The notes under the pieces are model-generated. The model was not told where the DNA came from and made no database searches. It saw only the letters and a program-made list of their open reading frames with translations. A stretch of DNA of 64,000 nucleotides from Comamonadaceae bacterium OS-1 (GTDB lineage Bacteria > Pseudomonadota > Gammaproteobacteria > Burkholderiales > Burkholderiaceae_C), in the NCBI GenBank assembly GCA_027923965.1, contig AP026969.1, positions 992,001 to 1,056,000 of the forward strand. Reading direction: 5' to 3'. Shown one piece after another: positions 1 through 64,000 of the stretch (position 1 is the first letter of the stretch; the number at the start of each line of letters is the position of its first letter). Made by a program: the position numbers and the translations under genes.

Positions 1-111
1 CACGATGCGGGTGCTGACGCGGTCGATAAAGTTGTTTTGCACATCCAGCAAAAACGGGGTGCGGCCCCGCAGCTCCGCCTCGGGGTGCGGGTACACGTCA
101 AACCGGGCCAT
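1..111 (-). CDS. ccdB: CcdB-like toxin, N-terminal fragment (cut by window edge)
   Basis: Only the first 37 codons are in the window. The translation begins MARFDVYPHPEAELRG and continues with a LLDVQNNFIDRVSTRIV stretch, matching the N-terminal beta-strand layout of CcdB (E. coli: FVDVQSDIID). CcdB poisons DNA gyrase in the known family. The ATG lies 2 nt downstream of the ccdA stop, so the pair should be translationally coupled. The C-terminal residues that contact gyrase and mediate killing lie outside the window, so whether the toxin is intact cannot be judged. Confidence 0.85.
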   Translation of the reverse strand, partial: MARFDVYPHPEAELRGRTPFLLDVQNNFIDRVSTRIV

Positions 112-113
112 GC

Positions 114-353
114 TTAAAAAGTACGGTACTGCGCCAGGGGCAAGCCTTCGGCTTCGATACGGGCGTTGTAGTGGTCGATGGCGTCTTTGTTCTCGGCGTT
201 CCAGCGCTCCCAGTAGATGCGCTTGACCTCGGCGGCCAGCAGTGCGTCCACGGTTTGCGACACGTTGATGCCCAGGCTGCGGGCCATTTCCAGCGTCTTG
301 GTGTTCAGCGTGAGGTTGGTGGCTTTTTTGGGGGCTGCGGCGAGATCCAACAT
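114..353 (-). CDS. ccdA: CcdA-like antitoxin
   Basis: This 79-residue protein has an N-terminal ribbon-helix-helix type DNA-binding half (TNLTLNTKTLEMARSLGINVSQ) and a C-terminal tail ending in the WNAENKDAIDHYNARIEAEG pattern typical of CcdA, which wraps and neutralises CcdB. The length fits the family (about 70-80 residues). A good ribosome-binding site (AGGAG) precedes the ATG, and ccdB follows after 2 nt. An inverted repeat just upstream is a likely operator for autorepression. The call is firm because both partners are recognisable. Confidence 0.9.
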   Translation of the reverse strand: MLDLAAAPKKATNLTLNTKTLEMARSLGINVSQTVDALLAAEVKRIYWERWNAENKDAIDHYNARIEAEGLPLAQYRTF

Positions 354-369
354 GGTCGGCTCCTTAAAT

Positions 370-392
370 CATGCGCACAGTATATGCGCATG
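370..392 (-). promoter_or_regulatory. Inverted repeat / putative ccdAB operator over a -10 box
   Basis: Perfect 8-bp arms (CATGCGCA / TGCGCATG) are separated by 7 bp. On the minus strand the spacer contributes to a TATACT hexamer, a good -10 box, so a repressor bound here would block the ccdAB promoter. CcdAB complexes are known to autorepress; the assignment of this palindrome is inference. Confidence 0.55.
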
Positions 393-395
393 GGT

Positions 396-1823
396 CTAAA
401 ATCCCGCAGCTGCCACCTGCACTACCCGCCCCGGATTCATCAGGTTCTGCGGGTCCAGGGCTTCCTTGATGCTGCGCATCAGCGCCATGGCCACGGGGGA
501 TTTGTAGTGCTCCAGGTGGCCCACTTTCAGGCTGCCCACGCCGTGCTCGGCCGAGATGGAGCCGCCATGCGCCACCACGGCATCGAACACCAGGGTGTTG
601 ACGCGGTCTTCCTGCGTGCGCAAAAACTCAGCCGCATCGCCCTCGGCGGGGGCCTGCACGTTGTAGTGCAGGTTGCCGTCGCCCAGGTGGCCAAAGTTGA
701 CCAGGCGCACGCCGGGGATTTGCGTGGTGAGCAGGGCATCGGTGTGGCGCACGAACTCGGGGATGCGCGACACGGGGATGGAGATGTCGTGCTTGATGTT
801 CAGCCCCTCTTCGGCCTGGGCCATGGAGATGCTTTCGCGCACGTGCCACAGGGCGTGGGCCTGGGCGATGTTCTCGGCCACCACGGCATCGCTCACACAG
901 CCTTGTTCCATGGCCAGCTCCAGCAGGTGCTCGAAGCGGTCGCGGGCGTGGGTTTCGGACTCGCTGTCCGAGTTCTCCAGCAGCACGCACCAGGGCGTAT
1001 CAAGGTACAGCGGCACGCGCTGCTGCGGGTAGTGCTTGGCCACCAGGCTGAGGGCAAACTGGCCCATGACTTCAAAGCCGGTGAGCCCGGCGCCCAGGTG
1101 CTGGTGGGCCAGGCCGAGCAGGGTGACGGCGTGGTCCAGGCTGGGCACGGCCGCCCAGGCGGTGAGTGTGGCGGCGGGCTGGGGTGCCAGCTTCATGGTG
1201 GCGGCGGTGATGATGCCGAGCGTGCCTTCGCTGCCGATGAACAGGTTGCGCAGGTCGTAACCGGTGTTGTCCTTGCGCAGGCCGCTCAGGCCGCTCCAGA
1301 TCTCGCCGTGGGCTGTCACCACTTCCAGGCCCAGGCAGAGCTCGCGGGTGTTGCCGTAGCGCAGCACCTGGGTGCCGCCCGCATTGGTGGCCAGGTTGCC
1401 GCCAATGGTGCAGCTGCCTTCGGCGGCCAGGCTCAGGGGGAACAGAAAACCGGCTTTGTCGGCCACGTCCTGCAGGTTTTGCAGAATGCAGCCCGCCTCC
1501 ACCGTCATGGTCAGGTTGGCCGCGTCCACACTGCGCACGGCCTGCATGCGCTGCAGGCTGAGCACGATTTGCGTGCCCGAATCGTCGGGCGTGCTGCCCA
1601 CCACCAGGCCGGTGTTGCCGCCTTGCGGCACGATGCTGACACCGGCGGCGGCGCAGGCCTTGACCACGGCGGCCACCTCGGCCGTGCTGCCGGGGCGCAC
1701 CACGGCCAGGGACTTGCCGCGGCTGCGCTTGCGCCAGTCCAGCTCGTAGGCGCTGAGGTCGCCGTCGGTGAGCACATGGCTTGCGCCAACGGTCTGGCGC
1801 AGGCTGTCGATCAGGTCTTGCAT
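396..1823 (-). CDS. FAD-binding oxidase, GlcD / D-2-hydroxyglutarate dehydrogenase type
   Basis: The 475-residue product has the PCMH-type FAD-binding half (VPQGGNTGLVVG near residue 75, then GGTQVLRYGN) and the FAD-oxidase C-terminal half with NFGHLGDGNLHYN and SAEHGVGSLK, the hallmark of GlcD, D-lactate and D-2-hydroxyglutarate dehydrogenases. It should oxidise a D-2-hydroxy acid and pass electrons to a membrane or flavoprotein acceptor. I chose the ATG giving MQDLIDSLRQ; the reading frame stays open upstream but overlaps the preceding gene. That gene (DUF2069) ends 17 nt upstream, suggesting co-transcription. The exact substrate cannot be told from sequence. Confidence 0.85.
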   Translation of the reverse strand: MQDLIDSLRQTVGASHVLTDGDLSAYELDWRKRSRGKSLAVVRPGSTAEVAAVVKACAAAGVSIVPQGGNTGLVVGSTPDDSGTQIVLSLQRMQAVRSVDAANLTMTVEAGCILQNLQDVADKAGFLFPLSLAAEGSCTIGGNLATNAGGTQVLRYGNTRELCLGLEVVTAHGEIWSGLSGLRKDNTGYDLRNLFIGSEGTLGIITAATMKLAPQPAATLTAWAAVPSLDHAVTLLGLAHQHLGAGLTGFEVMGQFALSLVAKHYPQQRVPLYLDTPWCVLLENSDSESETHARDRFEHLLELAMEQGCVSDAVVAENIAQAHALWHVRESISMAQAEEGLNIKHDISIPVSRIPEFVRHTDALLTTQIPGVRLVNFGHLGDGNLHYNVQAPAEGDAAEFLRTQEDRVNTLVFDAVVAHGGSISAEHGVGSLKVGHLEHYKSPVAMALMRSIKEALDPQNLMNPGRVVQVAAAGF

Positions 1824-1840
1824 GGCAGATATCTCGTTAA

Positions 1841-2221
1841 TTAAGCGGGAAGGGCGGCGGCCTTGGCATTTTTGAAGCGCAGCCGCACGTGCATGGCGCA
1901 GGCGATGAACAAGGCCACGCACAGCAGGGCCTCGCCCAGGGCGTACCAGCGGCTGGGCGCGGCATCGCTGTAGGCGCGCACCACGCCTTCGGTGAAATAC
2001 AGCCACACCATCAGGCTGACCCAGCGGTAGGTGTACATGCGGTTCTTCAGCAGGCCGATGAGCGGAAAGCACAGCGGTACGGCTTTCAGCGCCAGCACCA
2101 CGCTGCCGGGGCGCAACGGGGCCAGCACCAGCTCCCAGGCCAGGCTGAGGGCAATCAGCCCCAAAAGGCTGCCCACAGCCAGGTTGCGGGTCCAGGAGAT
2201 AGGGTTTTCAGGGGTGGTCAT
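1841..2221 (-). CDS. DUF2069 small membrane protein
   Basis: A 126-residue hydrophobic protein with about four membrane segments (near residues 13-32, 39-57, 66-80 and 94-110) and a basic C-terminus. It resembles the DUF2069 family common in beta- and gammaproteobacteria, for which no function is established. I took the ATG giving MTTPENPISW; the longer open frame upstream has no protein-like sequence and lies antisense to yihY. It sits immediately upstream of the FAD oxidase and divergent from yihY, 21 bp apart. Confidence 0.75.
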   Translation of the reverse strand: MTTPENPISWTRNLAVGSLLGLIALSLAWELVLAPLRPGSVVLALKAVPLCFPLIGLLKNRMYTYRWVSLMVWLYFTEGVVRAYSDAAPSRWYALGEALLCVALFIACAMHVRLRFKNAKAAALPA

Positions 2222-2242
2222 AGCGATGGCATCATAGCGGCC

Positions 2243-3490
2243 ATGTCTTTGTCCCTCTCTGCCCTGTCCCGACGTTTTGACCAGTTCCTGAAAGACCTGT
2301 CCCGCTTCCCCTGGAAAACCACCGCCCACACCCTGCGCGAGCGCTTTCGCGAGGACCAGCTGGGCCTGACGGCCAGCAGCCTGACATTCACCACCTCGCT
2401 GGCGCTGGTGCCGTTTTTTACCGTGGCGCTGGCCATCTTCACCGCCTTTCCGATGTTCAGCAAAGTGCAGGGCGTGCTGCAAAAGTGGCTGGTGCAAAGC
2501 CTGATTCCCGAGAGCATTTCCCGCCAGGTGCTGGGCTACCTGACCCAGTTTGCCAGCCAGGCCAGCAAGCTGGGGGCGGTAGGCCTGGCCCTGGTGCTGT
2601 TTACCGCGCTGGCGCTGATTTTGACCATAGACCGCACGCTCAACGCCATCTGGCGCGTGCGCCGCCCCCGGCCCCTGGGCCAGCGGGTGCTGATTTACTG
2701 GGCTGGTATCACCCTGGGGCCGGTGCTGCTGGGGGCCAGCCTGGCGCTCACCTCGTACCTGATCTCCAGTTCGCAAGGCGTGGTCGATAGTCTGCCCGGC
2801 GGGGTGCGGCTGCTGTTCAGCCTGCTGCAGGTGGTGTTGCTGTCGGGCGGCATGGCGGCGCTCTACCACTATGTGCCCAATACCCGGGTGCGCTGGGCGC
2901 ATGCCTGGTCGGGCGGGGTGTTTGTGGCGGTGAGTATCGAAGTGGCCAAGCGCCTGCTGACCTACTACCTGGCGGCCGTGCCCACGTATTCGGTGGTGTA
3001 CGGCGCATTTGCCACACTGCCCATCATGCTGATCTGGATCTATCTAGCCTGGGTGATTGTGCTGTTGGGCGCGGTGATTGCGGCCTACATGCCCAGCCTG
3101 CTGGAGGGGGTGCCGCGCCGCTCCACGCCCCACGGCTGGTCGTTTTTGCTGGCTATCGAGGTGCTGCAGCACCTGCACACCGTGCAGGCCCGGGGCGACA
3201 AAGGCCTGAGCATGGCGCAACTGGCCCAGAGCATGCAGGTCGATACCTTGCAGCTGGAGCCGGTGCTGGCGGCCCTGGGCGGGCTGGACTGGGTGGGGCG
3301 GCTGGACGAAGCCGACCCGCTGGACACCACCGCCAAGCCCCGCGATCCGCGCCTGCTGCTGCTGGTCAACCCCGACACCACGCTGCTGCTGCCGCTGGTA
3401 GACCAGCTGCTGCTGACCCCGGCCCCGGCGCTGGAGAATTTATGGAAAAACAGTGGTCGGCGCAGTATGTATCTGCGTGAGGTGCTCTAA
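2243..3490 (+). CDS. yihY: YihY/BrkB family inner-membrane protein
   Basis: A 415-residue protein that starts MSLSLSALSRRFDQ and carries the YihY/virulence-factor-BrkB pattern: an amphipathic N-terminus, a SSLTFTTSLALVPFFTV first membrane segment, and five further hydrophobic segments ending in MLIWIYLAWVIVLLGAVI. The family was once misnamed RNase BN; its real role is unsettled. Residues ~300-415 form a soluble tail, possibly a winged-helix-like domain, as seen in longer members. An upstream in-frame ATG at 1889 exists but would overlap the divergent DUF2069 gene. It converges with the next gene, leaving only 5 bp between stops. Confidence 0.88.
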   Translation: MSLSLSALSRRFDQFLKDLSRFPWKTTAHTLRERFREDQLGLTASSLTFTTSLALVPFFTVALAIFTAFPMFSKVQGVLQKWLVQSLIPESISRQVLGYLTQFASQASKLGAVGLALVLFTALALILTIDRTLNAIWRVRRPRPLGQRVLIYWAGITLGPVLLGASLALTSYLISSSQGVVDSLPGGVRLLFSLLQVVLLSGGMAALYHYVPNTRVRWAHAWSGGVFVAVSIEVAKRLLTYYLAAVPTYSVVYGAFATLPIMLIWIYLAWVIVLLGAVIAAYMPSLLEGVPRRSTPHGWSFLLAIEVLQHLHTVQARGDKGLSMAQLAQSMQVDTLQLEPVLAALGGLDWVGRLDEADPLDTTAKPRDPRLLLLVNPDTTLLLPLVDQLLLTPAPALENLWKNSGRRSMYLREVL

Positions 3491-3495
3491 AAATC

Positions 3496-4455
3496 CTAGC
3501 GTATTAACCCCGCGCGGGACAACGTGGCGGCGGCCAGGCTGGCGGGCACAGCTTCCACCCGGTTGCGGCCCAGGTGCTTGGCGCGGTAGAGCTGCTTGTC
3601 CACTGCGTCCAGAAAGTCCGCCATGCTGGAATCCGCTCCCGGAATGCAGGTGCCCACGCCCAGGCTGGCGGTAAGCTGGCCCAGGGGCGAGCCTTGGTGG
3701 GCAATCTGTAGCTGGGCCAGCAGGTTGCGGCAGCGTTCGGCGATTTTCAGGGCGGCTGTGGCATCGGTTTCGCTCAGCACCAGCACAAATTCTTCGCCGC
3801 CATAGCGGCCCACAAAGTCGCGTGACCGGGTGGCCGCCGAGGCCAGGGTCTGGGCGACCAGCTTCAGGGTGTCGTCGCCCTTGAGGTGGCCGTAGTGGTC
3901 GTTGTAGGGCTTGAAGAAGTCGATGTCCAGCATGATCACCGACAGCGGCTGGTGGTTGCGCCGGGCGTTGCCCCATTCGATCTCCATGATGGAGTCGAAC
4001 AGCCGCCGGTTGGCAATGCCGGTGAGGCCGTCCTTGAAGGACAGCTCTTCCAGCTCTTTTTGCAGGGTGATGAGTTTTTCTTCGGTCTTCTTGCGTTCGC
4101 TGATGTCGAACATGAAGCCCACCAGCGCCTCCACCTCGCCATCTTTGCGCACCACGTGCACTACGTCGCGGATCCACACGTAGCCGCCGTCCTGGGTGAG
4201 GGCGCGGTAGTCGGCCTCGTGGTCTACCCCGGCCTGGGACTGGCTGACGCAGAAGTTGAAGGTTTCCTCGCGGTCCTCTGGATGCATGCGGTCGGCCCAG
4301 TCTTGCGCGCCCACCCAGCTTTCGGGGCTCCAGCCCAGTAGCGCTTCGATTTGCGGGCCGATGTAGGTGAACTTCAGGGTTTTCCAGTCGATCCGCCAGG
4401 GGATGGCTTGGGTGGATTCGAGCAAGGTCTTGTAGACGGAGGGGTCAATGTCCAT
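3496..4455 (-). CDS. PAS-GGDEF diguanylate cyclase
   Basis: The 319-residue cytoplasmic protein has a PAS fold (residues ~10-125; WSPESWVGAQDWADRMHPED is typical of the PAS_3 subtype, ending DISERKK), a short coiled linker, and a GGDEF domain (~145-305). The active-site motif is GGEEF, and an RSRD (RxxD) inhibitory site lies five residues before it, so it is probably an active c-di-GMP synthase with product feedback. The substrate-binding DIDFFKPYNDHYGH is intact. The PAS ligand is unknown. No neighbouring gene suggests a target. Confidence 0.93.
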   Translation of the reverse strand: MDIDPSVYKTLLESTQAIPWRIDWKTLKFTYIGPQIEALLGWSPESWVGAQDWADRMHPEDREETFNFCVSQSQAGVDHEADYRALTQDGGYVWIRDVVHVVRKDGEVEALVGFMFDISERKKTEEKLITLQKELEELSFKDGLTGIANRRLFDSIMEIEWGNARRNHQPLSVIMLDIDFFKPYNDHYGHLKGDDTLKLVAQTLASAATRSRDFVGRYGGEEFVLVLSETDATAALKIAERCRNLLAQLQIAHQGSPLGQLTASLGVGTCIPGADSSMADFLDAVDKQLYRAKHLGRNRVEAVPASLAAATLSRAGLIR

Positions 4456-4558
4456 GGGGCAGTGCGATGAAAAAGTCGCAGCTTACCGCATTTGTGCAAA
4501 TTTGTAACAAGTTGTACTGATTCCCTATTTCACCCAGAAGGAATTTATAGGAAATCGG

Positions 4559-4605
4559 CCTCCAGTGCTTACTCCATCAGCACAAGAAGCTATAAAAACA
4601 GGAGT
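4559..4605. repeat. Dispersed palindromic repeat, copy 1
   Basis: The plus strand reads CCAGTGCTTACTCCATCAGC followed by ACAAGAAGCTAT, the same element found in about 13 other places in this window (core, in the other orientation: GCTGCTTGCGCTGATGGGAT). It lies between the PAS-GGDEF gene and the 3' end of the PAP2 gene, three bases from the PAP2 stop codon. Confidence 0.8.
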
Positions 4606-4607
4606 AT

Positions 4608-5273
4608 TCAGACCCCGGGCGGCGTGGGCACTGCATGCAGGTCGGCCCGCCGAAACGGCTTATCGTGGCCAGACAGGCGCAGCGCCAACTGCGTCACCAT
4701 ATCGTGCGACCGGGACGGGGCAGCTTGTACCGGCATCACCCCCAGCCAGCCCAGCAGCGCCAAAAGCACCCAGCGGTGCGGGCGCGGATGGGGTGCGTCC
4801 AGCGTGCGCGACAGACGCCAGATCGTCCAGCCGCTGGTGCTGGCACCCAGGGCCAGACCCGCCACCACTTCGGACACAGAATGCACCTGGATGTGGACCC
4901 GGCTCCAGCCAATCACCAGCGCCAGGGCATAGCCCGCCAGCGGCGCCCAAAAACGGGCTTTGGGCTGCTGGCTCGCCTGCGCGGCCAGTACGTAGGCCAC
5001 CACCGGGTAGATGGCCGCCGAGAACATCGCATGGCCCGAAAACCCGGTGAAATCCATCGCCGCAATGCCTAGGCCCCAGCCGATAAACGCGACTTTGGAC
5101 AGGGTGGTGATGCCCACCGCCAGCCCCAGCGGCAGCAGCCACTGCACCACCGGGCGGATGGCGCGGGTGGTCGCCAGCATCCACAGCGTGAGCGCCGCGG
5201 CCAGTGGCACGACGATGCCGATCTCGCCAAAACGGGTGATCCAGTAGGGGGCTTTGGCGATGAAGAAGTCCAT
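4608..5273 (-). CDS. PAP2-like membrane protein with a degenerate active site
   Basis: The 221-residue protein has several membrane segments and PAP2 phosphatase landmarks: FSGHAMFSA (SGH, residues 79-81) and SRVHIQVHSVSEVVAG (SR...H, residues 124-131). The usual first motif (KxxxxxxRP) is not visible beyond a lone Lys60, and the Asp that normally polarises the nucleophilic His is Glu135. It may still be a lipid or small-molecule phosphatase, or an altered family member. A hydrophobic segment after residue 160 is followed by a soluble C-terminal tail. It stands alone, divergent from the CBS-domain gene. Confidence 0.75.
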   Translation of the reverse strand: MDFFIAKAPYWITRFGEIGIVVPLAAALTLWMLATTRAIRPVVQWLLPLGLAVGITTLSKVAFIGWGLGIAAMDFTGFSGHAMFSAAIYPVVAYVLAAQASQQPKARFWAPLAGYALALVIGWSRVHIQVHSVSEVVAGLALGASTSGWTIWRLSRTLDAPHPRPHRWVLLALLGWLGVMPVQAAPSRSHDMVTQLALRLSGHDKPFRRADLHAVPTPPGV

Positions 5274-5416
5274 GGGTGGATTTTATTGCAGTGCAACATG
5301 GCTTGGGAGGGCCGCGCAGGCGCATTTCCTGCCGTGCCATAGGCGTTTGTGGGCTATATTGCAAGCACATCTGTCACTTATCCATCCATTGCGCTCTGCG
5401 TTACCAGGAGAACCCC

Positions 5417-5869
5417 ATGAAAGTCAGCGACATTCTGCGTGTGAAAGGCAATACGCTCTATACCGCCAGCCCCGACGAGCCGCTTGCGACCGCCCTGGCC
5501 ATGATGGCGGAGAAGGACATGGGTTCCCTGGTCATCATGTCGCATGGCGACCTGGTGGGCATGCTGACCTTTCGCGAGGTGATCCAGCTGGTGGTGAAAA
5601 ACGGCGGCACCATTGGCACCACCCTGGTCCGTACCGCCATGGACGACCACCCCCTGACCTGCACCCCCAACACCGAGCTGGACGATGTGCGCCGCATGAT
5701 GCTGGAGCGCCACGCCCGCTACATGCCGGTGATGGACGGCAAGATGCTGATGGGTGTGATCAGCTTCTACGATGTGGCCAAGGCCGTGGTGGACAGCCAG
5801 AATTTCGAGAACAAGATGCTCAAGGCCTACATCCGCGACTGGCCGGCGGGCGAAGAAGAAGGTTCTTAG
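5417..5869 (+). CDS. Tandem CBS-domain protein
   Basis: This 150-residue protein consists almost entirely of two CBS domains (about residues 8-62 and 75-130): MGSLVIMSHGDLVGMLTFREV and ARYMPVMDGKMLMGVISFYDV are the typical CBS strand-helix units. Such small Bateman modules bind adenine nucleotides and act as energy sensors or partners of other proteins. CAGGAG sits 7 nt before the ATG; the earlier ATG at 5276 would add a peptide without family resemblance. A strong bidirectional terminator follows. Confidence 0.88.
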   Translation: MKVSDILRVKGNTLYTASPDEPLATALAMMAEKDMGSLVIMSHGDLVGMLTFREVIQLVVKNGGTIGTTLVRTAMDDHPLTCTPNTELDDVRRMMLERHARYMPVMDGKMLMGVISFYDVAKAVVDSQNFENKMLKAYIRDWPAGEEEGS

Positions 5870-5912
5870 TTTTTGCTCACCCCCAGGTCCCTGGGGGAGT
5901 TCAGCATCTTTT

Positions 5913-5968
5913 AGGCTGCTCGTGCTTACTCAATGGGCGTGAGCAGCTACTAAATATATAGCGATTGA
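5913..5968. repeat. Dispersed palindromic repeat, copy 2
   Basis: The plus strand reads CGTGCTTACTCAATGGGCGT then GAGCAGCTACTA and a terminal TATAGCGATT, a diverged member of the dispersed family. It lies just after the CBS gene and just before the rho-independent hairpin. Confidence 0.65.
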
Positions 5969-5980
5969 TTTTTGGCATAA

Positions 5981-6010
5981 AAAAAGCCCGGTGTTTCCAC
6001 CGGGCTTTTT
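5981..6010. terminator. Bidirectional rho-independent terminator
   Basis: A 13-bp perfect stem (AAAAAGCCCGGTG / CACCGGGCTTTTT) with a TTTC loop lies between two convergent genes. The A-run and T-run allow it to end both the CBS transcript (plus) and the phaZ transcript (minus). Confidence 0.92.
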
Positions 6011-6015
6011 GCTGT

Positions 6016-7239
6016 TCAAAGCTGGTTGGCGTAGATCATGTCGCGCACGCGGGGGTAGATCTGCTGGTTCCACTTCTTGCCGCTGAACACGCCGTAGTGG
6101 CCCACGCCGGTCTGGATGTGGTGGGTGCGCTGGCTGGGGCGCACGCTGCTGGCCAGGTCCTGGGCAGCCATGGTCTGGCCGACCGAGCAGATGTCGTCGC
6201 GCTCGCCTTCCACCGTCATCAGCGCGGTGCGGCGGATGGCGGCGGGATTCACGATGCGGTCCTTGTAGGTGAGCACGCCCCGGGGCAGGTCGTAGGTCTG
6301 GAACACCTTGGCCACCGTTTCCAGGTAGAACTCGGCGGGCAGGTCGTTGACGGCCAGGTACTCGTCGTAGAAGTTGCGGATGGTGTCGGCCTTCTCGATA
6401 TCGCCTTCCAGCAGGTATTTGTACATGTCCTTGAACTGGGCTTTGTGGCGGGCCGGGTTCATGCTCAGGAACGCGCTGAGCTGGATGAAGCCCGGGTATA
6501 CCCGGCGCATGAAGCCCTTGTGCGGCAGGGGCACGTGGGTGATCAGGTTCTTTTCAAACCACTCGATGGGCTTGCTCACCGCCAGGGTGTTGACCCCGGT
6601 GGGGTTGATGCGGCAGTCCACCGGGCCGGCCATCAAGGTGAGGCTGCGCGGCTGGCAGGGGTTGTCGTCCTCGGCCATGATGGCGGCAGCGGCCAGCGCG
6701 GCCACACAGGGTTGGCACACGGCCACCACATGGGTGCCGGGGCCGATGGCCTCGATGAAGCGGATCATGTGCTCGGCGTAGTCGTCCAGCGCAAAGCCGC
6801 CGTCGGTGAGCGCCACATCGCGGGCGTTGTGCCAGTCGGTGATATACACGTCGTGGTCTTGCAGCAGGGTGCGCAGGGTTTCGCGCAGCAGCGTGGCGAA
6901 GTGGCCCGACAGCGGGGCTACCAGCAGCACCGGGGGCTGGTCGTCCATGTCCACCGCGTCGCCCGTGCGCTTGAAATGCAGCAGGCTGCCAAAAGGCAGG
7001 GTGAGGGTGGTTTCTTCCGTCACCGCCACCTCGACATGGCCCACTGTGACCGATGTGATGCCGTAGCCGGGCCGTGAATGGGTGAGTCGCAGGCGTGAAA
7101 ACACATCGCAGGCGGCGGCCATTTTGCGCACCGGGCTGTTTTCTGTGTCTTTGAACCAGAGCGACGCGCCAAGGCTTTGCGCCATCAGGCGCAGCGGCGA
7201 CATCAAGTCGGACTGGAGTTGGTAGGCCTGGTAGAGCAT
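6016..7239 (-). CDS. phaZ: Intracellular poly(3-hydroxybutyrate) depolymerase
   Basis: The 407-residue protein begins MLYQAYQLQSDLMSPLRLMA, the conserved start of the cytoplasmic PhaZ family of Cupriavidus and relatives. It carries VVAVCQPCVAA around residues 171-180, the lipase-box-like site in which Cys (here Cys175) replaces Ser as nucleophile. An oxyanion/loop region (LLVAPLSGHFATLLRETLRT) and DVYITDWHNAR are also conserved. It mobilises the carbon-storage polymer PHB to hydroxybutyrate oligomers. There is no signal peptide, as expected for the intracellular form. It is monocistronic, with a terminator 5 bp downstream of its stop. Confidence 0.93.
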   Translation of the reverse strand: MLYQAYQLQSDLMSPLRLMAQSLGASLWFKDTENSPVRKMAAACDVFSRLRLTHSRPGYGITSVTVGHVEVAVTEETTLTLPFGSLLHFKRTGDAVDMDDQPPVLLVAPLSGHFATLLRETLRTLLQDHDVYITDWHNARDVALTDGGFALDDYAEHMIRFIEAIGPGTHVVAVCQPCVAALAAAAIMAEDDNPCQPRSLTLMAGPVDCRINPTGVNTLAVSKPIEWFEKNLITHVPLPHKGFMRRVYPGFIQLSAFLSMNPARHKAQFKDMYKYLLEGDIEKADTIRNFYDEYLAVNDLPAEFYLETVAKVFQTYDLPRGVLTYKDRIVNPAAIRRTALMTVEGERDDICSVGQTMAAQDLASSVRPSQRTHHIQTGVGHYGVFSGKKWNQQIYPRVRDMIYANQL

Positions 7240-7376
7240 GTGTGTTATTCCTGACTTGGTGCGGGGTGTGCACCATCTACAGGCAAGTTACGGGCCACTT
7301 ACCAGGGGAAGGCTAGAGGTGGTTCTCCATTTGGCAGGGCGTAAGTAGAAATACGGATTTGGATGCGCGCAGGCTC

Positions 7377-7391
7377 TGGCACAACCCTTGC
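7377..7391 (+). promoter_or_regulatory. Sigma-54-like -24/-12 promoter
   Basis: TGGCAC, five bases, then TTGC (followed by T) matches the sigma-54 consensus exactly in sequence and spacing (GG to GC 12 bp apart). The predicted start would be near 7403, between this box and the AAGGAG ribosome-binding site of the downstream GST-like gene. No enhancer-binding protein is encoded nearby. Confidence 0.65.
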
Positions 7392-7420
7392 TGAAAGCTC
7401 AACAACACAAGGAGCTACCC

Positions 7421-8077
7421 ATGCGCAAAGCAGAGTTGACGATCAGCAGCAAAAACTACGGTGCCTGGGCTCTGCGCGGGTGGCTCGCCGCCAAGTTTGC
7501 CGGGCTAGAGTTCACCGAAAATGTGGTCTCTCCTGATGATCCGGCCATGAAAGCCGAGATGATGTTGCTGTCGTCCTCGATGCTGGTGCCCTCCTTGCAG
7601 CACAACAAGATCAAGGTCTGGGACACGCTGGCCATTGGCGAATACCTGAATGAAATCAAGCCCAAAGCCGGTTTGCTCCCTGCTGATCCAGCCGCCCGCG
7701 CCCACTGCCGCGCCATTTGCGGTGAGATGCACTCGGGCTTCTCTTCGCTGCGTACGGCACTGCCGATGAACATCAAGGCGCACTTCTCCGAATTCAAAAT
7801 CTGGTCGCGCGCGCAGGCCGACATCGACCGCATCGTCGAGATCTGGAAAGAGTGCCTGGCCAACTACGGCGGCCCCTATCTCTTTGGCGAGCAAGTGGGT
7901 ATGGCCGATGCCATGTACGCCCCGGTGGTCACCCGCTTTCTGACCTACAACGTGGCGCTGGACCCGGTGTGCGCCGCCTATTGCCAGCGCATCATGGCCT
8001 TGCCCGCCATGCAGGAGTGGGTGGCCGAGGCGATGAAAGAGCCGGAAGAAATCGACGAACTCGACGCAGAGTTCTGA
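7421..8077 (+). CDS. Glutathione S-transferase family protein
   Basis: The 218-residue protein has a thioredoxin-like N-terminal domain (TISSKNYGAWALRGWLAAK, then MLVPSLQ before the cis-Pro and KVWDTLAIGEYL, equivalent to the GST ESxAI glutathione contact) and an all-helical C-terminal domain. Its substrate is unknown; GSTs of this kind take part in detoxification or stress. The start is fixed by AAGGAG 6 nt upstream. A sigma-54-like promoter 30 bp upstream of the ATG is unusual for the family and hints at nitrogen, phage-shock or other activator-dependent control. Confidence 0.88.
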   Translation: MRKAELTISSKNYGAWALRGWLAAKFAGLEFTENVVSPDDPAMKAEMMLLSSSMLVPSLQHNKIKVWDTLAIGEYLNEIKPKAGLLPADPAARAHCRAICGEMHSGFSSLRTALPMNIKAHFSEFKIWSRAQADIDRIVEIWKECLANYGGPYLFGEQVGMADAMYAPVVTRFLTYNVALDPVCAAYCQRIMALPAMQEWVAEAMKEPEEIDELDAEF

Positions 8078-8129
8078 CCAGGGCGGGCGGGGGATTTCGG
8101 GTCCCCTGCCTGCTGTCCCTGCTGTAGCC

Positions 8130-8552
8130 TTACTTCCAGGGTGTGGATTCGGGAACCTCGCAGACCGGCTCCACATCGACCGACTTGAAATCGGCGGGCG
8201 ACACGATTTCCAAATACTCCATATCGGGCGAGTAATCGAACAGGTAGTGGCGGATGCCCGGGCGCTGGTGCACACAGTCACCGGCCTGCACCAGGGTCTC
8301 TTTGTCTTCGTACATGAAGCGCGCCCAGCCCTTGACCATGATCACGATCTGAAAATCCGCCTCATGCCGGTGCCAGCCCGTGCCCTTTTCTGGAGCCATA
8401 TTCGCCTTCACAAGGTGCGCAATCACCTTTCCGTGCGTGGCCTCGGCAATGCCAAGATCGCGGTACAGAAAAAAGTCGCGTAAACCGCCTTGGACAAAAT
8501 CAGTGTCGCCGGGTTTGACGTGGGAAAACTCGGTCGTGGTTGCTTGCAGCAT
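8130..8552 (-). CDS. Single-domain cupin protein
   Basis: The 140-residue protein carries the two cupin motifs: GTGWHRHEADFQIVIMVKGW (residues ~57-76, with metal-binding His-x-His and Glu) and GDCVHQRPGIRHYLFDYS (~92-110). It is probably a small metal-binding beta-barrel enzyme or sensor; the substrate cannot be predicted. It is convergent with the GST gene and divergent from aroC. Confidence 0.85.
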   Translation of the reverse strand: MLQATTTEFSHVKPGDTDFVQGGLRDFFLYRDLGIAEATHGKVIAHLVKANMAPEKGTGWHRHEADFQIVIMVKGWARFMYEDKETLVQAGDCVHQRPGIRHYLFDYSPDMEYLEIVSPADFKSVDVEPVCEVPESTPWK

Positions 8553-8663
8553 GGGCCTCTCCTGGGTGGATGTAAGTGAAAACCCGCGTGGGGTGCGACG
8601 CTATAAGCATGAACTGTTCCCAAGTTTGGGCAGCATCCTCTACCTCGGGGATAATCGGCAGCT

Positions 8664-9761
8664 ATGAGCGGAAATACCTTCGGAACCCTATTCGCAGTCA
8701 CCAACTTTGGTGAATCCCACGGCCCAGCCATTGGCTGCGTGATCGACGGCTGCCCCCCCGGCATGGCCTTGTGCGAGGCCGACATCCAGGCCGACCTGGA
8801 CCGCCGCCGTCCCGGCACCAGCCGCCACGTCACCCAGCGCAACGAGCCCGACGCGGTCGAAATCCTGAGTGGCGTGTACGAGGGCAAAACCACCGGGACC
8901 CCCATCGCCCTGCTGATCCGCAATGCCGACCAGCGTAGCAAGGATTACAGCGCCATTGCGCAGAGCTTTCGCCCCGGCCACGCCGACTACACCTACTGGC
9001 ACAAGTTCGGCATCCGTGACCCGCGTGGCGGTGGCCGCTCGTCCGCCCGCCTGACCGCACCCACCGTGGCTGCTGGTGCCGTGGCCAAAAAATGGCTGGC
9101 AGAGAAGTACGGCATGGTGTTTCGCGGCTGCATGACCCAGGTAGGTGACCTGGTGGTGCCGTTCGAGAGCTGGGACCACGTGCCCAACAACCCGTTTTTC
9201 GCCCCGGTGGCCGACGTGTCGGCACTGGAAGACTACATGGATGCCCTGCGTCACGCCCAGGATTCCTGCGGTGCACGCATCCGCGTCACCGCCACCGGCA
9301 TGCCCGTGGGCCTGGGTGAGCCGCTGTTTGACAAGCTCGATGCCGACATCGCCTTCGCCATGATGGGCCTGAACGCTGTCAAAGGCGTGGAGATCGGTGC
9401 CGGCTTTGCCAGCGTGGCCCAGCGCGGCAGCATGCACGGTGATTCGTTGTCGCCGCAGGGCTTCCGAACCAACAACGCGGGCGGCGTGCTCGGCGGCATC
9501 AGCACCGGCCAGGACCTGGAAGTGTCCATCGCCATCAAGCCCACCAGCTCCATCACCACACCCCGTGAGACCATCGACACGGCAGGCCATTCCACCGAAG
9601 TCATCACCAAAGGCCGCCACGACCCCTGCGTAGGCATCCGCGCCACCCCCATCGTGGAAGCGCTGCTGGCCCTGGTGGTGATGGAACACGCCTTGCGCCA
9701 GCGTGCGCAGAATGCCGATGTGGTGCAGGCGGTGGGGCCGATTGCGGCATCGGCGGGCTGA
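8664..9761 (+). CDS. aroC: Chorismate synthase
   Basis: At 365 residues this matches AroC length. It starts [20 protein letters not shown], the first AroC signature, and contains [34 protein letters not shown] and [16 protein letters not shown], all conserved FMN/EPSP-binding segments. It converts 5-enolpyruvylshikimate-3-phosphate to chorismate with reduced FMN, the last shared step of aromatic amino-acid synthesis. It is apparently monocistronic; its stop is followed directly by a dispersed repeat. Confidence 0.98.
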
Positions 9762-9763
9762 TC

Positions 9764-9826
9764 TAGGCCCAACAGCGCTCTATCGCTCTATTGGTGGGCG
9801 TGAGTAGCTATTTATTGGATAGCAAC
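9764..9826. repeat. Dispersed palindromic repeat, copy 3
   Basis: The plus strand carries GCGCTCTATCGCTCTATTGG, then GGCGTGAGTAGCTATTTATT and GGATAGCAA. It fills the gap between the convergent aroC and epimerase-like genes. On the minus strand the element provides the last codons (QLLSNK) and the TAG stop (9808-9810) of the epimerase-like gene. Confidence 0.75.
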
Positions 9827-10743
9827 TGGGGGCTGGAGAGTGGTATGTTTTCCGGTTCCAGCGTGAACACCCGTGGCTGGAATCCAAAATCCCGTGCAGC
9901 TTCGGTGTGGTCGAACACCAGGTCGCGGTTCATCCGTTCGGCCATGGCCGCCGACCACTGGCGGTAGCGTGGCAGGCAACGCAGCAGCGTTACGGCCAGC
10001 TTGAACATCCACAACGGCACGCTCAGCACACGTGCTCTGCGCCCTTGGGCTGCAAATATGCGGCCCACCATGCTGCGATACGGCAGCGTCTCGCCCCCGG
10101 AGATGTTGTAGGCCCGGTTGGCGACGGTGGGGGAATGCAGCGCTGCAACGCATGCATTGGCAACATCTGCTGCGTGGATAGGTTGGCGCAAGCCGTGGGC
10201 TCTGCCCAGCACCGGGAAAAACCCGAAGCGCCTGATGAAACGCGCAATTTCAGACACGTTCTTGTCTTGGCCGGGCTGGTAAATCAGGGTAGGGCGTAGC
10301 ACCACCCATTCAATTCCACGGCTTTCGGCCCAGGTTTGCAGCTGGCTTTCTGCATTTACCAGGCCTTGCGCGATGTTTTGCTCCAGGAGATCGGAGGACG
10401 TGTCTTTGGTGAAGCGGCTGGTGGACGACAGCGCCACAATACGCTTGACACCTCGAGCTTCCAGCCAAGCAAAGTGGGCTGGCAATGTCGCGATGGGGGC
10501 GATGTAGATCCAGTAGGGAATTACCTTCCCTCCCTGCGAAGCTTTTCCCGGTGCCATCGGGATTTGCTGCCAAATGACACCGTTTCCGGCTACCGCCTGC
10601 AGCCCGGTGGCCTTGCGAGAAAAGGCGTAGACCGACCCATATGCCGGGGTCACTTGCGATAGCACGCACTGCCCCACCATGCTGCTGGCCCCCAGTACCC
10701 CTATGGGCTGGGGCTGCTGTGCTTGTTTTGCAGCCTCAACCAC
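9808..10743 (-). CDS. NAD(P)-dependent epimerase/reductase-like protein (SDR superfamily)
   Basis: About 311 residues with an N-terminal Rossmann motif (IGVLGASSMVGQ) and later segments typical of atypical SDRs/NmrA-like sugar epimerases: IVALSSTSRF, WVVLRPTLIYQPGQD, and ADVANACVAAL followed by YNISGGE. No ATG precedes the Rossmann strand without running far into the upstream gene, so I chose a GTG at 10743, which overlaps the end of the GT2 gene by 8 nt; this start is uncertain. As the last gene of the glycan operon, it probably modifies a nucleotide sugar or lipid-linked sugar. Its final codons lie in a dispersed repeat. Confidence 0.78.
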   Translation of the reverse strand: MVEAAKQAQQPQPIGVLGASSMVGQCVLSQVTPAYGSVYAFSRKATGLQAVAGNGVIWQQIPMAPGKASQGGKVIPYWIYIAPIATLPAHFAWLEARGVKRIVALSSTSRFTKDTSSDLLEQNIAQGLVNAESQLQTWAESRGIEWVVLRPTLIYQPGQDKNVSEIARFIRRFGFFPVLGRAHGLRQPIHAADVANACVAALHSPTVANRAYNISGGETLPYRSMVGRIFAAQGRRARVLSVPLWMFKLAVTLLRCLPRYRQWSAAMAERMNRDLVFDHTEAARDFGFQPRVFTLEPENIPLSSPQLLSNK

Positions 10744-11626
10744 GGAGCAACCCCAGTGCCCGCCCAGCACGTCTCGCCAGGTAATACGCAGCCACACTGC
10801 CAAAGCGTAGCCACACGCCCACCGCAACCAGCCCCATGAGTACGCCTGGGTACTGGTGGCGAAAGAACTTGCGGTAAAAGCGCATCATCCCCTTGTGCTT
10901 GTGCCACTCCACAAAAATCGGCCTGCCACTGCTGCTGACGCCCAGGGCGTGGAACACATGAGCTGCCGGAACAAACAAAATTTTCCAGCCCGCTTTTCTA
11001 AAGCGCATGCACCAGTCCAGGTCTTCACAGTGCAAAAAGTAGCCTTCATCCCATAAGCCGACTGCATCCACCGCCTGCCGCTTGACGAGCATGCAGGCGC
11101 CAGAGATGGCTTCTACTTCAATGGGGCCAGGTGGCAAAGGCTGCTGGTGCAGGTGGAAGTCAAAAAACAATTTGGGCCAGCGCTCTTCAAGTCGGTTCAG
11201 CCCAAACGCCCGCACAAAAGATCGCCAGGGCGTAGGAATGGCGCGCCTCCCCCCGCCTTGCTCGGAGCCGTCGAGGTTCATTAGCAAGCCGCCCACCATG
11301 CCCACAGTGGGGTTGCCGTGCAAAGCATCGGCCAACAGCGCCACCGCCGCAGGCTCCAGCCGACAATCGGGGTTGAGAAACAGCACCGTATCCCCGCTGG
11401 CCCGCACATAGCCCATATTGCAAGCCGCCGCAAAACCGTGGTTGGCGGTGTTCAAAATCAATTGCACCCGTGCATCGCCCGCAAACTGCCGTGCGCAATC
11501 CTGCATGCTGGTATCGCGGGACGCGTTATCCACCACCAGCACTTCACCCACTTGCGGCAAAGCTGATGCAATGCATTCGGCCAGAAGATGGCCTGCGTTG
11601 TAATTGACGATGACGACGGAAATCAA
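10736..11626 (-). CDS. Family 2 glycosyltransferase (rhamnosyltransferase-like)
   Basis: The 296-residue protein starts ISVVIVNYNAGHLL and has VLVVDNASRD and FLNPDCRLEP, the nucleotide-sugar and metal-binding elements of GT2 enzymes, plus EAISGACMLVKRQAVDAVG and HCEDLDWCMRFRKAGWKI, the usual acceptor-side region. The C-terminus has a membrane-associated hydrophobic stretch. The codon and base use are GC-rich, unlike the four AT-rich genes before it in the same operon, so the operon is a mosaic. It likely adds a sugar to a surface glycan exported by the Wzm-Wzt system. Confidence 0.9.
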   Translation of the reverse strand: MISVVIVNYNAGHLLAECIASALPQVGEVLVVDNASRDTSMQDCARQFAGDARVQLILNTANHGFAAACNMGYVRASGDTVLFLNPDCRLEPAAVALLADALHGNPTVGMVGGLLMNLDGSEQGGGRRAIPTPWRSFVRAFGLNRLEERWPKLFFDFHLHQQPLPPGPIEVEAISGACMLVKRQAVDAVGLWDEGYFLHCEDLDWCMRFRKAGWKILFVPAAHVFHALGVSSSGRPIFVEWHKHKGMMRFYRKFFRHQYPGVLMGLVAVGVWLRFGSVAAYYLARRAGRALGLLRG

Positions 11627-11645
11627 GATGGACCTCTATGCAGTC

Positions 11646-14600
11646 TCAACGAAGCATTGCTTTATCACGTAATTTATTTTCACTATTTTGAATTAGATCG
11701 CGATATTGAGTATTCTGAAAACCCCACAGTGTGGAGGCCACTTCTTCTCTGTGTCCGACCAAGAATGGTAATGCAACTATGACGCGAAGATTAGATTGCC
11801 GTTCTAGAAATTTATCAATAGTGTTAGTTTGGTCGTTTCTGTCGTTAGAATCCCATTTGGCTAAAATTTTCAATGCGCTCTGGTTGTAAATATTGCATAC
11901 AGTGCTGGTCATTTTATCAATGGTTAGAAACCTAATTCCATGATAGGTTTCATCTTTGATAATTTTTGCTTCATCATGAAGTACAGCAATAACGCCAGAA
12001 AAAATGTCCCATTGATTATTTTGTACATCAAGATAGTCATGGATGATTTGCATTTTTTCTTCGAAATCATCAGAAATTAATACATCATCTTCGAATATGG
12101 AAATTCTTTGAATATCGCATTTTAAGGCGTGCTTTGCAAGAGTTGCATATGAGAGCCCACAGCCAACCCAGCCGGGTCTCAAGCGCACACCATCAAAAAT
12201 GTGGCAGTTGTCGACAGGACTTTTTTCATAAATACGACGCCGAGCAATCGTCTCTGGCATGGATAAGGCTATGCGCGAAGCATTACGAGGCAGTGGCAAA
12301 CCGCTGATAACAAGTTTTGCTGCATTAATAAATCCCATGGCTACAAGAAAACGGTCGAACATAAAGTTAAACCGAGTAGAACCAAGGTTAGCTGCATTCT
12401 GAACTGTAAGCGCATCTACTGGTGTGTTCAATGCTTGTCTGACGACTTTCAGCATATCCTGCTCATTGCCTTCTTCGAAGAAGATTACTGCCTTGGAGAT
12501 TTCAGGGTAATCATTCTGATCCTGTGACGATTCCGAGACAACGGGCACGCCTAAAGATAAGCACTCTTGGATTCGGGGCATTTCCAGTAATGCATTCTCA
12601 TAGTAATGCAGATTTACGACAACACGTGCTGATTTGATTTTTCTGACAATATCGCTACCGAAAACTTCGCTGCAAACTTGGACATTGAAATTATTGGAGA
12701 GTGTTTTAAGCAGCTTTTTTCGCCGTGGCGAACTGTTTGGATCTCCGTAGAAAAGAACATCGTAAATTTTCTCCGAGGATGATACATCCGCCATATAAGA
12801 AGGGTCTGCGCCAACAGGGAGGTAATGTACGTGTGGATATGCAATTGATTTGCTTGATAAAAACTCTATATTTACTAAAGAATATTCTAAAACTGCAAGG
12901 CAGTTATTTAATTTTTGTATATAGTCTTCAGTGAACCAACGCGAGCTGACTGATTGTTCCATTTGGTAAATGATACATTTTTCACCCGATGGCAATTTCT
13001 TGAATATCTGCGGACAAATAACTATATACATATCCAAGATAAATTCATCAGGATCACCTGTTATGATTTCTACCTCCCAGCCATTATCTTTAAGGCGTGA
13101 GCATATTAGATGTGCTATGAACAATGTGTGAGGGGTCGTCATGACGCCCCATTTGGTCGGAGTGGGCATTTCAGCCATTCTCAGTGCTTTTGCTTCCGAC
13201 TTAATACTTGTGACGCGATCTCTTAGACCAGAAACATCTCCGCGAACGATATAGCGAAGGGCATTTTTTGCTCGACGCGTAATACCAGCGGTTCGTCCAA
13301 GCGCTGTCATTGCTACTCTTAAAAAGTGTGTCACGCGCCAGGATTTCGAATTATGCAATATATCAATAGTTGCCTCATGGGTTGCAGAAATTCTATTGGC
13401 AACTAAAAATTTTTCTTCGTTTTCAGTGCAAATTAAATGAAGATCCGTTATTTTTTTATCGCGAATAAGAATCTGATTTTTTAAGTCAGAATTGATTGTT
13501 TGATATTCAAGAGCTCTTGCATTGCTTAGATCAATATTTTTTTGAAACATTAAATTTTCATCGAAAATTTTTGTATTTTCTTGATTTAAACGCAGTATTT
13601 CCTCTCTATTCTTCGTGATGCTTTCATTTAGTTCAAAAAATTGTGTTTTGCTAGCAAGCAGAAGTTGATTAAGTGCAGTTATTTCAATATTTTTGGCTTC
13701 GATGAGTTGGTTTAAGGTTGAAATATTATTTTTATCTGTTGCGAGCTCTATTCTAAGATCTTCAATTTTTTTAACGTGTTCAAGCATATAGAATTTTAGG
13801 TGTTTTTTAATGATTTCGGCATCGCCTGGATTCGTCAATCGATAGCGCAAATATTCTGCGCTAAAAATAAGATGCATGGGCACCAGGTACGCAAAGAGAT
13901 AATGCTCAAGCCGACGAACTCTTTCGTTTGAATTATTTGCTTCATTAATGAAGCGATATGAGCAATCGCCTAGTATCTGCACAGGAACGTCCATCAAGAT
14001 GGCTTCTAATCCAACACTTGAATTGATCGTTAGAATTTTTTTGCAGCGATGAATGAAGGCAATGCTATTTGGGGATTTATCAATCGAGTAATGATCTGCC
14101 CGTGGACTAAACAAACTGCCTGGATGCGAACGTACTAATAAATTATCATTGCTTGCATGGAGTCGAGCATACACAAGTAAATCTTGATTGGTAAAACCTT
14201 CGCCAAATGCAACTAAATTTGAATCATCCTCAATCTGGAGTACCACACCTGTATGGTGATTTGTGACGATATTTTTTTCATCTACTGGGTCAATAAGAAA
14301 GAAAGCGCGTAGTGACTGTACAGACGCTGATGGTTCAAATTTATAATTTGTTGCTTTATAGCGCGCAAACGCTTCTGTTTCACCATTTACTCCCTTGAAA
14401 TCTAAATATGCTGTTGGTAGGTAGTGTGGTGAACGCAATGGACCAAGTTCTATGTGTGCGACTGGTATATTGAGAGATCGAGCAACTGCGCTTAGTGATG
14501 GACAGTTGCATAGTGTAATTATTACTTCAATATCTTTTTTATCAGATAATGCTTGTGATATTGCTTCTTCTAGGGCGGGAATTCGTGCTGATAATATTCT

Positions 14601-14909
14601 TTTAAAAACAGCAATCGAATTGTCTGCGGAATCTTTCAATAAATCGGTGTATATCTTATTGGGAATAATTTCATACAAATGTTTATTTATTAAATCTTTT
14701 GTTGGTACTTCGTAGTTTAGTTGCTTGAGCGTACTGTTGCTTACTTCCCATCTTTCATCGTCTCGCCAAATTTGAGCATCATTTTTATAATCATTCCCTG
14801 TCAAGAAAAGCATCTTTTCTTGAATTTCAGATAATAACTTATAGTAAATCCATAGATACGGCGCGCGAAAACCACGAATGGGATAGGGGAGTAAAAATGC
14901 AGCAATCAT
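11646..14909 (-). CDS. Large composite glycosyltransferase: KpsS-like, coiled coil, CgeB-like GT, GT25-like
   Basis: A 1087-residue protein with three recognisable parts. Residues ~1-370 resemble capsule polysaccharide enzymes (VRSHPGSLFSP near 260; INSSVGLEAILMDVPV near 296-310). Residues ~380-515 are a long charged coiled coil. Residues ~590-865 look like a CgeB/spore-type glycosyltransferase (HYLPVGADPSYM; MPRIQECLSLGVPVVSESS). Residues ~870-1087 resemble family 25 LPS glycosyltransferases (ISIFEDDVLISDDF). An SKSWRVTHFLR segment at ~521-531 is the linker often seen before such domains. It probably adds several sugars in glycan assembly. The DNA is strongly AT-rich. Domain calls are by eye. 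Confidence 0.72.
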   Translation of the reverse strand: MIAAFLLPYPIRGFRAPYLWIYYKLLSEIQEKMLFLTGNDYKNDAQIWRDDERWEVSNSTLKQLNYEVPTKDLINKHLYEIIPNKIYTDLLKDSADNSIAVFKRILSARIPALEEAISQALSDKKDIEVIITLCNCPSLSAVARSLNIPVAHIELGPLRSPHYLPTAYLDFKGVNGETEAFARYKATNYKFEPSASVQSLRAFFLIDPVDEKNIVTNHHTGVVLQIEDDSNLVAFGEGFTNQDLLVYARLHASNDNLLVRSHPGSLFSPRADHYSIDKSPNSIAFIHRCKKILTINSSVGLEAILMDVPVQILGDCSYRFINEANNSNERVRRLEHYLFAYLVPMHLIFSAEYLRYRLTNPGDAEIIKKHLKFYMLEHVKKIEDLRIELATDKNNISTLNQLIEAKNIEITALNQLLLASKTQFFELNESITKNREEILRLNQENTKIFDENLMFQKNIDLSNARALEYQTINSDLKNQILIRDKKITDLHLICTENEEKFLVANRISATHEATIDILHNSKSWRVTHFLRVAMTALGRTAGITRRAKNALRYIVRGDVSGLRDRVTSIKSEAKALRMAEMPTPTKWGVMTTPHTLFIAHLICSRLKDNGWEVEIITGDPDEFILDMYIVICPQIFKKLPSGEKCIIYQMEQSVSSRWFTEDYIQKLNNCLAVLEYSLVNIEFLSSKSIAYPHVHYLPVGADPSYMADVSSSEKIYDVLFYGDPNSSPRRKKLLKTLSNNFNVQVCSEVFGSDIVRKIKSARVVVNLHYYENALLEMPRIQECLSLGVPVVSESSQDQNDYPEISKAVIFFEEGNEQDMLKVVRQALNTPVDALTVQNAANLGSTRFNFMFDRFLVAMGFINAAKLVISGLPLPRNASRIALSMPETIARRRIYEKSPVDNCHIFDGVRLRPGWVGCGLSYATLAKHALKCDIQRISIFEDDVLISDDFEEKMQIIHDYLDVQNNQWDIFSGVIAVLHDEAKIIKDETYHGIRFLTIDKMTSTVCNIYNQSALKILAKWDSNDRNDQTNTIDKFLERQSNLRVIVALPFLVGHREEVASTLWGFQNTQYRDLIQNSENKLRDKAMLR

Positions 14910-14926
14910 AGTGTGGATTTTTTAGT

Positions 14927-16282
14927 TTAGTCACTATTTTCGATAACTTGGAAGTTATTCAAATTATCATTGTTTGATACGAAAACTTGAATTGGCGCGT
15001 AAATAAATCCAACCTGTTCGCGTGGGGATAAAAACCGTACACGCATCATGGGACGTCTCTGATCTAACTCTTCACGCAGTTCACCGTTAAAGCATGCAAG
15101 TCCACAATGTATTAAATATTCCCCCGAGGCAATCGGTAAACGAACCCTATATTCGATTGATTGCTCGCCTGGTACTAGGGTAATTGTTTGACCCGCATGA
15201 AGATTATTGTCACCCCATACATCTGCTCCTTGGCTTTTTGAGAGGGATATACCTAGAACAACATTTTTAATCTTTTCTGCAGCAAGAAGTTTAAAATGAA
15301 AAATTACTTCATCGCCAGATTTAAATATTGGCTGGTGAATTTTTTGTGAGCTATTGGATTTTATTAGCTTTAAGTTTTCAATAATGGCTCTGCCTGTACC
15401 AAAGCGTTTCTCTCCGAGTTCAGAATCCTTTTGTTCAATTTGAATTCTCTGTAAATCTTCAATACTCACTTTTCTCTCGGAGTTGGTATTTTCGACATTG
15501 ATGGAACTCTCTTTAAACGAAGTAAGCATTCCTTTTTCATATGTCAAAATTGCAGCCAACACATCCGTCGTATCAAGAATAATATTACCTTTCTCCATGA
15601 CTATGCAGCGGTCAGCATGTTCGAGCACTGTTCCCGTACTGTGTGTGACCATAATAATAGTTACACCTTTATCACGGAGTGATTCCATTCTTTTAAAACA
15701 TTTGTATTGAAATCCAATATCACCAACGGACAAGGCTTCGTCTACAACCAAAATTTCTGGATCGACACAGGCTTGCACTGCAAATGCTAAGCGCACAAAC
15801 ATGCCACTCGAATAGGTTTTTACTGGTTGCTCAATAAAATCGCCAATGTCAGCAAAGGTGGCTATTTCATTAAATCGGTTATCAATATCTTCTTTGGATA
15901 ATCCAAGTATCGATCCATTCAAATAGACGTTCTCTCGACCCGTAAATTCTGGATTAAATCCGGCTCCCAGTTCAAGCAGTGCGGCAATTCGACCATTTGT
16001 TTTAACACTCCCATTTGTGGCGTGTAATGTTCCGCATATCATTTGAAGCAGTGTTGATTTTCCGCTTCCGTTGTGGCCGATAATTCCGATTGTTTCTCCT
16101 CTATTTATTTTTATCGAAATATTTTTTACAGCCCAAAATTCTCTGAAGTATTTTTTTTCTTGTGCATTAATTATTTTTCTGAGGCGAGGTAATATAAATT
16201 GTTTTAATCGATCTCTCGGATTTTCATATATTTGGTAACACTTGCTGAGATTTTCAACTTGAATGGCAATGTCATTGTTCAT
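14927..16282 (-). CDS. wzt: O-antigen/polysaccharide ABC exporter ATPase with carbohydrate-binding tail (Wzt)
   Basis: The 451-residue protein has an N-terminal ATPase with Walker A GHNGSGKST (residues 69-77), the Wzt-type signature KTYSSGMFVRLAFA, Walker B ILVVDEAL and the switch His in VTHS. Residues ~300-440 form the beta-rich Wzt C-terminal domain (SGDEVIFHFKL, GEYLIHCGLACF) that recognises the glycan end in known systems. The extra domain suggests that export waits for a terminal modification. Its start overlaps the acyltransferase gene by 11 nt, and the large glycosyltransferase follows 17 nt later. AT-rich. Confidence 0.93.
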   Translation of the reverse strand: MNNDIAIQVENLSKCYQIYENPRDRLKQFILPRLRKIINAQEKKYFREFWAVKNISIKINRGETIGIIGHNGSGKSTLLQMICGTLHATNGSVKTNGRIAALLELGAGFNPEFTGRENVYLNGSILGLSKEDIDNRFNEIATFADIGDFIEQPVKTYSSGMFVRLAFAVQACVDPEILVVDEALSVGDIGFQYKCFKRMESLRDKGVTIIMVTHSTGTVLEHADRCIVMEKGNIILDTTDVLAAILTYEKGMLTSFKESSINVENTNSERKVSIEDLQRIQIEQKDSELGEKRFGTGRAIIENLKLIKSNSSQKIHQPIFKSGDEVIFHFKLLAAEKIKNVVLGISLSKSQGADVWGDNNLHAGQTITLVPGEQSIEYRVRLPIASGEYLIHCGLACFNGELREELDQRRPMMRVRFLSPREQVGFIYAPIQVFVSNNDNLNNFQVIENSD

Positions 16283-17357
16283 GTGAAGGTTTTTGTGTTT
16301 TGTATTTTATATAATCTCTGAGATCGGTGGTTGGTTTCTCGAAGTATTTATATACCATATACGATGCTAGTAGAGTAAAAGTTATAAATTGCAACCATAC
16401 TTGCCACCATGGAAGTGGTTGATTTATTTTATTGATTATTGAGAGGATGGGTAAATTTAATAAATATGCTGAAAAAGATATTTTTGCTAATATATTAAAA
16501 AAATTTGCCCATACTTCTGGAAAATTTAATTGAAGCCCGCTGATAACAACTGCTGCACATCCAAGTGAAGCGAAGTTAAATAAAATAGTTTTTGAAAACA
16601 TGGAGTCATCAAGTATCTTGTTAGGTGTGATGGCTATATATACAATGGATGCAAAAAAGATAAAAATGCCAAAGTTAATGATCAAAGTATTTGGTTTTTT
16701 ATTCTTTTGTTTCCATAGTGCAAGAAGCACGCCCAACATTAAGGCATCGAAACGCAGGAAAACAATCTTGCGAATACCTTCATCCCAAGAGAAAACATGA
16801 TTTGCAACTGAAATTCGACCGATTAGCGAAGCTACAATTACTAAGATGGAACTTAGTAACATTGCTTTATTTTGTTCTATTTTTAGAATTTTAATAAAAA
16901 ATAATAGCGTCAACGGATAGGTTAGATAAAAAATTTCTTCAACCGCTAGGCTCCAGGCTTCTGGAAAAAACGAGGGGTGAGGCGAAAATAAGTTTTGCGA
17001 GAAAAATACATAATATCCAATATCTGAAAGAGTGCCGGGACGATATTCGGTGTATATTAAAATGATGTTTATTAATATAAACAAATAATAATTTGGAATG
17101 GTTCTAAACCATCTGCGTAAATAAAAATTATTTATCCATTTATTTTCTTGTTTGTTGGTTCTTATTAAAATCCCACCTATTAAGTATCCACTCAAGACAA
17201 AAAATAACTCTACTCCAATAAATCCACCAAAACGTAAATATTCGCGCCAGAGGAAGTCTTCGGGTAAAATTTTTCTTCCGTGACTTAATAACACGAGTAG
17301 TATTGCGATTGATCGACAAAAATCAAGCCAATGATTTCTTTCGGTATGAGAATGCAT
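16272..17357 (-). CDS. Acyltransferase 3 family membrane protein (OafA/YrhL-like)
   Basis: A 361-residue protein with about ten membrane segments. It opens with HWLDFCRSIAILLVLLSHGR, the conserved start of acyltransferase 3 enzymes with the catalytic His (His26) in an LLSH motif, followed by FIGVELFFVLSGYLIGG. Such proteins O-acylate surface sugars using cytoplasmic acyl-CoA. The position between wzm and wzt fits a role in decorating the exported glycan, perhaps producing the terminal mark read by Wzt (inference). The composition is very AT-rich. Confidence 0.92.
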   Translation of the reverse strand: MHSHTERNHWLDFCRSIAILLVLLSHGRKILPEDFLWREYLRFGGFIGVELFFVLSGYLIGGILIRTNKQENKWINNFYLRRWFRTIPNYYLFILINIILIYTEYRPGTLSDIGYYVFFSQNLFSPHPSFFPEAWSLAVEEIFYLTYPLTLLFFIKILKIEQNKAMLLSSILVIVASLIGRISVANHVFSWDEGIRKIVFLRFDALMLGVLLALWKQKNKKPNTLIINFGIFIFFASIVYIAITPNKILDDSMFSKTILFNFASLGCAAVVISGLQLNFPEVWANFFNILAKISFSAYLLNLPILSIINKINQPLPWWQVWLQFITFTLLASYMVYKYFEKPTTDLRDYIKYKTQKPSHEQ

Positions 17358-17380
17358 GGATTTTTATGGTTTAACTAGAT

Positions 17381-18184
17381 TTAAAGAACGTCGGAAAATC
17401 CGGGGCGTGTCTTTTGAAACCAAAATAAACCAAATGCAGCAATTGCTGTAGAGTAAATAATTTGTTTTAACCAAATTATTAAATCTAGGTTTTTACCCCA
17501 TATCATCGTATCTCTTGATTGCTCAATGAGAGAAGTTAGTGGATTTAGTTGCATCAACTCCTGATATTCTTTGGGTAATGATGATATTGGATAAAATATG
17601 GGTGATAAAAACATCAATATTGTGGTCGCAATTCCAATAATTTGTGTTACATCGCGAAGATATACCCCTAGCGATGCAAATAACCATGAAAGCCCTAGCG
17701 TCATTATAAAAAGTGGAAGCAAAACTATTGGTAATGTTAATATGGTGCTGCTCGGTATGCCAAAAAAGAATGTGTAAAAAACGATCCAGACGATCAAATT
17801 AATGACTAAGTTGAATATTGCTGATCCGAGTGAGACGATAGGCAGTATCTCTAGTGGAAATACTACTTTTTTTACGTAATTTGAATTGCTGAGTATTAAT
17901 GTGGGAGCTCTATTTATACATTCGGAGAATAGATTGAATACCATGAGGCCGGCGAATAGAACTAATGCAAATTCAGTTTTTGATTCAGATCCTCCGACCC
18001 AGCGGGATTTGAATATTACGCTGAATACGAATGTATAAACGGCAAGCATTAATATTGGATTGAACAATGACCAAAGTAAGCCCATGATGGATCCTTTGTA
18101 TCGCCCGTGAATATCTCTTTGTATTAAGTTTAATATTAAATTTTTATTTTTATATGTTGATTTGAATATTTCTGATATATGCAT
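17381..18184 (-). CDS. wzm: O-antigen/polysaccharide ABC exporter permease (Wzm)
   Basis: The 267-residue integral membrane protein has the ABC-2 permease pattern: RDIHGRYKGSIMGLLWSLFNPILML, then six hydrophobic segments and the PIFYPISSLPKEYQELMQLNPLTSLIEQSRD region characteristic of Wzm/TagG. With Wzt it forms the exporter that moves undecaprenyl-linked glycan across the inner membrane. It is the first gene of the six-gene operon; 118 bp of AT-rich leader separate it from the terminator of the upstream tRNA gene. Confidence 0.93.
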   Translation of the reverse strand: MHISEIFKSTYKNKNLILNLIQRDIHGRYKGSIMGLLWSLFNPILMLAVYTFVFSVIFKSRWVGGSESKTEFALVLFAGLMVFNLFSECINRAPTLILSNSNYVKKVVFPLEILPIVSLGSAIFNLVINLIVWIVFYTFFFGIPSSTILTLPIVLLPLFIMTLGLSWLFASLGVYLRDVTQIIGIATTILMFLSPIFYPISSLPKEYQELMQLNPLTSLIEQSRDTMIWGKNLDLIIWLKQIIYSTAIAAFGLFWFQKTRPGFSDVL

Positions 18185-18306
18185 AGTATTTCTTAGATTG
18201 TTGTAATTATTGCGAGTATTAAATAAATTTTTGAATTAACGGGACGTCTTGGCGATATAGAATAGCACTCTGCATTTATGCGTATGCTTGATCGTGACAG
18301 GATAAA

Positions 18307-18329
18307 AAAAAGCCCCAGCGGGGCTTTTT
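18307..18329. terminator. Rho-independent terminator after tRNA-Ser
   Basis: A 10-bp stem (AAAAAGCCCC / GGGGCTTTTT) with a three-base loop is flanked by A and T runs. It lies 6 bp beyond the tRNA 3' end on the minus strand, and would separate tRNA transcription from the glycan operon. Confidence 0.88.
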
Positions 18330-18335
18330 AATTTT

Positions 18336-18423
18336 TGGCGGAAGCGGTGAGATTCGAACTCACGGATAGTTTCCCATCGCCGGTTTTCAAGACCGGTGCA
18401 ATCGACCACTCTGCCACGCTTCC
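18336..18423 (-). tRNA. tRNA-Ser (UGA)
   Basis: The minus strand reads GGAAGCG at the 5' end and CGCTTCC-G-CCA at the 3' end, forming a 7-bp acceptor stem with an encoded CCA. The anticodon loop CTTGAAA lies in a CCGGT/ACCGG stem, with UGA at 18387-18389. The TTCGAAT T-loop and a long variable arm, as in class II serine tRNAs, are present. The 3' end points towards the AT-rich glycan island. Confidence 0.95.
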
Positions 18424-18477
18424 TGGCTTTCCATTCTAACCTCGGTATTTTTACCTATGTTACAAAACGTACACCAT

Positions 18478-18843
18478 TTAGAGGACGTCTAAAACACAGG
18501 CATCGCCCAAGGCGTCACGCCACACACGCACCCGACTTACGGGGGGGCGCACGTCGGCTAGCTGTGTGGCGATGAAGGTGCACAGGTTTTCCAGCGTGGG
18601 GGTGCCCAGGTCGGGCACTTCGTCCAGCAGATGGTGGTCGAGTTGGTCGCGTACGGCCTCCAGGCGTTGGCGCAGGAAGCCCAGGTCGAGGACCATGCCG
18701 TTGGCGGGGTCGCGCGGGCCGCTGATGCTGACTTCGGCGTGGTAGGTGTGGCCGTGGATGCGGCGGCTGCCTGCGGCTTCGATCTCGCGCTGCAGGGTGT
18801 GGGCCGCGTCAAAGTAGAAGCGTTGGCTGATGGTGTACTGCAT
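18478..18843 (-). CDS. queD: 6-pyruvoyl-tetrahydropterin synthase / QueD-like protein lacking the usual cysteine
   Basis: The 121-residue protein has the PTPS/QueD fold signature: FDAAH (His15), HGHTYH (His30, His32) as zinc ligands, LDHHLLDEVP, and PTLENLCTFI with the catalytic Glu. In E. coli QueD the catalytic Cys lies in CGRLHGH; here the aligned residues are SRRIHGH, so Ser26 replaces it. It lies 15 nt downstream of queE, which supports a role in making 6-carboxytetrahydropterin for queuosine. The missing Cys leaves room for another PTPS-family activity. Confidence 0.82.
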   Translation of the reverse strand: MQYTISQRFYFDAAHTLQREIEAAGSRRIHGHTYHAEVSISGPRDPANGMVLDLGFLRQRLEAVRDQLDHHLLDEVPDLGTPTLENLCTFIATQLADVRPPVSRVRVWRDALGDACVLDVL

Positions 18844-18858
18844 GAAAGCGTCCGTGGG

Positions 18859-19497
18859 TTAACGGATCTGGGTGATCTTGTGGGTTTGCAGGCTCAAGCG
18901 CCAGGCGGGGTGCTGCATGCAGGTGTCTATGCACAGAGCGATGTTGGCGGCTTGGTCTGGGCCGTCCATGGGCTGCAGGAAGCGGTGGGTGAACTGGCCG
19001 GTACTGGCCAGGGTGGCCAGGTTCAGGCCGGGTTGGGGCCACACCACCTTGAGCTCCTGCCCTTGCTGCTGGATCCAGGGCGCACCGGCTTTGGGGCTGA
19101 TGCACAGCCAGTCTATGCCTTCGGGGGCGCGCACGGTGCCATTGCTTTCCACCGCGATGCGAAAGCCGCGCGCATGCAGAGCGGCGACCAGGGCGGTATC
19201 TACTTGCAGCAGGGGTTCGCCGCCGGTCAGTACCGTCAGGCGGTTTTGGTTGTTGCCTACGGGCCATTGGGCTGCGATTTGGTCGGCTAGCGCATCTGCG
19301 TCGGCAAATTTACCGCCCAAGGTGCCGTCGGTGCCCACAAAGTCGGTATCGCAAAAACGGCAGACGGCGGTGGCGCGGTCGCTTTCGCGGCCGGTCCAGA
19401 GGTTGCAGCCGGCGAAACGGCAGAACACCGCGGGGCTGCCTGCCTGGCCGCCTTCGCCTTGCAGGGTGTAGAAAATTTCTTTGACGCTATAGGTCAT
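18859..19497 (-). CDS. queE: 7-carboxy-7-deazaguanine synthase (radical SAM)
   Basis: The 212-residue protein starts MTYSVKEIFYTLQGEGGQAG and has the cluster motif C-X14-C-X2-C (CNLWTG...VCRFCDTDF), the variant described for the Burkholderia QueE enzymes rather than the common CX3CX2C. LTGGEPLLQ is the SAM-binding GGE motif, and ESNGT follows. It converts 6-carboxytetrahydropterin to CDG in the queuosine tRNA-modification pathway. It forms an operon with queD. A small hairpin (19504-19522) lies in its leader. Confidence 0.95.
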   Translation of the reverse strand: MTYSVKEIFYTLQGEGGQAGSPAVFCRFAGCNLWTGRESDRATAVCRFCDTDFVGTDGTLGGKFADADALADQIAAQWPVGNNQNRLTVLTGGEPLLQVDTALVAALHARGFRIAVESNGTVRAPEGIDWLCISPKAGAPWIQQQGQELKVVWPQPGLNLATLASTGQFTHRFLQPMDGPDQAANIALCIDTCMQHPAWRLSLQTHKITQIR

Positions 19498-19544
19498 GGG
19501 AGAACGCCGTTGTAAGCGGCGTGGAGCTGGCTAAGCCCTTGATT

Positions 19545-20213
19545 TTACTGGGCGTGCTGGGTCACCAACATTCCCTTGGTTTCGATAAAGGCCACCACCT
19601 CGGCCAAGCCACTGAGCGTCTTTAGGTTGGTCATGACAAACGGTTTGAGACCCTGGGCATTGGTGCGCATACGGCGGGTGTCCGATTCCATTACGTCCAG
19701 GTTCGCGCCCACGTGGGGTGCCAGGTCGGTTTTGTTGATGACGAACAGGTCGCTCTTGGTGATGCCGGGGCCGCCTTTGCGGGGGATTTTTTCGCCTGCG
19801 GCCACGTCGATCACGTAGATGGTGAGGTCGCTGAGCTCGGGGCTGAAGGTGGCGGCCAGGTTGTCACCGCCGCTTTCGATAAACACGATGTCGGCATTGG
19901 GATGCTCGACCAGCATGCGGTCAATGGCTTCCAGGTTGATGGAGCAGTCTTCGCGGATGGCGGTGTGCGGGCAGCCGCCCGTTTCCACGCCCATGATGCG
20001 CTCGGCGGGCAGGGCACCGCTGACGGTCAGGATGCGCTGGTCTTCCTTGGTGTAGATGTCGTTGGTGATCGCAACCAGATCGTATTTTTCGCGCATGGCT
20101 TTGCACAGCATTTCCAGCAGCGTGGTTTTGCCGGAACCCACCGGGCCGCCAATGCCGACGCGCAGCGGGGGGAGTTTTTTGGTGCGGTGGGCGATGTGGT
20201 GCAGAGTGGACAT
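19545..20213 (-). CDS. ureG: Urease accessory GTPase UreG
   Basis: At 222 residues the protein matches UreG. It has the P-loop [10 protein letters not shown] (residues 22-31), the [15 protein letters not shown] and CPH motif ([18 protein letters not shown]) that binds nickel at the dimer interface, and [12 protein letters not shown] as the GTP-specificity NKxD motif. It delivers nickel to apo-urease by GTP-driven transfer, in a complex with UreF and UreD in known systems. It is the last gene of the urease operon, separated from ureF by a dispersed repeat. Confidence 0.98.
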
Positions 20214-20220
20214 GGTGTTT

Positions 20221-20272
20221 TGCTATTGAAAAAAGAGCTGCTTGTGCTGATGGGATAAGCGCTAGGACCTGA
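20221..20272. repeat. Dispersed palindromic repeat, copy 4 (between ureF and ureG)
   Basis: The plus strand reads TGCTATTGAAAAAAGAGCTG then CTTGTGCTGATGGGATAAGC and GCTAGGACC, a near-consensus copy. The TAG stop of ureF (20262-20264 on the minus strand) lies inside it, and the ureG start codon follows 8 bp from its other end. Confidence 0.9.
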
Positions 20273-21026
20273 AAAGCCTTGAATATTGCACTTCGTGCTG
20301 GCTACTCAGAATGGCCAGCATGGGCGAAAACGCCTGGCGCTGGCTGTCGGGGATCTGGGTGGCGCGGTCTACTGCCGCAGGAATGTCGGCGGCCAGGCGC
20401 GCCAGGATGCGCTGCCCTGCGCTTTGGCCCAGCGGCACGGATTTGATGGCCGACTGCGTCATATTTTCGGCCCAGCCAAAGGCGTAGGCCAGCAGGCAGT
20501 CTCGCAGCGGGGCCTGGGTGGCTGCAGCGGCCAGGGCGTAGGCGATGGGGTAGGTGGGCTGCATCTGGGCGCAGGCCGCTATCTGCGTGGGTGTGGCCGT
20601 GTCGTGGTTGCGCAGCCATTCCAGCAAGGAGCGGCCCATCTGCTCGGTCTGGGCGCGCAGTTCGCTGGTTTCGCGGGTCTGCAGTACCCAGGCGTTGAGC
20701 TCGGCCACATGGGTCAGATCACCGCGCCGCCAGGCGGGTATGGCCTTGGCGATGGCGGCCAGGTCGCCCCGGGTCAGCGCTAGGTGCAGTTGGTCGATCA
20801 GCCAATCGGATGCTGCACTTTCTGTAGCTACTCCTGCCCTGTCTACCGCCGCTTCCAGCCCTTCAGAATAAGAAAATCCGCCTACCGGCAGGGCGGGCGA
20901 TGCCAACCAGATCAGCTGCAGCAGGCTGGGCGTGGCCGATTCTGGCGGACTGGCGGCGTGGCTAGCGGCTCTGGCCGGGCGGCGGCGGACCGGTGGCACC
21001 AGCGGGCGGACTCTGCGCACGGTCAT
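20262..21026 (-). CDS. ureF: Urease accessory protein UreF
   Basis: About 254 residues with [24 protein letters not shown], the hallmark start of UreF, and later [23 protein letters not shown]. UreF is an all-helical partner of UreD and UreG in nickel loading. I chose the ATG 4 nt after the ureE stop; this gives a ~35-residue Arg/Pro-rich N-terminal extension before the conserved core, so a later start is possible. The stop codon is contributed by a dispersed repeat. The operon order (E then F then G) is typical. Confidence 0.95.
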
Positions 21027-21030
21027 GGGA

Positions 21031-21603
21031 TCAGTGGGAATGGCCGTGCCCATGGTCATGCCCGCAGCCAGGGCCGTGGACGTGCGGGGCGGCTTTGACC
21101 GGAATGGACACGGGCTTCGGTGCCGGATGTTCGTGGCCATGGCTGTGTCCGCCCGCCGCGTAGGCACCGCCTTCGGGCTCAAACGCCACCGTGGCTTCCA
21201 CCACCGTCAAATGCATGGCGCGCAGCATCTCGGCCAACACATGGTCGGGTTCGATCTTCAGGTGGTCGGGCTGCAGCTCGATCGGCACATGGCGGTTGCC
21301 CAGGTGGTAGGCGGCGCGGGTCAGGTCGAAAGGTGTGCCGTGTCCGTGGATGGTAATGACCAGCACCGGCTGGGGAGCCGCCACCACCTGGACCAGGGAA
21401 CCGTCTTCCACCACCAGTACGTCGCCGCCGCGCACCAGCGTGCCGCGGGGCAGGAAAACGCCGAGCTGGCGGCCCAGGGAGTCGGTGGCATCGAAGCGGC
21501 TTTTTTGCCGCACGTCCCAGTCCAGTTCGACGGTGCTGCCACGTTTGAGCAGGGCAGGGGCCAGGCCTTTGCCTTGGGGAATGAGTTTGGAGGTTTGGAG
21601 CAT
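21031..21603 (-). CDS. ureE: Urease accessory nickel chaperone UreE
   Basis: The 190-residue protein has the UreE peptide-binding N-terminal domain ([17 protein letters not shown] region) and a metal-binding domain with [12 protein letters not shown], containing the conserved dimer-interface His, followed by a His-rich tail (HSHGHEHP and a terminal [10 protein letters not shown]) that stores or delivers nickel. The start [10 protein letters not shown] was chosen for family length. It is separated from ureC by about 1.3 kb holding a Uma2 nuclease gene and a toxin-antitoxin pair, which is unusual. Confidence 0.97.
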
Positions 21604-21620
21604 GGGGCTGGGGTTGAAAT

Positions 21621-22178
21621 TTAAAAAGTGATCGTTGCGTACAGGTCTTCGACCGTCAGCACCATGGGTAGGCACAGAAAAGAAATGTTGTCACCCGCGC
21701 CGAGTTGGCTGTGGCCCCATTCGCGCAGGTTGACGCGGGCGTAGTGGTCTACGCGGATTTCGTCTTGCGACACGATCAGGTATTCGCGCAGCGTCGGTAG
21801 CTTGGTGTAGGCGGCAAACTTCTCGCGCCGATCGATGGCCTCGGTGCTGGGCGAGCTGATCTCAGCCACCATGCAGGGCTGGGTTTTGCACATCGGGTCG
21901 TTGTCTTCCGCGTGGCAAATCAGCATCACGTCGGGGTAGTAGTAAGTGTGTCCGCCTTCCAGACGCAAGCGCATGTCTCCCATAAAGGGGCGGCAGCCAG
22001 AGTCTTTGCGGGCTGCGTGGCACGCGGCGAACAGATTGCCCGCTAGGGTGTTGTGGCGCTCTGATGCTCCGGCCATGGCGTACGCCACGCCGTTCACAAG
22101 CTCGTGCTTTTCCGTGGCAGCGTTTTCAGCAGCCAGGTAGTCCTCTTCGGAAAAAGGTTTGACCAGTGCGTAACCCAT
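21621..22178 (-). CDS. Uma2-family putative endonuclease (DUF820, PD-(D/E)XK fold)
   Basis: The 185-residue protein has the Uma2/DUF820 outline: FSEEDYLAAENAATEKHELVNG, then MRLRLEGGHTYYYPDVMLIC (the PD of the nuclease core) and MVAEISSPSTEAIDRREKF (the ExK-like part). Members are presumed restriction-like nucleases, widespread in cyanobacteria and scattered elsewhere; function is largely unproven. GGGAG 6 nt before the ATG fixes the start. It lies in the same direction as the urease genes, 17 nt upstream of ureE, and divergent from the abrB-doc pair, hence probably inserted with it. Confidence 0.85.
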   Translation of the reverse strand: MGYALVKPFSEEDYLAAENAATEKHELVNGVAYAMAGASERHNTLAGNLFAACHAARKDSGCRPFMGDMRLRLEGGHTYYYPDVMLICHAEDNDPMCKTQPCMVAEISSPSTEAIDRREKFAAYTKLPTLREYLIVSQDEIRVDHYARVNLREWGHSQLGAGDNISFLCLPMVLTVEDLYATITF

Positions 22179-22238
22179 GTTTACTCCCGGGGTAGTTTGG
22201 CGATAATATAACAAACGTTATAACTTTAGGGGTTCGCT

Positions 22239-22463
22239 ATGGCTGCACTCAAATTGACCCAAATCGGCAACTCGGTGGGGGTGATCTTGCCTAAAGAACT
22301 GCTCACGCTGCTCAAGTTGGAGAAGGGTGACTCGGTATTCTGGACCGAGGCGGCCAACGGGGTGATGTTGACTCCTTACGACACCGAGTTTGAAGACCAG
22401 ATGACCGAAGCGCGCAGCATCATGAAGAAGCGCCGCAACGTGCTGCGGGAATTGGCCAAATGA
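22239..22463 (+). CDS. AbrB/MazE-type antitoxin of a Doc toxin
   Basis: A 74-residue protein with a SpoVT-AbrB swapped-hairpin domain (LKLTQIGNSVGVILPKELLTLL) and an acidic/helical C-terminus that would thread onto the toxin. The family is typical for antitoxins paired with Doc. The ATG of the next gene overlaps its stop by 4 nt (ATGA). The gene points against the surrounding urease genes and has its own short AT-containing promoter region (22179-22238) shared with the divergent Uma2 gene. Confidence 0.9.
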   Translation: MAALKLTQIGNSVGVILPKELLTLLKLEKGDSVFWTEAANGVMLTPYDTEFEDQMTEARSIMKKRRNVLRELAK

Positions 22464-22858
22464 GCCAGCCCAAGTCCGGCTGGCGTTGGCTGAGCCCGGA
22501 TGTCATGCGGGCCGTGCACGAAGAGCAATTGGCCGAACATGGCGGCGGCACGGGCGTGCGGGATGCGAACCTCTTTGCCTCTGCCATGGCTCGACCCCAG
22601 CAACTGGCGAACTATGCCGAACCCGATGCAGCAGACTTGGCGGCCAGCTACGGCTTTGGTATTGCCCGCAACCATCCGTTTGTGGACGGCAACAAGCGTA
22701 CGGCCTTTGTGGCGGTGGAGCTGTTTTTGGCGCTGAACGGCCATGCCTTGACCGCAGCCGATGCCGATTGCGTTTTCACCATGCTCGACGTGGCTATGGG
22801 CAAACTGGAAGAGGCTGCCTTCGCAGCCTGGATTCGGCAGCACCTGCAGGCTCTTTGA
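22460..22858 (+). CDS. doc: Doc toxin (Fic/death-on-curing family)
   Basis: The 132-residue protein has the Fic/Doc catalytic motif HPFVDGNKRTA (His72), the Doc-type active site. Doc kinases phosphorylate elongation factor EF-Tu in the known phage P1 system. The motif is complete, so the toxin is potentially active. The gene ends only 3 bp before the convergent ureC stop codon, so it sits tightly packed within the urease locus. Confidence 0.95.
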   Translation: MSQPKSGWRWLSPDVMRAVHEEQLAEHGGGTGVRDANLFASAMARPQQLANYAEPDAADLAASYGFGIARNHPFVDGNKRTAFVAVELFLALNGHALTAADADCVFTMLDVAMGKLEEAAFAAWIRQHLQAL

Positions 22859-22861
22859 GTT

Positions 22862-24579
<1,718 letters not shown>

Positions 24580-24580
<1 letters not shown>

Positions 24581-24885
24581 CAGAGTTTTCCTTGCACTAG
24601 TCCGCGAAATCCATACACCGTGCGGTCGCCCGCGTAATCCACCAGTTCCACCGTGCGCTGCTGGCCGGGCTCAAAGCGCACCGCGCTGCCCGACGCAATG
24701 TTCAGCCGCATGCCCTGGGCGGCGGCCCGGTCGAAGCCCAGCGCGCCATTGGTTTCGGCAAAGTGGTAGTGGCTGCCCACCTGGATGGGCCGGTCTGCGG
24801 TGTTGTTGACCACCAGGGTGACGCTGCGCCGCCCGGTGTTGAGCGGGTGTTCGCCGTCGTCTACCAGCAGTTCGCCGGGGGTCAT
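24580..24885 (-). CDS. ureB: Urease beta subunit
   Basis: The 101-residue product starts [19 protein letters not shown] and has [14 protein letters not shown] and [17 protein letters not shown], all conserved in UreB. I rejected a longer open frame because the ATG chosen overlaps the stop of the upstream small gene (ATGA coupling) and matches the family start. Its stop overlaps the ureC start by one base. It is the structural subunit that packs against UreC. Confidence 0.98.
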
Positions 24886-25067
24886 TTGCCGCCCCGGTCG
24901 CGCCACACGGCCCAGGCCGACACCCCCGCCAAGGCCGCCAGCACGCAATAGCCCACGGCATCGGACGCGTGCCAGTGCGGGCCGCTCAGGCCGGGAATAT
25001 CATGGCCAAATACGGTGCCCGTGCTGATCAGACCGGCACAGGCAGCTATCAATTTAGTAGTTTTCAT
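24882..25067 (-). CDS. Small exported/membrane protein between ureA and ureB
   Basis: A 61-residue protein of unknown function. It starts [21 protein letters not shown], a signal-peptide-like or first membrane segment, followed by a short His/Asp-rich stretch ([17 protein letters not shown]), one membrane segment (about residues 38-54) and a basic end (WRDRGGK). It overlaps ureB by 4 nt and lies 7 nt after ureA, so it is clearly part of the operon. The His residues would face the periplasm, and could bind nickel or another metal; resemblance to a HupE/UreJ-type transporter is at most slight. Confidence 0.7.
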
Positions 25068-25074
25068 GCGGGGC

Positions 25075-25377
25075 TCACACAATGGGTTGATGGACCGTGA
25101 CGAGCTTGGTGCCGTCCGGGAAGGTGGCTTCCACCTGGATGTCGGGAATCATCTCGGCGATGCCGTCCATCACGTCGGCGCGGGTCAGGATGTTGCGGCC
25201 TGCGCTCATCAACTGGGCTACGCTCTGGCCGTCACGCGCGCCTTCCATCACCGCGGCGCTGATGAAGGCGATCGCTTCGGGGTAATTCAGCTTCAGGCCC
25301 CGGGCTTTGCGCCGCTCGGCCAGCAGGGCGGCGGTGAAGATCAGCAGCTTGTCTTTCTCTCGGGGCGTGAGTTCCAT
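25075..25377 (-). CDS. ureA: Urease gamma subunit
   Basis: The 100-residue product [20 protein letters not shown]... with [24 protein letters not shown] and [18 protein letters not shown] is a standard UreA. It is the first gene of the urease operon here. No ureD gene precedes it; instead the upstream 88 bp separate it from the divergent permease-kinase gene, so this short region must hold the promoters of both. Confidence 0.98.
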
Positions 25378-25465
25378 AGGATCTTTAAAGTTGTGACTTA
25401 TTCCACGCATTATTAAGCAAGCGGTATGCCTTAGCCCTACGCCAAATGGCGCACAAGCTTGGTGC

Positions 25466-28400
25466 ATGGCTGGGCACAAAAGCTGCGAAGATCGTGCAGT
25501 GACCGATTCCGACCTTACTCCCCTGTCTCCCCTGAACGATGCCCCCCAGCAGGTGGTGAAGATCCGGCGCGACTACAACAGCTGGGTGGCCAGCGAGACC
25601 CTGGAAGACTACGCCCTGCGCTTTGCCCCGCAGCGCTTTCGCAAGTGGTCCGAGTGGCGGGTGGCCAACACGGCGTTCGGCGCGGCATCGTTTTTGATTC
25701 TGGAGGCCGTGGGGGCCACCTTGCTGGTGCAGCACGGTTTTGTGAATGCCTTCTGGGCGATTGTGGCCACCGGGCTGATCATCTTTCTGGCCGGGCTGCC
25801 CATCAGCATCTACGCCGCCCGCTGCGGGGTGGACATGGACTTGCTCACCCGCGGCGCAGGCTTTGGCTACATCGGCTCCACGCTCACCTCGCTGATCTAC
25901 GCGTCCTTCACCTTCATCTTCTTCGCGCTGGAGGCCGCGGTGATGGCCTACGCGCTGGACCTGTCGCTGGGCATACCGCCGCGCTGGGGCTATTTGATTT
26001 GCGCGCTGGTGGTGATTCCGCTGGTCACGCACGGCGTGTCCATGATCAGCCGCCTGCAGGTCTGGACCCAGCCGCTGTGGCTGGTGCTGCTGGTGGTGCC
26101 GTTTGCCTACGTGTGGATGCGCGAACCAAGCGCGTTTGCCGGGGTGCTGCACTATGGTGGTGTGGCCGGGCATGCCGATACCTTCAACCTGCTGTCGTTC
26201 GGCGCGGCGCTCACCGTGGGCATTGCGCTCATCACCCAGATGGGCGAGCAGGCCGACTACCTGCGCTTCATGCCCGCCTACACGGCTGCCACGCGCCGCC
26301 GCTGGTGGCTGGGCGTGCTGGCGGGCGGGCCGGGCTGGGTGCTGCTGGGGGTGCTGAAGATGCTGGGCGGCGCGCTGTTGGCCTACCTGGCCATCACCCA
26401 CATGGTGCCGCCCGAGCGCGCGGTGGACCCCAACCAGATGTACCTGGCGGCCTATGAATACGTGTTCCCGCAGTACGGCTGGGCGGTGGCGGCCACGGCC
26501 TTGTTTGTGGTGCTGTCGCAGCTCAAGATCAATGTCACCAATGCCTACGCCGGGTCGCTGGCCTGGTCCAACTTTTTCTCGCGTATCACACACAGCCATC
26601 CGGGCCGGGTGGTGTGGGTGGTGTTCAACACGCTGATCGCCTTCATGCTGATGGAGATGAACGTGTTCGAGGCGCTGGGCGACGTGCTGGGGCTGTACTC
26701 CAACCTCGCCATCGCCTGGATCATGGCCGTGGTGGCCGACCTGGTCATCAACAAGCCGCTGGGCCTGTCGCCGCCGGGCATCGAGTTCAAGCGCGCGTAT
26801 TTGTACGACATCAACCCGGTGGGCGTGGGCGCGATGGCGCTGGCTTCTACCCTGTCGATGCTGGCCTACCTGGGCCTGTTCGGGCCGATGGCGCAGGCGT
26901 TTTCGGCGGTGATCGCCCTGGGCACGGCCATGGTCGCCTCGCCCTTGCTGGCCTGGTGGACCCAAGGCCGTTACTACATCGCCCGTGGGCCCCAGTCGGA
27001 TTGGAAAGGCATCACCCAGCCGATGGCCGACGATAGCTACCAGCGCCTGCGCGTACAGCGCTGCGTGATCTGCGAGCGCGAATACGAAGCGCCCGACATG
27101 GCCCATTGCCCCGCCTACCAGGGCGCGATCTGTTCGCTGTGCTGCACGCTGGATGCGCGCTGTGGCGACCTGTGCAAACCCCAGGCCAGCCTGAAAGTGC
27201 AGTGGGCGGCAGCGCTGCGCTGGCTGCTGCCCCAGCGCGCCTGGCCCTACCTGGAAACCGGGCTGGCGCACTTCATTTTGCTGATGCTGGTGGTGGTGCC
27301 GATTTTGGCTGCGCTGTTTGGATTGCTATATTTTCAAGAGCTGCAAGCGCTAGTCCAATCAGCGGTAGAGGCCGATTTTGATCCCGGTTCTGCGCTGCGT
27401 TCCGGCTTCGTCAAAGCCTATATGGCCCTGGTGCTGATGGCCTGCATCGTGGCCTGGTGGTTTGTGCTGGCGCACAAAAGCCGCCAGGTGGCGCAAGAAG
27501 AATCGAACCGCCAAACCCATTTGCTGCAGCGCGAAATCGCCTCGCACGCGCAAACCGACAAGGCCCTGCAAGCGGCTACCTTGGTGGCAGAGCAGGCCAG
27601 AGCCCAGGCGGACCAGGCCAACCAGGCGAAAAGCCGCTACATCAGCGCCATCAGCCACGAGCTGCGCACCCCGCTCAACAGCATCCTGGGCTACGCACAG
27701 CTCATGGGCGAAGACACCGGCGTGCCACCGCACCGGCAGCAGGCCATCGGCGTCATCAAGCGCGGCGGCGAGCATTTGCTGTCGCTGATCGAAGGCACGC
27801 TGGACATTGCCCGCATCGAGTCCGGCAAGCTCACCTTGGCCACCCGGCCCATGCCGTTTGCCGACCTGCTGCACGAAATGGCCGAGATGTTCGAACCCCA
27901 GGCCCGCGCCAAGGGCCTGGCTTTCCACTTCGACCCGCAGGGCGTGCTGCCCGAGCAGGTACGTGCCGACGAAAAGCGCCTGCGCCAGATCCTCATCAAC
28001 CTGCTGGGCAACGCCATCAAGTTCACCGCCACCGGCCGGGTGCGCCTGCGCGCCCGCTACGCGCTGGAGATGGCCTTCATCGAGATCGAAGACACGGGGC
28101 CCGGCATGCACGCCGACGAGCTGGCGCAGGTGTTTGAGCCCTTCGAGCGCGGTGCATCCCCGGGCAGTGGCGGCGCGGGCCTGGGCCTGACCATCGCCAA
28201 AATGCTCACCGACCTGATGGGTGGCGAGATGACCGTGGTCAGCACGCCCGGCAGCGGCTCGGTGTTCCGCGTCAAGCTCTTCCTGCCCGAAATCCACGGT
28301 GCCGACCTCAAAACCGTGCAGCGCAGCACCCCGCGCCTGCGCCGCGCCTACGTTGGCCCGCGCCGCAAGCTGCTGGTGGTGGACAACGAAGAACCCGACC

Positions 28401-29002
28401 GCGAGCTGCTGGTGCAGCTGCTGCAACCCCTGGGCTTCGAAGTGCGCACCGCCGCCAGCGGCCATGACGCGCTGGATCTGCTGGCTGCCGGGTACCAGCC
28501 GGATGCCGTGCTGATGGACCTGGCCATGCCCGGCATCGACGGCTGGGAAACGATAAGACGCATCAAGGCGGATGGGCTCACGCAAGCGCACGTGGCGATC
28601 GTCTCCGCCAACGCCTTCGACAAAGGCCTGGAGAACGATGTCGGCATCCGGGTGGACGACTTCATCACCAAACCCGTGCGCCATAGCGAGCTGCTGGACT
28701 GGCTGGAACGCCGCCTGCAGCTCCAGTGGGTAGAGGCCCCCGCCGTGGCCGAGGCGGTGCCCGCCGCACCGGTGCTGCGCGTCTGGCCCGACGCGGCCCG
28801 CCTGCAGGCGCTGCGCCAGGTGGCCGAACTGGGCTTTTACCGGGGTATCCTCAACCAGTTGGCCGCGCTGGAACAGGCGCAGCCCGCATGCCGGGGCCTG
28901 GCGCAGGAAGTGCGCACCCTGGCCCAACAATTCCAGTTTGAAGCCATCGGTCGCCTGCTGGCCCAGGCACCCGCCAGCCCAGATACCACCCATGCTCCCT
29001 GA
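25466..29002 (+). CDS. NCS1-type permease fused to a hybrid histidine kinase
   Basis: An 1178-residue fusion. Residues ~30-520 form a 12-segment nucleobase:cation symporter-1 (cytosine/purine/allantoin family) domain ([50 protein letters not shown]). Residues ~533-575 are Cys-rich ([25 protein letters not shown]). Two more membrane segments precede a coiled coil and a HisKA domain ([10 protein letters not shown], His731), HATPase, and a receiver (MDLAMPG, Asp1018). The start is uncertain: ATG at 25466, or GTG at 25499. It lies divergent from ureA, so it may sense a purine breakdown product or urea and control urease (inference). Residues ~619-638 are encoded by a dispersed repeat. Confidence 0.9.
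27321..27379. repeat. Dispersed palindromic repeat, copy 5 (inside the kinase gene)
   Basis: The plus strand reads ATTGCTATATTTTCAAGAGC then TGCAAGCGCTAGTCCAATCA and GCGGTAGAGGCCGATTTT, aligning along its whole length with the intergenic copies. It is read in frame as [20 protein letters not shown] between two membrane segments of the sensor kinase. Confidence 0.85.
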
Positions 29003-29996
29003 ACCCGAAGCCATCCTCGACCGCAGCAACTCCGACGTGGTGCTCATCGTCGACGACGTACCCGACAACCTGGCCGTGCTGCACGACGCGCTGGACGAAT
29101 CCGGCTACACCGTCCTCGTCGCCACCCGCGGCGAAACCGCCTTGCAGCGCGCCGCCCAGGCCCTGCCCGACATCGTGCTGCTCGACGCGATGATGCCCGG
29201 CATGGACGGCTTCGAAGTGGCCCGTCGCTTGAAAGCCAACCCGGCCACCGCCCACATCCCCATCATCTTCATGACCGGCCTCACCGAGACCGAGCACCTG
29301 GTGGCCGCGCTGGAGGCGGGTGGGGTGGACTATGTCAACAAGCCCATCAAGCCCAAGGAAGTGATGGCCCGCATGAACGTGCACCTGCAAAGCGCCCGCC
29401 GCGCCCGCCAGCAGGTCCACCAGGCCGGCCAGGCCCGCAACGCGCTGGACGCTTTCGGCTACGCCAGCATCACCGTGCGTGCCAGCGACGGCAAGCTGAT
29501 GTGGCAAACCCCGCTGGCCCGCGACCTGCTGCGCGACTACTTCGGCACCAGCGCTCCCCAAACTCCGCCGCTCGTGGTGGACTGGCTGCAGCAGCACCTA
29601 CCCGCCGCCCGGCAGCAGATCGAACCCCCGCGCCTGAGCGTGGAGCAGGGCGCACGGCGGCTCAGCTTTCGCCTGCACCAGCAAACCGGCGATGGGGAAG
29701 GTGACGGGGAGGGTGAGGGCGATTGGCTGATCGTCATGCGCGAGGTGTCCGACGCGGCGGTGATTGAAGCCATGAGCCTGAGCTTCAAGCTCACCACCCG
29801 CGAAGCCGAGGTGCTGTACTGGGTGGTCAAGGGCAAAACCAACCGCGACATTGGCGAGATCCTGGGCAGCAGCCCCGCCACCGTGAAGAAGCACCTGGAG
29901 CGCGTCTACGTGAAGATGGGGGTCGAAACCCGCACCGCCGCCGCCGGGGTGGCCATGACCAAGATCCGCCAGCTGCACCCGCAGTTTGAGGGCTGA
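28992..29996 (+). CDS. REC-LuxR type response regulator, partner of the permease-kinase
   Basis: The 334-residue protein has an N-terminal receiver (LIVDDVPDN; phospho-acceptor Asp65 in LLDAMMPGMDG; Lys117), a ~130-residue middle region of unknown fold, and a C-terminal LuxR/NarL helix-turn-helix (LTTREAEVLYWVVKGKTNRDIGEILGSS...VKKHLERVY). The ATG overlaps the end of the kinase gene by 11 nt, so the two form a unit. The middle region has a low-complexity run (GDGEGDGEGEGD). It presumably regulates urease or nitrogen-related genes. Confidence 0.92.
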   Translation: MLPEPEAILDRSNSDVVLIVDDVPDNLAVLHDALDESGYTVLVATRGETALQRAAQALPDIVLLDAMMPGMDGFEVARRLKANPATAHIPIIFMTGLTETEHLVAALEAGGVDYVNKPIKPKEVMARMNVHLQSARRARQQVHQAGQARNALDAFGYASITVRASDGKLMWQTPLARDLLRDYFGTSAPQTPPLVVDWLQQHLPAARQQIEPPRLSVEQGARRLSFRLHQQTGDGEGDGEGEGDWLIVMREVSDAAVIEAMSLSFKLTTREAEVLYWVVKGKTNRDIGEILGSSPATVKKHLERVYVKMGVETRTAAAGVAMTKIRQLHPQFEG

Positions 29997-30037
29997 CGCA
30001 GCGCACCTGGCCGTTGCCGCCCGCGTGTAGCCCAATT

Positions 30038-30103
30038 TAAACAAAAAGAGCTGCTAGCGCTGATGGAATAGGCGCTAGCAGCTCTTGAATTTATAGCATT
30101 TCT
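30038..30103. repeat. Dispersed palindromic repeat, copy 6, perfect hairpin / terminator
   Basis: In this copy the arms are perfectly complementary: AAGAGCTGCTAGCGC (30046-30060) and GCGCTAGCAGCTCTT (30072-30086), an 11-base loop between them. On the minus strand the stem is followed by TTTTTGTTT, so it should work as a terminator for the cheW-mcp transcript. It lies between the convergent response regulator and mcp genes. Confidence 0.85.
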
Positions 30104-30112
30104 GTCGCTGGC

Positions 30113-31852
30113 TTAGAAACTGGTCCAGTCGTCGTTGCCGGTACGGGCCTGCACTGCCGTGGTCTGTGCCTCCTTGGCCTTGGGGGCCGCCAGCGCAGCT
30201 TTCTTGCCAAAGGCGGGACGGGCTACGTTCTTGGCACGGTCGGGGGCGCGGCGCTCGATCTGCGGCGGCTTGACCGCGCTTCGGGCCTGGGGCGTGGAGG
30301 TGCTGGCGGTTGCCGCGTTCAGCTTGAACACGGCAACAGACTGCAGCAAATCTGTGGCCTGCTGGCTCAGGCTGTTGGCGGCAGCGGCGCTTTCTTCCAC
30401 CAGGGCGGCGTTTTGCTGGGTGACCTGGTCCATCTGGATGATGGCTTCGCCCACCTGGGCCACGCCGGCGCTCTGCTCGGTGCTGGCGGCGCTGACTTCG
30501 GCAATGATGTCCGACACGCGCTGGATAGACTCCACCACTTCGGCCATGGTGCTGCCCGCCGTGGCCACCAAGGCGGTGCCCTGGTCCACCTGGGTGACGC
30601 TGGCGTCGATCAGGCTCTTGATTTCTTTGGCGGCCCCTGCACTGCGCTGGGCCAGGGTGCGCACCTCGCTGGCCACCACGGCAAAGCCACGGCCTTGCTC
30701 ACCGGCACGGGCGGCTTCCACAGCGGCATTCAGCGCCAGGATGTTGGTCTGGAAGGCAATGCCGTCGATCACGCTGATGATGTCGGCAATCTTCTTGGAG
30801 CTGTCGTTGATGCCCTTCATGGTGTCCACCACCTGGTTCACCACGTCACCGCCGCGCACTGCCACCGTGGAGGCGCTGGTGGCGAGTTGCTTGGCCTGGC
30901 GGGCGTTGTCGGCGTTTTGCTTCACGGTGCTGGACAGCTCTTCCATGGAGGCGGCGGTTTCTTCCAGTGCGCTGGCCTGTTGCTCGGTGCGACCGCTCAG
31001 GTCGTTGTTGCCCTGGGCGATTTCTGCGCTGGCGGTGACCACGCCGTCGGCGTTTTGGCGCACGTTGTGCACGATGCTGGCCAGTTGGGTTTGCATGTCC
31101 GACAGCGCCCGGAAGAGCTGCGCGGTTTCATTGCTGCCGCGGCTGTCGATGGTCTGGGTCAGGTCGCCAGATGCCACGGCGCGGGCGATATCCACCGCCT
31201 TGGCCAGCGGCCGGGTGGTGCTGCGGGTGATCCAGATGCCGACAATGGCGGCAAACACCAGCGCGAAAGACGCCAGCCCCAAGACACTGGATTCGGATGT
31301 TTCGAGCGTGCTTTGCACCGACGCGCTGGCCGTGTCCATCAGCTTCTCTTGCAAGGCGGTGAATTCCGCCAATGCGGCTTGGTAGCGCTGTTGCGCCGGC
31401 GTCAAATCGGCATACAGGGCGGTGGTGGCTGCGGCTTTGTCGCCCGCTTTGACCAGGTCCTGGACCTTGTTGCGCAAGGTGGAGTAGGCGGCCCGCGCCT
31501 CCAGGGTCTTGTCTAAAGCGGCCTTGCCTTCAGGGGATTTGACGCTGGCCTTTAACGTGTCAAAGTAGCCGTTGATGGCTTTGGAATTGGCTTCCAGTTC
31601 GCTGTACAGCGACGCTACTTTGGCGGCGTCGTTCTGCAGTATCAGGTCGCGCAGCGCCCGCACGTTGGCGGAATTGGCTTCAATAATGTCGTTCAACACG
31701 GCTACCTTGGCGTAGCGGTCTTTCACCACCAGCGTGAATTCCGCGCCCAGGCGGTTGAGGCTGAGGGTAGAGACGGTGCCCATCAGGACCATCAAGAGGC
31801 CCATCACGGCAAAGCCCAGGACCATACGGGTGGAAATTTTGAGATTGTTCAT
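30113..31852 (-). CDS. Methyl-accepting chemotaxis protein
   Basis: The 579-residue receptor has TM1 (residues ~10-30), a four-helix-bundle type periplasmic ligand domain (~31-190), TM2 (~191-212), HAMP, and the cytoplasmic hairpin with the conserved tip ([20 protein letters not shown]). It ends with DDWTSF, which fits the xWxxF pentapeptide tether for CheR/CheB. The ligand is unknown. It is co-transcribed with cheW 31 bp upstream, a small receptor-coupling module without a kinase gene nearby. Confidence 0.95.
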
Positions 31853-31883
31853 GGTGTTGCTCTTGGGTTTTTAGGGCGTGGGA

Positions 31884-32399
31884 TCAGGCCAGGGCTTCTT
31901 CGGCTTCATGCACGGTGGCCCGGGTGGGGGCCAGCATTTTTTCGATGTCGAGCAGGATCAGCATGCGCTCCTCGTCGGATTCGCCCAGCGTCCCCAGCCC
32001 GAGGATGTGGTCGGCGTTGATGTCGCCGTCAAAATGGGGCGTGGGGCGTATCTGCTCGGGGGCCAGCACGATCACATCGCTGACCGAGTCCACCACCACG
32101 CCGACCGGGCTCTTCTCCAGGTTCAGGATCACGGTTACGGTCAGGCTGTCGAAATTAGCCTGCTCCTGCGCCAGCTTTACCCGCAAGTCCATCACCGGCA
32201 CGATGACACCGCGCAGGTGCAGCACGCCCTTGAGATAGTCGGGTGCATTGGCAATCCGCGTGGGCTGTTCATAGCCGCGAATCTCTTGCACTTTCAGAAT
32301 ATCAATGCCGTACTCCACGCTGCCCAGCCGGAACAACAGGTATTCGTTGGGCAGGCTTGGGCTGCTGTCAGGGCGGGCGGAGGCGGCGGGTGTGTGCAT
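31884..32399 (-). CDS. cheW: CheW coupling protein
   Basis: A 171-residue single CheW domain: EYLLFRLGSVEYGIDILKVQEI, then LKGVLHLRGVIVPVMDLRVKL and GVVVDSVSDVIVL, which bind receptor tips and CheA. A short unstructured N-terminus precedes the domain. It is the first gene of the cheW-mcp unit. The CheA partner must be encoded elsewhere. Confidence 0.95.
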   Translation of the reverse strand: MHTPAASARPDSSPSLPNEYLLFRLGSVEYGIDILKVQEIRGYEQPTRIANAPDYLKGVLHLRGVIVPVMDLRVKLAQEQANFDSLTVTVILNLEKSPVGVVVDSVSDVIVLAPEQIRPTPHFDGDINADHILGLGTLGESDEERMLILLDIEKMLAPTRATVHEAEEALA

Positions 32400-32701
32400 G
32401 GTGGCTGCTGGGAAGAAAAGTAAGGGCCTTTGGCCGGATACTGCGGGCTGCAGTGCGTCGGTTTTTCTGAAAAAATATGATTTTATTTTTTCCTTGTATC
32501 AATTTTATGGCCATCTGTAAAAATTGATAGGCCTAAATCCATCGTTAGTATCATTGTTTGATGCAAATGTGATTTATTCGATGACATTTTGACCTGGAAT
32601 GGCCTTCGCCGTTCGTGTGCGTGCACCCACCCACCAGGGTGGGCATGCGACTTGCTGCGGGAACCCATGGGCCACCGCGTCTTTAACTCCTATTTTTCAC
32701 C
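32400..32701. other. 302-bp intergenic region between cheW and flavin reductase genes
   Basis: This divergent promoter region is AT-rich at 32470-32590. It contains a 9-bp inverted repeat (ATCAATTTT at 32498-32506, AAAATTGAT at 32520-32528) and, nearer the flavin reductase, a GC-rich hairpin (CCCACCC / GGTGGGC around 32628-32645). No coding region is seen, and no sigma-28-type chemotaxis promoter was found by eye. Confidence 0.5.
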
Positions 32702-33331
32702 ATGAACGTCGACTTTGCCACCCTTACCGAGTACCAACGCTACAAGATGATGGCCAGCCTGATCGTGCCGCGGCCGATTGCGCTGGTCACCACGCTGAGC
32801 GAGGGTGGGGTGGTCAACGCCGCGCCCTTCAGCATGTTTGCCATGGTGGGCGAGGAGCCGCCCATCGTGATGATCAGCCTGAACCGGCTCAAGGACGGCC
32901 AGCTCAAGGACACGGCCACCAACATCCTGCGCAGCAAGGAGTTTGTAGTCCACATGTGCGACGAAGACCTGGCCGAGCAGATGCACCGCTGCGGCGACCG
33001 CCTGCCGCCCGACCAGAGCGAACTGGACGCGGTGGGCCTGAGCACTGCGCCTTCGTGTGCCATTGCCCCGCCGCGCATTGCCGAGGCTCCGGTGGCGTTT
33101 GAATGCACGCTCTGGGAGCTGCTGGAAACCGACAGCCGCCAGATCTTCATCGGCAAAGTGCTGTGGATGCACGCCCGCGACGAGCTCATCGACACCGCAA
33201 CCTGGCGTGTGCGCCTGCAGCACTACCACCCGGTGGGCCGTTTCGGCGCCAGCTTTTACGTCAAGACCCGCGAGCGCTACGCGCTGGAAGCGCAGGCCGG
33301 GAGCCGGTCCACGCCCATCGACGAGATGTAA
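32702..33331 (+). CDS. Flavin reductase family / FMN-binding split-barrel protein
   Basis: The 209-residue protein starts MNVDFATLTEYQRYKMMASLIVPRPIALVTT, followed by NAAPFSMFAMVGEEPPIVMISL, the flavoredoxin/flavin-reductase split-barrel pattern that binds FMN (PRPIALV...NAAPFS). HYHPVGRFGASFYVKTRERY closes the domain. It may be a flavin reductase or an FMN-dependent oxidoreductase; no oxygenase partner lies next to it. It is preceded by a 302-bp regulatory region and followed by a dispersed repeat. Confidence 0.87.
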   Translation: MNVDFATLTEYQRYKMMASLIVPRPIALVTTLSEGGVVNAAPFSMFAMVGEEPPIVMISLNRLKDGQLKDTATNILRSKEFVVHMCDEDLAEQMHRCGDRLPPDQSELDAVGLSTAPSCAIAPPRIAEAPVAFECTLWELLETDSRQIFIGKVLWMHARDELIDTATWRVRLQHYHPVGRFGASFYVKTRERYALEAQAGSRSTPIDEM

Positions 33332-33394
33332 GCTTTTTAGGCCTCCAGCGCTTATCCCACCGGCACGAGCAGCTATTTTTTAAATAGCAATCAA
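33331..33394. repeat. Dispersed palindromic repeat, copy 7
   Basis: The plus strand reads CCTCCAGCGCTTATCCCACC then GGCACGAGCAGCTATTTTTT and AAATAGCAATCAA. It sits right after the flavin reductase stop; the TGA stop of the convergent gene (33391-33393) lies at its end. The internal GCTATTT/AAATAGC is a second small stem. Confidence 0.9.
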
Positions 33395-33996
33395 GCGTCG
33401 ACCAAACTGCTGTACGCCTTGCGGGTTTCGGGCGATACCGCGGCCACCAGTTGGGCGTAGGTGGTCTGGTGGCGGGCCATCATGCGGGCCGAAGCCACGG
33501 TTTTGGATTTGCAGAACCAGTGGCAGGTGTGCTGCATCAAAAACAGCTCGGCCGACATGGTGAAGGCCTTGTCCTTGGCCGAGGTGCCGATCGCCGCGTC
33601 GGCGGCGCGGGCGATGCCCTGGGCGTGGATGGCAAAGGCCTTGCGCAGGTCGAAGGTGGCGCTGGGGAACAGCGTGTCGGCATAGGGCAGGGCGATGGCG
33701 ATCTTGCTCACGCGGGTCTGCTCGGCACCGGCCTTGGCAAATTCGCTGGCAAAGCGCTTGAACTGCTCGGCCAGCTGGGCTTCGCTGGTGTTCAGCAGGG
33801 CCCAGATCTGCTCTTGCCGGGCCCCGTCTTTTTCGCCCAGCGCCCGCAGGTAGCCCTGGGTGACGGTCTCCATCAGTTTTTCGATCTGGTACTGGCTGAG
33901 GTGGCTGCCCAAGGTGGCAATGCGCAGGCGCTGTTCGCGCGAGGTCAGCGCGTAGCAGCCAATGGCGATCAGGATCGCCAGGATGAGAAAGTCCAT
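33391..33996 (-). CDS. Conserved hypothetical protein with one N-terminal membrane anchor
   Basis: A 201-residue protein I do not recognise. Residues 1-17 (MDFLILAILIAIGCYAL) form a membrane anchor or signal-anchor, and the rest is helical and soluble. A cluster of His and Cys (MQHTCHWFCKSKT, near residues 152-164) stands out and could bind metal or haem (inference). It lies 7 nt downstream of the yebC-like gene and is probably co-transcribed. Its stop codon lies in the adjoining repeat. Confidence 0.6.
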   Translation of the reverse strand: MDFLILAILIAIGCYALTSREQRLRIATLGSHLSQYQIEKLMETVTQGYLRALGEKDGARQEQIWALLNTSEAQLAEQFKRFASEFAKAGAEQTRVSKIAIALPYADTLFPSATFDLRKAFAIHAQGIARAADAAIGTSAKDKAFTMSAELFLMQHTCHWFCKSKTVASARMMARHQTTYAQLVAAVSPETRKAYSSLVDA

Positions 33997-34003
33997 GGAG
34001 GGG

Positions 34004-34714
34004 TTAGTTCAAGCCTGCATAAATGTTTTGCACGTCGTCGTTCGCGTCGATGGCGGCCAGGAAGGCTTCGACTTCTTCCAGCTGCTCGGCGCTCAGGCTG
34101 GTGGCGGCGATGGGGTTCTTGGCCTTGTAGCCCAGCTTGGCCGACAGCACGGTAAAGCCGTGGGTGGGCAGGGCGCGGCTGACCAGATCGAGGTCTGCGG
34201 GGTCGGTCAGGAAGGTGGTGCTGCCGTCTTCCTCGCCGGGCTCGAAGTCCTGCGCACCGGCTTCGATGGCGGCCAGCTCGGCATCCGCACCCTTGGCGGC
34301 GGGTTCGGCTTCGATCATGCCGACGTGGTCAAAGTCCCAGGCCACCGAGCCGGAGGTGCCCAGCTGGCCCTTGCGGAACAGCACACGCATCTCGGGTGCG
34401 GTGCGGTTGACGTTGTCGGTCAGGCACTCGACCATCAGCGGCACGCGGTGCGGGGCAAAGCCCTCGTAGATCACGTGCTCGAAGTTGACGGCTTCGCCGG
34501 TCAGGCCTGCGCCTTTCTTGATGGCCCGGTCCAGCGTGTCCTTGGGCATGGAGACCTTGCGCGCCTGCTCCACCAGCAGCCGCAGCCGGGCATTGGCGGC
34601 GGGGTCGGCCCCGCTGCGCGCGGCGATCATGATGTCTTTGGACAATTTGCCAAATACGCGGCCCCTGGCGTTGGCTGCCAACTCTTTACCTTTTGCTTTC
34701 CACTGCGCGCCCAT
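34004..34714 (-). CDS. yebC: YebC/PmpR family regulator (YeeN-like)
   Basis: The 236-residue protein starts [29 protein letters not shown], the conserved YebC start, with [15 protein letters not shown] and [35 protein letters not shown]. The family was described as transcriptional regulators and more recently linked to relief of ribosome stalling at proline runs. Compared with canonical YebC the N-terminus reads GAQWKAKG rather than GRKWxNIK, the YeeN-type paralogue pattern. Confidence 0.93.
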
Positions 34715-34828
34715 GGTGGGTTTCCTTCTGTTCTATTGTCTTTGGCTCATCCCAGGGGGGATGATTTGCGGGGCTTGGTTATAACACCGTGCAGAATGGC
34801 CAGCCCCACACCCTTTCCGGAGACCCCC

Positions 34829-35296
34829 TTGGCCACTGAAATCGAACGCAAGTTTCTCGTCACCGGCGATGCCTGGCGCCATGGCCCTGGCACCCGGCTC
34901 AGCCAGGGCTACCTGAACCGCGACAAGCAGCGCACCGTGCGCGTGCGCATCGCGGGCGAGCAGGCTTTTTTGACCATCAAGGGTGCGAACCAGGGCGCGA
35001 CGCGGGCCGAGTTTGAATACCCGATTCCGCTGGCCGATGCGGCGCAAATGCTGGCGCTCTGCGATGGACCGACCGTCGAGAAAATCCGCCGCGTGGTGCA
35101 GTTTGAGGGCTTCGCCTGGGAGGTGGACGAGTTTCTGGGCCAGAACGCCGGGCTGGTGGTGGCCGAGATCGAACTGGCATCCGAAGACCAGGTGTTTGCC
35201 CGGCCCGCCTGGGTGGGCCTGGAGGTGACGGACGATGCGCGCTACTACAACTCCCGCCTGGCGACGCACCCTTACGGCGATTGGCAAGCGCCCTAG
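34829..35296 (+). CDS. CYTH-domain protein (triphosphate tunnel metalloenzyme)
   Basis: The 155-residue product starts (M)ATEIERKFLVTGDAW and carries the ExExK signature (EIERK) plus QGYLNRDKQRTVRVRI, LTIKG, and VVEIRR-like strands of the CYTH tunnel. CYTH proteins hydrolyse triphosphates (inorganic triphosphate or thiamine triphosphate), and a few make cAMP. I prefer a TTG start at 34829 with CCGGAGA 6 nt upstream, because the family starts at this residue; an ATG at 34796 would add 11 residues and has no ribosome-binding site. Confidence 0.85.
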   Translation: MATEIERKFLVTGDAWRHGPGTRLSQGYLNRDKQRTVRVRIAGEQAFLTIKGANQGATRAEFEYPIPLADAAQMLALCDGPTVEKIRRVVQFEGFAWEVDEFLGQNAGLVVAEIELASEDQVFARPAWVGLEVTDDARYYNSRLATHPYGDWQAP

Positions 35297-35297
35297 T

Positions 35298-36470
35298 TCA
35301 AGCGCCCGCCATCGCCCGGCGCACGGGCACACCCCGGTCCAGCCGCGCGCTGTACAGCGTCAAGGCCAGCGCAGCCAGCGTCACCCCGGCGGCAAGCAGC
35401 GGCAAAGTGCGCAGCGACCAGCCCGCGGCAATCGCGCTGCCGCCCAGCCAGGCCCCCAGCGCGTTGCCCAGGTTGAATGCGCCGATGTTCAGTGTGGAGG
35501 CTAGGCTGGGTGCGTCTCCGGCCTGCGACACCACCCGCACCTGCAGGGGCGCGCCGGTGGCAAACGACACCACGCCCCACAGCACCAGGGTGGCCACGGC
35601 GGGCCAGACCCACTGGCTGGTCACCGAGAACGCGGCCAGCACCACGGCGATGGCGGCAAAGATGCACATCAGCGACGGCATCAGCCGCCAGTCGGCCAGC
35701 CGCCCGCCCAGCAGGTTGCCGATGGTCAGGCCCACGCCGCACAGCAGCAACAAGTAGCTGACGTTTTGCGGCGCAATGCCGGTCACGTCGCGCAGGATGG
35801 GCGTGATGTAGGTAAACATGGTGAACATGCTGGCCGATGCCAACATGCTCATGCCCAGCGCCAGCCACACCTGCTTGTGGCGCAGCACGCGGAACTCGCC
35901 CAGGGCGCTGCCGCTCAGCGTCTGGCGCAGCGCAGGCACCCAGCGCAGCACGGCGGCCATGGCCAGCACACCAATCACCGACACCGCCCAGAAGGTGCTG
36001 CGCCAGCCGGTCTGCTGCCCCAGCAGCGTGCCCAGCGGTACGCCCAGCACATTGGCCAGCGTCAGGCCTGCAAACATCATCGACATGGCCTGGGCACGCT
36101 TTTCCGGTGCGACCACCTGGGTGGCCACCACCGCGCCAATGCCGAAAAAGGCCGCGTGGCAAAACGAGGTGAGCACCCGCGCCACCATCAGCCAGCCGTA
36201 GCTGGGGGCCAGCGCGCAGCCGATGTTGCCCACCACAAACAAGGCCATCAGCCAGGCCAGCGTGGTTTTGCGCGGCATCCTGGCCGTGGCCACGGCCAGC
36301 ACCGGGCCACCTACGGCCACGCCCAGGGCGTAGGCCGACACCAGCATGCCCGCCGCGGGGATGGTCACGCCCAGGTCGGTGGCGACTTCGGGCAGCAGGC
36401 CCATGATGACGAATTCGGTGGTGCCAATGCCAAAAGCGGCCACGGCCAGGGCTAGCAGGGGGAGGTTCAT
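35298..36470 (-). CDS. MFS drug/sugar efflux transporter (AraJ/NepI type)
   Basis: The 390-residue protein has 12 predicted membrane segments and opens LLALAVAAFGIGTTEFVIMGLLPEVATDLGV, the conserved beginning of DHA1 efflux carriers such as AraJ and PbuE/NepI, with motif A variant ATARMPRKTT between TM2 and TM3. The substrate (drug, arabinose, nucleoside) cannot be told. The gene is convergent with the CYTH gene, with one base between the stops, and divergent from the DGK operon. Confidence 0.9.
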   Translation of the reverse strand: MNLPLLALAVAAFGIGTTEFVIMGLLPEVATDLGVTIPAAGMLVSAYALGVAVGGPVLAVATARMPRKTTLAWLMALFVVGNIGCALAPSYGWLMVARVLTSFCHAAFFGIGAVVATQVVAPEKRAQAMSMMFAGLTLANVLGVPLGTLLGQQTGWRSTFWAVSVIGVLAMAAVLRWVPALRQTLSGSALGEFRVLRHKQVWLALGMSMLASASMFTMFTYITPILRDVTGIAPQNVSYLLLLCGVGLTIGNLLGGRLADWRLMPSLMCIFAAIAVVLAAFSVTSQWVWPAVATLVLWGVVSFATGAPLQVRVVSQAGDAPSLASTLNIGAFNLGNALGAWLGGSAIAAGWSLRTLPLLAAGVTLAALALTLYSARLDRGVPVRRAMAGA

Positions 36471-36540
36471 GGAAGAGAGGGAATGCGGGAAAACCAGGAT
36501 TCTAGGGGGATTGGCGATTTCGTGCAGGCATCGAATTTTG

Positions 36541-36602
36541 TAAGCTTTTTATGCCGTCTGCGCTCTATCCATCGGCGCAAGCAGCTACTTATTTTGTAGT
36601 AA
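36541..36602. repeat. Dispersed palindromic repeat, copy 8
   Basis: The plus strand reads CTGCGCTCTATCCATCGGCG then CAAGCAGCTACTTATTTTGT and AGTAACC. It lies 26 bp upstream of the DGK start codon, in the leader or promoter region, a different setting from the mostly 3'-end copies. Confidence 0.85.
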
Positions 36603-36628
36603 CCGGAACCAGGCTGCTAGGATGGGCC

Positions 36629-37579
36629 ATGCACTCCATTCCTCCCCAAGACCCCGCCGCGCCGCTGATCTTCGTCATCAACGCCGCCTCGGGCCGCAGC
36701 GATGCCGATGCCAAGCGCGCGGTGATCGAACAGGCTTTGCAGGATGCCGGGCGCACCGGCGCGCTGCGCTTTGCCCGCCCCGCCGAGCTGCCCCGGGTGG
36801 CGCGCGAGGCCGCGGCCACCGCCCTGGCCACCCGCTCGGCGGTGGTGGCCGTGGGGGGCGACGGCACCATCAACGCCGTGGCCCAGGCGGCGCACGCGGC
36901 GGGCTGTGCCATGGGCGTGGTGCCGCTGGGCACCTTCAACTACTTTGCGCGCACCCACGGCATTTCCACCGAGCCCGCCCAGGCCGCGCAGATGCTGATG
37001 CAGGCCGTGCCCACGCCGGTGCAGGTGGGCACGGTGAACGGCCAGGTGTTTCTGGTCAACGCCAGCCTGGGCCTGTACCCGGTGCTGCTGGAAGACCGCG
37101 AAACCTACAAATCCCGCTTTGGCCGCAGCCGCTGGGTGGCCCTGGGCGCGGCCTGCATGACCCTGCTGCGCTTCCACCGCCAGTTGCACCTGCAGATCGA
37201 CCAGGGCGGCGTGGTGCGCAATGTGCGCACGCCCACGCTGTTTGTGGGCAACAACCGGCTGCAGCTGGAGCAGGTGGGCGTGAACCTCAGCGAGCACCCG
37301 GCGCGCCCGCTGGACGACGGCCAGATCGCCGCCGTGATGCTCAAACCCATGGGCACCCTGGCCATGGTGGGCCTGATGCTGCGCGGCGCCATGGGCACCC
37401 TGGGCGAGGCCGACAGCGTGGACAGCTTCGCCTTCTCGCGCATGGTGGTGCAGCCGCGCCGGCGCAAGATCAAGGTGGCGTTTGATGGCGAGGTGACCCG
37501 CATGCGCACCCCGCTGGAGTTCCGCGTGGCGGCGCAGCCCTTGTTCCTGCTCAAGCCTGCCGAGGGCAGCCGTTCATGA
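36629..37579 (+). CDS. Diacylglycerol kinase family lipid kinase
   Basis: The 316-residue protein has the DAGK catalytic pattern: FVINAASGRSDAD (nucleotide-binding start), VVAVGGDGTINAVAQ (GGDGT) and VVPLGTFNYFARTHGI, where the family has LGTxNxxAR. It should phosphorylate diacylglycerol or a related lipid. The ATG chosen has AGGATG just upstream; the open frame further upstream is the translated repeat. The stop overlaps the next gene by 4 nt, making a three-gene lipid-phosphate operon. Confidence 0.92.
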   Translation: MHSIPPQDPAAPLIFVINAASGRSDADAKRAVIEQALQDAGRTGALRFARPAELPRVAREAAATALATRSAVVAVGGDGTINAVAQAAHAAGCAMGVVPLGTFNYFARTHGISTEPAQAAQMLMQAVPTPVQVGTVNGQVFLVNASLGLYPVLLEDRETYKSRFGRSRWVALGAACMTLLRFHRQLHLQIDQGGVVRNVRTPTLFVGNNRLQLEQVGVNLSEHPARPLDDGQIAAVMLKPMGTLAMVGLMLRGAMGTLGEADSVDSFAFSRMVVQPRRRKIKVAFDGEVTRMRTPLEFRVAAQPLFLLKPAEGSRS

Positions 37580-38379
37580 CCGTGCTGCTGCAGATATCCG
37601 ACCCGCACTTCGGCACCGAGCAGGCCCCGGTGGTGGAGGCCCTGGCCGCCCTGGCCCGGCAGCAGCGGCCCGATCTGCTGGTGCTGTCGGGCGACATCAC
37701 CCAGCGTGCGCGCCCAGCCCAGTTCCGCGCGGCCCGGGCGTTCATGGACCGGCTGGGCGGGCCACTGCTGGCCATTCCCGGCAACCACGACATCCCGTTG
37801 CTCAACCTGTGGGCGCGCTGGCAACACCCTTACGCCGGGCACTGCGCGGCTTTTGGGCCCGACCTGGAGCCGGTGTTCCGATCCGCTGACCTGCTGGTCA
37901 TCGGCGTGAACACCACCCGCGCCGCCCGGCATGAAAACGGCGAGGTGTCGCCCGCGCAGATCGACCGTGTGGCCACCTTGTTGGCTGGAGCCACGGCGGC
38001 GCAGTTGCGCGTGGTGGTGGTGCACCAGCCCATCGCGGTGCAGCGCGCCGAAGACGTGAAGAATCTGCTGCTCGGCCACACCGCCGCACAGCAGGCCTGG
38101 GCCCGCGCCGGGGCCGACCTGGTACTAGGCGGGCACATCCACCTGCCGTTTGTGCAGCCGCTGCCCGGCCTGGCGCGGCCCCTGTGGGCGGTGCAGGCGG
38201 GCACGGCGGTGTCGAGCCGGGTGCGCGCGGGCGCACCGAACTCGGTGAACCTGCTGCGCTGGCAGGCGGCCACCGGGCGCTGCGAGGTGGAGCAGTGGGA
38301 TTTCGCTGCCCCGTCTGGCGCGTTTGCGTGTGCGAAAGTGACATCCATCCAGGTGGACCGGGGGCTGCATGCTGCTTGA
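37576..38379 (+). CDS. Metallophosphoesterase (calcineurin-like)
   Basis: The 267-residue protein displays all motifs of the two-metal phosphoesterases: SDPHFG, SGDITQRA, GNHDIP, VVHQP and GGHIHLP. It resembles 3',5'-cyclic-nucleotide phosphodiesterase and UDP-diacylglucosamine hydrolase relatives; the substrate is uncertain. Overlaps of 4 nt with the lipid kinase and 11 nt with the PAP2 gene indicate coupled translation and a shared pathway, probably of lipid phosphates. Confidence 0.92.
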   Translation: MTVLLQISDPHFGTEQAPVVEALAALARQQRPDLLVLSGDITQRARPAQFRAARAFMDRLGGPLLAIPGNHDIPLLNLWARWQHPYAGHCAAFGPDLEPVFRSADLLVIGVNTTRAARHENGEVSPAQIDRVATLLAGATAAQLRVVVVHQPIAVQRAEDVKNLLLGHTAAQQAWARAGADLVLGGHIHLPFVQPLPGLARPLWAVQAGTAVSSRVRAGAPNSVNLLRWQAATGRCEVEQWDFAAPSGAFACAKVTSIQVDRGLHAA

Positions 38380-39160
38380 TGTACAGGCCTGGGCTCCGTG
38401 GGCGCTGGAAATTTATGCGGCTGCGCTGGCGCTGTTGCTGCTCACCGCCACGGGCGGCTGGTGGCTGGTGCAGCGCATCGACGTGCCGCGCGACCAAAGC
38501 CGCCTGTCGCCCGGGCTGTACCTGGGCGTGCGGCTGGCGGCGGGCTTTGCGGTGATCGTCAGCGGGGCCTGGGTGTTTGCCGAGCTGGCCGAAAAGCTGG
38601 GCACCGATGGCGCCATGGGCCGGGCCGACCAGGCGCTGGCCGACAGCCTGCGCACCCAGTTGCCACCTGCCGCGCTGCAGGCGTTTGCACTGATCACCCA
38701 CCTGGCCGATCCCGCCACGTCCACCGGGGTGTGCATCCTGGTGGCCGCGTTGCTGGTGTGGCGGGGCCGCCGCTGGCTGGCGCTGGCCTGGGTGCTGGCC
38801 GTGGCGGGCAACGGTGTACTCAACACCACGCTGAAACAGATTTTTGCGCGTGTGCGGCCGGTGCACGACGACGGGCTGGTGATGGCCCACGGCTTCAGCT
38901 TTCCCAGCGGCCACAGCTCGGGCGCGGTGGTGCTGTACGGCATGCTGGCCTATGTGCTGTGCCGCTTTGTGCCGCCGCGCGGGCATCTGCCGCTGGTGCT
39001 GGCCGCGGTGGCGTTGGCGTTTTCGGTGGGGGTGAGCCGGGTGTTTCTGCGGGTGCACTTTGCCAGCGATGTGCTGGCCGGCTTTGCGTCGGGCACGGCT
39101 TGGCTGGTGGTGTGCATTGCCAGCATCGAGCTGACGCGCTGGACACGCACGCGTACCTGA
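38369..39160 (+). CDS. PAP2 family membrane phosphatase
   Basis: The 263-residue protein has about six membrane segments and a complete PAP2 active site: KQIFARVRP, FPSGHSSG and SRVFLRVHFASDVLAG. It probably dephosphorylates phosphatidic acid, phosphatidylglycerol phosphate or undecaprenyl pyrophosphate at the membrane. With the DAG kinase two genes earlier, the pair could cycle lipid phosphates. The N-terminal extension (to residue ~90) adds a membrane segment. Confidence 0.93.
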   Translation: MLLDVQAWAPWALEIYAAALALLLLTATGGWWLVQRIDVPRDQSRLSPGLYLGVRLAAGFAVIVSGAWVFAELAEKLGTDGAMGRADQALADSLRTQLPPAALQAFALITHLADPATSTGVCILVAALLVWRGRRWLALAWVLAVAGNGVLNTTLKQIFARVRPVHDDGLVMAHGFSFPSGHSSGAVVLYGMLAYVLCRFVPPRGHLPLVLAAVALAFSVGVSRVFLRVHFASDVLAGFASGTAWLVVCIASIELTRWTRTRT

Positions 39161-39181
39161 GACGGTCTGGGCTGGCCGGGG

Positions 39182-40687
39182 TCAGGCCCCGCTGTGTGCA
39201 CCGTACAGCACGGTCTGGTTGCGGCCAAGGGCCTTGGCCTGGTAGAGCGCCAGATCGGCCTGCTGGACCAGCAACTCGGTGGCTTCGCCCACGACAGGAA
39301 TGTGCAGTGACACGCCCAGGCTGGCGGTGACCGTGCCCAAGGGCGATGCCGCGTGCGGCAGGGCCAGGGCAACCAGGGCCTGACGGGCGGTTTCGGCGAT
39401 GTGCAGGGCATCGGCGGCATCGCGCACCGGGGCCAGCAGCACAAATTCTTCGCCGCCGTAGCGGGCCACCAGGTCGCCGCCGCGGTGCAAATGCGCGGCC
39501 AGCACGCGGGCCACGTGGCGCAGGCAGTCGTCGCCTGCCAGGTGGCCGTAGTGGTCGTTGTAGGCTTTGAAAAAGTCTATGTCCAGCATCACCAGCGCCA
39601 GGGGCTGGCTATTGCGCGCGGCACGGCTCCATTCGCTGGCCAGCACTTCGTCGAAGCGGCGGCGGTTGGCGATGCCGGTCAGGCCGTCGGTGGCGCTCAG
39701 GGAGGCGAGCCGGGCGTTGGAGGCTTCCAGCGCCTGGGTGCGTTCGCGCACTTTGTCTTCCAGCCGGCGTTCGTGGGTTTTCAGCTCGGTGAGCAAAATG
39801 GCGAAGCCAATGCCTACGGTGCACAGCGTGAAGATGAACTCTTGTGCCCGCACGATTTCCAGGTGCACGTCGACCGCCCCAAACGGCTGGTGACCGGTGG
39901 TCAAGACCCAGGCGGTGGCCAGCGAGATCAGCGCCACCGCCAGCGCCGTCCAGCGCACGCCAAAGCGCACGGCCAGGTACAGCACCGGGGGCAGCAGCAG
40001 GTCGGGCGTGACCGACACGCCGCCGACTTCGCCCCCCTGGGCGGTGAACACCAGTCCGGCCAGCGCCAGGCCCAGCAGCACGATGGTGCCGTCAAGCAGG
40101 GTGAAGCGGGTGGGGGCTGACCGTACCGGTCCCGAAAAGCTGAGCAGCAACGGCGTGTAGATCAACAGCCCCAGCGCGTCGCCAAACCACCACACCCGCA
40201 CCAACGTCAGATACGGCGTGGTGATGCTGCCATCCAGGTGCAACAGCACGGCCGAGGCCAGCAGTGCGGCCAGCAGCGCGGCCACGATGGGCCCGGCGGC
40301 GATGAACTTGCCGAAGTCCTCAAACCGCTGCAGCCCCCGCGATACCTGCATGCGGCGCATCAGCCCGTAGGCCAGCAGCACCTCGGCCAGATTGACCAGC
40401 CCCAGCAATACCGAGCTCCCCAGCGGAAAAGCCGAGGTGGTGGCCAGCACGTCCGAGCTGGTCGTCAGCATTGCCATGGCCCAGCCGCGCTGGCCCTGGT
40501 AGCGCAGCAGGGCGGCCAGCAGTACGGCATTGGGCAGCCAGACCACGGCCTCGGTTTCCGGGGTGACGGCGAAGAAAAGGGTGAGCTTGACGCTGCCGAA
40601 ATGCAGCAGGGGTAGGAGCAGGTAGATCCACCACGGCGGGCGGTCGAGGCCGGTGGGCGACGGGGTGGGTTGAATGGCGGCGTGCAC
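39182..40687 (-). CDS. MASE1-GGDEF diguanylate cyclase
   Basis: About 501 residues: an integral membrane MASE1 sensor (residues ~15-300, eight or so hydrophobic segments), a short coiled linker, and a GGDEF domain. The active motif is GGEEF, an RGGD inhibitory site precedes it by five residues, and DIDFFKAYNDHYGH is intact, so it should be active and feedback-inhibited. No ATG lies before the MASE1 domain except one inside the neighbouring gene, so I chose a GTG at 40687 (GGGAC close upstream); this start is uncertain. Confidence 0.9.
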   Translation of the reverse strand: MHAAIQPTPSPTGLDRPPWWIYLLLPLLHFGSVKLTLFFAVTPETEAVVWLPNAVLLAALLRYQGQRGWAMAMLTTSSDVLATTSAFPLGSSVLLGLVNLAEVLLAYGLMRRMQVSRGLQRFEDFGKFIAAGPIVAALLAALLASAVLLHLDGSITTPYLTLVRVWWFGDALGLLIYTPLLLSFSGPVRSAPTRFTLLDGTIVLLGLALAGLVFTAQGGEVGGVSVTPDLLLPPVLYLAVRFGVRWTALAVALISLATAWVLTTGHQPFGAVDVHLEIVRAQEFIFTLCTVGIGFAILLTELKTHERRLEDKVRERTQALEASNARLASLSATDGLTGIANRRRFDEVLASEWSRAARNSQPLALVMLDIDFFKAYNDHYGHLAGDDCLRHVARVLAAHLHRGGDLVARYGGEEFVLLAPVRDAADALHIAETARQALVALALPHAASPLGTVTASLGVSLHIPVVGEATELLVQQADLALYQAKALGRNQTVLYGAHSGA

Positions 40688-40742
40688 GTCCCTATCGTAT
40701 AAGAATCTGGTTACATTTTTAAACTCTTTATTTGTGGATATT

Positions 40743-40797
40743 TTTGGCCCCCCATGCTTATCCAACCAGCATAAGAAGCTATATTTTTTGTAGCGTT
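40743..40797. repeat. Dispersed palindromic repeat, copy 9
   Basis: The plus strand reads CATGCTTATCCAACCAGCAT then AAGAAGCTATATTTTTTGTA and GCGTTGG. The last codons (LQKI) and TAG stop (40779-40781, minus strand) of the MFS gene fall inside it, and it occupies the region upstream of the MASE1-GGDEF gene. Confidence 0.85.
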
Positions 40798-41972
40798 GGT
40801 TCAACAGATTGCCAGATGCGCCGCAGGGCCGGCACCAGGGCCAGGTAGACCGCGCCAAACAGCACAAAGCCCAGGGTCAGCACCTGGCTTTCGAACCGGC
40901 TGTGCAGCAGCACAAACAGGCCCACGCCCACCATGCGGCCCAGGCCTAGCGGGATTTCGCGCACCACGATGTAGTCCAGCTTGTGCTGGGCGTAGTCGGG
41001 GGCGGACTCGATGGCGGCGTAGCTCCAGGCCATTTCGCAGGTGGTGATGGTGTTCATGCCGATGGCGCTGGCGATGCCGTAGACCACCAGCATGGCGGGC
41101 TCCTGCACCAGGGCCAGCGCGATGGAGGCCGCGCACACCAGCAGCGCGCCCAGGGTGTAGGTGCGCAGCCGGTGGCGGGCCTGGCTGCGCGCGGCCAGCA
41201 CCACGCTGGACACCAGGCCTACCAGCGCCACCAGGGCGCTGTAGGCCCCAAAGGCGAACTCGTCCTGCAGGATGGCATAGGCCATGATGGTGACCAGAAA
41301 GCTGGTGTAAGTGCCCTGCACCGTGGCCATGGCAGTGCTGACCCAGAACATGCCGCGCCAGGTGCGCTGCTTGTTGCGCCACGCGCCCAGCAGGTTGGAG
41401 GCGCGGCCCAGCGGCTGGCCGGTGATGCGGGTAGACCACCAGGCCGCCACGGCAAAGGTCAGCAGCGACAGGCCGAACACCAGGCTGTAGCCGGGTCGGC
41501 CCGCGATGTGGCGGATCAGCCAGCCCGCCAACAGCGGGGCCACGATGGCGGCACCGCTGGTCATGTAGTTGGCGGCATAGAGAAAGCGGTCGCGCTGTGC
41601 ATCCTGGGCGTTTTCCAGAAACTGCATGTGCTGGCCGATGACGAAAAAGCTCACCGCCAGGCCCAGCAGGCCGCCAATCCACCCTACATGCCGGGCGCAG
41701 TCTTCCTGCAGCCACAAAATGACGGCGTAGGCCAGCATGAAGATCACCAGCCCTACCCGCGAGCTGGCCATGGGCGAGGTGCGCCGCGCGTGCAGGCTGC
41801 ACAGCGGAAAGCTCAGCAAGATCGCCGCCGACTGGCTCAGGCTGTAGTGGGCCTGGGTGATCAGCGAGCGGTCGATGTTCCAGATGTAGAGGTTGACGAA
41901 GATGTTGGACAGGCCTACGGCAAAGGCCTGTAGCAGCATCAGCACCAAAAAACGGCGGGCGTTGAGGGTCAT
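40779..41972 (-). CDS. MFS transporter at the end of the beta-glucoside operon
   Basis: The 397-residue protein has about 12 membrane segments (for example FLVLMLLQAFAVGLSNIFVNLYIW, and QHMQFLENAQDAQRDRFLYAANY in a loop). It does not match a well-known MFS subfamily by eye; it somewhat resembles the YqgE/GPH-like or YbfB-like permeases of unknown cargo. It follows the ATPase gene by 33 nt in the same direction, so it probably moves a sugar or exports a by-product. Its 3' end lies in a dispersed repeat. Confidence 0.8.
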   Translation of the reverse strand: MTLNARRFLVLMLLQAFAVGLSNIFVNLYIWNIDRSLITQAHYSLSQSAAILLSFPLCSLHARRTSPMASSRVGLVIFMLAYAVILWLQEDCARHVGWIGGLLGLAVSFFVIGQHMQFLENAQDAQRDRFLYAANYMTSGAAIVAPLLAGWLIRHIAGRPGYSLVFGLSLLTFAVAAWWSTRITGQPLGRASNLLGAWRNKQRTWRGMFWVSTAMATVQGTYTSFLVTIMAYAILQDEFAFGAYSALVALVGLVSSVVLAARSQARHRLRTYTLGALLVCAASIALALVQEPAMLVVYGIASAIGMNTITTCEMAWSYAAIESAPDYAQHKLDYIVVREIPLGLGRMVGVGLFVLLHSRFESQVLTLGFVLFGAVYLALVPALRRIWQSVEPTLQKI

Positions 41973-42005
41973 GTAACCGAGTATGTCCTCGGAAGATCGG
42001 GACTT

Positions 42006-43085
42006 TTACAACCGCCGTCCGTCCTCGCCAAACAGCGAGATGCGCCGCACATCGCAGCGCACGCCCAGGGTGTGGCCGCGCTGGTGGGGGGTGTGGCTGT
42101 CGGCGATGCATGACATGGTGGTGCCGCCCAGGTCCAGCCACAGCACCACCATCGCGCCCATCGGTTCGGCCAATGTGACGGTAGCCTTGCCCAGGGCGGG
42201 CTGGTCCTCGGGCACCAGGTCCACGTGCTCGGGGCGCACACCCAGCACGGCTTTCTGGCCCATGTGCGGCGGCGTGGCGAAGGGGTAACCAGCCACGTCG
42301 ACGCTCAGGCCCGGGCCCCGCCACACCAGTTGGCCGTTGTCGGAGGCGATCACGCCCTCGAAGAAGTTCATGGTGGGCGAGCCCAGAAAGCCCGCCACAA
42401 AGCGGTTGATGGGCCGGTCGTAGACCTCGGCGGGGGTGCCAATCTGCTGGATCTTGCCGTCCAGCATCACCGCAATGCGGCTGGCCAGGGTCATGGCCTC
42501 GGTCTGGTCGTGGGTGACGTAGATCATGGTCTTGCCGATGTCCACGTGCAGCTGCTTGAGCTCGCGGCGCAGCTCGTTGCGCAGCTTGGCATCCAGATTA
42601 GATAAGGGTTCGTCAAACAGGTACACCCCGGCATCGCGCACCAGGGCGCGGCCAATCGCCACCCGCTGGCGCTGCCCGCCCGACAGCTGCGACGGCTTGC
42701 GCTGCAGCAGCGGCCCCAGGTGCAGCATGGAGGAAGCACGTTCCACCCGGCGGGCAATCTCATCCGCCGGGATACCGGTGATGCGCGGGCCGAAGGACAT
42801 GTTGCGCTCTACCGTCATGGTGGGGTAGAGGGCGTAGCTCTGGAACACCATGCCGATGGAGCGGTCCTTGGGGTCGGCCCAGGTGACATCGGTGCCGCCG
42901 ATCTCGATCACGCCGTCATGCACGTCGATCAGACCCGCAATGGTGTGCAGCAGGGTGGATTTGCCGCAGCCCGAGGGGCCCAGCAGCACCAGGAATTCGC
43001 CGTCGACGACCTCCAGGTTCATGTTTTGCAGGATGTCCACATTGCCCAGGCGGATGTGGAGTTGTTGGATGGAAACGCTAGCCAT
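42006..43085 (-). CDS. ugpC: Sugar ABC transporter ATPase (UgpC/MsmX type)
   Basis: The 359-residue protein has Walker [10 protein letters not shown], the Q-loop in [10 protein letters not shown], signature LSGGQRQR, Walker [17 protein letters not shown], and a C-terminal TOBE/OB regulatory domain ([12 protein letters not shown]). This is the MalK/UgpC/MsmX family that energises carbohydrate importers. It follows the second permease gene by 10 nt. The symbol denotes the subfamily, not the substrate. Confidence 0.93.
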
Positions 43086-43095
43086 AATTTTTCTT

Positions 43096-43995
43096 TCAAC
43101 CTTTTACTGCACCGGCGGCGATACCACGCACGAACCAGCGACCGGAGATGAGATAGATGAACAGCGGCACCGACGACGTGAGGATGGTGGCCGCCATATT
43201 GACGTTGTACAAACGCTCGCCGGTGGTGGTGTTGATGATGTTGTTGAGCTGCACCGTCATGGGCAGGTTCTCACGTCCGGCAAACACCAGGCCCAGCAAA
43301 AAGTCGTTCCAGATACCGGTGACCTGCATGATCACGGCCACGATGATGATGGGCGTGGACATGGGAATCATCAGCTGGAAGAAGATGCGCCAGAAGCCTC
43401 CGCCGTCGATGCGCGCGGCCTTCACCAGCTCTTCGGGCAGGCTTGCGTAGTAGTTGCGGAACAGCAGCGTCATCACCGGCATGCCGAAGATGGTGTGCAC
43501 CAACACGATGGCGGGCAGGGTGCTGAACAGGCCCATCATCGACAGCCCACGCACCAGCGGGTACATGTGCACCTGGTAGGGAATGAACGCGCCCAGCAGC
43601 AGGATGCCAAAGAACACCCCGGCCCAGGGCCTGCGCCAGTAAGCCAGCGCGTAGCCGTTGAGCGCGCCCACAAAGATGGACAGAATCGCGCTGGGGATGA
43701 CGATCTTCAGCGAGTTCCAGAACCCGACCTGGATGCCGGTGCATTCCAGCCCGGTGCAGGCGCTGGACCAGGCAATGCCCCAGGCCTCCAGCGTGGGCTT
43801 GCTGGGCAGGGCGAAGATCTGGCCCAGGCGGATCTCGTCCATGGGCTTGAGCGAGGTCACCACCATCACATACAGCGGCAGCAGAAAGAACACCGCGCTC
43901 ATCAGCAGGAAGGCATAGATGCCGACGCGGGCCGGGGTGAACCAGGATTGGGCAGGGCGCTGGTTGCGCACCTTGACAGGGTTGGCGGTAGTCAT
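43096..43995 (-). CDS. Sugar ABC transporter permease, MalG-like
   Basis: The 299-residue protein has six membrane segments and the permease EAA-like loop ([29 protein letters not shown]). The C-terminal half has [17 protein letters not shown], common in MalG/UgpE members. It pairs with the other permease, whose stop codon is 2 nt upstream, to form the channel for a glucoside or oligosaccharide. Confidence 0.93.
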
Positions 43996-43997
43996 GG

Positions 43998-44912
43998 TCA
44001 GTGGCCCTTGCTATTGTTTTTTTCCATGCGGTTCTTGGCGTACAGCCAGGGCAGCAGCAGGGCCAGCACGGTCAGCAGCAGCACCACCGAGGCAGCCGAG
44101 GCCAGGCCGATGTTGGCGCGGTTGAACAGGTAGTCCATGATGAACTTGGCAGGCACCTCGCTGGCAATGCCGGGGCCGCCGCCGGTCATGGAGACCACCA
44201 CGTCGAACACCTTGATCACCCCCAGCGACAGCAGCACGGTGGCGGTGGCGATGCTGGGCGCAATCATGGGCACCACGATGCTCATGTAGACGCGCCATAC
44301 CGGGATGCCGTCGATGCGTGCGGCCTTCCAGATTTCTTCGTCCACGCCGCGCAGGCCCGCCAGCAGCAAGGCCATCACCAGCCCGGCAGACTGCCATACG
44401 GCGGCCAGGGCGATGGCGTACATCACCTTGTCCTGGCTGATGATCCAGTCGAATTCAAAGTTAGGAAAGCCGAGCTGGCGTACCGCCTCCTGCAGGCCCA
44501 GGCCGGGGTTCAGCATCCACTGCCAGACCAGGCCGGTGGCCACAAAGCTCATGGCGTAGGGGTAGAGAAAGATGGTGCGAAAAATGCCTTCGCCGCGCAC
44601 CTTCTGGTCGATGAACACCGCCAGAAAAAAGCCCAGTACCAGGCAAGCCACCACAAAGATCACGCCAAACAGCGCCATGTTGTGCAGCGACAGCCACCAG
44701 CGGTCGGTGGTGAACAGCTTTTCGTACTGGGTCAGGCCCACGAAGTTGGTGTTGGGGAAGGTTTTGGAGCTGGTCATCGACACCACGATGGACCACAGCA
44801 CGGTGCCCAAGTAGCAGAGCAGCACGGTCACGGCCATGGGCATCAGGGCGAAGTTGACCGCCCAGTTCTGGCGCTTGCCGCGCCGGGGCGAGGGAGGGGA
44901 GTGGGTGGCCAT
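43998..44912 (-). CDS. Sugar ABC transporter permease, MalF-like
   Basis: The 304-residue protein has six membrane segments and the EAA loop (VDEEIWKAARIDGIPVWRVYMSIVVPMI). FRTIFLYPYAMSFVATGLVWQWMLNPGLG is typical of MalF/UgpA-like subunits. It lies after a 110-bp gap from the binding-protein gene that contains a run of G residues near 44985 and a small GC-rich hairpin. Confidence 0.93.
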   Translation of the reverse strand: MATHSPPSPRRGKRQNWAVNFALMPMAVTVLLCYLGTVLWSIVVSMTSSKTFPNTNFVGLTQYEKLFTTDRWWLSLHNMALFGVIFVVACLVLGFFLAVFIDQKVRGEGIFRTIFLYPYAMSFVATGLVWQWMLNPGLGLQEAVRQLGFPNFEFDWIISQDKVMYAIALAAVWQSAGLVMALLLAGLRGVDEEIWKAARIDGIPVWRVYMSIVVPMIAPSIATATVLLSLGVIKVFDVVVSMTGGGPGIASEVPAKFIMDYLFNRANIGLASAASVVLLLTVLALLLPWLYAKNRMEKNNSKGH

Positions 44913-45022
44913 CTAAGGTGTCCTTTGTGCAATTCGGAATGCGGTGCGGAATGCGGTGCCGACGTGGTGTGGCACGTCGGCACGGGGGGGGGCCGGCGGG
45001 TCAGCGCCGGGCCAGCCCTTGT

Positions 45023-46264
45023 TTAGCCCTTGATCGCGCTCTGCAGCGCCTTGACCACATCGTCCACCGACTGGGCGGTATTCCAGTACTTGGAGATGAT
45101 GTCCTGCACGGCACCGCCCACATCGGGGGCCAGCAGCATATCGGGCACGGCGATCTGGCGGGTCTTGTCCTTCATGATGGCCAGACCGGTCTGGGCGCAC
45201 ATGTCCATTTGCGACGCGTCGACATCGGTGCGGATCGGGATAGAACCCTTTTTGTTGTTGAACGCCACCTGGGTGGTGGGCGAGGTCATGGAGGTGGCCA
45301 GCATCTGCTGGGCCTTGATGGCGTTGGCATCCTTGGTGCGGGGGAACACAAACACGTCACCGGCAATGATGTAGGGAGACTTGGGGCCAAAGCCGGGGAA
45401 GCAGCCAAAGTCTTTGCCTGCCACCTGCTTGGCGTTGTTGAACTCGCCCTTGGCCCAGTCGCCCATGATTTGCACGCCAGCTTTGCCGGTGATCAGCATC
45501 GAGGTGGCATCGTTCCAGTTGCGGCCTGGCGAGCCTGCGTCGGTGTAGCTTTTCAGGCGCTTGAAGTCGGTGAGCACCTTGCGGAAGGCGGGGGTGTTGA
45601 CGACCGCTGCATCGTGGTCCTTGAAGAACTTCATGTACAGGTCGGTACCGCCCACTTGCGCCACCCAGCTGTAGAAGGTGATGTATTCCTGCCAGCCCTG
45701 GCCACCCAGTGCCAGGGGCACCAGGCCTGCGGCCTTGAGCTTGTCCAGCGCGGCGAACAGCTCGTCGGCGGTCTTGGGTTCGCTGGTGATGCCGGCCTTG
45801 GCAAACGCGGGCTTGGAGTACCAGAACCAGCTGGGCATGTGGATGTTGACCGGCGCGGCGTAGTAGTGGCCGTTGACCTTGATGCTGTTGATCACGGGTG
45901 CGGGCAGCATGGTGTCCCACTTTTCCTTGGCGGCCACGGCATCGATGTCGTTGAGCATGCCCTCTTTGATGATGTCCAGGTACTGCTGCGAGGTGTTGAA
46001 CATGGCCGCAGTGGGCGGGTTGCCACCGACGATGCGGTTGATGGCGGCAGCACGGGCGGCCTCGCCACCGGCCACGGCCGTGTCGACCCATTGGCCACCG
46101 GATTTGTTGAACGCGCCGGCCAGCTCCTGCACCGCAGCCGACTCACCCCCCGAGGTCCACCAGTGCATGACTTCCGCCTTGGTCTGCGCCTGTGCGCCCG
46201 TGGTGGCCAGAATGGCCAGCGATGCGATGGCCAGGGCCACGGTGGTACGAACTTGTGCTTGCAT
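45023..46264 (-). CDS. Sugar ABC transporter periplasmic binding protein
   Basis: The 413-residue precursor begins with a signal peptide (MQAQVRTTVALAIASLAILATTGAQAQ, cut near AQA-Q) and then KAEVMHWWTSGGESAAVQELAGAF, the usual opening of family 1 sugar-binding proteins. MPSWFWYSKPAFAKAGI and GDWAKGEF are sugar-pocket elements. GGAGA 5 nt before the ATG fixes the start. Association with a GH1 enzyme suggests a beta-glucoside or cellobiose-like substrate. Confidence 0.93.
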   Translation of the reverse strand: MQAQVRTTVALAIASLAILATTGAQAQTKAEVMHWWTSGGESAAVQELAGAFNKSGGQWVDTAVAGGEAARAAAINRIVGGNPPTAAMFNTSQQYLDIIKEGMLNDIDAVAAKEKWDTMLPAPVINSIKVNGHYYAAPVNIHMPSWFWYSKPAFAKAGITSEPKTADELFAALDKLKAAGLVPLALGGQGWQEYITFYSWVAQVGGTDLYMKFFKDHDAAVVNTPAFRKVLTDFKRLKSYTDAGSPGRNWNDATSMLITGKAGVQIMGDWAKGEFNNAKQVAGKDFGCFPGFGPKSPYIIAGDVFVFPRTKDANAIKAQQMLATSMTSPTTQVAFNNKKGSIPIRTDVDASQMDMCAQTGLAIMKDKTRQIAVPDMLLAPDVGGAVQDIISKYWNTAQSVDDVVKALQSAIKG

Positions 46265-46305
46265 GTTGTCTCCAGTTTTTATAGAAAAGGGCTCACTGCC
46301 CAGGG

Positions 46306-46346
46306 GGTAAAAAGGGCAGAACCGGCATGTTGACACCGGCTCTGCC
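46306..46346 (-). terminator. Intra-operon hairpin with T-run (attenuator-like)
   Basis: On the minus strand, GGCAGAGCCGG and CCGGTTCTGCC form a long, slightly mismatched stem (46315-46346) followed by CTTTTT. It stands 11 bp after the beta-glucosidase stop and about 40 bp before the binding-protein start, so it could uncouple expression of the enzyme from the transporter. Confidence 0.65.
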
Positions 46347-46357
46347 AGGGAAAAAAG

Positions 46358-47749
46358 TTAGCCCAACGTAGGCCGGGGGCGTTCCTTGCGCTGCTGCAAA
46401 AAGGCCTGCACCGCCAGTGAGCTGTGCTTGGGCGTGCGCACCTGGGTGGTGTAGTCCACATGGGTGATGCCGAAGCGGCGCTCGTAGCCGTAGGCCCATT
46501 CAAAGTTGTCCATCAGCGACCAGATGAAGTAGCCGCGCACGTCCACCCCGGCTTTGATGGCGGTGTCCACGGCCATCAGGTGCCGCTCCAGGAAACGGAT
46601 GCGCTGGGTGTCTGCCACGCTGCCGTCGGCGGCCACGCTGTCGTCGTTGGCCATGCCGTTTTCAGTGATGTAGACGGGGGGCATGTCGGGATAGCGCGCA
46701 TCGAAGTCCACCAGCAGGTCGGTCAGGCCCTGGGGGTACACCTCCCAGCCCATTTGCGTGCGTTCTACCTGCTTGGACTGGGCGGAGTGGGGGGCTTCCT
46801 GGTAGCCGCCCTTGCCGTCGGATTCCACCTCGGTGCGGAAGTAGTAGTTGATGCCCAGGAAATCCATCTTGGTGGAGATGATCTCCATGTCGCCCGCCAG
46901 CACCAGCGGCTCGCAGCCCGGCCACAGGCGGAACAGGTCTTGCGGGTAGGTGCCCAGCATCAGCGGGTCAAACACCCAGTGGTTTTGCTGCACATAGGCC
47001 AGGTAGGACGCGTCCTGGTCGGCGGCGCTGTCGGTGTGCGGGCCAAACACGCCGGTGTTGCAGACGATGCCACGCATCGCGGCGGGGTCGTTGGCCTGGA
47101 TCTTGGCCAGCGCCAGGCCGTGGCCCAACAGCAGGTGGTGCAGGGCCTGCGTGGTCTGGCGCAGGTCGGTCACGCCGGGGGCATGGCGGCCAATGCCGTA
47201 GCCCAGGTAGGCCGAGCACCAGGGTTCGTTCAGCGTGGCCCATGCCGTTACTTTGCCCGCCAGTTCGCGGCTCATCAGGTCGGCGTACTCGGCGAAGGCG
47301 TAGGCGGTTTCGCGGTTGGCCCAGCCGCCCTTGTCTTGCCAGTGCTGGGGCAGGTCCCAGTGGTACAGGGTGACGTAGGTTTGAATGCCTTTGGCCTTCA
47401 GCGCGTCCAGCAGGTTCTTGTAGAAGCCGATGCCCTTGGGGTTGGGCACGCCTTTTTCGTCCATCACGCGCGGCCAGGCGATGGACAGGCGGTAGGCATC
47501 CACGCCTAGCCCGGCAATCATCTCCACATCGGCCTGCCAGCGGTGGTAGTGGTCGCAGGCTACGTCGCCGGTGTCGCCGTGCAGTACACGGCCAGGTTCG
47601 TCGCAGTAGGTGTCCCAGATGGACTGCAGTCGGCCATCCTCGTCGGCAGCGCCTTCGATCTGGTAAGAGGCGGTGGCCACACCCATCAAAAATTCAGGTT
47701 GGGCAATGGCCGAGGTGGCGGGGATGTTCAGGGCGGGTACAGCGGACAT
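46358..47749 (-). CDS. bglA: Family 1 beta-glucosidase
   Basis: The 463-residue protein has the GH1 opening FLMGVATASYQIEGAADEDGR, the acid/base Glu175 in TLNEPW, the nucleophile Glu363 in YITENGM, and the substrate loop FIWSLMDNFEWAYGY. It hydrolyses beta-glucosides or cellobiose in the cytoplasm; there is no signal peptide. GGAG 6 nt before the ATG sets the start. It leads the operon and is divergent from the histidine kinase, with a palindrome between them. Confidence 0.96.
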   Translation of the reverse strand: MSAVPALNIPATSAIAQPEFLMGVATASYQIEGAADEDGRLQSIWDTYCDEPGRVLHGDTGDVACDHYHRWQADVEMIAGLGVDAYRLSIAWPRVMDEKGVPNPKGIGFYKNLLDALKAKGIQTYVTLYHWDLPQHWQDKGGWANRETAYAFAEYADLMSRELAGKVTAWATLNEPWCSAYLGYGIGRHAPGVTDLRQTTQALHHLLLGHGLALAKIQANDPAAMRGIVCNTGVFGPHTDSAADQDASYLAYVQQNHWVFDPLMLGTYPQDLFRLWPGCEPLVLAGDMEIISTKMDFLGINYYFRTEVESDGKGGYQEAPHSAQSKQVERTQMGWEVYPQGLTDLLVDFDARYPDMPPVYITENGMANDDSVAADGSVADTQRIRFLERHLMAVDTAIKAGVDVRGYFIWSLMDNFEWAYGYERRFGITHVDYTTQVRTPKHSSLAVQAFLQQRKERPRPTLG

Positions 47750-47840
47750 GGTGCTCCAGAAAAAGCGGCAGGTTGGGTGCAAGGTGGGTAAGTGCCGCGA
47801 TGTTAGGGACGATGGATCGCCTAGTCTGTAGGGAAAGTTT

Positions 47841-47861
47841 GATACCCGTACTATGGGTATC
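47841..47861. promoter_or_regulatory. Inverted repeat, candidate operator of the beta-glucosidase operon
   Basis: GATACCC and GGGTATC (7-bp perfect arms, 7-bp spacer) lie in the 172-bp region between bglA and the kinase gene. The spacing and TACCC/GGGTA arms resemble NarL-type heptamers only loosely. The LuxR-family regulator encoded at 49934 is the obvious candidate to bind it. Confidence 0.5.
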
Positions 47862-47921
47862 CCTGAGTGCCTGTTCTGCCACCCAGGCTTGCGGCACACT
47901 TGGTAACCATTTAGTTGAACG

Positions 47922-49937
47922 ATGCACCACCAACCCCCCCATTCCACCGATCGTCCGGATGCCGAAGGCCCGTTGGGCGTGTCCGGCAAGCCCGTGCAAA
48001 AGCTGCCATTGACCGACCGCCTGGGTGCCGATGGCCTGCCCGGCGTGCCCGGCTACCAGGAGCAAAAGCAGCGCAACGACCCCCGCTTTGGCCAGGGCGC
48101 GGTGTGGCGCTGGCTGAGCGAGGCCGACCTGCTGGACCAGCGTGGCGAGGCCCAGGCCGAGTCGGTGTTGGTGTCGAACAGCCACCGCGTGTGGCAACTG
48201 CTGCGCGAGATGCCGGTGGGCCTGGTGCTGTACGACGCAGACTTCAACGTGGTCTACCAAAATCGCGCCAGCGAGCTGATGACCGGCTTCTGCGCAGACG
48301 AAGCCGTGGGCCGCTCCCCCATCGGCCTGTGGATCCTGCCCGACCAGGTGGCCAACCTGCAAAACACCCTGCGCCGCATGCGTACCGAACGCATCTCGCT
48401 GCACGGGCGCGGCGTGCAACTGCGCCGCGACGGCCATGTGGCCTGGGTGCAGTGGTACACCACGCCGCTGTTCGAGGGCGATGTGTTCATCGGCTACCTG
48501 GGTACCCACACCGACATCAGCGAAGAGCTGCGCGCCCATACCGCCGTGCGCGCCGCGAAGCAGCAGGTCGATCTGCTGGTGGACGCGGCGGTAGACATCG
48601 CCATGCTGCAGCTCTCGCCGCTGGGCCGGGCGCAAAGCTGGAACCGCAATGTGCAGGCCCTGTTTGGCCTGCCCGCCCTGGACGTGCTGGGCCAGGACAT
48701 GGCCCAGGTGCTGGCCCTGCCGGAGCAATGGCCCGCGCTGCTGGCCGGGGCCGCAGGTGGCGAGCGCATGGAGTTTGAAGGCTGGCTGCCACGCCAGCCC
48801 GGTGGCCGCTTCTGGGGCAACCTGCTGCTGTACCCCAAGACCGACGAAAACAACGCCGTGGTGGCCGTGGTGCTGGTGGCCCGCGACCTGAGCGACCGCC
48901 GCCTGGCCGAGCAGAAAATCCGCGACAGCGAGGCCCTGTTGTCGGCCATCGTCTCCACCACCAGCGACGCGATCCTGGGCCTGGACGCGCAGGCCTGCGT
49001 GGTCTTCAGCAACCCCGCCGCACAGCGCATCTTTGGCCGCAGCGCCGCGCAGCTGCTGGGCCGGCCGCTGGCCGACGTGATGCCCGATGTGGACCTGCCC
49101 AGCCTGATCGGCGCGGTGCGCACCCTGTCGGCCCGGCACCCCGACGGGGCCACGCTGCACCTGGAGGCTTCGGCCAGCGAAACCCGCGTCAACGGCGAGG
49201 TGTTGTTCACCCTGACCGCCCGCGACGTGACCGAGCGGGTCGAATCCGAGCAGGCCCTGCTGCACTACCGCCAGCAGCTGTCGGCCCTGTCGCGCCAGCT
49301 GATGGAGGCCGAGCAGCAGACCAACCAGCGCCTGGCCCAGCTGCTGCACGACCAGCTGGGCCAGACGCTGACCACGCTGCGCATCTCGGTCGATGCCCTG
49401 CGCGCCCAGTTGCCGCCCCCCGCCACCCCCGCCATCGACAAGAGCTGGACGCGCGTCTCCGGCATGATCGACCGCGGCATGCGCGAGGTGCGCCAGGTGC
49501 TGGTCGAACTGCGCCCGCCGCTGTTGCAAGAGCAGGGCCTGGGCGTGGCGCTGGACAACGAAATCCAGGCCGAGGCCGCCAACCACAGCGCCGTGGCCCT
49601 GCGCCTGCACATTCCCCCCGCCATGGCCGACCGCCGCTGGAACCCCGAGGTGGAGTACGCCGTCTTCATGGTGGCCCGCGAAGCCATCGGCAACGCCCTG
49701 TGCCACGCCCGCTGCCAAAGCCTCACCGTGGGCATAGAACCCCTGGGTACGCAGGGCCTGCGCCTGCTGGTGCAGGACGACGGCATTGGCCTGGGCCCCA
49801 TCGGCCAGGCCCTGAAACCCGGCCATCTGGGCCTGGTGGGCATGCGCGAACGCTCCCAGGCCATCGGTGCCCACCTGAGCGCCCGCACCGCCGACAACGA
49901 GCGCGGTACCGTCATCGAACTGAGCTATTCCCCATGA
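47922..49937 (+). CDS. Soluble multi-PAS sensor histidine kinase (HisKA_3)
   Basis: The 671-residue protein has no membrane segment. Three PAS-like domains lie at residues ~85-215, ~220-330 and ~335-450 (for example PVGLVLYDADFNVVYQNRA and DAILGLDAQACVVFSNPAA). The NarX/DegS-type phospho-His (LLHDQLGQTLTTLRIS, His476) and an HATPase domain (DDGIGLG, HLGLVGMRER) follow. It presumably senses a cytoplasmic metabolite and signals to the regulator whose ATG overlaps its stop. Its position divergent from bglA suggests sugar control. Confidence 0.94.
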   Translation: MHHQPPHSTDRPDAEGPLGVSGKPVQKLPLTDRLGADGLPGVPGYQEQKQRNDPRFGQGAVWRWLSEADLLDQRGEAQAESVLVSNSHRVWQLLREMPVGLVLYDADFNVVYQNRASELMTGFCADEAVGRSPIGLWILPDQVANLQNTLRRMRTERISLHGRGVQLRRDGHVAWVQWYTTPLFEGDVFIGYLGTHTDISEELRAHTAVRAAKQQVDLLVDAAVDIAMLQLSPLGRAQSWNRNVQALFGLPALDVLGQDMAQVLALPEQWPALLAGAAGGERMEFEGWLPRQPGGRFWGNLLLYPKTDENNAVVAVVLVARDLSDRRLAEQKIRDSEALLSAIVSTTSDAILGLDAQACVVFSNPAAQRIFGRSAAQLLGRPLADVMPDVDLPSLIGAVRTLSARHPDGATLHLEASASETRVNGEVLFTLTARDVTERVESEQALLHYRQQLSALSRQLMEAEQQTNQRLAQLLHDQLGQTLTTLRISVDALRAQLPPPATPAIDKSWTRVSGMIDRGMREVRQVLVELRPPLLQEQGLGVALDNEIQAEAANHSAVALRLHIPPAMADRRWNPEVEYAVFMVAREAIGNALCHARCQSLTVGIEPLGTQGLRLLVQDDGIGLGPIGQALKPGHLGLVGMRERSQAIGAHLSARTADNERGTVIELSYSP

Positions 49938-50581
49938 CCGATTCTGTGTACCTGGTAGACGACCACGCCATCCTGCGCGAAGGCCTGCGGGCGCTGCTGG
50001 AGCCGTCTGGCTTTAACGTGGTGGGCGAGAGCGGCGACCTGCCCACCGCCTTGCACGACATCGTGCGCGCCCCGCCGGACTGCGTGCTGCTCGATCTGTC
50101 GCTGGGCGAGCGCTCCGGCCACGAACTGCTGGCCGAGCTGCAGCGCCGCAAAATCCCCAGCCGCGTGGTCGTGCTGAGCATGATGGCCCAGCCCCGCCAG
50201 GTGATGGATGCCGTGCGCATGGGGGCCATGGGCTACGTGCTCAAGGGCGCGTCCGGTTCCGAGGTGATCAATGCCCTGCGCCAGGCCTGCTGCGGCCAGC
50301 ACTACTGGAGCGCCGCCATCGAGCGCGTCGCCCAGGAAGCCCTGCTGCCCGCCGACCCCGGCGCCGCACCCGAGCCCCTGCACACCCTGTCGCAGCGCGA
50401 GCGCCAGGTGCTCAACCTGGTGGTGCGCGGCCAACCCAGCAGCAGCATCGCCCACACCCTGAACCTGTCCGCTAAAACCGTGGAAACCTACCGCTCCCGG
50501 GTGATGGCCAAGCTGGGGGTGAGCGACATCACCGGGCTGGTGAGGTTGGCGGTGAAGGAGGGGTTGCTGGATGGGGAGTGA
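49934..50581 (+). CDS. NarL/FixJ-type response regulator
   Basis: The 215-residue protein has a receiver (YLVDDHAILREGL; phospho-acceptor Asp54 in VLLDLSLG; Lys104) and a LuxR-type helix-turn-helix (LSQRERQVLNLVVRGQPSSSIAHTLNLSAKTVETYRSRVMAKLG). ATGA overlap with the kinase gene makes it the cognate partner. It probably controls the divergent bglA-ABC operon; sugar control by a two-component system is less common than by LacI or RpiR repressors. Confidence 0.95.
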   Translation: MTDSVYLVDDHAILREGLRALLEPSGFNVVGESGDLPTALHDIVRAPPDCVLLDLSLGERSGHELLAELQRRKIPSRVVVLSMMAQPRQVMDAVRMGAMGYVLKGASGSEVINALRQACCGQHYWSAAIERVAQEALLPADPGAAPEPLHTLSQRERQVLNLVVRGQPSSSIAHTLNLSAKTVETYRSRVMAKLGVSDITGLVRLAVKEGLLDGE

Positions 50582-50706
50582 GTTTCAGGTTTTTGGGGTG
50601 TTTTTGAAGCGTTAAATCGGCAGCCTGCGCCAATGGAATGGGCGTGACGCGCTCCTGTTTTTAACTATCAAAAGAGCAGCAATCTGTGGGGCTGTACGGG
50701 CGGTAG

Positions 50707-50789
50707 CCAATGGGGTCGGATCATCCGCGCGCTCTAAAAGCTGGATGCCGCCCAGGCCGTATCTCGCGCGTGTGCTCCGACCCCTTTGG
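50707..50789. repeat. Long-spacer inverted repeat with GGGGTCGGA / TCCGACCCC ends (MITE- or REP-like)
   Basis: CCAATGGGGTCGGA and TCCGACCCCTTTGG pair over 13 of 14 bases with 55 nt between. GGGGTC(A/G)GA termini are known at the edges of REP elements linked to Y1-type REP transposases, so this may be a remnant without its transposase. The element type is inference; the inverted repeat is seen directly. Confidence 0.5.
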
Positions 50790-50847
50790 CGGGTTGGCGT
50801 TCCAACGATCCCCGGCCGGGTAGTGCGCCCGGCAGCGCAGTCACTTG

Positions 50848-50865
50848 TTCTTTTGCGCAAAAGAA
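50848..50865. repeat. 18-bp perfect palindrome in repeat-like intergenic DNA
   Basis: TTCTTTTGCGCAAAAGAA is self-complementary over its full length. It begins the stretch CAAAAGAAAAGTAACCAAAA that recurs, in my recollection, in front of GC-rich intergenic repeats of many Comamonadaceae genomes. Its function is unknown. Confidence 0.55.
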
Positions 50866-51122
50866 AAGTAACCAAAAGAAAGGCGCCCCAACTGTCTGCG
50901 CCCTTCGCTGGCGCTACGGGAACCTGCGGTGCGCGCTTTGGGCGGGGTCTGGCTAAACTCGCCTGCGGCTCAGACAACGCCAGCCCTTTTCCGCCCAAAG
51001 CTGTGCTCCTCGGCGCACACAGATGGGGATCCCGGGGAGCGGGATCGGCCCGGCGGTGCCGGGCATCGCGCCGGTCGCGAGTTGGGGGTGTCTGGTGCGT
51101 GGGGGGCTATTTCGCCCACCTC

Positions 51123-51554
51123 TCACACCAGCGGATTCACCGTCTTCAACGCCTTGAACCGCCCAAAATCCCGGTCCGCACTCCATAGCACCGACACGCC
51201 GTTTTCGATGCAAATGGCGGCAATGCGCGCGTCGTGGAACTGGCCGCCTTGCAGTTTGGCTTTGCGGGCCAGCTCGGCCAGGATGCGCCAGTGTTGTGCG
51301 CCGCTGTGTAGTACCTGGGCCTGGGGCGATTCCAGCCAGGCATTGACCTGTGCCAGTGCCTGCTCGTAGCTGCTGGCGGGGTTGAAAATTTTGGGGTTGG
51401 TTGCGATGGACAAAAACTCGTGCAGGCAACTCACCGGAATGCCCCACGGCTGGCTGCCCTCGGCCAGGGCTTGCAGGCAGGCATAGGCCGGGGTGTGGAA
51501 AGGCGACTCTGCCCGGTGTGCGTACACCAGGACGTTGGTGTCTACCGCGATCAT
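51123..51554 (-). CDS. vapC: VapC-like PIN-domain toxin
   Basis: The 143-residue protein starts MIAVDTNVLVYAHR, the first catalytic Asp of the PIN fold, followed by LHEFLSIATNP (Glu) and FHDARIAAICIENG (Asp) and SADRDFGRFKALKTVNPL (the final Asp), so all four acidic residues are present. PIN toxins cleave RNA, often tRNA. The ATG overlaps the antitoxin stop by 4 nt. A longer upstream open frame would lie inside the antitoxin gene. Confidence 0.93.
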   Translation of the reverse strand: MIAVDTNVLVYAHRAESPFHTPAYACLQALAEGSQPWGIPVSCLHEFLSIATNPKIFNPASSYEQALAQVNAWLESPQAQVLHSGAQHWRILAELARKAKLQGGQFHDARIAAICIENGVSVLWSADRDFGRFKALKTVNPLV

Positions 51555-51811
51555 GCTTGGGACTTGGTGAGGCGCTGGAGCTCTTGCTCTGCTTCCATCT
51601 GGTGCCATTGCCGGGGGTCTGCCACGTGCATGGCTTGCCCACGCACCCGTGCGTCCCGCAGCTTGAATGCCGGTGGGGCCTTGGCCTGGGAGTCGGCCAG
51701 AACCCGGCGCAAGCCGTCTTCGACCAGGGCGCGCAGCGTGGTGTGGCGGGTACTGGCGAGTGCTTTGGCAGAGCTGAAAAGCGCGTCCGAAAGTTCGATG
51801 GTGGTTTTCAT
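51551..51811 (-). CDS. vapB: VapB-like antitoxin
   Basis: The 86-residue protein begins MKTTIELSDALFSSAKALAS, a ribbon-helix-helix DNA-binding motif, continues TTLRALVEDGLRRVL, and ends with a proline-rich and charged tail that would bind the PIN toxin. ATGA coupling with vapC and an inverted repeat immediately upstream of the start codon support autoregulation. Confidence 0.9.
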   Translation of the reverse strand: MKTTIELSDALFSSAKALASTRHTTLRALVEDGLRRVLADSQAKAPPAFKLRDARVRGQAMHVADPRQWHQMEAEQELQRLTKSQA

Positions 51812-51816
51812 ACGGG

Positions 51817-51840
51817 TACCCATATCTACTGGTATGGGTA
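51817..51840 (-). promoter_or_regulatory. Inverted repeat, putative vapBC operator
   Basis: TACCCATA and TATGGGTA (8-bp perfect arms, 8-bp spacer) lie 5 bp upstream of the vapB start codon. VapB-type ribbon-helix-helix proteins bind such palindromes at their own promoters; binding here is inferred. Confidence 0.6.
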
Positions 51841-51908
51841 TATTGTACTTTTTTGCCTCTTGGAGGTTGGTGTTGAATCTCCGGCAGATTACTCCGCTGT
51901 CAATATGA

Positions 51909-51967
51909 TGCTAAAAGTGCTTCTAGCGCTTATTAGATAAGCACAAGAAGCTATCTAAAAAATAGCA
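51909..51967. repeat. Dispersed palindromic repeat, copy 10
   Basis: The plus strand reads CTTCTAGCGCTTATTAGATA then AGCACAAGAAGCTATCTAAA and AAATAGCA. It ends 5 bp before the stop codon of the TIM-barrel gene and lies between that gene and vapB. Confidence 0.85.
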
Positions 51968-51971
51968 CCCA

Positions 51972-52940
51972 TCACCCCTTCAACGCCCGCCATTCCTCCT
52001 GCAACCACGCCGCGCAGGCGATGTTGTTGTCCATGATCGAATAGCGGCCGCCGCCGCCGTAGTCGGCGAACGGGATGAACTCGCAGCTGATGCGCTGCGG
52101 CGTAGACGCGGGGTGGGCGTGCATGGCGGCGAGCAGTTCGCGCACCGCTTGTTTCCACGGCTCCAGTTTTTGCGCGTCCCAGGGGCTGTGGAACGTGCCT
52201 GCGGGGGGCGCGATGAAGGGGTACTGGATGGCACGGCCGGGCTGGCCGGGTTGGCGGTCCATGGCCTGGTTGTGGGGGATGCCGGGGGCGACGCTGCGGG
52301 TGTGGGCGTGGGCCACCCAGCCCTCGGCCAGCCACTGGCGGTAGAAGGCGGGCAGCACCTCGCGGCTTCCGCCATCGGGCAGGCCGCTCAGGGCGAGTTC
52401 TTCGGGGTGGTCCATCTTGAACACCAGATGCGAGTGGTCCAGGGTGATGCGCAGGGGTACGTGGCGGTGCGCCAGCAATTCGGCTACGCGCTCCACGCGG
52501 GCGAACTGCTCGCTCCACATGTCTACGTGGACTTCCAGGCTGGGCAGGCAGCCCACCGGCGCGCCCACCTGCATGGCATCCAGGAAGAAGTCGGCCACTT
52601 CCTGGTCGGTGATGGCCGCGCCGTCGGCCCGCCGGGCAAACAGCTGCATGTTGAACACTTTGGCCCCGAGCTGGCCGCCGGTGGCTACGCACCAGCGCAT
52701 GCGTTCTTCGTCGCGCCCGGCGCAGAAGATGCCGCCGAACACGGCTATGGGTACGCCGTATTCCTGCACCAGGTCGAAGTAGGGCGCGAAGTCTTCCGCC
52801 GGGTTGTGGTTTTTCTCGATGTAGGCAAACGCACCGCTGTCGCGCACCCAGGCAAAGCGGGTGGCGGCATCGGGCGTGGGCAGGCCGTCGTGGTGGAGCA
52901 CGCCGTCGAGGTTGATGCCGATGGGCAAGTTAGTGGTCAT
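51972..52940 (-). CDS. TIM-barrel protein, xylose isomerase-like (sugar phosphate isomerase/epimerase family)
   Basis: A 322-residue protein I assign only to the xylose-isomerase-like TIM-barrel superfamily, from spaced acidic and His residues at strand ends: GINLDGVLHHDG, AYIEKNHN, SLEVHVDMWSEQF, ITLDHSHLVFKM, AHAHTRSV and SCEFIPFADYGGGGRYS. Such proteins isomerise keto sugars or inositol derivatives with a divalent metal. Its ATG overlaps the stop of the FAD reductase gene by 4 nt, and both are divergent from an RpiR regulator, pointing to a carbohydrate pathway. The substrate is not known. Confidence 0.65.
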   Translation of the reverse strand: MTTNLPIGINLDGVLHHDGLPTPDAATRFAWVRDSGAFAYIEKNHNPAEDFAPYFDLVQEYGVPIAVFGGIFCAGRDEERMRWCVATGGQLGAKVFNMQLFARRADGAAITDQEVADFFLDAMQVGAPVGCLPSLEVHVDMWSEQFARVERVAELLAHRHVPLRITLDHSHLVFKMDHPEELALSGLPDGGSREVLPAFYRQWLAEGWVAHAHTRSVAPGIPHNQAMDRQPGQPGRAIQYPFIAPPAGTFHSPWDAQKLEPWKQAVRELLAAMHAHPASTPQRISCEFIPFADYGGGGRYSIMDNNIACAAWLQEEWRALKG

Positions 52941-54214
52941 GGCTTGAGCAGGCTCTTGAGTTTGGTGGCTGGGTCGGCCAGCACGTCGGCGCTGGCGGTG
53001 ATGCGTCTTTCGACCAGGGTGCGGGCCAGCTTCAGTTCTTTGGCCACCCGGCTGGTTTCGCCCCAGCCGCAGGCCCCGACCAGGCGGTTCTCGGCATCCA
53101 GGTAAAAAATCACCATGCCGCCAGCGTCGTCCAGCGTGCGGGTGACCGATGTGGTGGCCAGTGCGGGTTCGCCCATGACCTGCAACTGGTGGTCGTACTG
53201 GTCGGACCAGAACCAGGGCAGGGAGGTGTAGGCGGCCAATTCGCCATTTACACCTTCCAGCATGTTCTGGGCGGCAATGGCGGCCTGGGTTTCGGCGTTG
53301 TGCCAGGTTTCCTGCCGTACCAGCTGGCCGGACAGCACGCTGGGGAATTCGGCCACATCGCCCGCCGCAAAAATGCCCGGCAGGCTACTTTGCAAATGCG
53401 CGTTGACCAGCACGCCGCGGCCCACCGCCAGGCCCGCCGCTTGCGGCAGTGCCAGGTCGGGTTCGATGCCAATACCGGCCAGGATGGTGTCGGCCTCGAT
53501 GCTGCTGCCATCGGCCAGCTCCATGCGCACGCCGTGGGCGGTGCGGGTAATGCTTTGCGGGCTCACGCCCAGCAGCACGCGCACACCGCGCGCCCGGTGC
53601 AGGGCCAGGGCACGCTCGGCCACCGGCTCGGGCACGGCGCGGCCCATCAGGCGCGGCGCGCCCTCGACCACGGTGACCTCGCAACCCAGCTTGCGGGCCG
53701 AGGCCGCCACTTCCAGCCCGATAAAGCCGCCACCCACCACCAGCAGGCGCTGGCCTGGGGTGAGGCGCTGGGCCAGCACGGCGGCATCCCCCAGGTTGCG
53801 CAGCGTCATCACCTCGGGCAGGTCGCCGCCGGGGATGCGCAGCGTGCGCACCTTGCCGCCGGTGGCCAGCAGCAGCGACTGGTAGGCCAGGGTTTGGCCG
53901 TCGGACAGGGTAAGTTGGCGGGCCGTGGCATCGATGGATGTCACGCGCGCGACATGGCGGGTGATGCGTGCACCATTCGGATCGTCAAGCAGGTCGGCAT
54001 CCGACAGCAGGGCGCAGGCCTCGGCGGTCTTGTCGCCGGTGAGCAGGTCTTTGGACAGGGGCGGGCGCTCGTAGGGGTGGTGCGGCTCGTCGCCTACCAA
54101 ATGGATGGCGGCCTGCCAGCCCGCGGTGCGCAATGCCAGCGCCGCGCGGCCACCGCAATGGCCCGCGCCCACAATGACCATGGCCGGGCTGGACGTACTA
54201 TCGGGGGTTTGCAT
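52937..54214 (-). CDS. FAD-dependent ferredoxin reductase-like oxidoreductase (BphA4/rhodocoxin reductase type)
   Basis: The 425-residue protein has two dinucleotide folds: FAD (MVIVGAGHCGGRAALALR) and NAD(H) (LLVVGGGFIGLEVAASARKLG). PYERPPLSKDLL and FAAGDVAEF are the usual signatures, as is the C-terminal domain (SLPWFWSDQYDHQLQVMG). In known systems it passes electrons from NADH to a ferredoxin for a Rieske oxygenase or P450. No oxygenase or ferredoxin gene lies nearby; the partner is the TIM-barrel gene in the same operon. Confidence 0.9.
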   Translation of the reverse strand: MQTPDSTSSPAMVIVGAGHCGGRAALALRTAGWQAAIHLVGDEPHHPYERPPLSKDLLTGDKTAEACALLSDADLLDDPNGARITRHVARVTSIDATARQLTLSDGQTLAYQSLLLATGGKVRTLRIPGGDLPEVMTLRNLGDAAVLAQRLTPGQRLLVVGGGFIGLEVAASARKLGCEVTVVEGAPRLMGRAVPEPVAERALALHRARGVRVLLGVSPQSITRTAHGVRMELADGSSIEADTILAGIGIEPDLALPQAAGLAVGRGVLVNAHLQSSLPGIFAAGDVAEFPSVLSGQLVRQETWHNAETQAAIAAQNMLEGVNGELAAYTSLPWFWSDQYDHQLQVMGEPALATTSVTRTLDDAGGMVIFYLDAENRLVGACGWGETSRVAKELKLARTLVERRITASADVLADPATKLKSLLKP

Positions 54215-54324
54215 GGCTGTTCGTCTCTTGAAAATAGAAAATAATTATACAAACGCGGCCCTTAAAATAACAAGAAATTTCTATTTATATTTAGTGATGA
54301 AAATTTTTTTACACGAAAGAATCC
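54215..54324. promoter_or_regulatory. AT-rich divergent promoter region of rpiR and the reductase operon
   Basis: 110 bp, much more AT-rich than its surroundings. Contains AGAAATTTCT (54273-54282, a perfect palindrome) and a GAAAATAATT word near 54235, also present upstream of the iolG-like gene at 61392. RpiR proteins often bind AT-rich palindromes with GAAA/TTTC ends; binding here is inference. Confidence 0.45.
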
Positions 54325-55200
54325 ATGGCCGTTGACAAGGTCCAGCAGCTCAGCGTTGACCAGCTGATCAAGCGCATTACCGGCGAGTACGAGTCCTTGA
54401 GCAAGCAGCTCAAGGTGATTGCCCGCCACGTGGAGCTCAACCGCCACCACATCGGCCTGGACGGCATCCAGCAGGTGGCCTCGCAGTGCAGCGTGCAGCC
54501 CTCGGCGGTGGTGCGGTTTGCCAAGCACTTTGGGTTTTCGGGCTTCTCGGAAATGCAGGCCATCTTCCGCGAGGGGCTGTCGCGCCAACTGGCCCCGGCG
54601 CGCAACTACAAAACCCGCATCCGCGACGTGATCGAGTCGGGCGCGGGCAGCCTGTCCAGTGTGGAGATTGCCAACGAATTTTTGGCGGGCAGCATTGCGG
54701 GCATGCAAGAGCTGCAAAACAGCCTGCACGGCCCCACCTTCAAGAAAGCCGTGGACCTGCTGGCCGAGGCCGACAGCATCTGGATCGCCGCTTCGCGCCG
54801 CTCGTTTCCCATTGCCGTGTACCTGGATTACGCCTTGCAGCACACCGACAAGCGCGTCGGCCTGGTGTCGGGCATGGGCAGCATGCACCTGGGGCAGATG
54901 CGCTCGGTGCGCAAGGGCGACGTGATGCTGGCCATCTCGTTCCTGCCCTACGCGGATGAAACCATCGCCGTGGCCAAAATGGCGGTAGAGCGCGGTGCTC
55001 GCCTGATCGCCATCACCGACAGCCGCATGAGCCCCCTGGCCAAGCTGGCCCAGGTGACCCTGGTGGTGCAAGACAACTCCACCTTCGGCTTTAGATCGCT
55101 CAACAGCACCATGGGCCTGGCGCAAAGCCTGTTCATCGCCCTGGCCTACATGCTGGAGCTGCCCTACCAGACGACGACACCGCAGGGGACGCCTTCTTAG
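54325..55200 (+). CDS. MurR/RpiR family transcriptional regulator
   Basis: The 291-residue protein has an N-terminal RpiR helix-turn-helix (residues ~10-85: HHIGLDGIQQVASQCSVQPSAVVRFAKHFGFSGFSEMQ) and a C-terminal SIS sugar-phosphate-binding domain (~130-270: ADSIWIAASRRSFPIAVYLDY, GDVMLAISFLPYADETI, IAITDSRMSPLAKLA). Regulators of this type sense phosphosugars or inositol derivatives. Divergent from the reductase/TIM-barrel operon, it is probably its regulator, and perhaps also acts at the iolG/iolI region 7 kb away. Confidence 0.93.
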   Translation: MAVDKVQQLSVDQLIKRITGEYESLSKQLKVIARHVELNRHHIGLDGIQQVASQCSVQPSAVVRFAKHFGFSGFSEMQAIFREGLSRQLAPARNYKTRIRDVIESGAGSLSSVEIANEFLAGSIAGMQELQNSLHGPTFKKAVDLLAEADSIWIAASRRSFPIAVYLDYALQHTDKRVGLVSGMGSMHLGQMRSVRKGDVMLAISFLPYADETIAVAKMAVERGARLIAITDSRMSPLAKLAQVTLVVQDNSTFGFRSLNSTMGLAQSLFIALAYMLELPYQTTTPQGTPS

Positions 55201-55260
55201 GGAAATTGGCTTCTTGTGCTTATCCCATCAGCGCAAGCAGCTCTTAATTTAGTAGCGAAT
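55201..55260. repeat. Dispersed palindromic repeat, copy 11
   Basis: The plus strand reads CTTCTTGTGCTTATCCCATC then AGCGCAAGCAGCTCTTAATT and TAGTAGCGAAT. It begins one base after the rpiR stop codon and lies between this gene and the convergent cysE. Confidence 0.9.
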
Positions 55261-55323
55261 CCCGTGCCCGCAGCGGCCCGCAGGCTCGGTGGGTACGGGC
55301 TGCTGCCGGTTGCCCCTGCGGTG

Positions 55324-56097
55324 CTACTTGCCTACCAGCTGGGTAAATTTCTCGGCTTCGAAGCACTCGGTGCGGGCTGCGTCGCAGGGCACGCAGTCGG
55401 GGGTGGTCTGGGTGGCCGAGAGTTTTTCGATGGCCTGCCAGAGCAGCGTAATCTGGTGCTCCTGGCTGGAGGCGCTGTCGATCAGGCCGCGCATGGCCTC
55501 GCCGATGGGGTCGCCATCGGGGGTGATGCCGTAGGCCGAGAAGCGCGGTGTGGCCATGGCCGCGTCCCCCGCCGGTCCGTCTTTGGGCAGGATGATGCGG
55601 GCCGGAATGCCTACCGCTGTGGCCCCTGCTGGCACGGGCTTGATCACCACCGCGTTGGAGCCGATCTTGGCCCCATCGCCCACGGTAAAGCCGCCCAGCA
55701 CCTTGGCCCCGGCGCTGACCACCACGTCGCGGCCCAGCGTGGGGTGGCGCTTGGTGCCCTTGTACAGCGAGGTGCCACCCAGGGTTACGCCCTGGTAGAT
55801 GGTGCAGCCGTCTCCGATCTCGGCGGTTTCGCCCACCACCACGCCCATCGCGTGGTCAAAGAACACCCGCTCGCCCAGCTTGGCACCGGGGTGGATTTCG
55901 ATGCCGGTCAGCCCCCGCGCGATGTGCGAGATAAAGCGCCCCAGCCACTTGAAGCCGTGGTGCCAGCACCAGTGGGCCGGGCGGTGCAGCACCACCGCGT
56001 GCAGGCCGGGGTAGCAGGTCAGCACCTCCCAGGTCGTGCGCGCAGCAGGGTCGCGGTCGAGGATGCAGCGGATGTCGGAGCGGAGGCGGGAGAACAT
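55324..56097 (-). CDS. cysE: Serine O-acetyltransferase
   Basis: The 257-residue protein has the SAT helical start ([31 protein letters not shown]) and a left-handed beta-helix of hexapeptide repeats ([44 protein letters not shown]) with the catalytic His-Asp pair ([11 protein letters not shown]). It makes O-acetylserine for cysteine synthesis. The C-terminal tail beyond ~200 is longer than in E. coli and holds several Cys residues ([15 protein letters not shown]). It follows trmJ by 9 nt and is likely co-transcribed. Confidence 0.96.
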
Positions 56098-56106
56098 GGT
56101 GGAAGT

Positions 56107-56907
56107 CTAGTCGTTCATTTCAGGTTTCGCTTTGTCCGCAGCTTGGGTAATGGCTTTGGCGATGCCGCGCAGGATGTGGATCTCTTCCTGCAGCGGCTGG
56201 GCGCGGTTGAACAGCTGGTTCAGGCGCGGCATCAGCTTCTTGGGGGCGGCGGGGTCGAGGAAGCCCAGCGCCGTCAGCGCCTGCTCCCAGTGCGCCAGCA
56301 TGCCGCCCACCTGGCGCGCGTCGGCCTGTGCGGGCGGCGGGGTGGCGGCTTCCACGCCGTAGCCGCCCAGGGCCATGCGCCATTCGTAGGCGATGAGCTG
56401 CACGGCGGCGGCCAGGTTGAGCGAGCCAAAGTTGGGGTTGGTGGGAATGCTCAGTGCCACGTGGCAGCGGTACACGTCTTCGTTGGCCATGCCGAAGCGT
56501 TCGCAGCCAAACAGGAAGGCAATGCCCTCAGGACGTTTAGGTGTCAAATCGGACTCTATCGCTGATTCCGTCAGCGTAGGCAGCTCTCTTTTCAATAGCG
56601 ATTCGAAATGCGGGCGTGGCGTGGTGGTGGGCGGGCCGAAGTCGCGCGGGGTCATGGCGGTGGCGCACAGGTGGTCCATGCCATCGAGTGCTTCGTCCAG
56701 CGTGGCGACGATGCGGGCGTTGTGGAGCACGTCCAGGGCACCGCTGGCGCGCTGTATCGTTTCCAGGCGGCGCAGCACATTGGGCCAGCGTGGATCGACC
56801 AGCACCAGGTCGTCAAAGCCCATCACTTTCATGGCGCGGGCAGTAGCACCCACATTGCCAGCGTGGCTGGGTTGGATCAAAATAAATCGGGTTTTCATCG
56901 ACGACAT
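56107..56907 (-). CDS. trmJ: tRNA (cytidine/uridine-2'-O-)-methyltransferase TrmJ
   Basis: The 266-residue SPOUT methyltransferase starts MKTRFILIQPSHAGNVGATARAMKVMGF and has FLFGCERFGMANEDVYRCHVALSIPTNPNFGSLNLAAAVQLIAYE, the TrmJ knot motifs for SAM. It 2'-O-methylates position 32 of tRNA. Residues ~101-121 (SLLKRELPTLTESAIESDLTP) are encoded by an in-frame copy of the dispersed repeat, inserted before the third strand of the knot; the protein still reads through. It is divergent from suhB and probably in one unit with cysE. Confidence 0.95.
   Translation of the reverse strand: MSSMKTRFILIQPSHAGNVGATARAMKVMGFDDLVLVDPRWPNVLRRLETIQRASGALDVLHNARIVATLDEALDGMDHLCATAMTPRDFGPPTTTPRPHFESLLKRELPTLTESAIESDLTPKRPEGIAFLFGCERFGMANEDVYRCHVALSIPTNPNFGSLNLAAAVQLIAYEWRMALGGYGVEAATPPPAQADARQVGGMLAHWEQALTALGFLDPAAPKKLMPRLNQLFNRAQPLQEEIHILRGIAKAITQAADKAKPEMND
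56545..56605. repeat. Dispersed palindromic repeat, copy 12 (inside trmJ)
   Basis: The minus strand reads TCGCTATTGAAAAGAGAGCT then GCCTACGCTGACGGAATCAG and CGATAGAGTCCGATTT, aligned base for base with the ureF-ureG copy and sharing the TAGAGxCCGATTT extension of the copy in the kinase gene. It is coding here, in frame. Confidence 0.9.
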
Positions 56908-56994
56908 GGGGAGAATGGGGCTAGCGGGTAAAATCTAAGGATTGTCGCTGCCCGCATCGCCCGGCCGCTCTTCTTTTGCTCTTCTTAAAAATCT

Positions 56995-57924
56995 ATGGCG
57001 CTACCCAACCTACACCCGATGCTGAACGTGGCCGTCAAGGCCGCCCGCGAAGCTGGCAAGCTCATCAACCGTGCGGCACTCGATGTCGAAGCGGTCCGTA
57101 TCAACCAGAAGCAGATCAACGATTTCGTTACCGAAGTCGATCAGGCCGCTGAAAAAGTGATCATCGAGACGCTGACCACGGCCTACCCCGGCCACGGCAT
57201 CCTGGCAGAAGAATCGGGTTCAGAGTTTGGCGCCAAAGATTCCGAATTTGTGTGGATCATCGACCCGCTCGACGGCACCACCAATTTCATCCACGGCTTT
57301 CCGTTCTACTGCGTCAGCATCGCGCTGGCCGTGCAGGGCAAGATTGAACAAGCCGTTGTATTCGACCCCACCCGCAACGACCTGTTCACCGCCACCAAAG
57401 GCCGTGGTGCCTACATGAACGAGCGCCGCATCCGCGTCTCCAAGCGCGTGCGCCTCAACGAATGCCTGATCTCCACCGGCTTCCCGTTCCGCCCGGGTGA
57501 CAATTTCAAAAACTACCTGGGCATGATGTCCGACCTGATGCCCAAGCTGGCCGGCATCCGCCGCCCCGGCGCTGCCGCGCTGGACATGGCCTATGTGGCC
57601 GCAGGTTTCACCGATGGCTTTTTCGAGTCCGGCCTGCACCCTTGGGACGTGGCCGCAGGCTCGCTGCTGATCACCGAGGCCGGTGGCCTGGTGGGCAATT
57701 TCACGGGCGAAGCCGACTTTCTGGAGCAGAAGGAATGCATGGCCGGGAACCCGCGCGTGTACGGCCAATTGGTGTCGGTGCTGGGCAAGTACAGCAAGTT
57801 TGCCAGCGCGGGCGAAAAGGCGACTTTGCGCCAGGCACCATCGACCGAAGCGGTTGAAGTTGCAGAAGAAGCCGCGTCTGCCGCAGCCGAAGAACCCACC
57901 AAGAGCGAAGACGCGCCCTTTTAA
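56995..57924 (+). CDS. suhB: Inositol monophosphatase family protein SuhB
   Basis: The 309-residue protein has the metal motifs [29 protein letters not shown] (DPxDGTxNF) and [18 protein letters not shown]. SuhB hydrolyses inositol-1-phosphate and in E. coli also takes part in rRNA antitermination complexes. A C-terminal tail of ~40 residues rich in Ala, Glu and Pro ([15 protein letters not shown]) is not part of the enzyme fold. The trmJ-suhB divergent arrangement is common in the group, so it is probably the housekeeping SuhB rather than part of the polyol genes. Confidence 0.95.
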
Positions 57925-57929
57925 GCGCT

Positions 57930-59042
57930 TCAGTCGTTGTCCCGGTAGGTGTTGGCGATTTCCTGGAAATCGTCGGCAATCGCCACAAAGGCATCCAGGA
58001 TGTCGGGGTCGAAGTGGGTGCCCCGGCCCTGCACCACGATGCGGCAAGCCTCTTCGTGGCTGAAGGCGGGCTTGTAGACGCGCTTGCTGATCAGCGCGTC
58101 GTATACATCGGCCAGCGCCATCAGGCGGGCCGAGATCGGGATCGCATCGCCCGCCCAGCCCTCGGGGTAGCCTGAGCCGTCCCACTTTTCCTGGTGGCTG
58201 TAGGCAATTTCCTTGGCCAGCGTCAAAAACGCCACCTGCATCCCCAGGCGCCGCTCGGCGTCCTCGATCGAATCCCGGCCCAGGCGGCTGTGGGTCTTCA
58301 TGATCTCGAATTCTTCGGGGGTCAGCTTGCCGGGCTTGAGCAAAATGTTGTCCGGGATGCCGATCTTGCCAATGTCGTGCAGCGGTGCCGACTTGAACAG
58401 CAGCTCAATCGTGGCATCGGTCAAAAAGCTGGCAAACCGGGGGTGGTCTCTCAGCTGCTCGGCCAGACGCTTGATGTACATCTGGGTGCGGCGGATGTGG
58501 TTGCCGGTTTCGTTGTCGCGGGTTTCGGCCAGCGAGGCCATGGCCATGATGGTCACGTCCTGGATGGCATGCACTTCCTGCGTGCGCTTGACCACTTCCT
58601 GCTCTAAAAACTCGCTCTTGTCGCGCAAGAAGTCGGCCGATGCCTTGAGCGCCAGATGGGCATGCACACGCGCCAGCACGATGGACGGGCTGATGGGCTT
58701 GGTGATGTAGTCGGCCGCGCCCAGCTCCAGGCCCCTGGTTTCGTCTTCCACTTCGGACTTGGCGGTGAGAAAGATCACCGGAATGTCGCGGGTGCGTGGC
58801 TCGGCCTTGAGGCGGCGGCAGACCTCGTAGCCGTCCATGTCAGGCATCATGATGTCCAGCAAAATGAGGTCGGGCGGCGCATCGGAGTTGGCGATGCGCA
58901 AACCCTTTTCGCCATGGTTGGCCACCTTGACCTTGTAGTGGTCTTTGAGCAACGAACTCATCAGGGACAAATTGTCCGGCGTGTCGTCCACGACCAAAAC
59001 GGTCACCACCGGCTTGTCAATGAAGGTAGTTGGAAGGTCCAT
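57930..59042 (-). CDS. Response regulator with HD-GYP c-di-GMP phosphodiesterase domain
   Basis: The 370-residue protein has a receiver (VLVVDDTPDN; Asp63 in LLDIMMPDMDG) and an HD-GYP domain with LHDIGKIGIPD and HQEKWDGSGYPEG (here GSGYP, the GYP motif intact). It should degrade c-di-GMP, opposing the two cyclases of the window. I chose MDLPTTFIDK as start because earlier sequence is unlike the family. It is convergent with suhB, 5 bp between the stops, and its kinase is not next to it. Confidence 0.94.
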   Translation of the reverse strand: MDLPTTFIDKPVVTVLVVDDTPDNLSLMSSLLKDHYKVKVANHGEKGLRIANSDAPPDLILLDIMMPDMDGYEVCRRLKAEPRTRDIPVIFLTAKSEVEDETRGLELGAADYITKPISPSIVLARVHAHLALKASADFLRDKSEFLEQEVVKRTQEVHAIQDVTIMAMASLAETRDNETGNHIRRTQMYIKRLAEQLRDHPRFASFLTDATIELLFKSAPLHDIGKIGIPDNILLKPGKLTPEEFEIMKTHSRLGRDSIEDAERRLGMQVAFLTLAKEIAYSHQEKWDGSGYPEGWAGDAIPISARLMALADVYDALISKRVYKPAFSHEEACRIVVQGRGTHFDPDILDAFVAIADDFQEIANTYRDND

Positions 59043-59210
59043 AGGTAGTGCCGAAAAGTATTTTTGTCGAACAAGCGTGAACAAAACCAAGCACCGTCGG
59101 GCTGCTTGCCCGGCGTATGGAAGCGCAGGGTATCCATAGTTTAGGAGATGCAGCATACCTGTGTTCTGTTGCCACCGGTAATCGAGGCGGTGGCGGAATG
59201 CACAAAGCCA

Positions 59211-59259
59211 AAAGCCGACGGGCGGTATACCGGGTTGCCCCCGTATACCGCCCGTCGGC
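59211..59259 (-). terminator. Strong hairpin, terminator of the dehydrogenase operon
   Basis: Perfect 17-bp arms (GCCGACGGGCGGTATAC at 59214-59230, GTATACCGCCCGTCGGC at 59243-59259), plus three more pairs after one mismatch. On the minus strand the stem is followed by TTTTGGCTTT. It lies 14 bp beyond the stop of the MocA-type gene. Also within the 231-bp gap that holds the HD-GYP promoter. Confidence 0.75.
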
Positions 59260-59273
59260 AGGGACGACCCTGT

Positions 59274-60299
59274 TCAGACCGTTTCAGGCATGCCGCTGCG
59301 CAGCGATTTGGCAATCGCCAGCCCGATACGGGTGGCTTCCAGCGCATCCGACAGCGTCAGCGTCAGCGGCTGCACGCCCCGGCAGGCGGCCACAAACGCG
59401 GCCATCTCGGCGGCAAAGGCGGCTTCGAAGCGCTCGTAAAAGTCGCCCAGCACCGCGTGGCGCACGCCCAGGCTGTCGCTGCGCACAATGCGGTCGCGCG
59501 CGGCGTGCTCGCCCACCAGCAGCTTGCCTGCGGTGCCGATCACCTCGGTGCTGGTTTCGTGCCCATGGGCCATGGTGCGCGAGGCGTACAGCACGGCCTT
59601 GGAGCCGCCTTCAAATTCGACCACGGCCAGGCCGTTGTCCACATCGCCAAATTCGGCCAGCGCCGGGTGCAGCGCGTTGGTGCCGGTGGCAAAGGCGCGC
59701 AAGGCCTTGGGGCGGCCCAGCATCCAGCGCGCCAGGTCGATGTCGTGCACGCTGCAGTCCATGAAGATGCCGCCCGAGGTGGGCGCAAACCGCACAAAAA
59801 AGCCTTCGGGGTCGTTCTGGTCGCAGGTCTGGCTGCGCACCAGAAACGGCTTGCCGATCTCGCCCGCCGCCACGCTGGCCTGCGCGGCCAGATAGCTGGG
59901 GTCGAAACGGCGCACAAAGCCGACCATGGCCACCTGGTCCGGGTGCTTTTCGGCCACGGCCAGCACGCGCTCGCAGTCGGCCAGGTTCAGCGCCAGCGGC
60001 TTTTCCACAAACACATGCTTGCCTGCTTCCAGCGCGGCAATCGCCTGGTTGGCATGCAAGGACGTGGGGGTGACCAGCACCACCGCGTCAATGTCCGGGT
60101 CGGCAATGAATGCGTCGAAGTCGTCATACAGGCGGGCGATGCCTAGCTGCTCGCCCGCAAAGGCGCGCTCGCTGGCCACCGGGCTACAGGCTGCCACCAG
60201 GCTGCAGTGGCGGGTGCGGAAGGCCAGGGCCTCCGCGTGCCGCTGGCCCAGGCGGCCCAGACCGGCAATGCCAATCCGTAGAGCTTGGGATGTAGCCAT
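59274..60299 (-). CDS. Gfo/Idh/MocA family oxidoreductase, second of the pair
   Basis: The 341-residue protein has a Rossmann motif (IGIAGLGRLGQRHAEAL), VFVEKPLALN (the catalytic EKP lysine), VGFVRRFDPSYLAA and GGIFMDCSVHDIDLARWMLG. These are shared with inositol 2-dehydrogenase-type enzymes (scyllo-/myo-inositol or other polyol). It follows the IolG-like gene by 3 nt. A large hairpin terminator closes the operon. The precise sugar is not predictable. Confidence 0.88.
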   Translation of the reverse strand: MATSQALRIGIAGLGRLGQRHAEALAFRTRHCSLVAACSPVASERAFAGEQLGIARLYDDFDAFIADPDIDAVVLVTPTSLHANQAIAALEAGKHVFVEKPLALNLADCERVLAVAEKHPDQVAMVGFVRRFDPSYLAAQASVAAGEIGKPFLVRSQTCDQNDPEGFFVRFAPTSGGIFMDCSVHDIDLARWMLGRPKALRAFATGTNALHPALAEFGDVDNGLAVVEFEGGSKAVLYASRTMAHGHETSTEVIGTAGKLLVGEHAARDRIVRSDSLGVRHAVLGDFYERFEAAFAAEMAAFVAACRGVQPLTLTLSDALEATRIGLAIAKSLRSGMPETV

Positions 60300-60302
60300 G
60301 GC

Positions 60303-61298
60303 TTAGAACAGAACCGGTTGGCCGCTCTTGCAGCTTTCAGCGGCGGCATCGGCCAGCTTTTGCGCAGCCACGCCGTCGGCCACCGTGGTCTTGAACGGTG
60401 TGCCGGTCTGCAGGCATTCGAAGAAGTGCGCGATCTCCAGCTTGTAGGCCGCAGCGTAGCGCTGCAGGAAGAAGGCTTCGGGCTTGTCGGCGCGAATGCC
60501 GTTGGCATCCCACTGCACCACGGCCGATGGGGTTTGGTTGCCACACTGCAGCAAACCGCCCGAGCCCAGCACTTCAAAGCGCTGGTCGTAGCCGTAGGCA
60601 GCGCGGCGGCTGGTGTTGATCTGGCACAGGCGACCGGACTTCGTACGGATGGTCACGGCGGTGCTGTCCACGTCGCCCAGGTCGGCAATGGCGGGGTCGG
60701 TCAGCACCGAGCCGGTGGCGCTGAGCCAAACGGCTTCGTCGCCGTCGGCGCACAGGATCCAGCGGAACACGTCCAGGTCGTGGATCAGCATGTCGCGGAA
60801 GATGCCGCCGGAGGCCTTGATGTAGTCGGCCGGGGGCGCGCCGGGGTCGCGGCTGGTGATGATCAGCATCTCGGGCTTGCCGATGTCTCCGGCGGCCAGG
60901 CGGCGGCTGGCATCGTTGAAGGTGGGGTCGAAACGGCGCTGGAAGCCGATCATGCAGGCCACACCGGCGGCCTTGACGGCTTCGGCGCAGGCCACGGCGC
61001 GGGGTACCGACAAATCCACCGGTTTTTCGCAAAAGATGTGCTTGCCCGCGGCGGCGGCGCGGGTGATCAGGTCGCTGTGGGTGGCGGTGGACGAGCAGAT
61101 CGCCACGGCGTCAATGCTCTTGTCGGCCAGCACGGCTTCGATAGTGGACACCTGGGCACCCAGTTGCTGCGCCAGGTCGGCAGCGGCGGCGGGCACCGGG
61201 TCGCACACGGCTTGCAGCTTGACACCGGGCAGTGCGGCGATATTGGAGGAGTGGATGCGGCCAATGCGACCGGCACCGAATACAGCAACGTTTTTCAT
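60303..61298 (-). CDS. Inositol 2-dehydrogenase-like oxidoreductase (IolG type)
   Basis: The 331-residue protein has MKNVAVFGAGRIGRIHSSNIAALPG (NAD fold), IFCEKPVDLS (EKP), MIGFQRRFDPTF and YIKASGGIFRDMLIHDLDVFRWI with the catalytic Asp and His. It resembles IolG, which oxidises myo-inositol to scyllo-inosose. The open frame continues upstream, but the ATG at 61298 matches the family start. It is the first gene of a two-gene unit, divergent from the IolI-like gene, and shares a palindrome-rich promoter region with it. Confidence 0.87.
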   Translation of the reverse strand: MKNVAVFGAGRIGRIHSSNIAALPGVKLQAVCDPVPAAAADLAQQLGAQVSTIEAVLADKSIDAVAICSSTATHSDLITRAAAAGKHIFCEKPVDLSVPRAVACAEAVKAAGVACMIGFQRRFDPTFNDASRRLAAGDIGKPEMLIITSRDPGAPPADYIKASGGIFRDMLIHDLDVFRWILCADGDEAVWLSATGSVLTDPAIADLGDVDSTAVTIRTKSGRLCQINTSRRAAYGYDQRFEVLGSGGLLQCGNQTPSAVVQWDANGIRADKPEAFFLQRYAAAYKLEIAHFFECLQTGTPFKTTVADGVAAQKLADAAAESCKSGQPVLF

Positions 61299-61557
61299 AG
61301 GGTTTACCAGAGAAGAAAACACAAAAAATCCGCCTGAACAGGGCAACGGCGGGAACCAAGATGCCGGACTATACGGGGATTTTCGACAAACGAAAATAAT
61401 TTTCCAAAAAAATTTAAATTCGAATTTAACTTCAAGGTAAACCCTTAGAAATGACCATAAATGGTCAAAAAACCGGCTGCCAAGCGGGCCCGGCTTGTCT
61501 ACAGTGGCGGCCAGACCCGTCCACCGACAAGCCCATTTTTTCCAGGAGACAAACCCC
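61299..61557. promoter_or_regulatory. AT-rich divergent promoter region with stacked palindromes
   Basis: Three symmetric sites stand within 90 bp: ATTTTCG-5-CGAAAAT (61379-61397), TTAAATTCGAATTTAA (61414-61429, central CG as in LacI-family operators) and TGACCAT-AA-ATGGTCA (61452-61467). GAAAATAATTTTC (61392-61404) overlaps the first. The region separates the IolG-like and IolI-like genes; the LacI-type (62430) and RpiR-type (54325) regulators are candidate binders. Confidence 0.6.
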
Positions 61558-62415
61558 ATGACACAAGCCATCCCTTTTTCCATCAACCGCATCAGCGCAC
61601 CGCGCATCCCCTTCGCTGCCTTTGCCGCCATGGCCAAGCGCCTGGGCGTGGCTGCCATCGAAATCCGCAACGACCTGCCCGACGCTGAAATGGTCAACGG
61701 TGCCAAGGCCGCCGATATTGGCGCTGCCGCCAAGACCCAGGGCCTGACCATCCGCTCCATCAACGCGCTACAGCGCTTCGACCAGTTCGATGCCAAGCGC
61801 CTGGCGGAAGCGCAAGAGATGATTGCCTACGCAGTGGCCTGCGGTGCCGAAGCCCTGGTGCTGTGCCCCACCAACGACCTGCGCGACCACCGCACGCCCG
61901 ACCAGCGCCACCTGGACCTGGTCAACGCCCTGACCCAGCTCAAGCCCCTGCTGGAAGCCGCCAAACTGGTCGGTCTGGTGGAACCCCTGGGTTTCGAAGA
62001 ATGCGCCGTGCGCCGCAAGTCGCAAGCCGTGCGCGCCATCGACGAAATCGGCGGCGGCAGCACCTTCCAACTGGTGCACGACACCTTCCACCACCACCTC
62101 GCGGGCGAAGGCCTGTTCTTCCCCGAGCACACCGGCCTCATCCACATCTCGGGTGTGGAAGACACCGCCCTCACCCCCAACCAGATGCGCGACAACCACC
62201 GCGTGCTGGTAGGTGCCAGCGACCGCCTGGGCAACGCTGCCCAGCTCGGCACCCTGCTGGACGCAGGCTATGCAGGCTTTGTGTCGTTCGAGCCCTTCGC
62301 CGAAGAAATCGCCGCCGCGTCCGAGGCCGAGATCGAGCAGCAACTGGCCTCCAGCATGGCCTACCTGACGAAGGCCGTGGCGGCAGCCCGCAAAAAAGAA
62401 GCACAGCCTGCCTGA
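61558..62415 (+). CDS. IolI-like inosose / keto-sugar isomerase (TIM barrel)
   Basis: The 285-residue protein has IEIRNDLPDAE, IRSINALQRFDQF, VLCPTNDLRD, VGLVEPLGFEECAVR, LVHDTFHHHLAGEG, IHISGVEDT and VSFEPFAEE. This matches the layout of IolI (2-keto-myo-inositol isomerase) and other xylose-isomerase-like TIM barrels: VEPLGF, D-FHHH and HISGVED carry metal ligands. CCAGGAG 7 nt before the ATG fixes the start. The function in inositol catabolism is likely but not certain; iolC, iolD, iolB and iolE are absent from the window. Confidence 0.78.
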   Translation: MTQAIPFSINRISAPRIPFAAFAAMAKRLGVAAIEIRNDLPDAEMVNGAKAADIGAAAKTQGLTIRSINALQRFDQFDAKRLAEAQEMIAYAVACGAEALVLCPTNDLRDHRTPDQRHLDLVNALTQLKPLLEAAKLVGLVEPLGFEECAVRRKSQAVRAIDEIGGGSTFQLVHDTFHHHLAGEGLFFPEHTGLIHISGVEDTALTPNQMRDNHRVLVGASDRLGNAAQLGTLLDAGYAGFVSFEPFAEEIAAASEAEIEQQLASSMAYLTKAVAAARKKEAQPA

Positions 62416-62429
62416 TCTACAGTGCGGGC

Positions 62430-63506
62430 ATGCCCGACATGCCCGCACCCCGTAGAAAATCCAGCGCCCGCTTTATCGACATTGCCGCGCTGGCCCAGGT
62501 CAGCCCGGCCACTGTCAACCGGGTGCTGAACGACCGGGGCAGCGTCTCCACCGCCACGCGCGAAAAGGTTATCCGCGCAGCGCAGCAGCTTGCCGTGCCG
62601 CGCCTGATGCCCGAGGTGCACCGGGGCCTGACCCGGCTGGATGTCGTGTTTGCACGCAGCCAGACCCCGTTTTTCCGGCGCATGGAGCTGGCCCTGGAGC
62701 GCTTTATGCCGCTGCTGGACCGGCGCATCGTGGTGCACCGCCACACGTTTGCGCCCGGCGACGACGAACGCACCGCGCAGTTCATCCGCCAGCCCCCGCA
62801 TCCCCGCCACGGCCTGCTGCTGGCCGTGCACGACACCCCGGTGCTGCGCGCCGCCGTGCAACAGGTCAGCCAGCAAGGCGTACCGGTGGTCACCTTGATG
62901 AGCGACATCAGCGATGTGTCACGCCTGCATTACGCGGGCATAGATAACCTGCACGCAGGCCGCACCGCCGGGCACTTCATCGGGCGATTCGCCCGGCAAG
63001 GTGGACGTTTGCTGCTGCTCACCAACGACCTGCACTTCCGCGCCCACCGCGACCGCACCGCCGGGTTTCTGGACGTGGTGCAGGAAAAATGGGGCCAGTT
63101 CCCCTGCGCTCCCGCCGTCCCCTGCTTCGACGACCCCGACCAGGCCTTCCAGGCCGTTGATGCCGCCTGCAAGCAGGGCCCGCTGGCGGGCATTTACCAC
63201 AGCGGTGCGGGATCGGCGGGCATCCACCAGGCCCTGCAGCGCCATGGTTTGACCGGCCAGGTGGTGTGGATAGGGCACGAACTGTCCGACGAGCACCGCC
63301 GCTGGCTGCAGCAGGGCGCGATGGACCTGGTGATCGACCAGGACCCGGATGGCCAGGTGCTCTCGGGCATGCAGCACCTGCTGTTCCAGAACAAATGGCT
63401 GGCGCAAAAACCCGTGTCCGGGCCGAACGAGTTCCGCCTGTTCTGTGCCGAAAACCTGCCCAGCCAGCCGTACCTGCCGGGCAGCGGCTTGTTGCCGCAT
63501 ACATAG
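62430..63506 (+). CDS. LacI family transcriptional regulator
   Basis: The 358-residue protein has a LacI helix-turn-helix (FIDIAALAQVSPATVNRVLNDRGSVSTATREKVIRAA, residues ~14-50) and a periplasmic-binding-like effector domain (HYAGIDNLHAGRTAGHFIGRFARQGGRLLLLTND). It lies 14 nt after the IolI-like gene and is probably in the same transcript, so it likely controls the divergent iolG/iolI region where palindromes occur. The ligand may be a polyol or its keto form. The gene ends flush with a dispersed repeat. Confidence 0.93.
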   Translation: MPDMPAPRRKSSARFIDIAALAQVSPATVNRVLNDRGSVSTATREKVIRAAQQLAVPRLMPEVHRGLTRLDVVFARSQTPFFRRMELALERFMPLLDRRIVVHRHTFAPGDDERTAQFIRQPPHPRHGLLLAVHDTPVLRAAVQQVSQQGVPVVTLMSDISDVSRLHYAGIDNLHAGRTAGHFIGRFARQGGRLLLLTNDLHFRAHRDRTAGFLDVVQEKWGQFPCAPAVPCFDDPDQAFQAVDAACKQGPLAGIYHSGAGSAGIHQALQRHGLTGQVVWIGHELSDEHRRWLQQGAMDLVIDQDPDGQVLSGMQHLLFQNKWLAQKPVSGPNEFRLFCAENLPSQPYLPGSGLLPHT

Positions 63507-63549
63507 CGGCTGGCCAGCACAAGCAGCTCTTTTTTCAATAGCAATCTAG
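63507..63549. repeat. Dispersed palindromic repeat, copy 13 (partial)
   Basis: The plus strand reads GGCCAGCACAAGCAGCTCTT then TTTTCAATAGCAATCTAG. It begins at the LacI stop codon, and the TAG stop (63546-63548, minus strand) of the phzF-like gene lies at its other end. Confidence 0.85.
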
Positions 63550-64000
63550 TCCGCCATCACCCGCGCCGTGCCGGACACGCGCACCGAGCTGCCTGGCGTG
63601 TCGGACAGTTCGGCCCGCAGCAGTGAGCGCATGCCCATGTCTTCGCCTTGCACCACGTCGATGCGGCCACCATGCGGCCAGGCGATGTCGCGCAGGTAGC
63701 CGGATAAGGCGGCGGTGGCGGCCCCGGTGGCGGGGTCTTCCAGCACGCCGCCCGAGGCAAAGGCGTTGCGGGTGTGCAGGCGCTGGGCGGATTCGGCGAA
63801 CACCAGCACGATGGTGGTCAGGCCTGCGTCGCGCATCAGCGTACGGCCCGCGGCCAGGTCGTAGTGCATGGCGGCCAGGGCGGAGCGGGTTTTGAGCGCC
63901 AGCACCAGGTGGTCGGCACCGCCGTGGGCCAGGGCGGGCGGGATGCGCGGGTCCAGGTGGTCCGCCGTGTAGCCGAACAGCGCCAGTGCGGCATCCACCA
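63546..64000 (-). CDS. PhzF-family epimerase/isomerase, C-terminal part (cut by window edge)
   Basis: About 151 residues of the C-terminal half are present: HGGADHLVLALKTRSALAAM, VLVFAES, and ASGGVLEDPATGAATAALSGYL, the PhzF signature (DPATGxA). PhzF-like proteins isomerise small amino-acid-like molecules; most are not involved in phenazine synthesis. The N-terminal half, with the catalytic Glu, lies beyond the right edge. The stop codon is provided by the adjoining repeat. Confidence 0.87.
   Translation of the reverse strand, partial: VDAALALFGYTADHLDPRIPPALAHGGADHLVLALKTRSALAAMHYDLAAGRTLMRDAGLTTIVLVFAESAQRLHTRNAFASGGVLEDPATGAATAALSGYLRDIAWPHGGRIDVVQGEDMGMRSLLRAELSDTPGSSVRVSGTARVMAD

Follow-up and report, generated by a model that had tools for sequence, protein, structure and literature searches.

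The window analysed here is a stretch of 64,000 nucleotides from Comamonadaceae bacterium OS-1, the genome of which is a single contig of 5.1 Mb. It carries a gene for an NCS1-type permease fused to a hybrid histidine kinase, followed by the gene of a response regulator; both reading frames lie on the plus strand, divergently from ureA, ureB, ureC, ureE, ureF and ureG on the minus strand. The features are as follows.

19545..20213, minus strand: ureG
20262..21182, minus strand: ureF (extent of the open reading frame)
21031..21675, minus strand: ureE (extent of the open reading frame)
22862..24580, minus strand: ureC, urease alpha subunit
24580..24885, minus strand: ureB, urease beta subunit (presumed start)
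25075..25377, minus strand: ureA, urease gamma subunit (starts MELTPREK)
25416..25431, minus strand: sigma54-type -24/-12 element AGGCATACCGCTTGCT, facing ureA, 9 of 11 consensus positions
25472..25487, plus strand: sigma54-type -24/-12 element GGGCACAAAAGCTGCG, facing the kinase gene, 8 of 11 consensus positions
25499..29002, plus strand: NCS1-type permease/hybrid histidine kinase gene (frame open from ATG 25466)
25598..26980, plus strand: NCS1-fold permease domain, residues about 45-505 (numbered from ATG 25466)
27062..27177, plus strand: Cys-rich, zinc-ribbon-like module, C533xxC536 ... C556xxC559, plus C566xxxC570 in fused proteins
27260..27577, plus strand: pair of additional long helices, residues 599-632 and 640-704 (secondary structure of the predicted model)
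27626..27826, plus strand: HisKA domain (Pfam), phospho-acceptor motif SHELRTPLN (H731)
27968..28285, plus strand: HATPase_c domain (Pfam)
28373..28702, plus strand: receiver domain of the hybrid kinase (Pfam), probable acceptor D1018
28992..29996, plus strand: response regulator, REC plus LuxR/GerE-type helix-turn-helix (frame open from TTG 28938; ATG 28992 likelier)

As judged from the sequence, GTG 25499 is a likelier start of the kinase gene than ATG 25466, because the kinase-side sigma54-type site lies inside the frame opened by the latter and because an insertion in locus L183 parts this site from the corresponding GTG. One chain holds HisKA, HATPase_c and a receiver with the H and D motifs intact, indicating a hybrid histidine kinase, and SHELRTPLN was invariant across 21 aligned rows. 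The regulator gene overlaps the kinase gene by 11 bp, and its product consists of a receiver and a GerE helix-turn-helix without an AAA+ domain in Pfam, which places it among LuxR/NarL-type regulators. The Pfam domains and the NCS1-type fold described below establish as real the fused transporter-histidine kinase of the preliminary description, and the layout given there, a REC-LuxR partner overlapping the kinase gene and the pair divergent from ureA, was likewise confirmed. The window's genome holds one copy of the fused permease-kinase and encodes RpoN. Its sole UreD match is far off (C1:2854788), and its best UrtA match, 89% identical, is at C1:2877487.

The N-terminal half of the protein matched no transporter model in Pfam at E<=1, PF02133 included; PF02133 was found in some free-standing relatives (e.g. 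P0169 and P0184). Comparison of the predicted model with known structures indicated that residues about 45-505 form a LeuT-type fold, nearest to those of the cytosine carrier CodB and the hydantoin carrier Mhp1. Among the matches listed, NCS1 structures outscored those of SSS type (36.4 and 31.1 versus 23.3 and lower), and by the same comparison the carrier domain is not of the SLC5 type that defines the SLC5-STAC kinases. The relation was also observed in an hhalign comparison with five ordinary NCS1 permeases (97.2%, E 3.9e-11). When the PDB was searched by sequence, neither the single protein nor the A3 profile gave a meaningful match; the viral structure library gave distant carriers only. 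Despite the shared fold, the permease domain is 14-18% identical to CodB and Mhp1, which also lack the C-terminal CxxC...CxxC tail and the fused kinase carried by the window family. Conservation of the segments that align with the substrate site of NCS1 carriers (TM3, TM6 and TM8) extended to both fused and free-standing forms. At the sequence level, in a weak alignment of 20% identity, the position aligned to the TM3 Trp was F in 23 of 28 rows and L in 5, and the segment aligned to TM6 was aromatic-free, with Q258 in all 28 rows. In NCS1 carriers a planar base is sandwiched by two aromatic residues, a TM3 Trp and a TM6 Phe or Trp; the TM6 residue, which stacks on the base in CodB and Mhp1, is called conserved throughout NCS1 in the accessible part of the CodB paper (PMC9379551).

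Between permease and kinase, the predicted model shows a Cys-ribbon with strands. C533, C536, C556 and C559 are shared by the fused members and the free-standing permeases in alignment A2. The free-standing proteins, mostly of 530-566 residues, stop shortly past the CxxC...CSLC pair, and the fused kinases add a further CxxxC and then the two long helices. Both CxxC pairs were present in five of the six free-standing permeases with known neighbours, being lost in Arthrobacter; that of Methylovirgula carries the extended Cys form of the fused kinases. Since the pairs occur in free-standing permeases too, the module belongs to the permease family and is no addition of the kinase. It presumably binds zinc or another metal, and in the model residues 599-632 and 640-704 are probably two membrane spans leading to the kinase. 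No match to a STAC module was found in the window protein with a Pfam set that possibly holds no STAC model.

The consensus of sigma54 promoters includes -24 GG and -12 GC, near TGGCAC-N5-TTGCW. Of 59 loci compared (the window and 58 others; 22 of the 80 close loci described below were left out, one of two anchor motifs being absent from the stretch), 56 carry such elements facing both ways between ureA and the kinase gene when agreement at 8 or more of 11 positions is asked for, against 3.65 in a control of random real stretches from the same loci and of the same lengths. At 9 or more positions the count was 49 of 59 (control 0.71), and at 10 or more 19 of 59 (control 0.14). Under another delimitation, both elements were present in 62 of 66 loci, against about 7.5 per single strand in shuffles. 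Within the genus, the two elements persist as blocks and the surrounding DNA changes. Both elements of Mitsuaria stand at 9 of 11, and those of the window itself (8 and 9) are among the weaker ones. Sigma54-type elements thus appear to be conserved upstream of these genes in the window's lineage, with the reservation that promoter counts, as well as the synteny described below, do not represent independent events, because the loci and genomes are related. In other lineages, sigma54-type pairs were observed in two of seven kinase-facing regions (L096 and L098), against a control mean of 0.40, 31 of 500 draws being as high. The GTG corresponding to 25499 lies 11-12 nt past the -12 element in many loci; the kinase mRNA would then be nearly leaderless, which is odd. 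NtrC dyads follow the pattern GCAC-N7-GTGC. An exact copy was found in one of 59 loci (control 0.7), and copies with one mismatch in 17 of 59 (control 10.3); a conserved NtrC dyad between ureA and the kinase was dropped as a candidate, the exact site being in the window alone.

The close relatives examined were the best 80 of 587 genome loci. A divergent ureA was located within 1 kb of the kinase in 65 of the 80 and at 3-7 kb in six; ureA was missing from five loci having less than 1 kb upstream and from four having at least 1 kb (L021, L030, L057 and L059). Downstream of the pair in L030 is urtABCDE, and in L057 a second kinase-regulator pair adjoins urtA and urtB; in L021 and L059 the marker-protein scan found none of the markers. 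The regulator stands beside the kinase in 78 of the 80, the remaining two loci ending within 101 bp. Clustering of open reading frames of these loci was confounded by antisense frames in GC-rich DNA and was kept out of the counts.

Sampling was then widened. In an order-level search, 53 of 300 genomes matched; at 600 bits or more, 50 places in 48 genomes counted as strong. At the level of the phylum, 45 of 299 genomes matched, and 38 of these held the 42 places that counted as strong at 540 bits or more; 31 of the 42 fall outside the order. G164, G259, G530 and weaker matches are uncounted at these cut-offs. The marker scan covered 76 loci, 40 of the order sample and 36 of the phylum sample, including all 31 outside the order; the G000, G049, G264 and G204 copies already located beside ureC, and G091, are omitted. 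At least one of ureA, ureC, urtA and fmdA was present in 34 of 40 and 34 of 36 loci, respectively, but in none of 20 control regions of the same genomes, hand-picked at round-number positions. The scan found the regulator in 36 of the 40 order loci and in 32 of the 36 phylum loci. With UreC positions included and G091 outside the count, 43 of 49 order places were near ure, urt or fmd markers. No marker was found in the scanned stretches of eight of the 76 loci (L135, L136, L138, L141, L157, L158, L198 and L223), with less than 12 kb of contig or stretch available for L136, L198 and L223; L135 adjoins nifHDK-type genes and DRAT, and thus represents another nitrogen-source setting.

In annotated records, fused pairs face urtABCDE-fmdA, which we take to encode uptake of urea or short amides together with a formamidase, in Methylobacterium, Azospirillum, Paraburkholderia, Chelatococcus and Paracoccus. 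In Shinella, Sinorhizobium (with three small genes intervening), Methylosinus (ureDABC behind) and Thioclava, they are opposite or next to urtABCDE; that of Sphingobium is downstream of ureDABC-FG genes, and that of Mitsuaria faces ureA. For a kinase on a Klebsiella plasmid, no urea or amide gene was found within 15 kb, and a transposase follows it. The free-standing relatives occupy similar places: within the urease cluster in Acinetobacter, directly after ureG in Klebsiella, opposite fmdA in Moraxella, in front of an aliphatic amidase in Arthrobacter, and, in Methylovirgula, next to a fused pair, a formamidase and an amidase; around a Streptomyces relative, neither urea nor amide genes were present within 8 kb. 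The gene neighbourhoods support a tie of the fusion to urea metabolism far beyond chance. The preliminary description had linked the fusion to urease, a link that would be weakened if the architecture were common far from urease genes. It holds for the window's clade, which mostly adjoins urease, and fails elsewhere, where the fusion mostly adjoins urtABCDE-fmdA, indicating that the link is with urea and short amides and not with urease alone.

The relation between these forms was examined with FastTree on 128 permease domains, including 20 of the 80 loci L002-L081 plus L057. A single change parts the fused from the free-standing forms (support 96; the tree is unrooted). The window belongs to a clade of 43 rows (support 99), 34 of which have urease genes in the scanned stretch, and urt-fmd contexts are commonest among the remaining fused rows, these labels denoting presence in the stretch and not adjacency. 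G204 and G264, of the window's family, carry both kinds, one copy by ureC and one facing urt-fmd (L133 and L134), which suggests two specialised paralogues, plausibly serving urea and formamide/acetamide, respectively.

Known systems offer several likenesses, given here as far as the accessible parts of the sources describe them. CbrA, CrbS and PrlS, the SLC5-STAC histidine kinases, likewise carry a LeuT-fold carrier N-terminal to the kinase with a small module between, and PrlS is a hybrid kinase with a LuxR-family partner (PMC7918813). In Ks-Amt5, too, a nutrient carrier fused to a histidine kinase has taken on the sensing of a small nitrogen compound, but with an Amt fold, a trimeric core, a kinase of DHp and CA only, and ammonium as ligand (PMC5764959). 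The predicted anatomy of the window protein matches that of a carrier re-used as receptor, as in Ks-Amt5 (PMC5764959) and CbrA (PMC13022988, PMC7096432, PMC7918813). Amide clusters of the urtABCDE-fmdA/amiE kind are described in PMC13209695 and PMC13296017; the latter places a LuxR-family two-component regulator by one urtABCDE operon, next to an fmdA locus tag, and includes a hybrid kinase in a figure legend, and the accessible text of the two describes neither a transporter domain in the kinase nor a kinase function. GrtK/GrtR, an ammonia-sensing two-component system with a PilS-like membrane domain (PMC12918730), was set aside as of another kind. Among the literature matches listed, with most subscription journals outside the scope, we found no description of an NCS1-kinase fusion, nor of a urea carrier in the NCS1 family.

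Taken together, we consider the protein, with a probability of roughly 60%, to be a transceptor, a sensor kinase that derives from a transporter and detects urea or a short amide close to it, since its neighbours and free-standing relatives represent urea, formamide and acetamide settings. The ligand, the direction of signalling, the target of the regulator and the activity of the promoters are given as we infer them. The NCS1-fold domain would bind the amide and possibly import it too; binding or turnover would shift the C-terminal Cys-ribbon and the two extra helices linked to HisKA; kinase and built-in receiver would change in phosphorylation and so set that of the REC-LuxR partner, which in turn may tune the adjoining urease promoter region. 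The two facing sigma54-type elements suggest that ureA and the kinase gene are probably both turned on by an NtrC-type activator under nitrogen shortage, to which the pair would add an input for presence of the substrate. Opening of a sigma54 promoter needs an AAA+ activator. From its sequence the ureA promoter looks sigma54-dependent, and a LuxR-type partner without AAA+ cannot alone open such a promoter, so that the pair may influence ureA indirectly or to a small extent. Its probable role at ureA is modulation and not switching; at the urt-fmd promoters the pair may act more directly.

The preliminary description had favoured a nucleobase, allantoin or hydantoin ligand, by which the kinase, sensing a compound upstream of urea in purine breakdown, would anticipate urea. 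The closeness of the fold to CodB and Mhp1 is in its favour, as are the source annotations, in which the free-standing relatives are called allantoin or cytosine permease. These names, however, look automatic. Recurrent neighbours in the 18 annotated regions, to which the look at purine genes was confined (two fetched records being without annotation), were urt, fmdA, fmdB, amidases and ure, and a xanthine-dehydrogenase-type operon occurred in one. The TM6 aromatic residue is absent from the segment aligned at 20% identity. MetT, a free-standing NCS1 carrier of metformin likened here by its description, likewise handles a small heterocycle-free nitrogen compound, as far as the accessible text goes (PMC13390362). 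With neighbours and relatives pointing to urea, formamide and acetamide, such a ligand is quite improbable and this part of the preliminary description was given up.

Sensing might also lie outside the permease, which would then be a mere carrier or anchor, the kinase responding to redox or zinc at the Cys-ribbon, to nitrogen status or to a cytoplasmic cue, and co-regulation with urease resulting mainly from sigma54 and NtrC. The facing sigma54-type elements and the Cys module between permease and kinase, both conserved, agree with this, and the kinase activities of CbrA are reported, in the accessible part of the source, as not significantly affected by the transported substrate (PMC7096432), so that a fused carrier need not be a sensor. 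We nevertheless regard it as unlikely: Cys pairs at the end of five of the six free-standing permeases mark a trait of the carrier family and no kinase-specific sensor, and the association with urea and amide genes persists beyond the lineage, where sigma54-type pairs were seen in no more than two of seven regions. A variant of the transceptor reading, with odds overlapping its own, is that the NCS1 domain binds the amide without transport. Ks-Amt5 lost transport while gaining its sensing site, according to the accessible part of its description (PMC5764959), and urtABCDE importers or a free-standing copy adjoin many fused copies; CbrA, however, does transport as far as its source was accessible (PMC7096432), and the segments aligned to the substrate site are equally conserved in fused and free-standing forms, so we hold this variant possible but doubtful.

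Extended to the whole family, the transceptor reading becomes more tentative. At somewhat less than even odds, an undescribed and widespread class of NCS1 transceptor kinases responds to urea and C1-C2 amides outside the cell and may have arisen a single time from a zinc-ribbon-tailed free-standing amide permease, with paralogues of urea type and of formamide/acetamide type controlling ure and urt-fmd, respectively. Urea is important both as a fertiliser and as a waste product, and to our knowledge its sensing outside the bacterial cell is a largely open subject. If the reading is true, about one-eighth of the phylum genomes sampled (38 of 299) would possess a carrier-derived receptor devoted to urea or amides. 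Signalling by transporter-kinase fusions, open for CbrA, would become testable using a cheap small ligand. A permease family by urease genes, probably mis-annotated, would gain a function, and the free-standing 'cytosine/allantoin permeases' of the Klebsiella and Acinetobacter urease clusters would be urea importers.

The ureD gene of the genome carrying the window was found to be located outside the urease cluster of the window, about 1.8 Mb away in the same genome (C1:2854788-2855393), where a distance of about 22 kb separates it from the best match for urtA. An ORF read from the sequence as adenylate-cyclase-like adjoins this distant ureD. Within the urease cluster of the window, the following two additional genes were observed.

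22460-22858, + strand: Fic/DOC-family gene, antisense, between ureC and ureE
21621-22214, - strand: Uma2-type nuclease-like ORF, next after the Fic/DOC-family gene

A urease cluster with a Fic homologue was detected at 15 of the 80 loci examined (the best 80 of 587).

Near the kinase-side promoter element, an exact NtrC-like dyad, GCAC-N7-GTGC, is present at 25451-25465 of the window; its conservation was sought in the relatives and not found.

Permease-kinases, in which an NCS1-fold permease is fused to a histidine kinase, were also observed at other loci. In genome G111, the permease-kinase pair (locus L135, 3849-8940) adjoins nifH-, nifD-, and nifK-type genes and a DRAT gene, and no urea marker (ureA, ureC, urtA, or fmdA) was found in the 20 kb scanned. 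At two loci, L157 (G061) and L158 (G068), the NCS1-kinase ORF is divergent and spans about 1400 residues, and no LuxR partner was detected for it. At L158 this ORF is followed by a cytidylyltransferase-NUDIX gene (NadM-like as read from the sequence), which perhaps points to a different ligand. Shorter NCS1-kinases, with an open frame of 894-899 residues and again with no LuxR partner detected, lie near the formamidase gene fmdA at L220 (G395) and L222 (G496).

On a Methylovirgula plasmid (L095, 3257-9590), three adjoining genes are flanked by formamidase and amidase genes; they encode a fused kinase, the regulator belonging to it, and a free-standing permease from that kinase's family. This free-standing permease carries the extended Cys tail (with the further CxxxC motif), elsewhere a feature of fused kinases. 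The Arthrobacter free-standing permease (L094, 8013-9689) keeps the tail and has lost both CxxC pairs (C533xxC536 and C556xxC559 in the protein of the window). As judged from this loss, the metal site, if any, is not required throughout the family.
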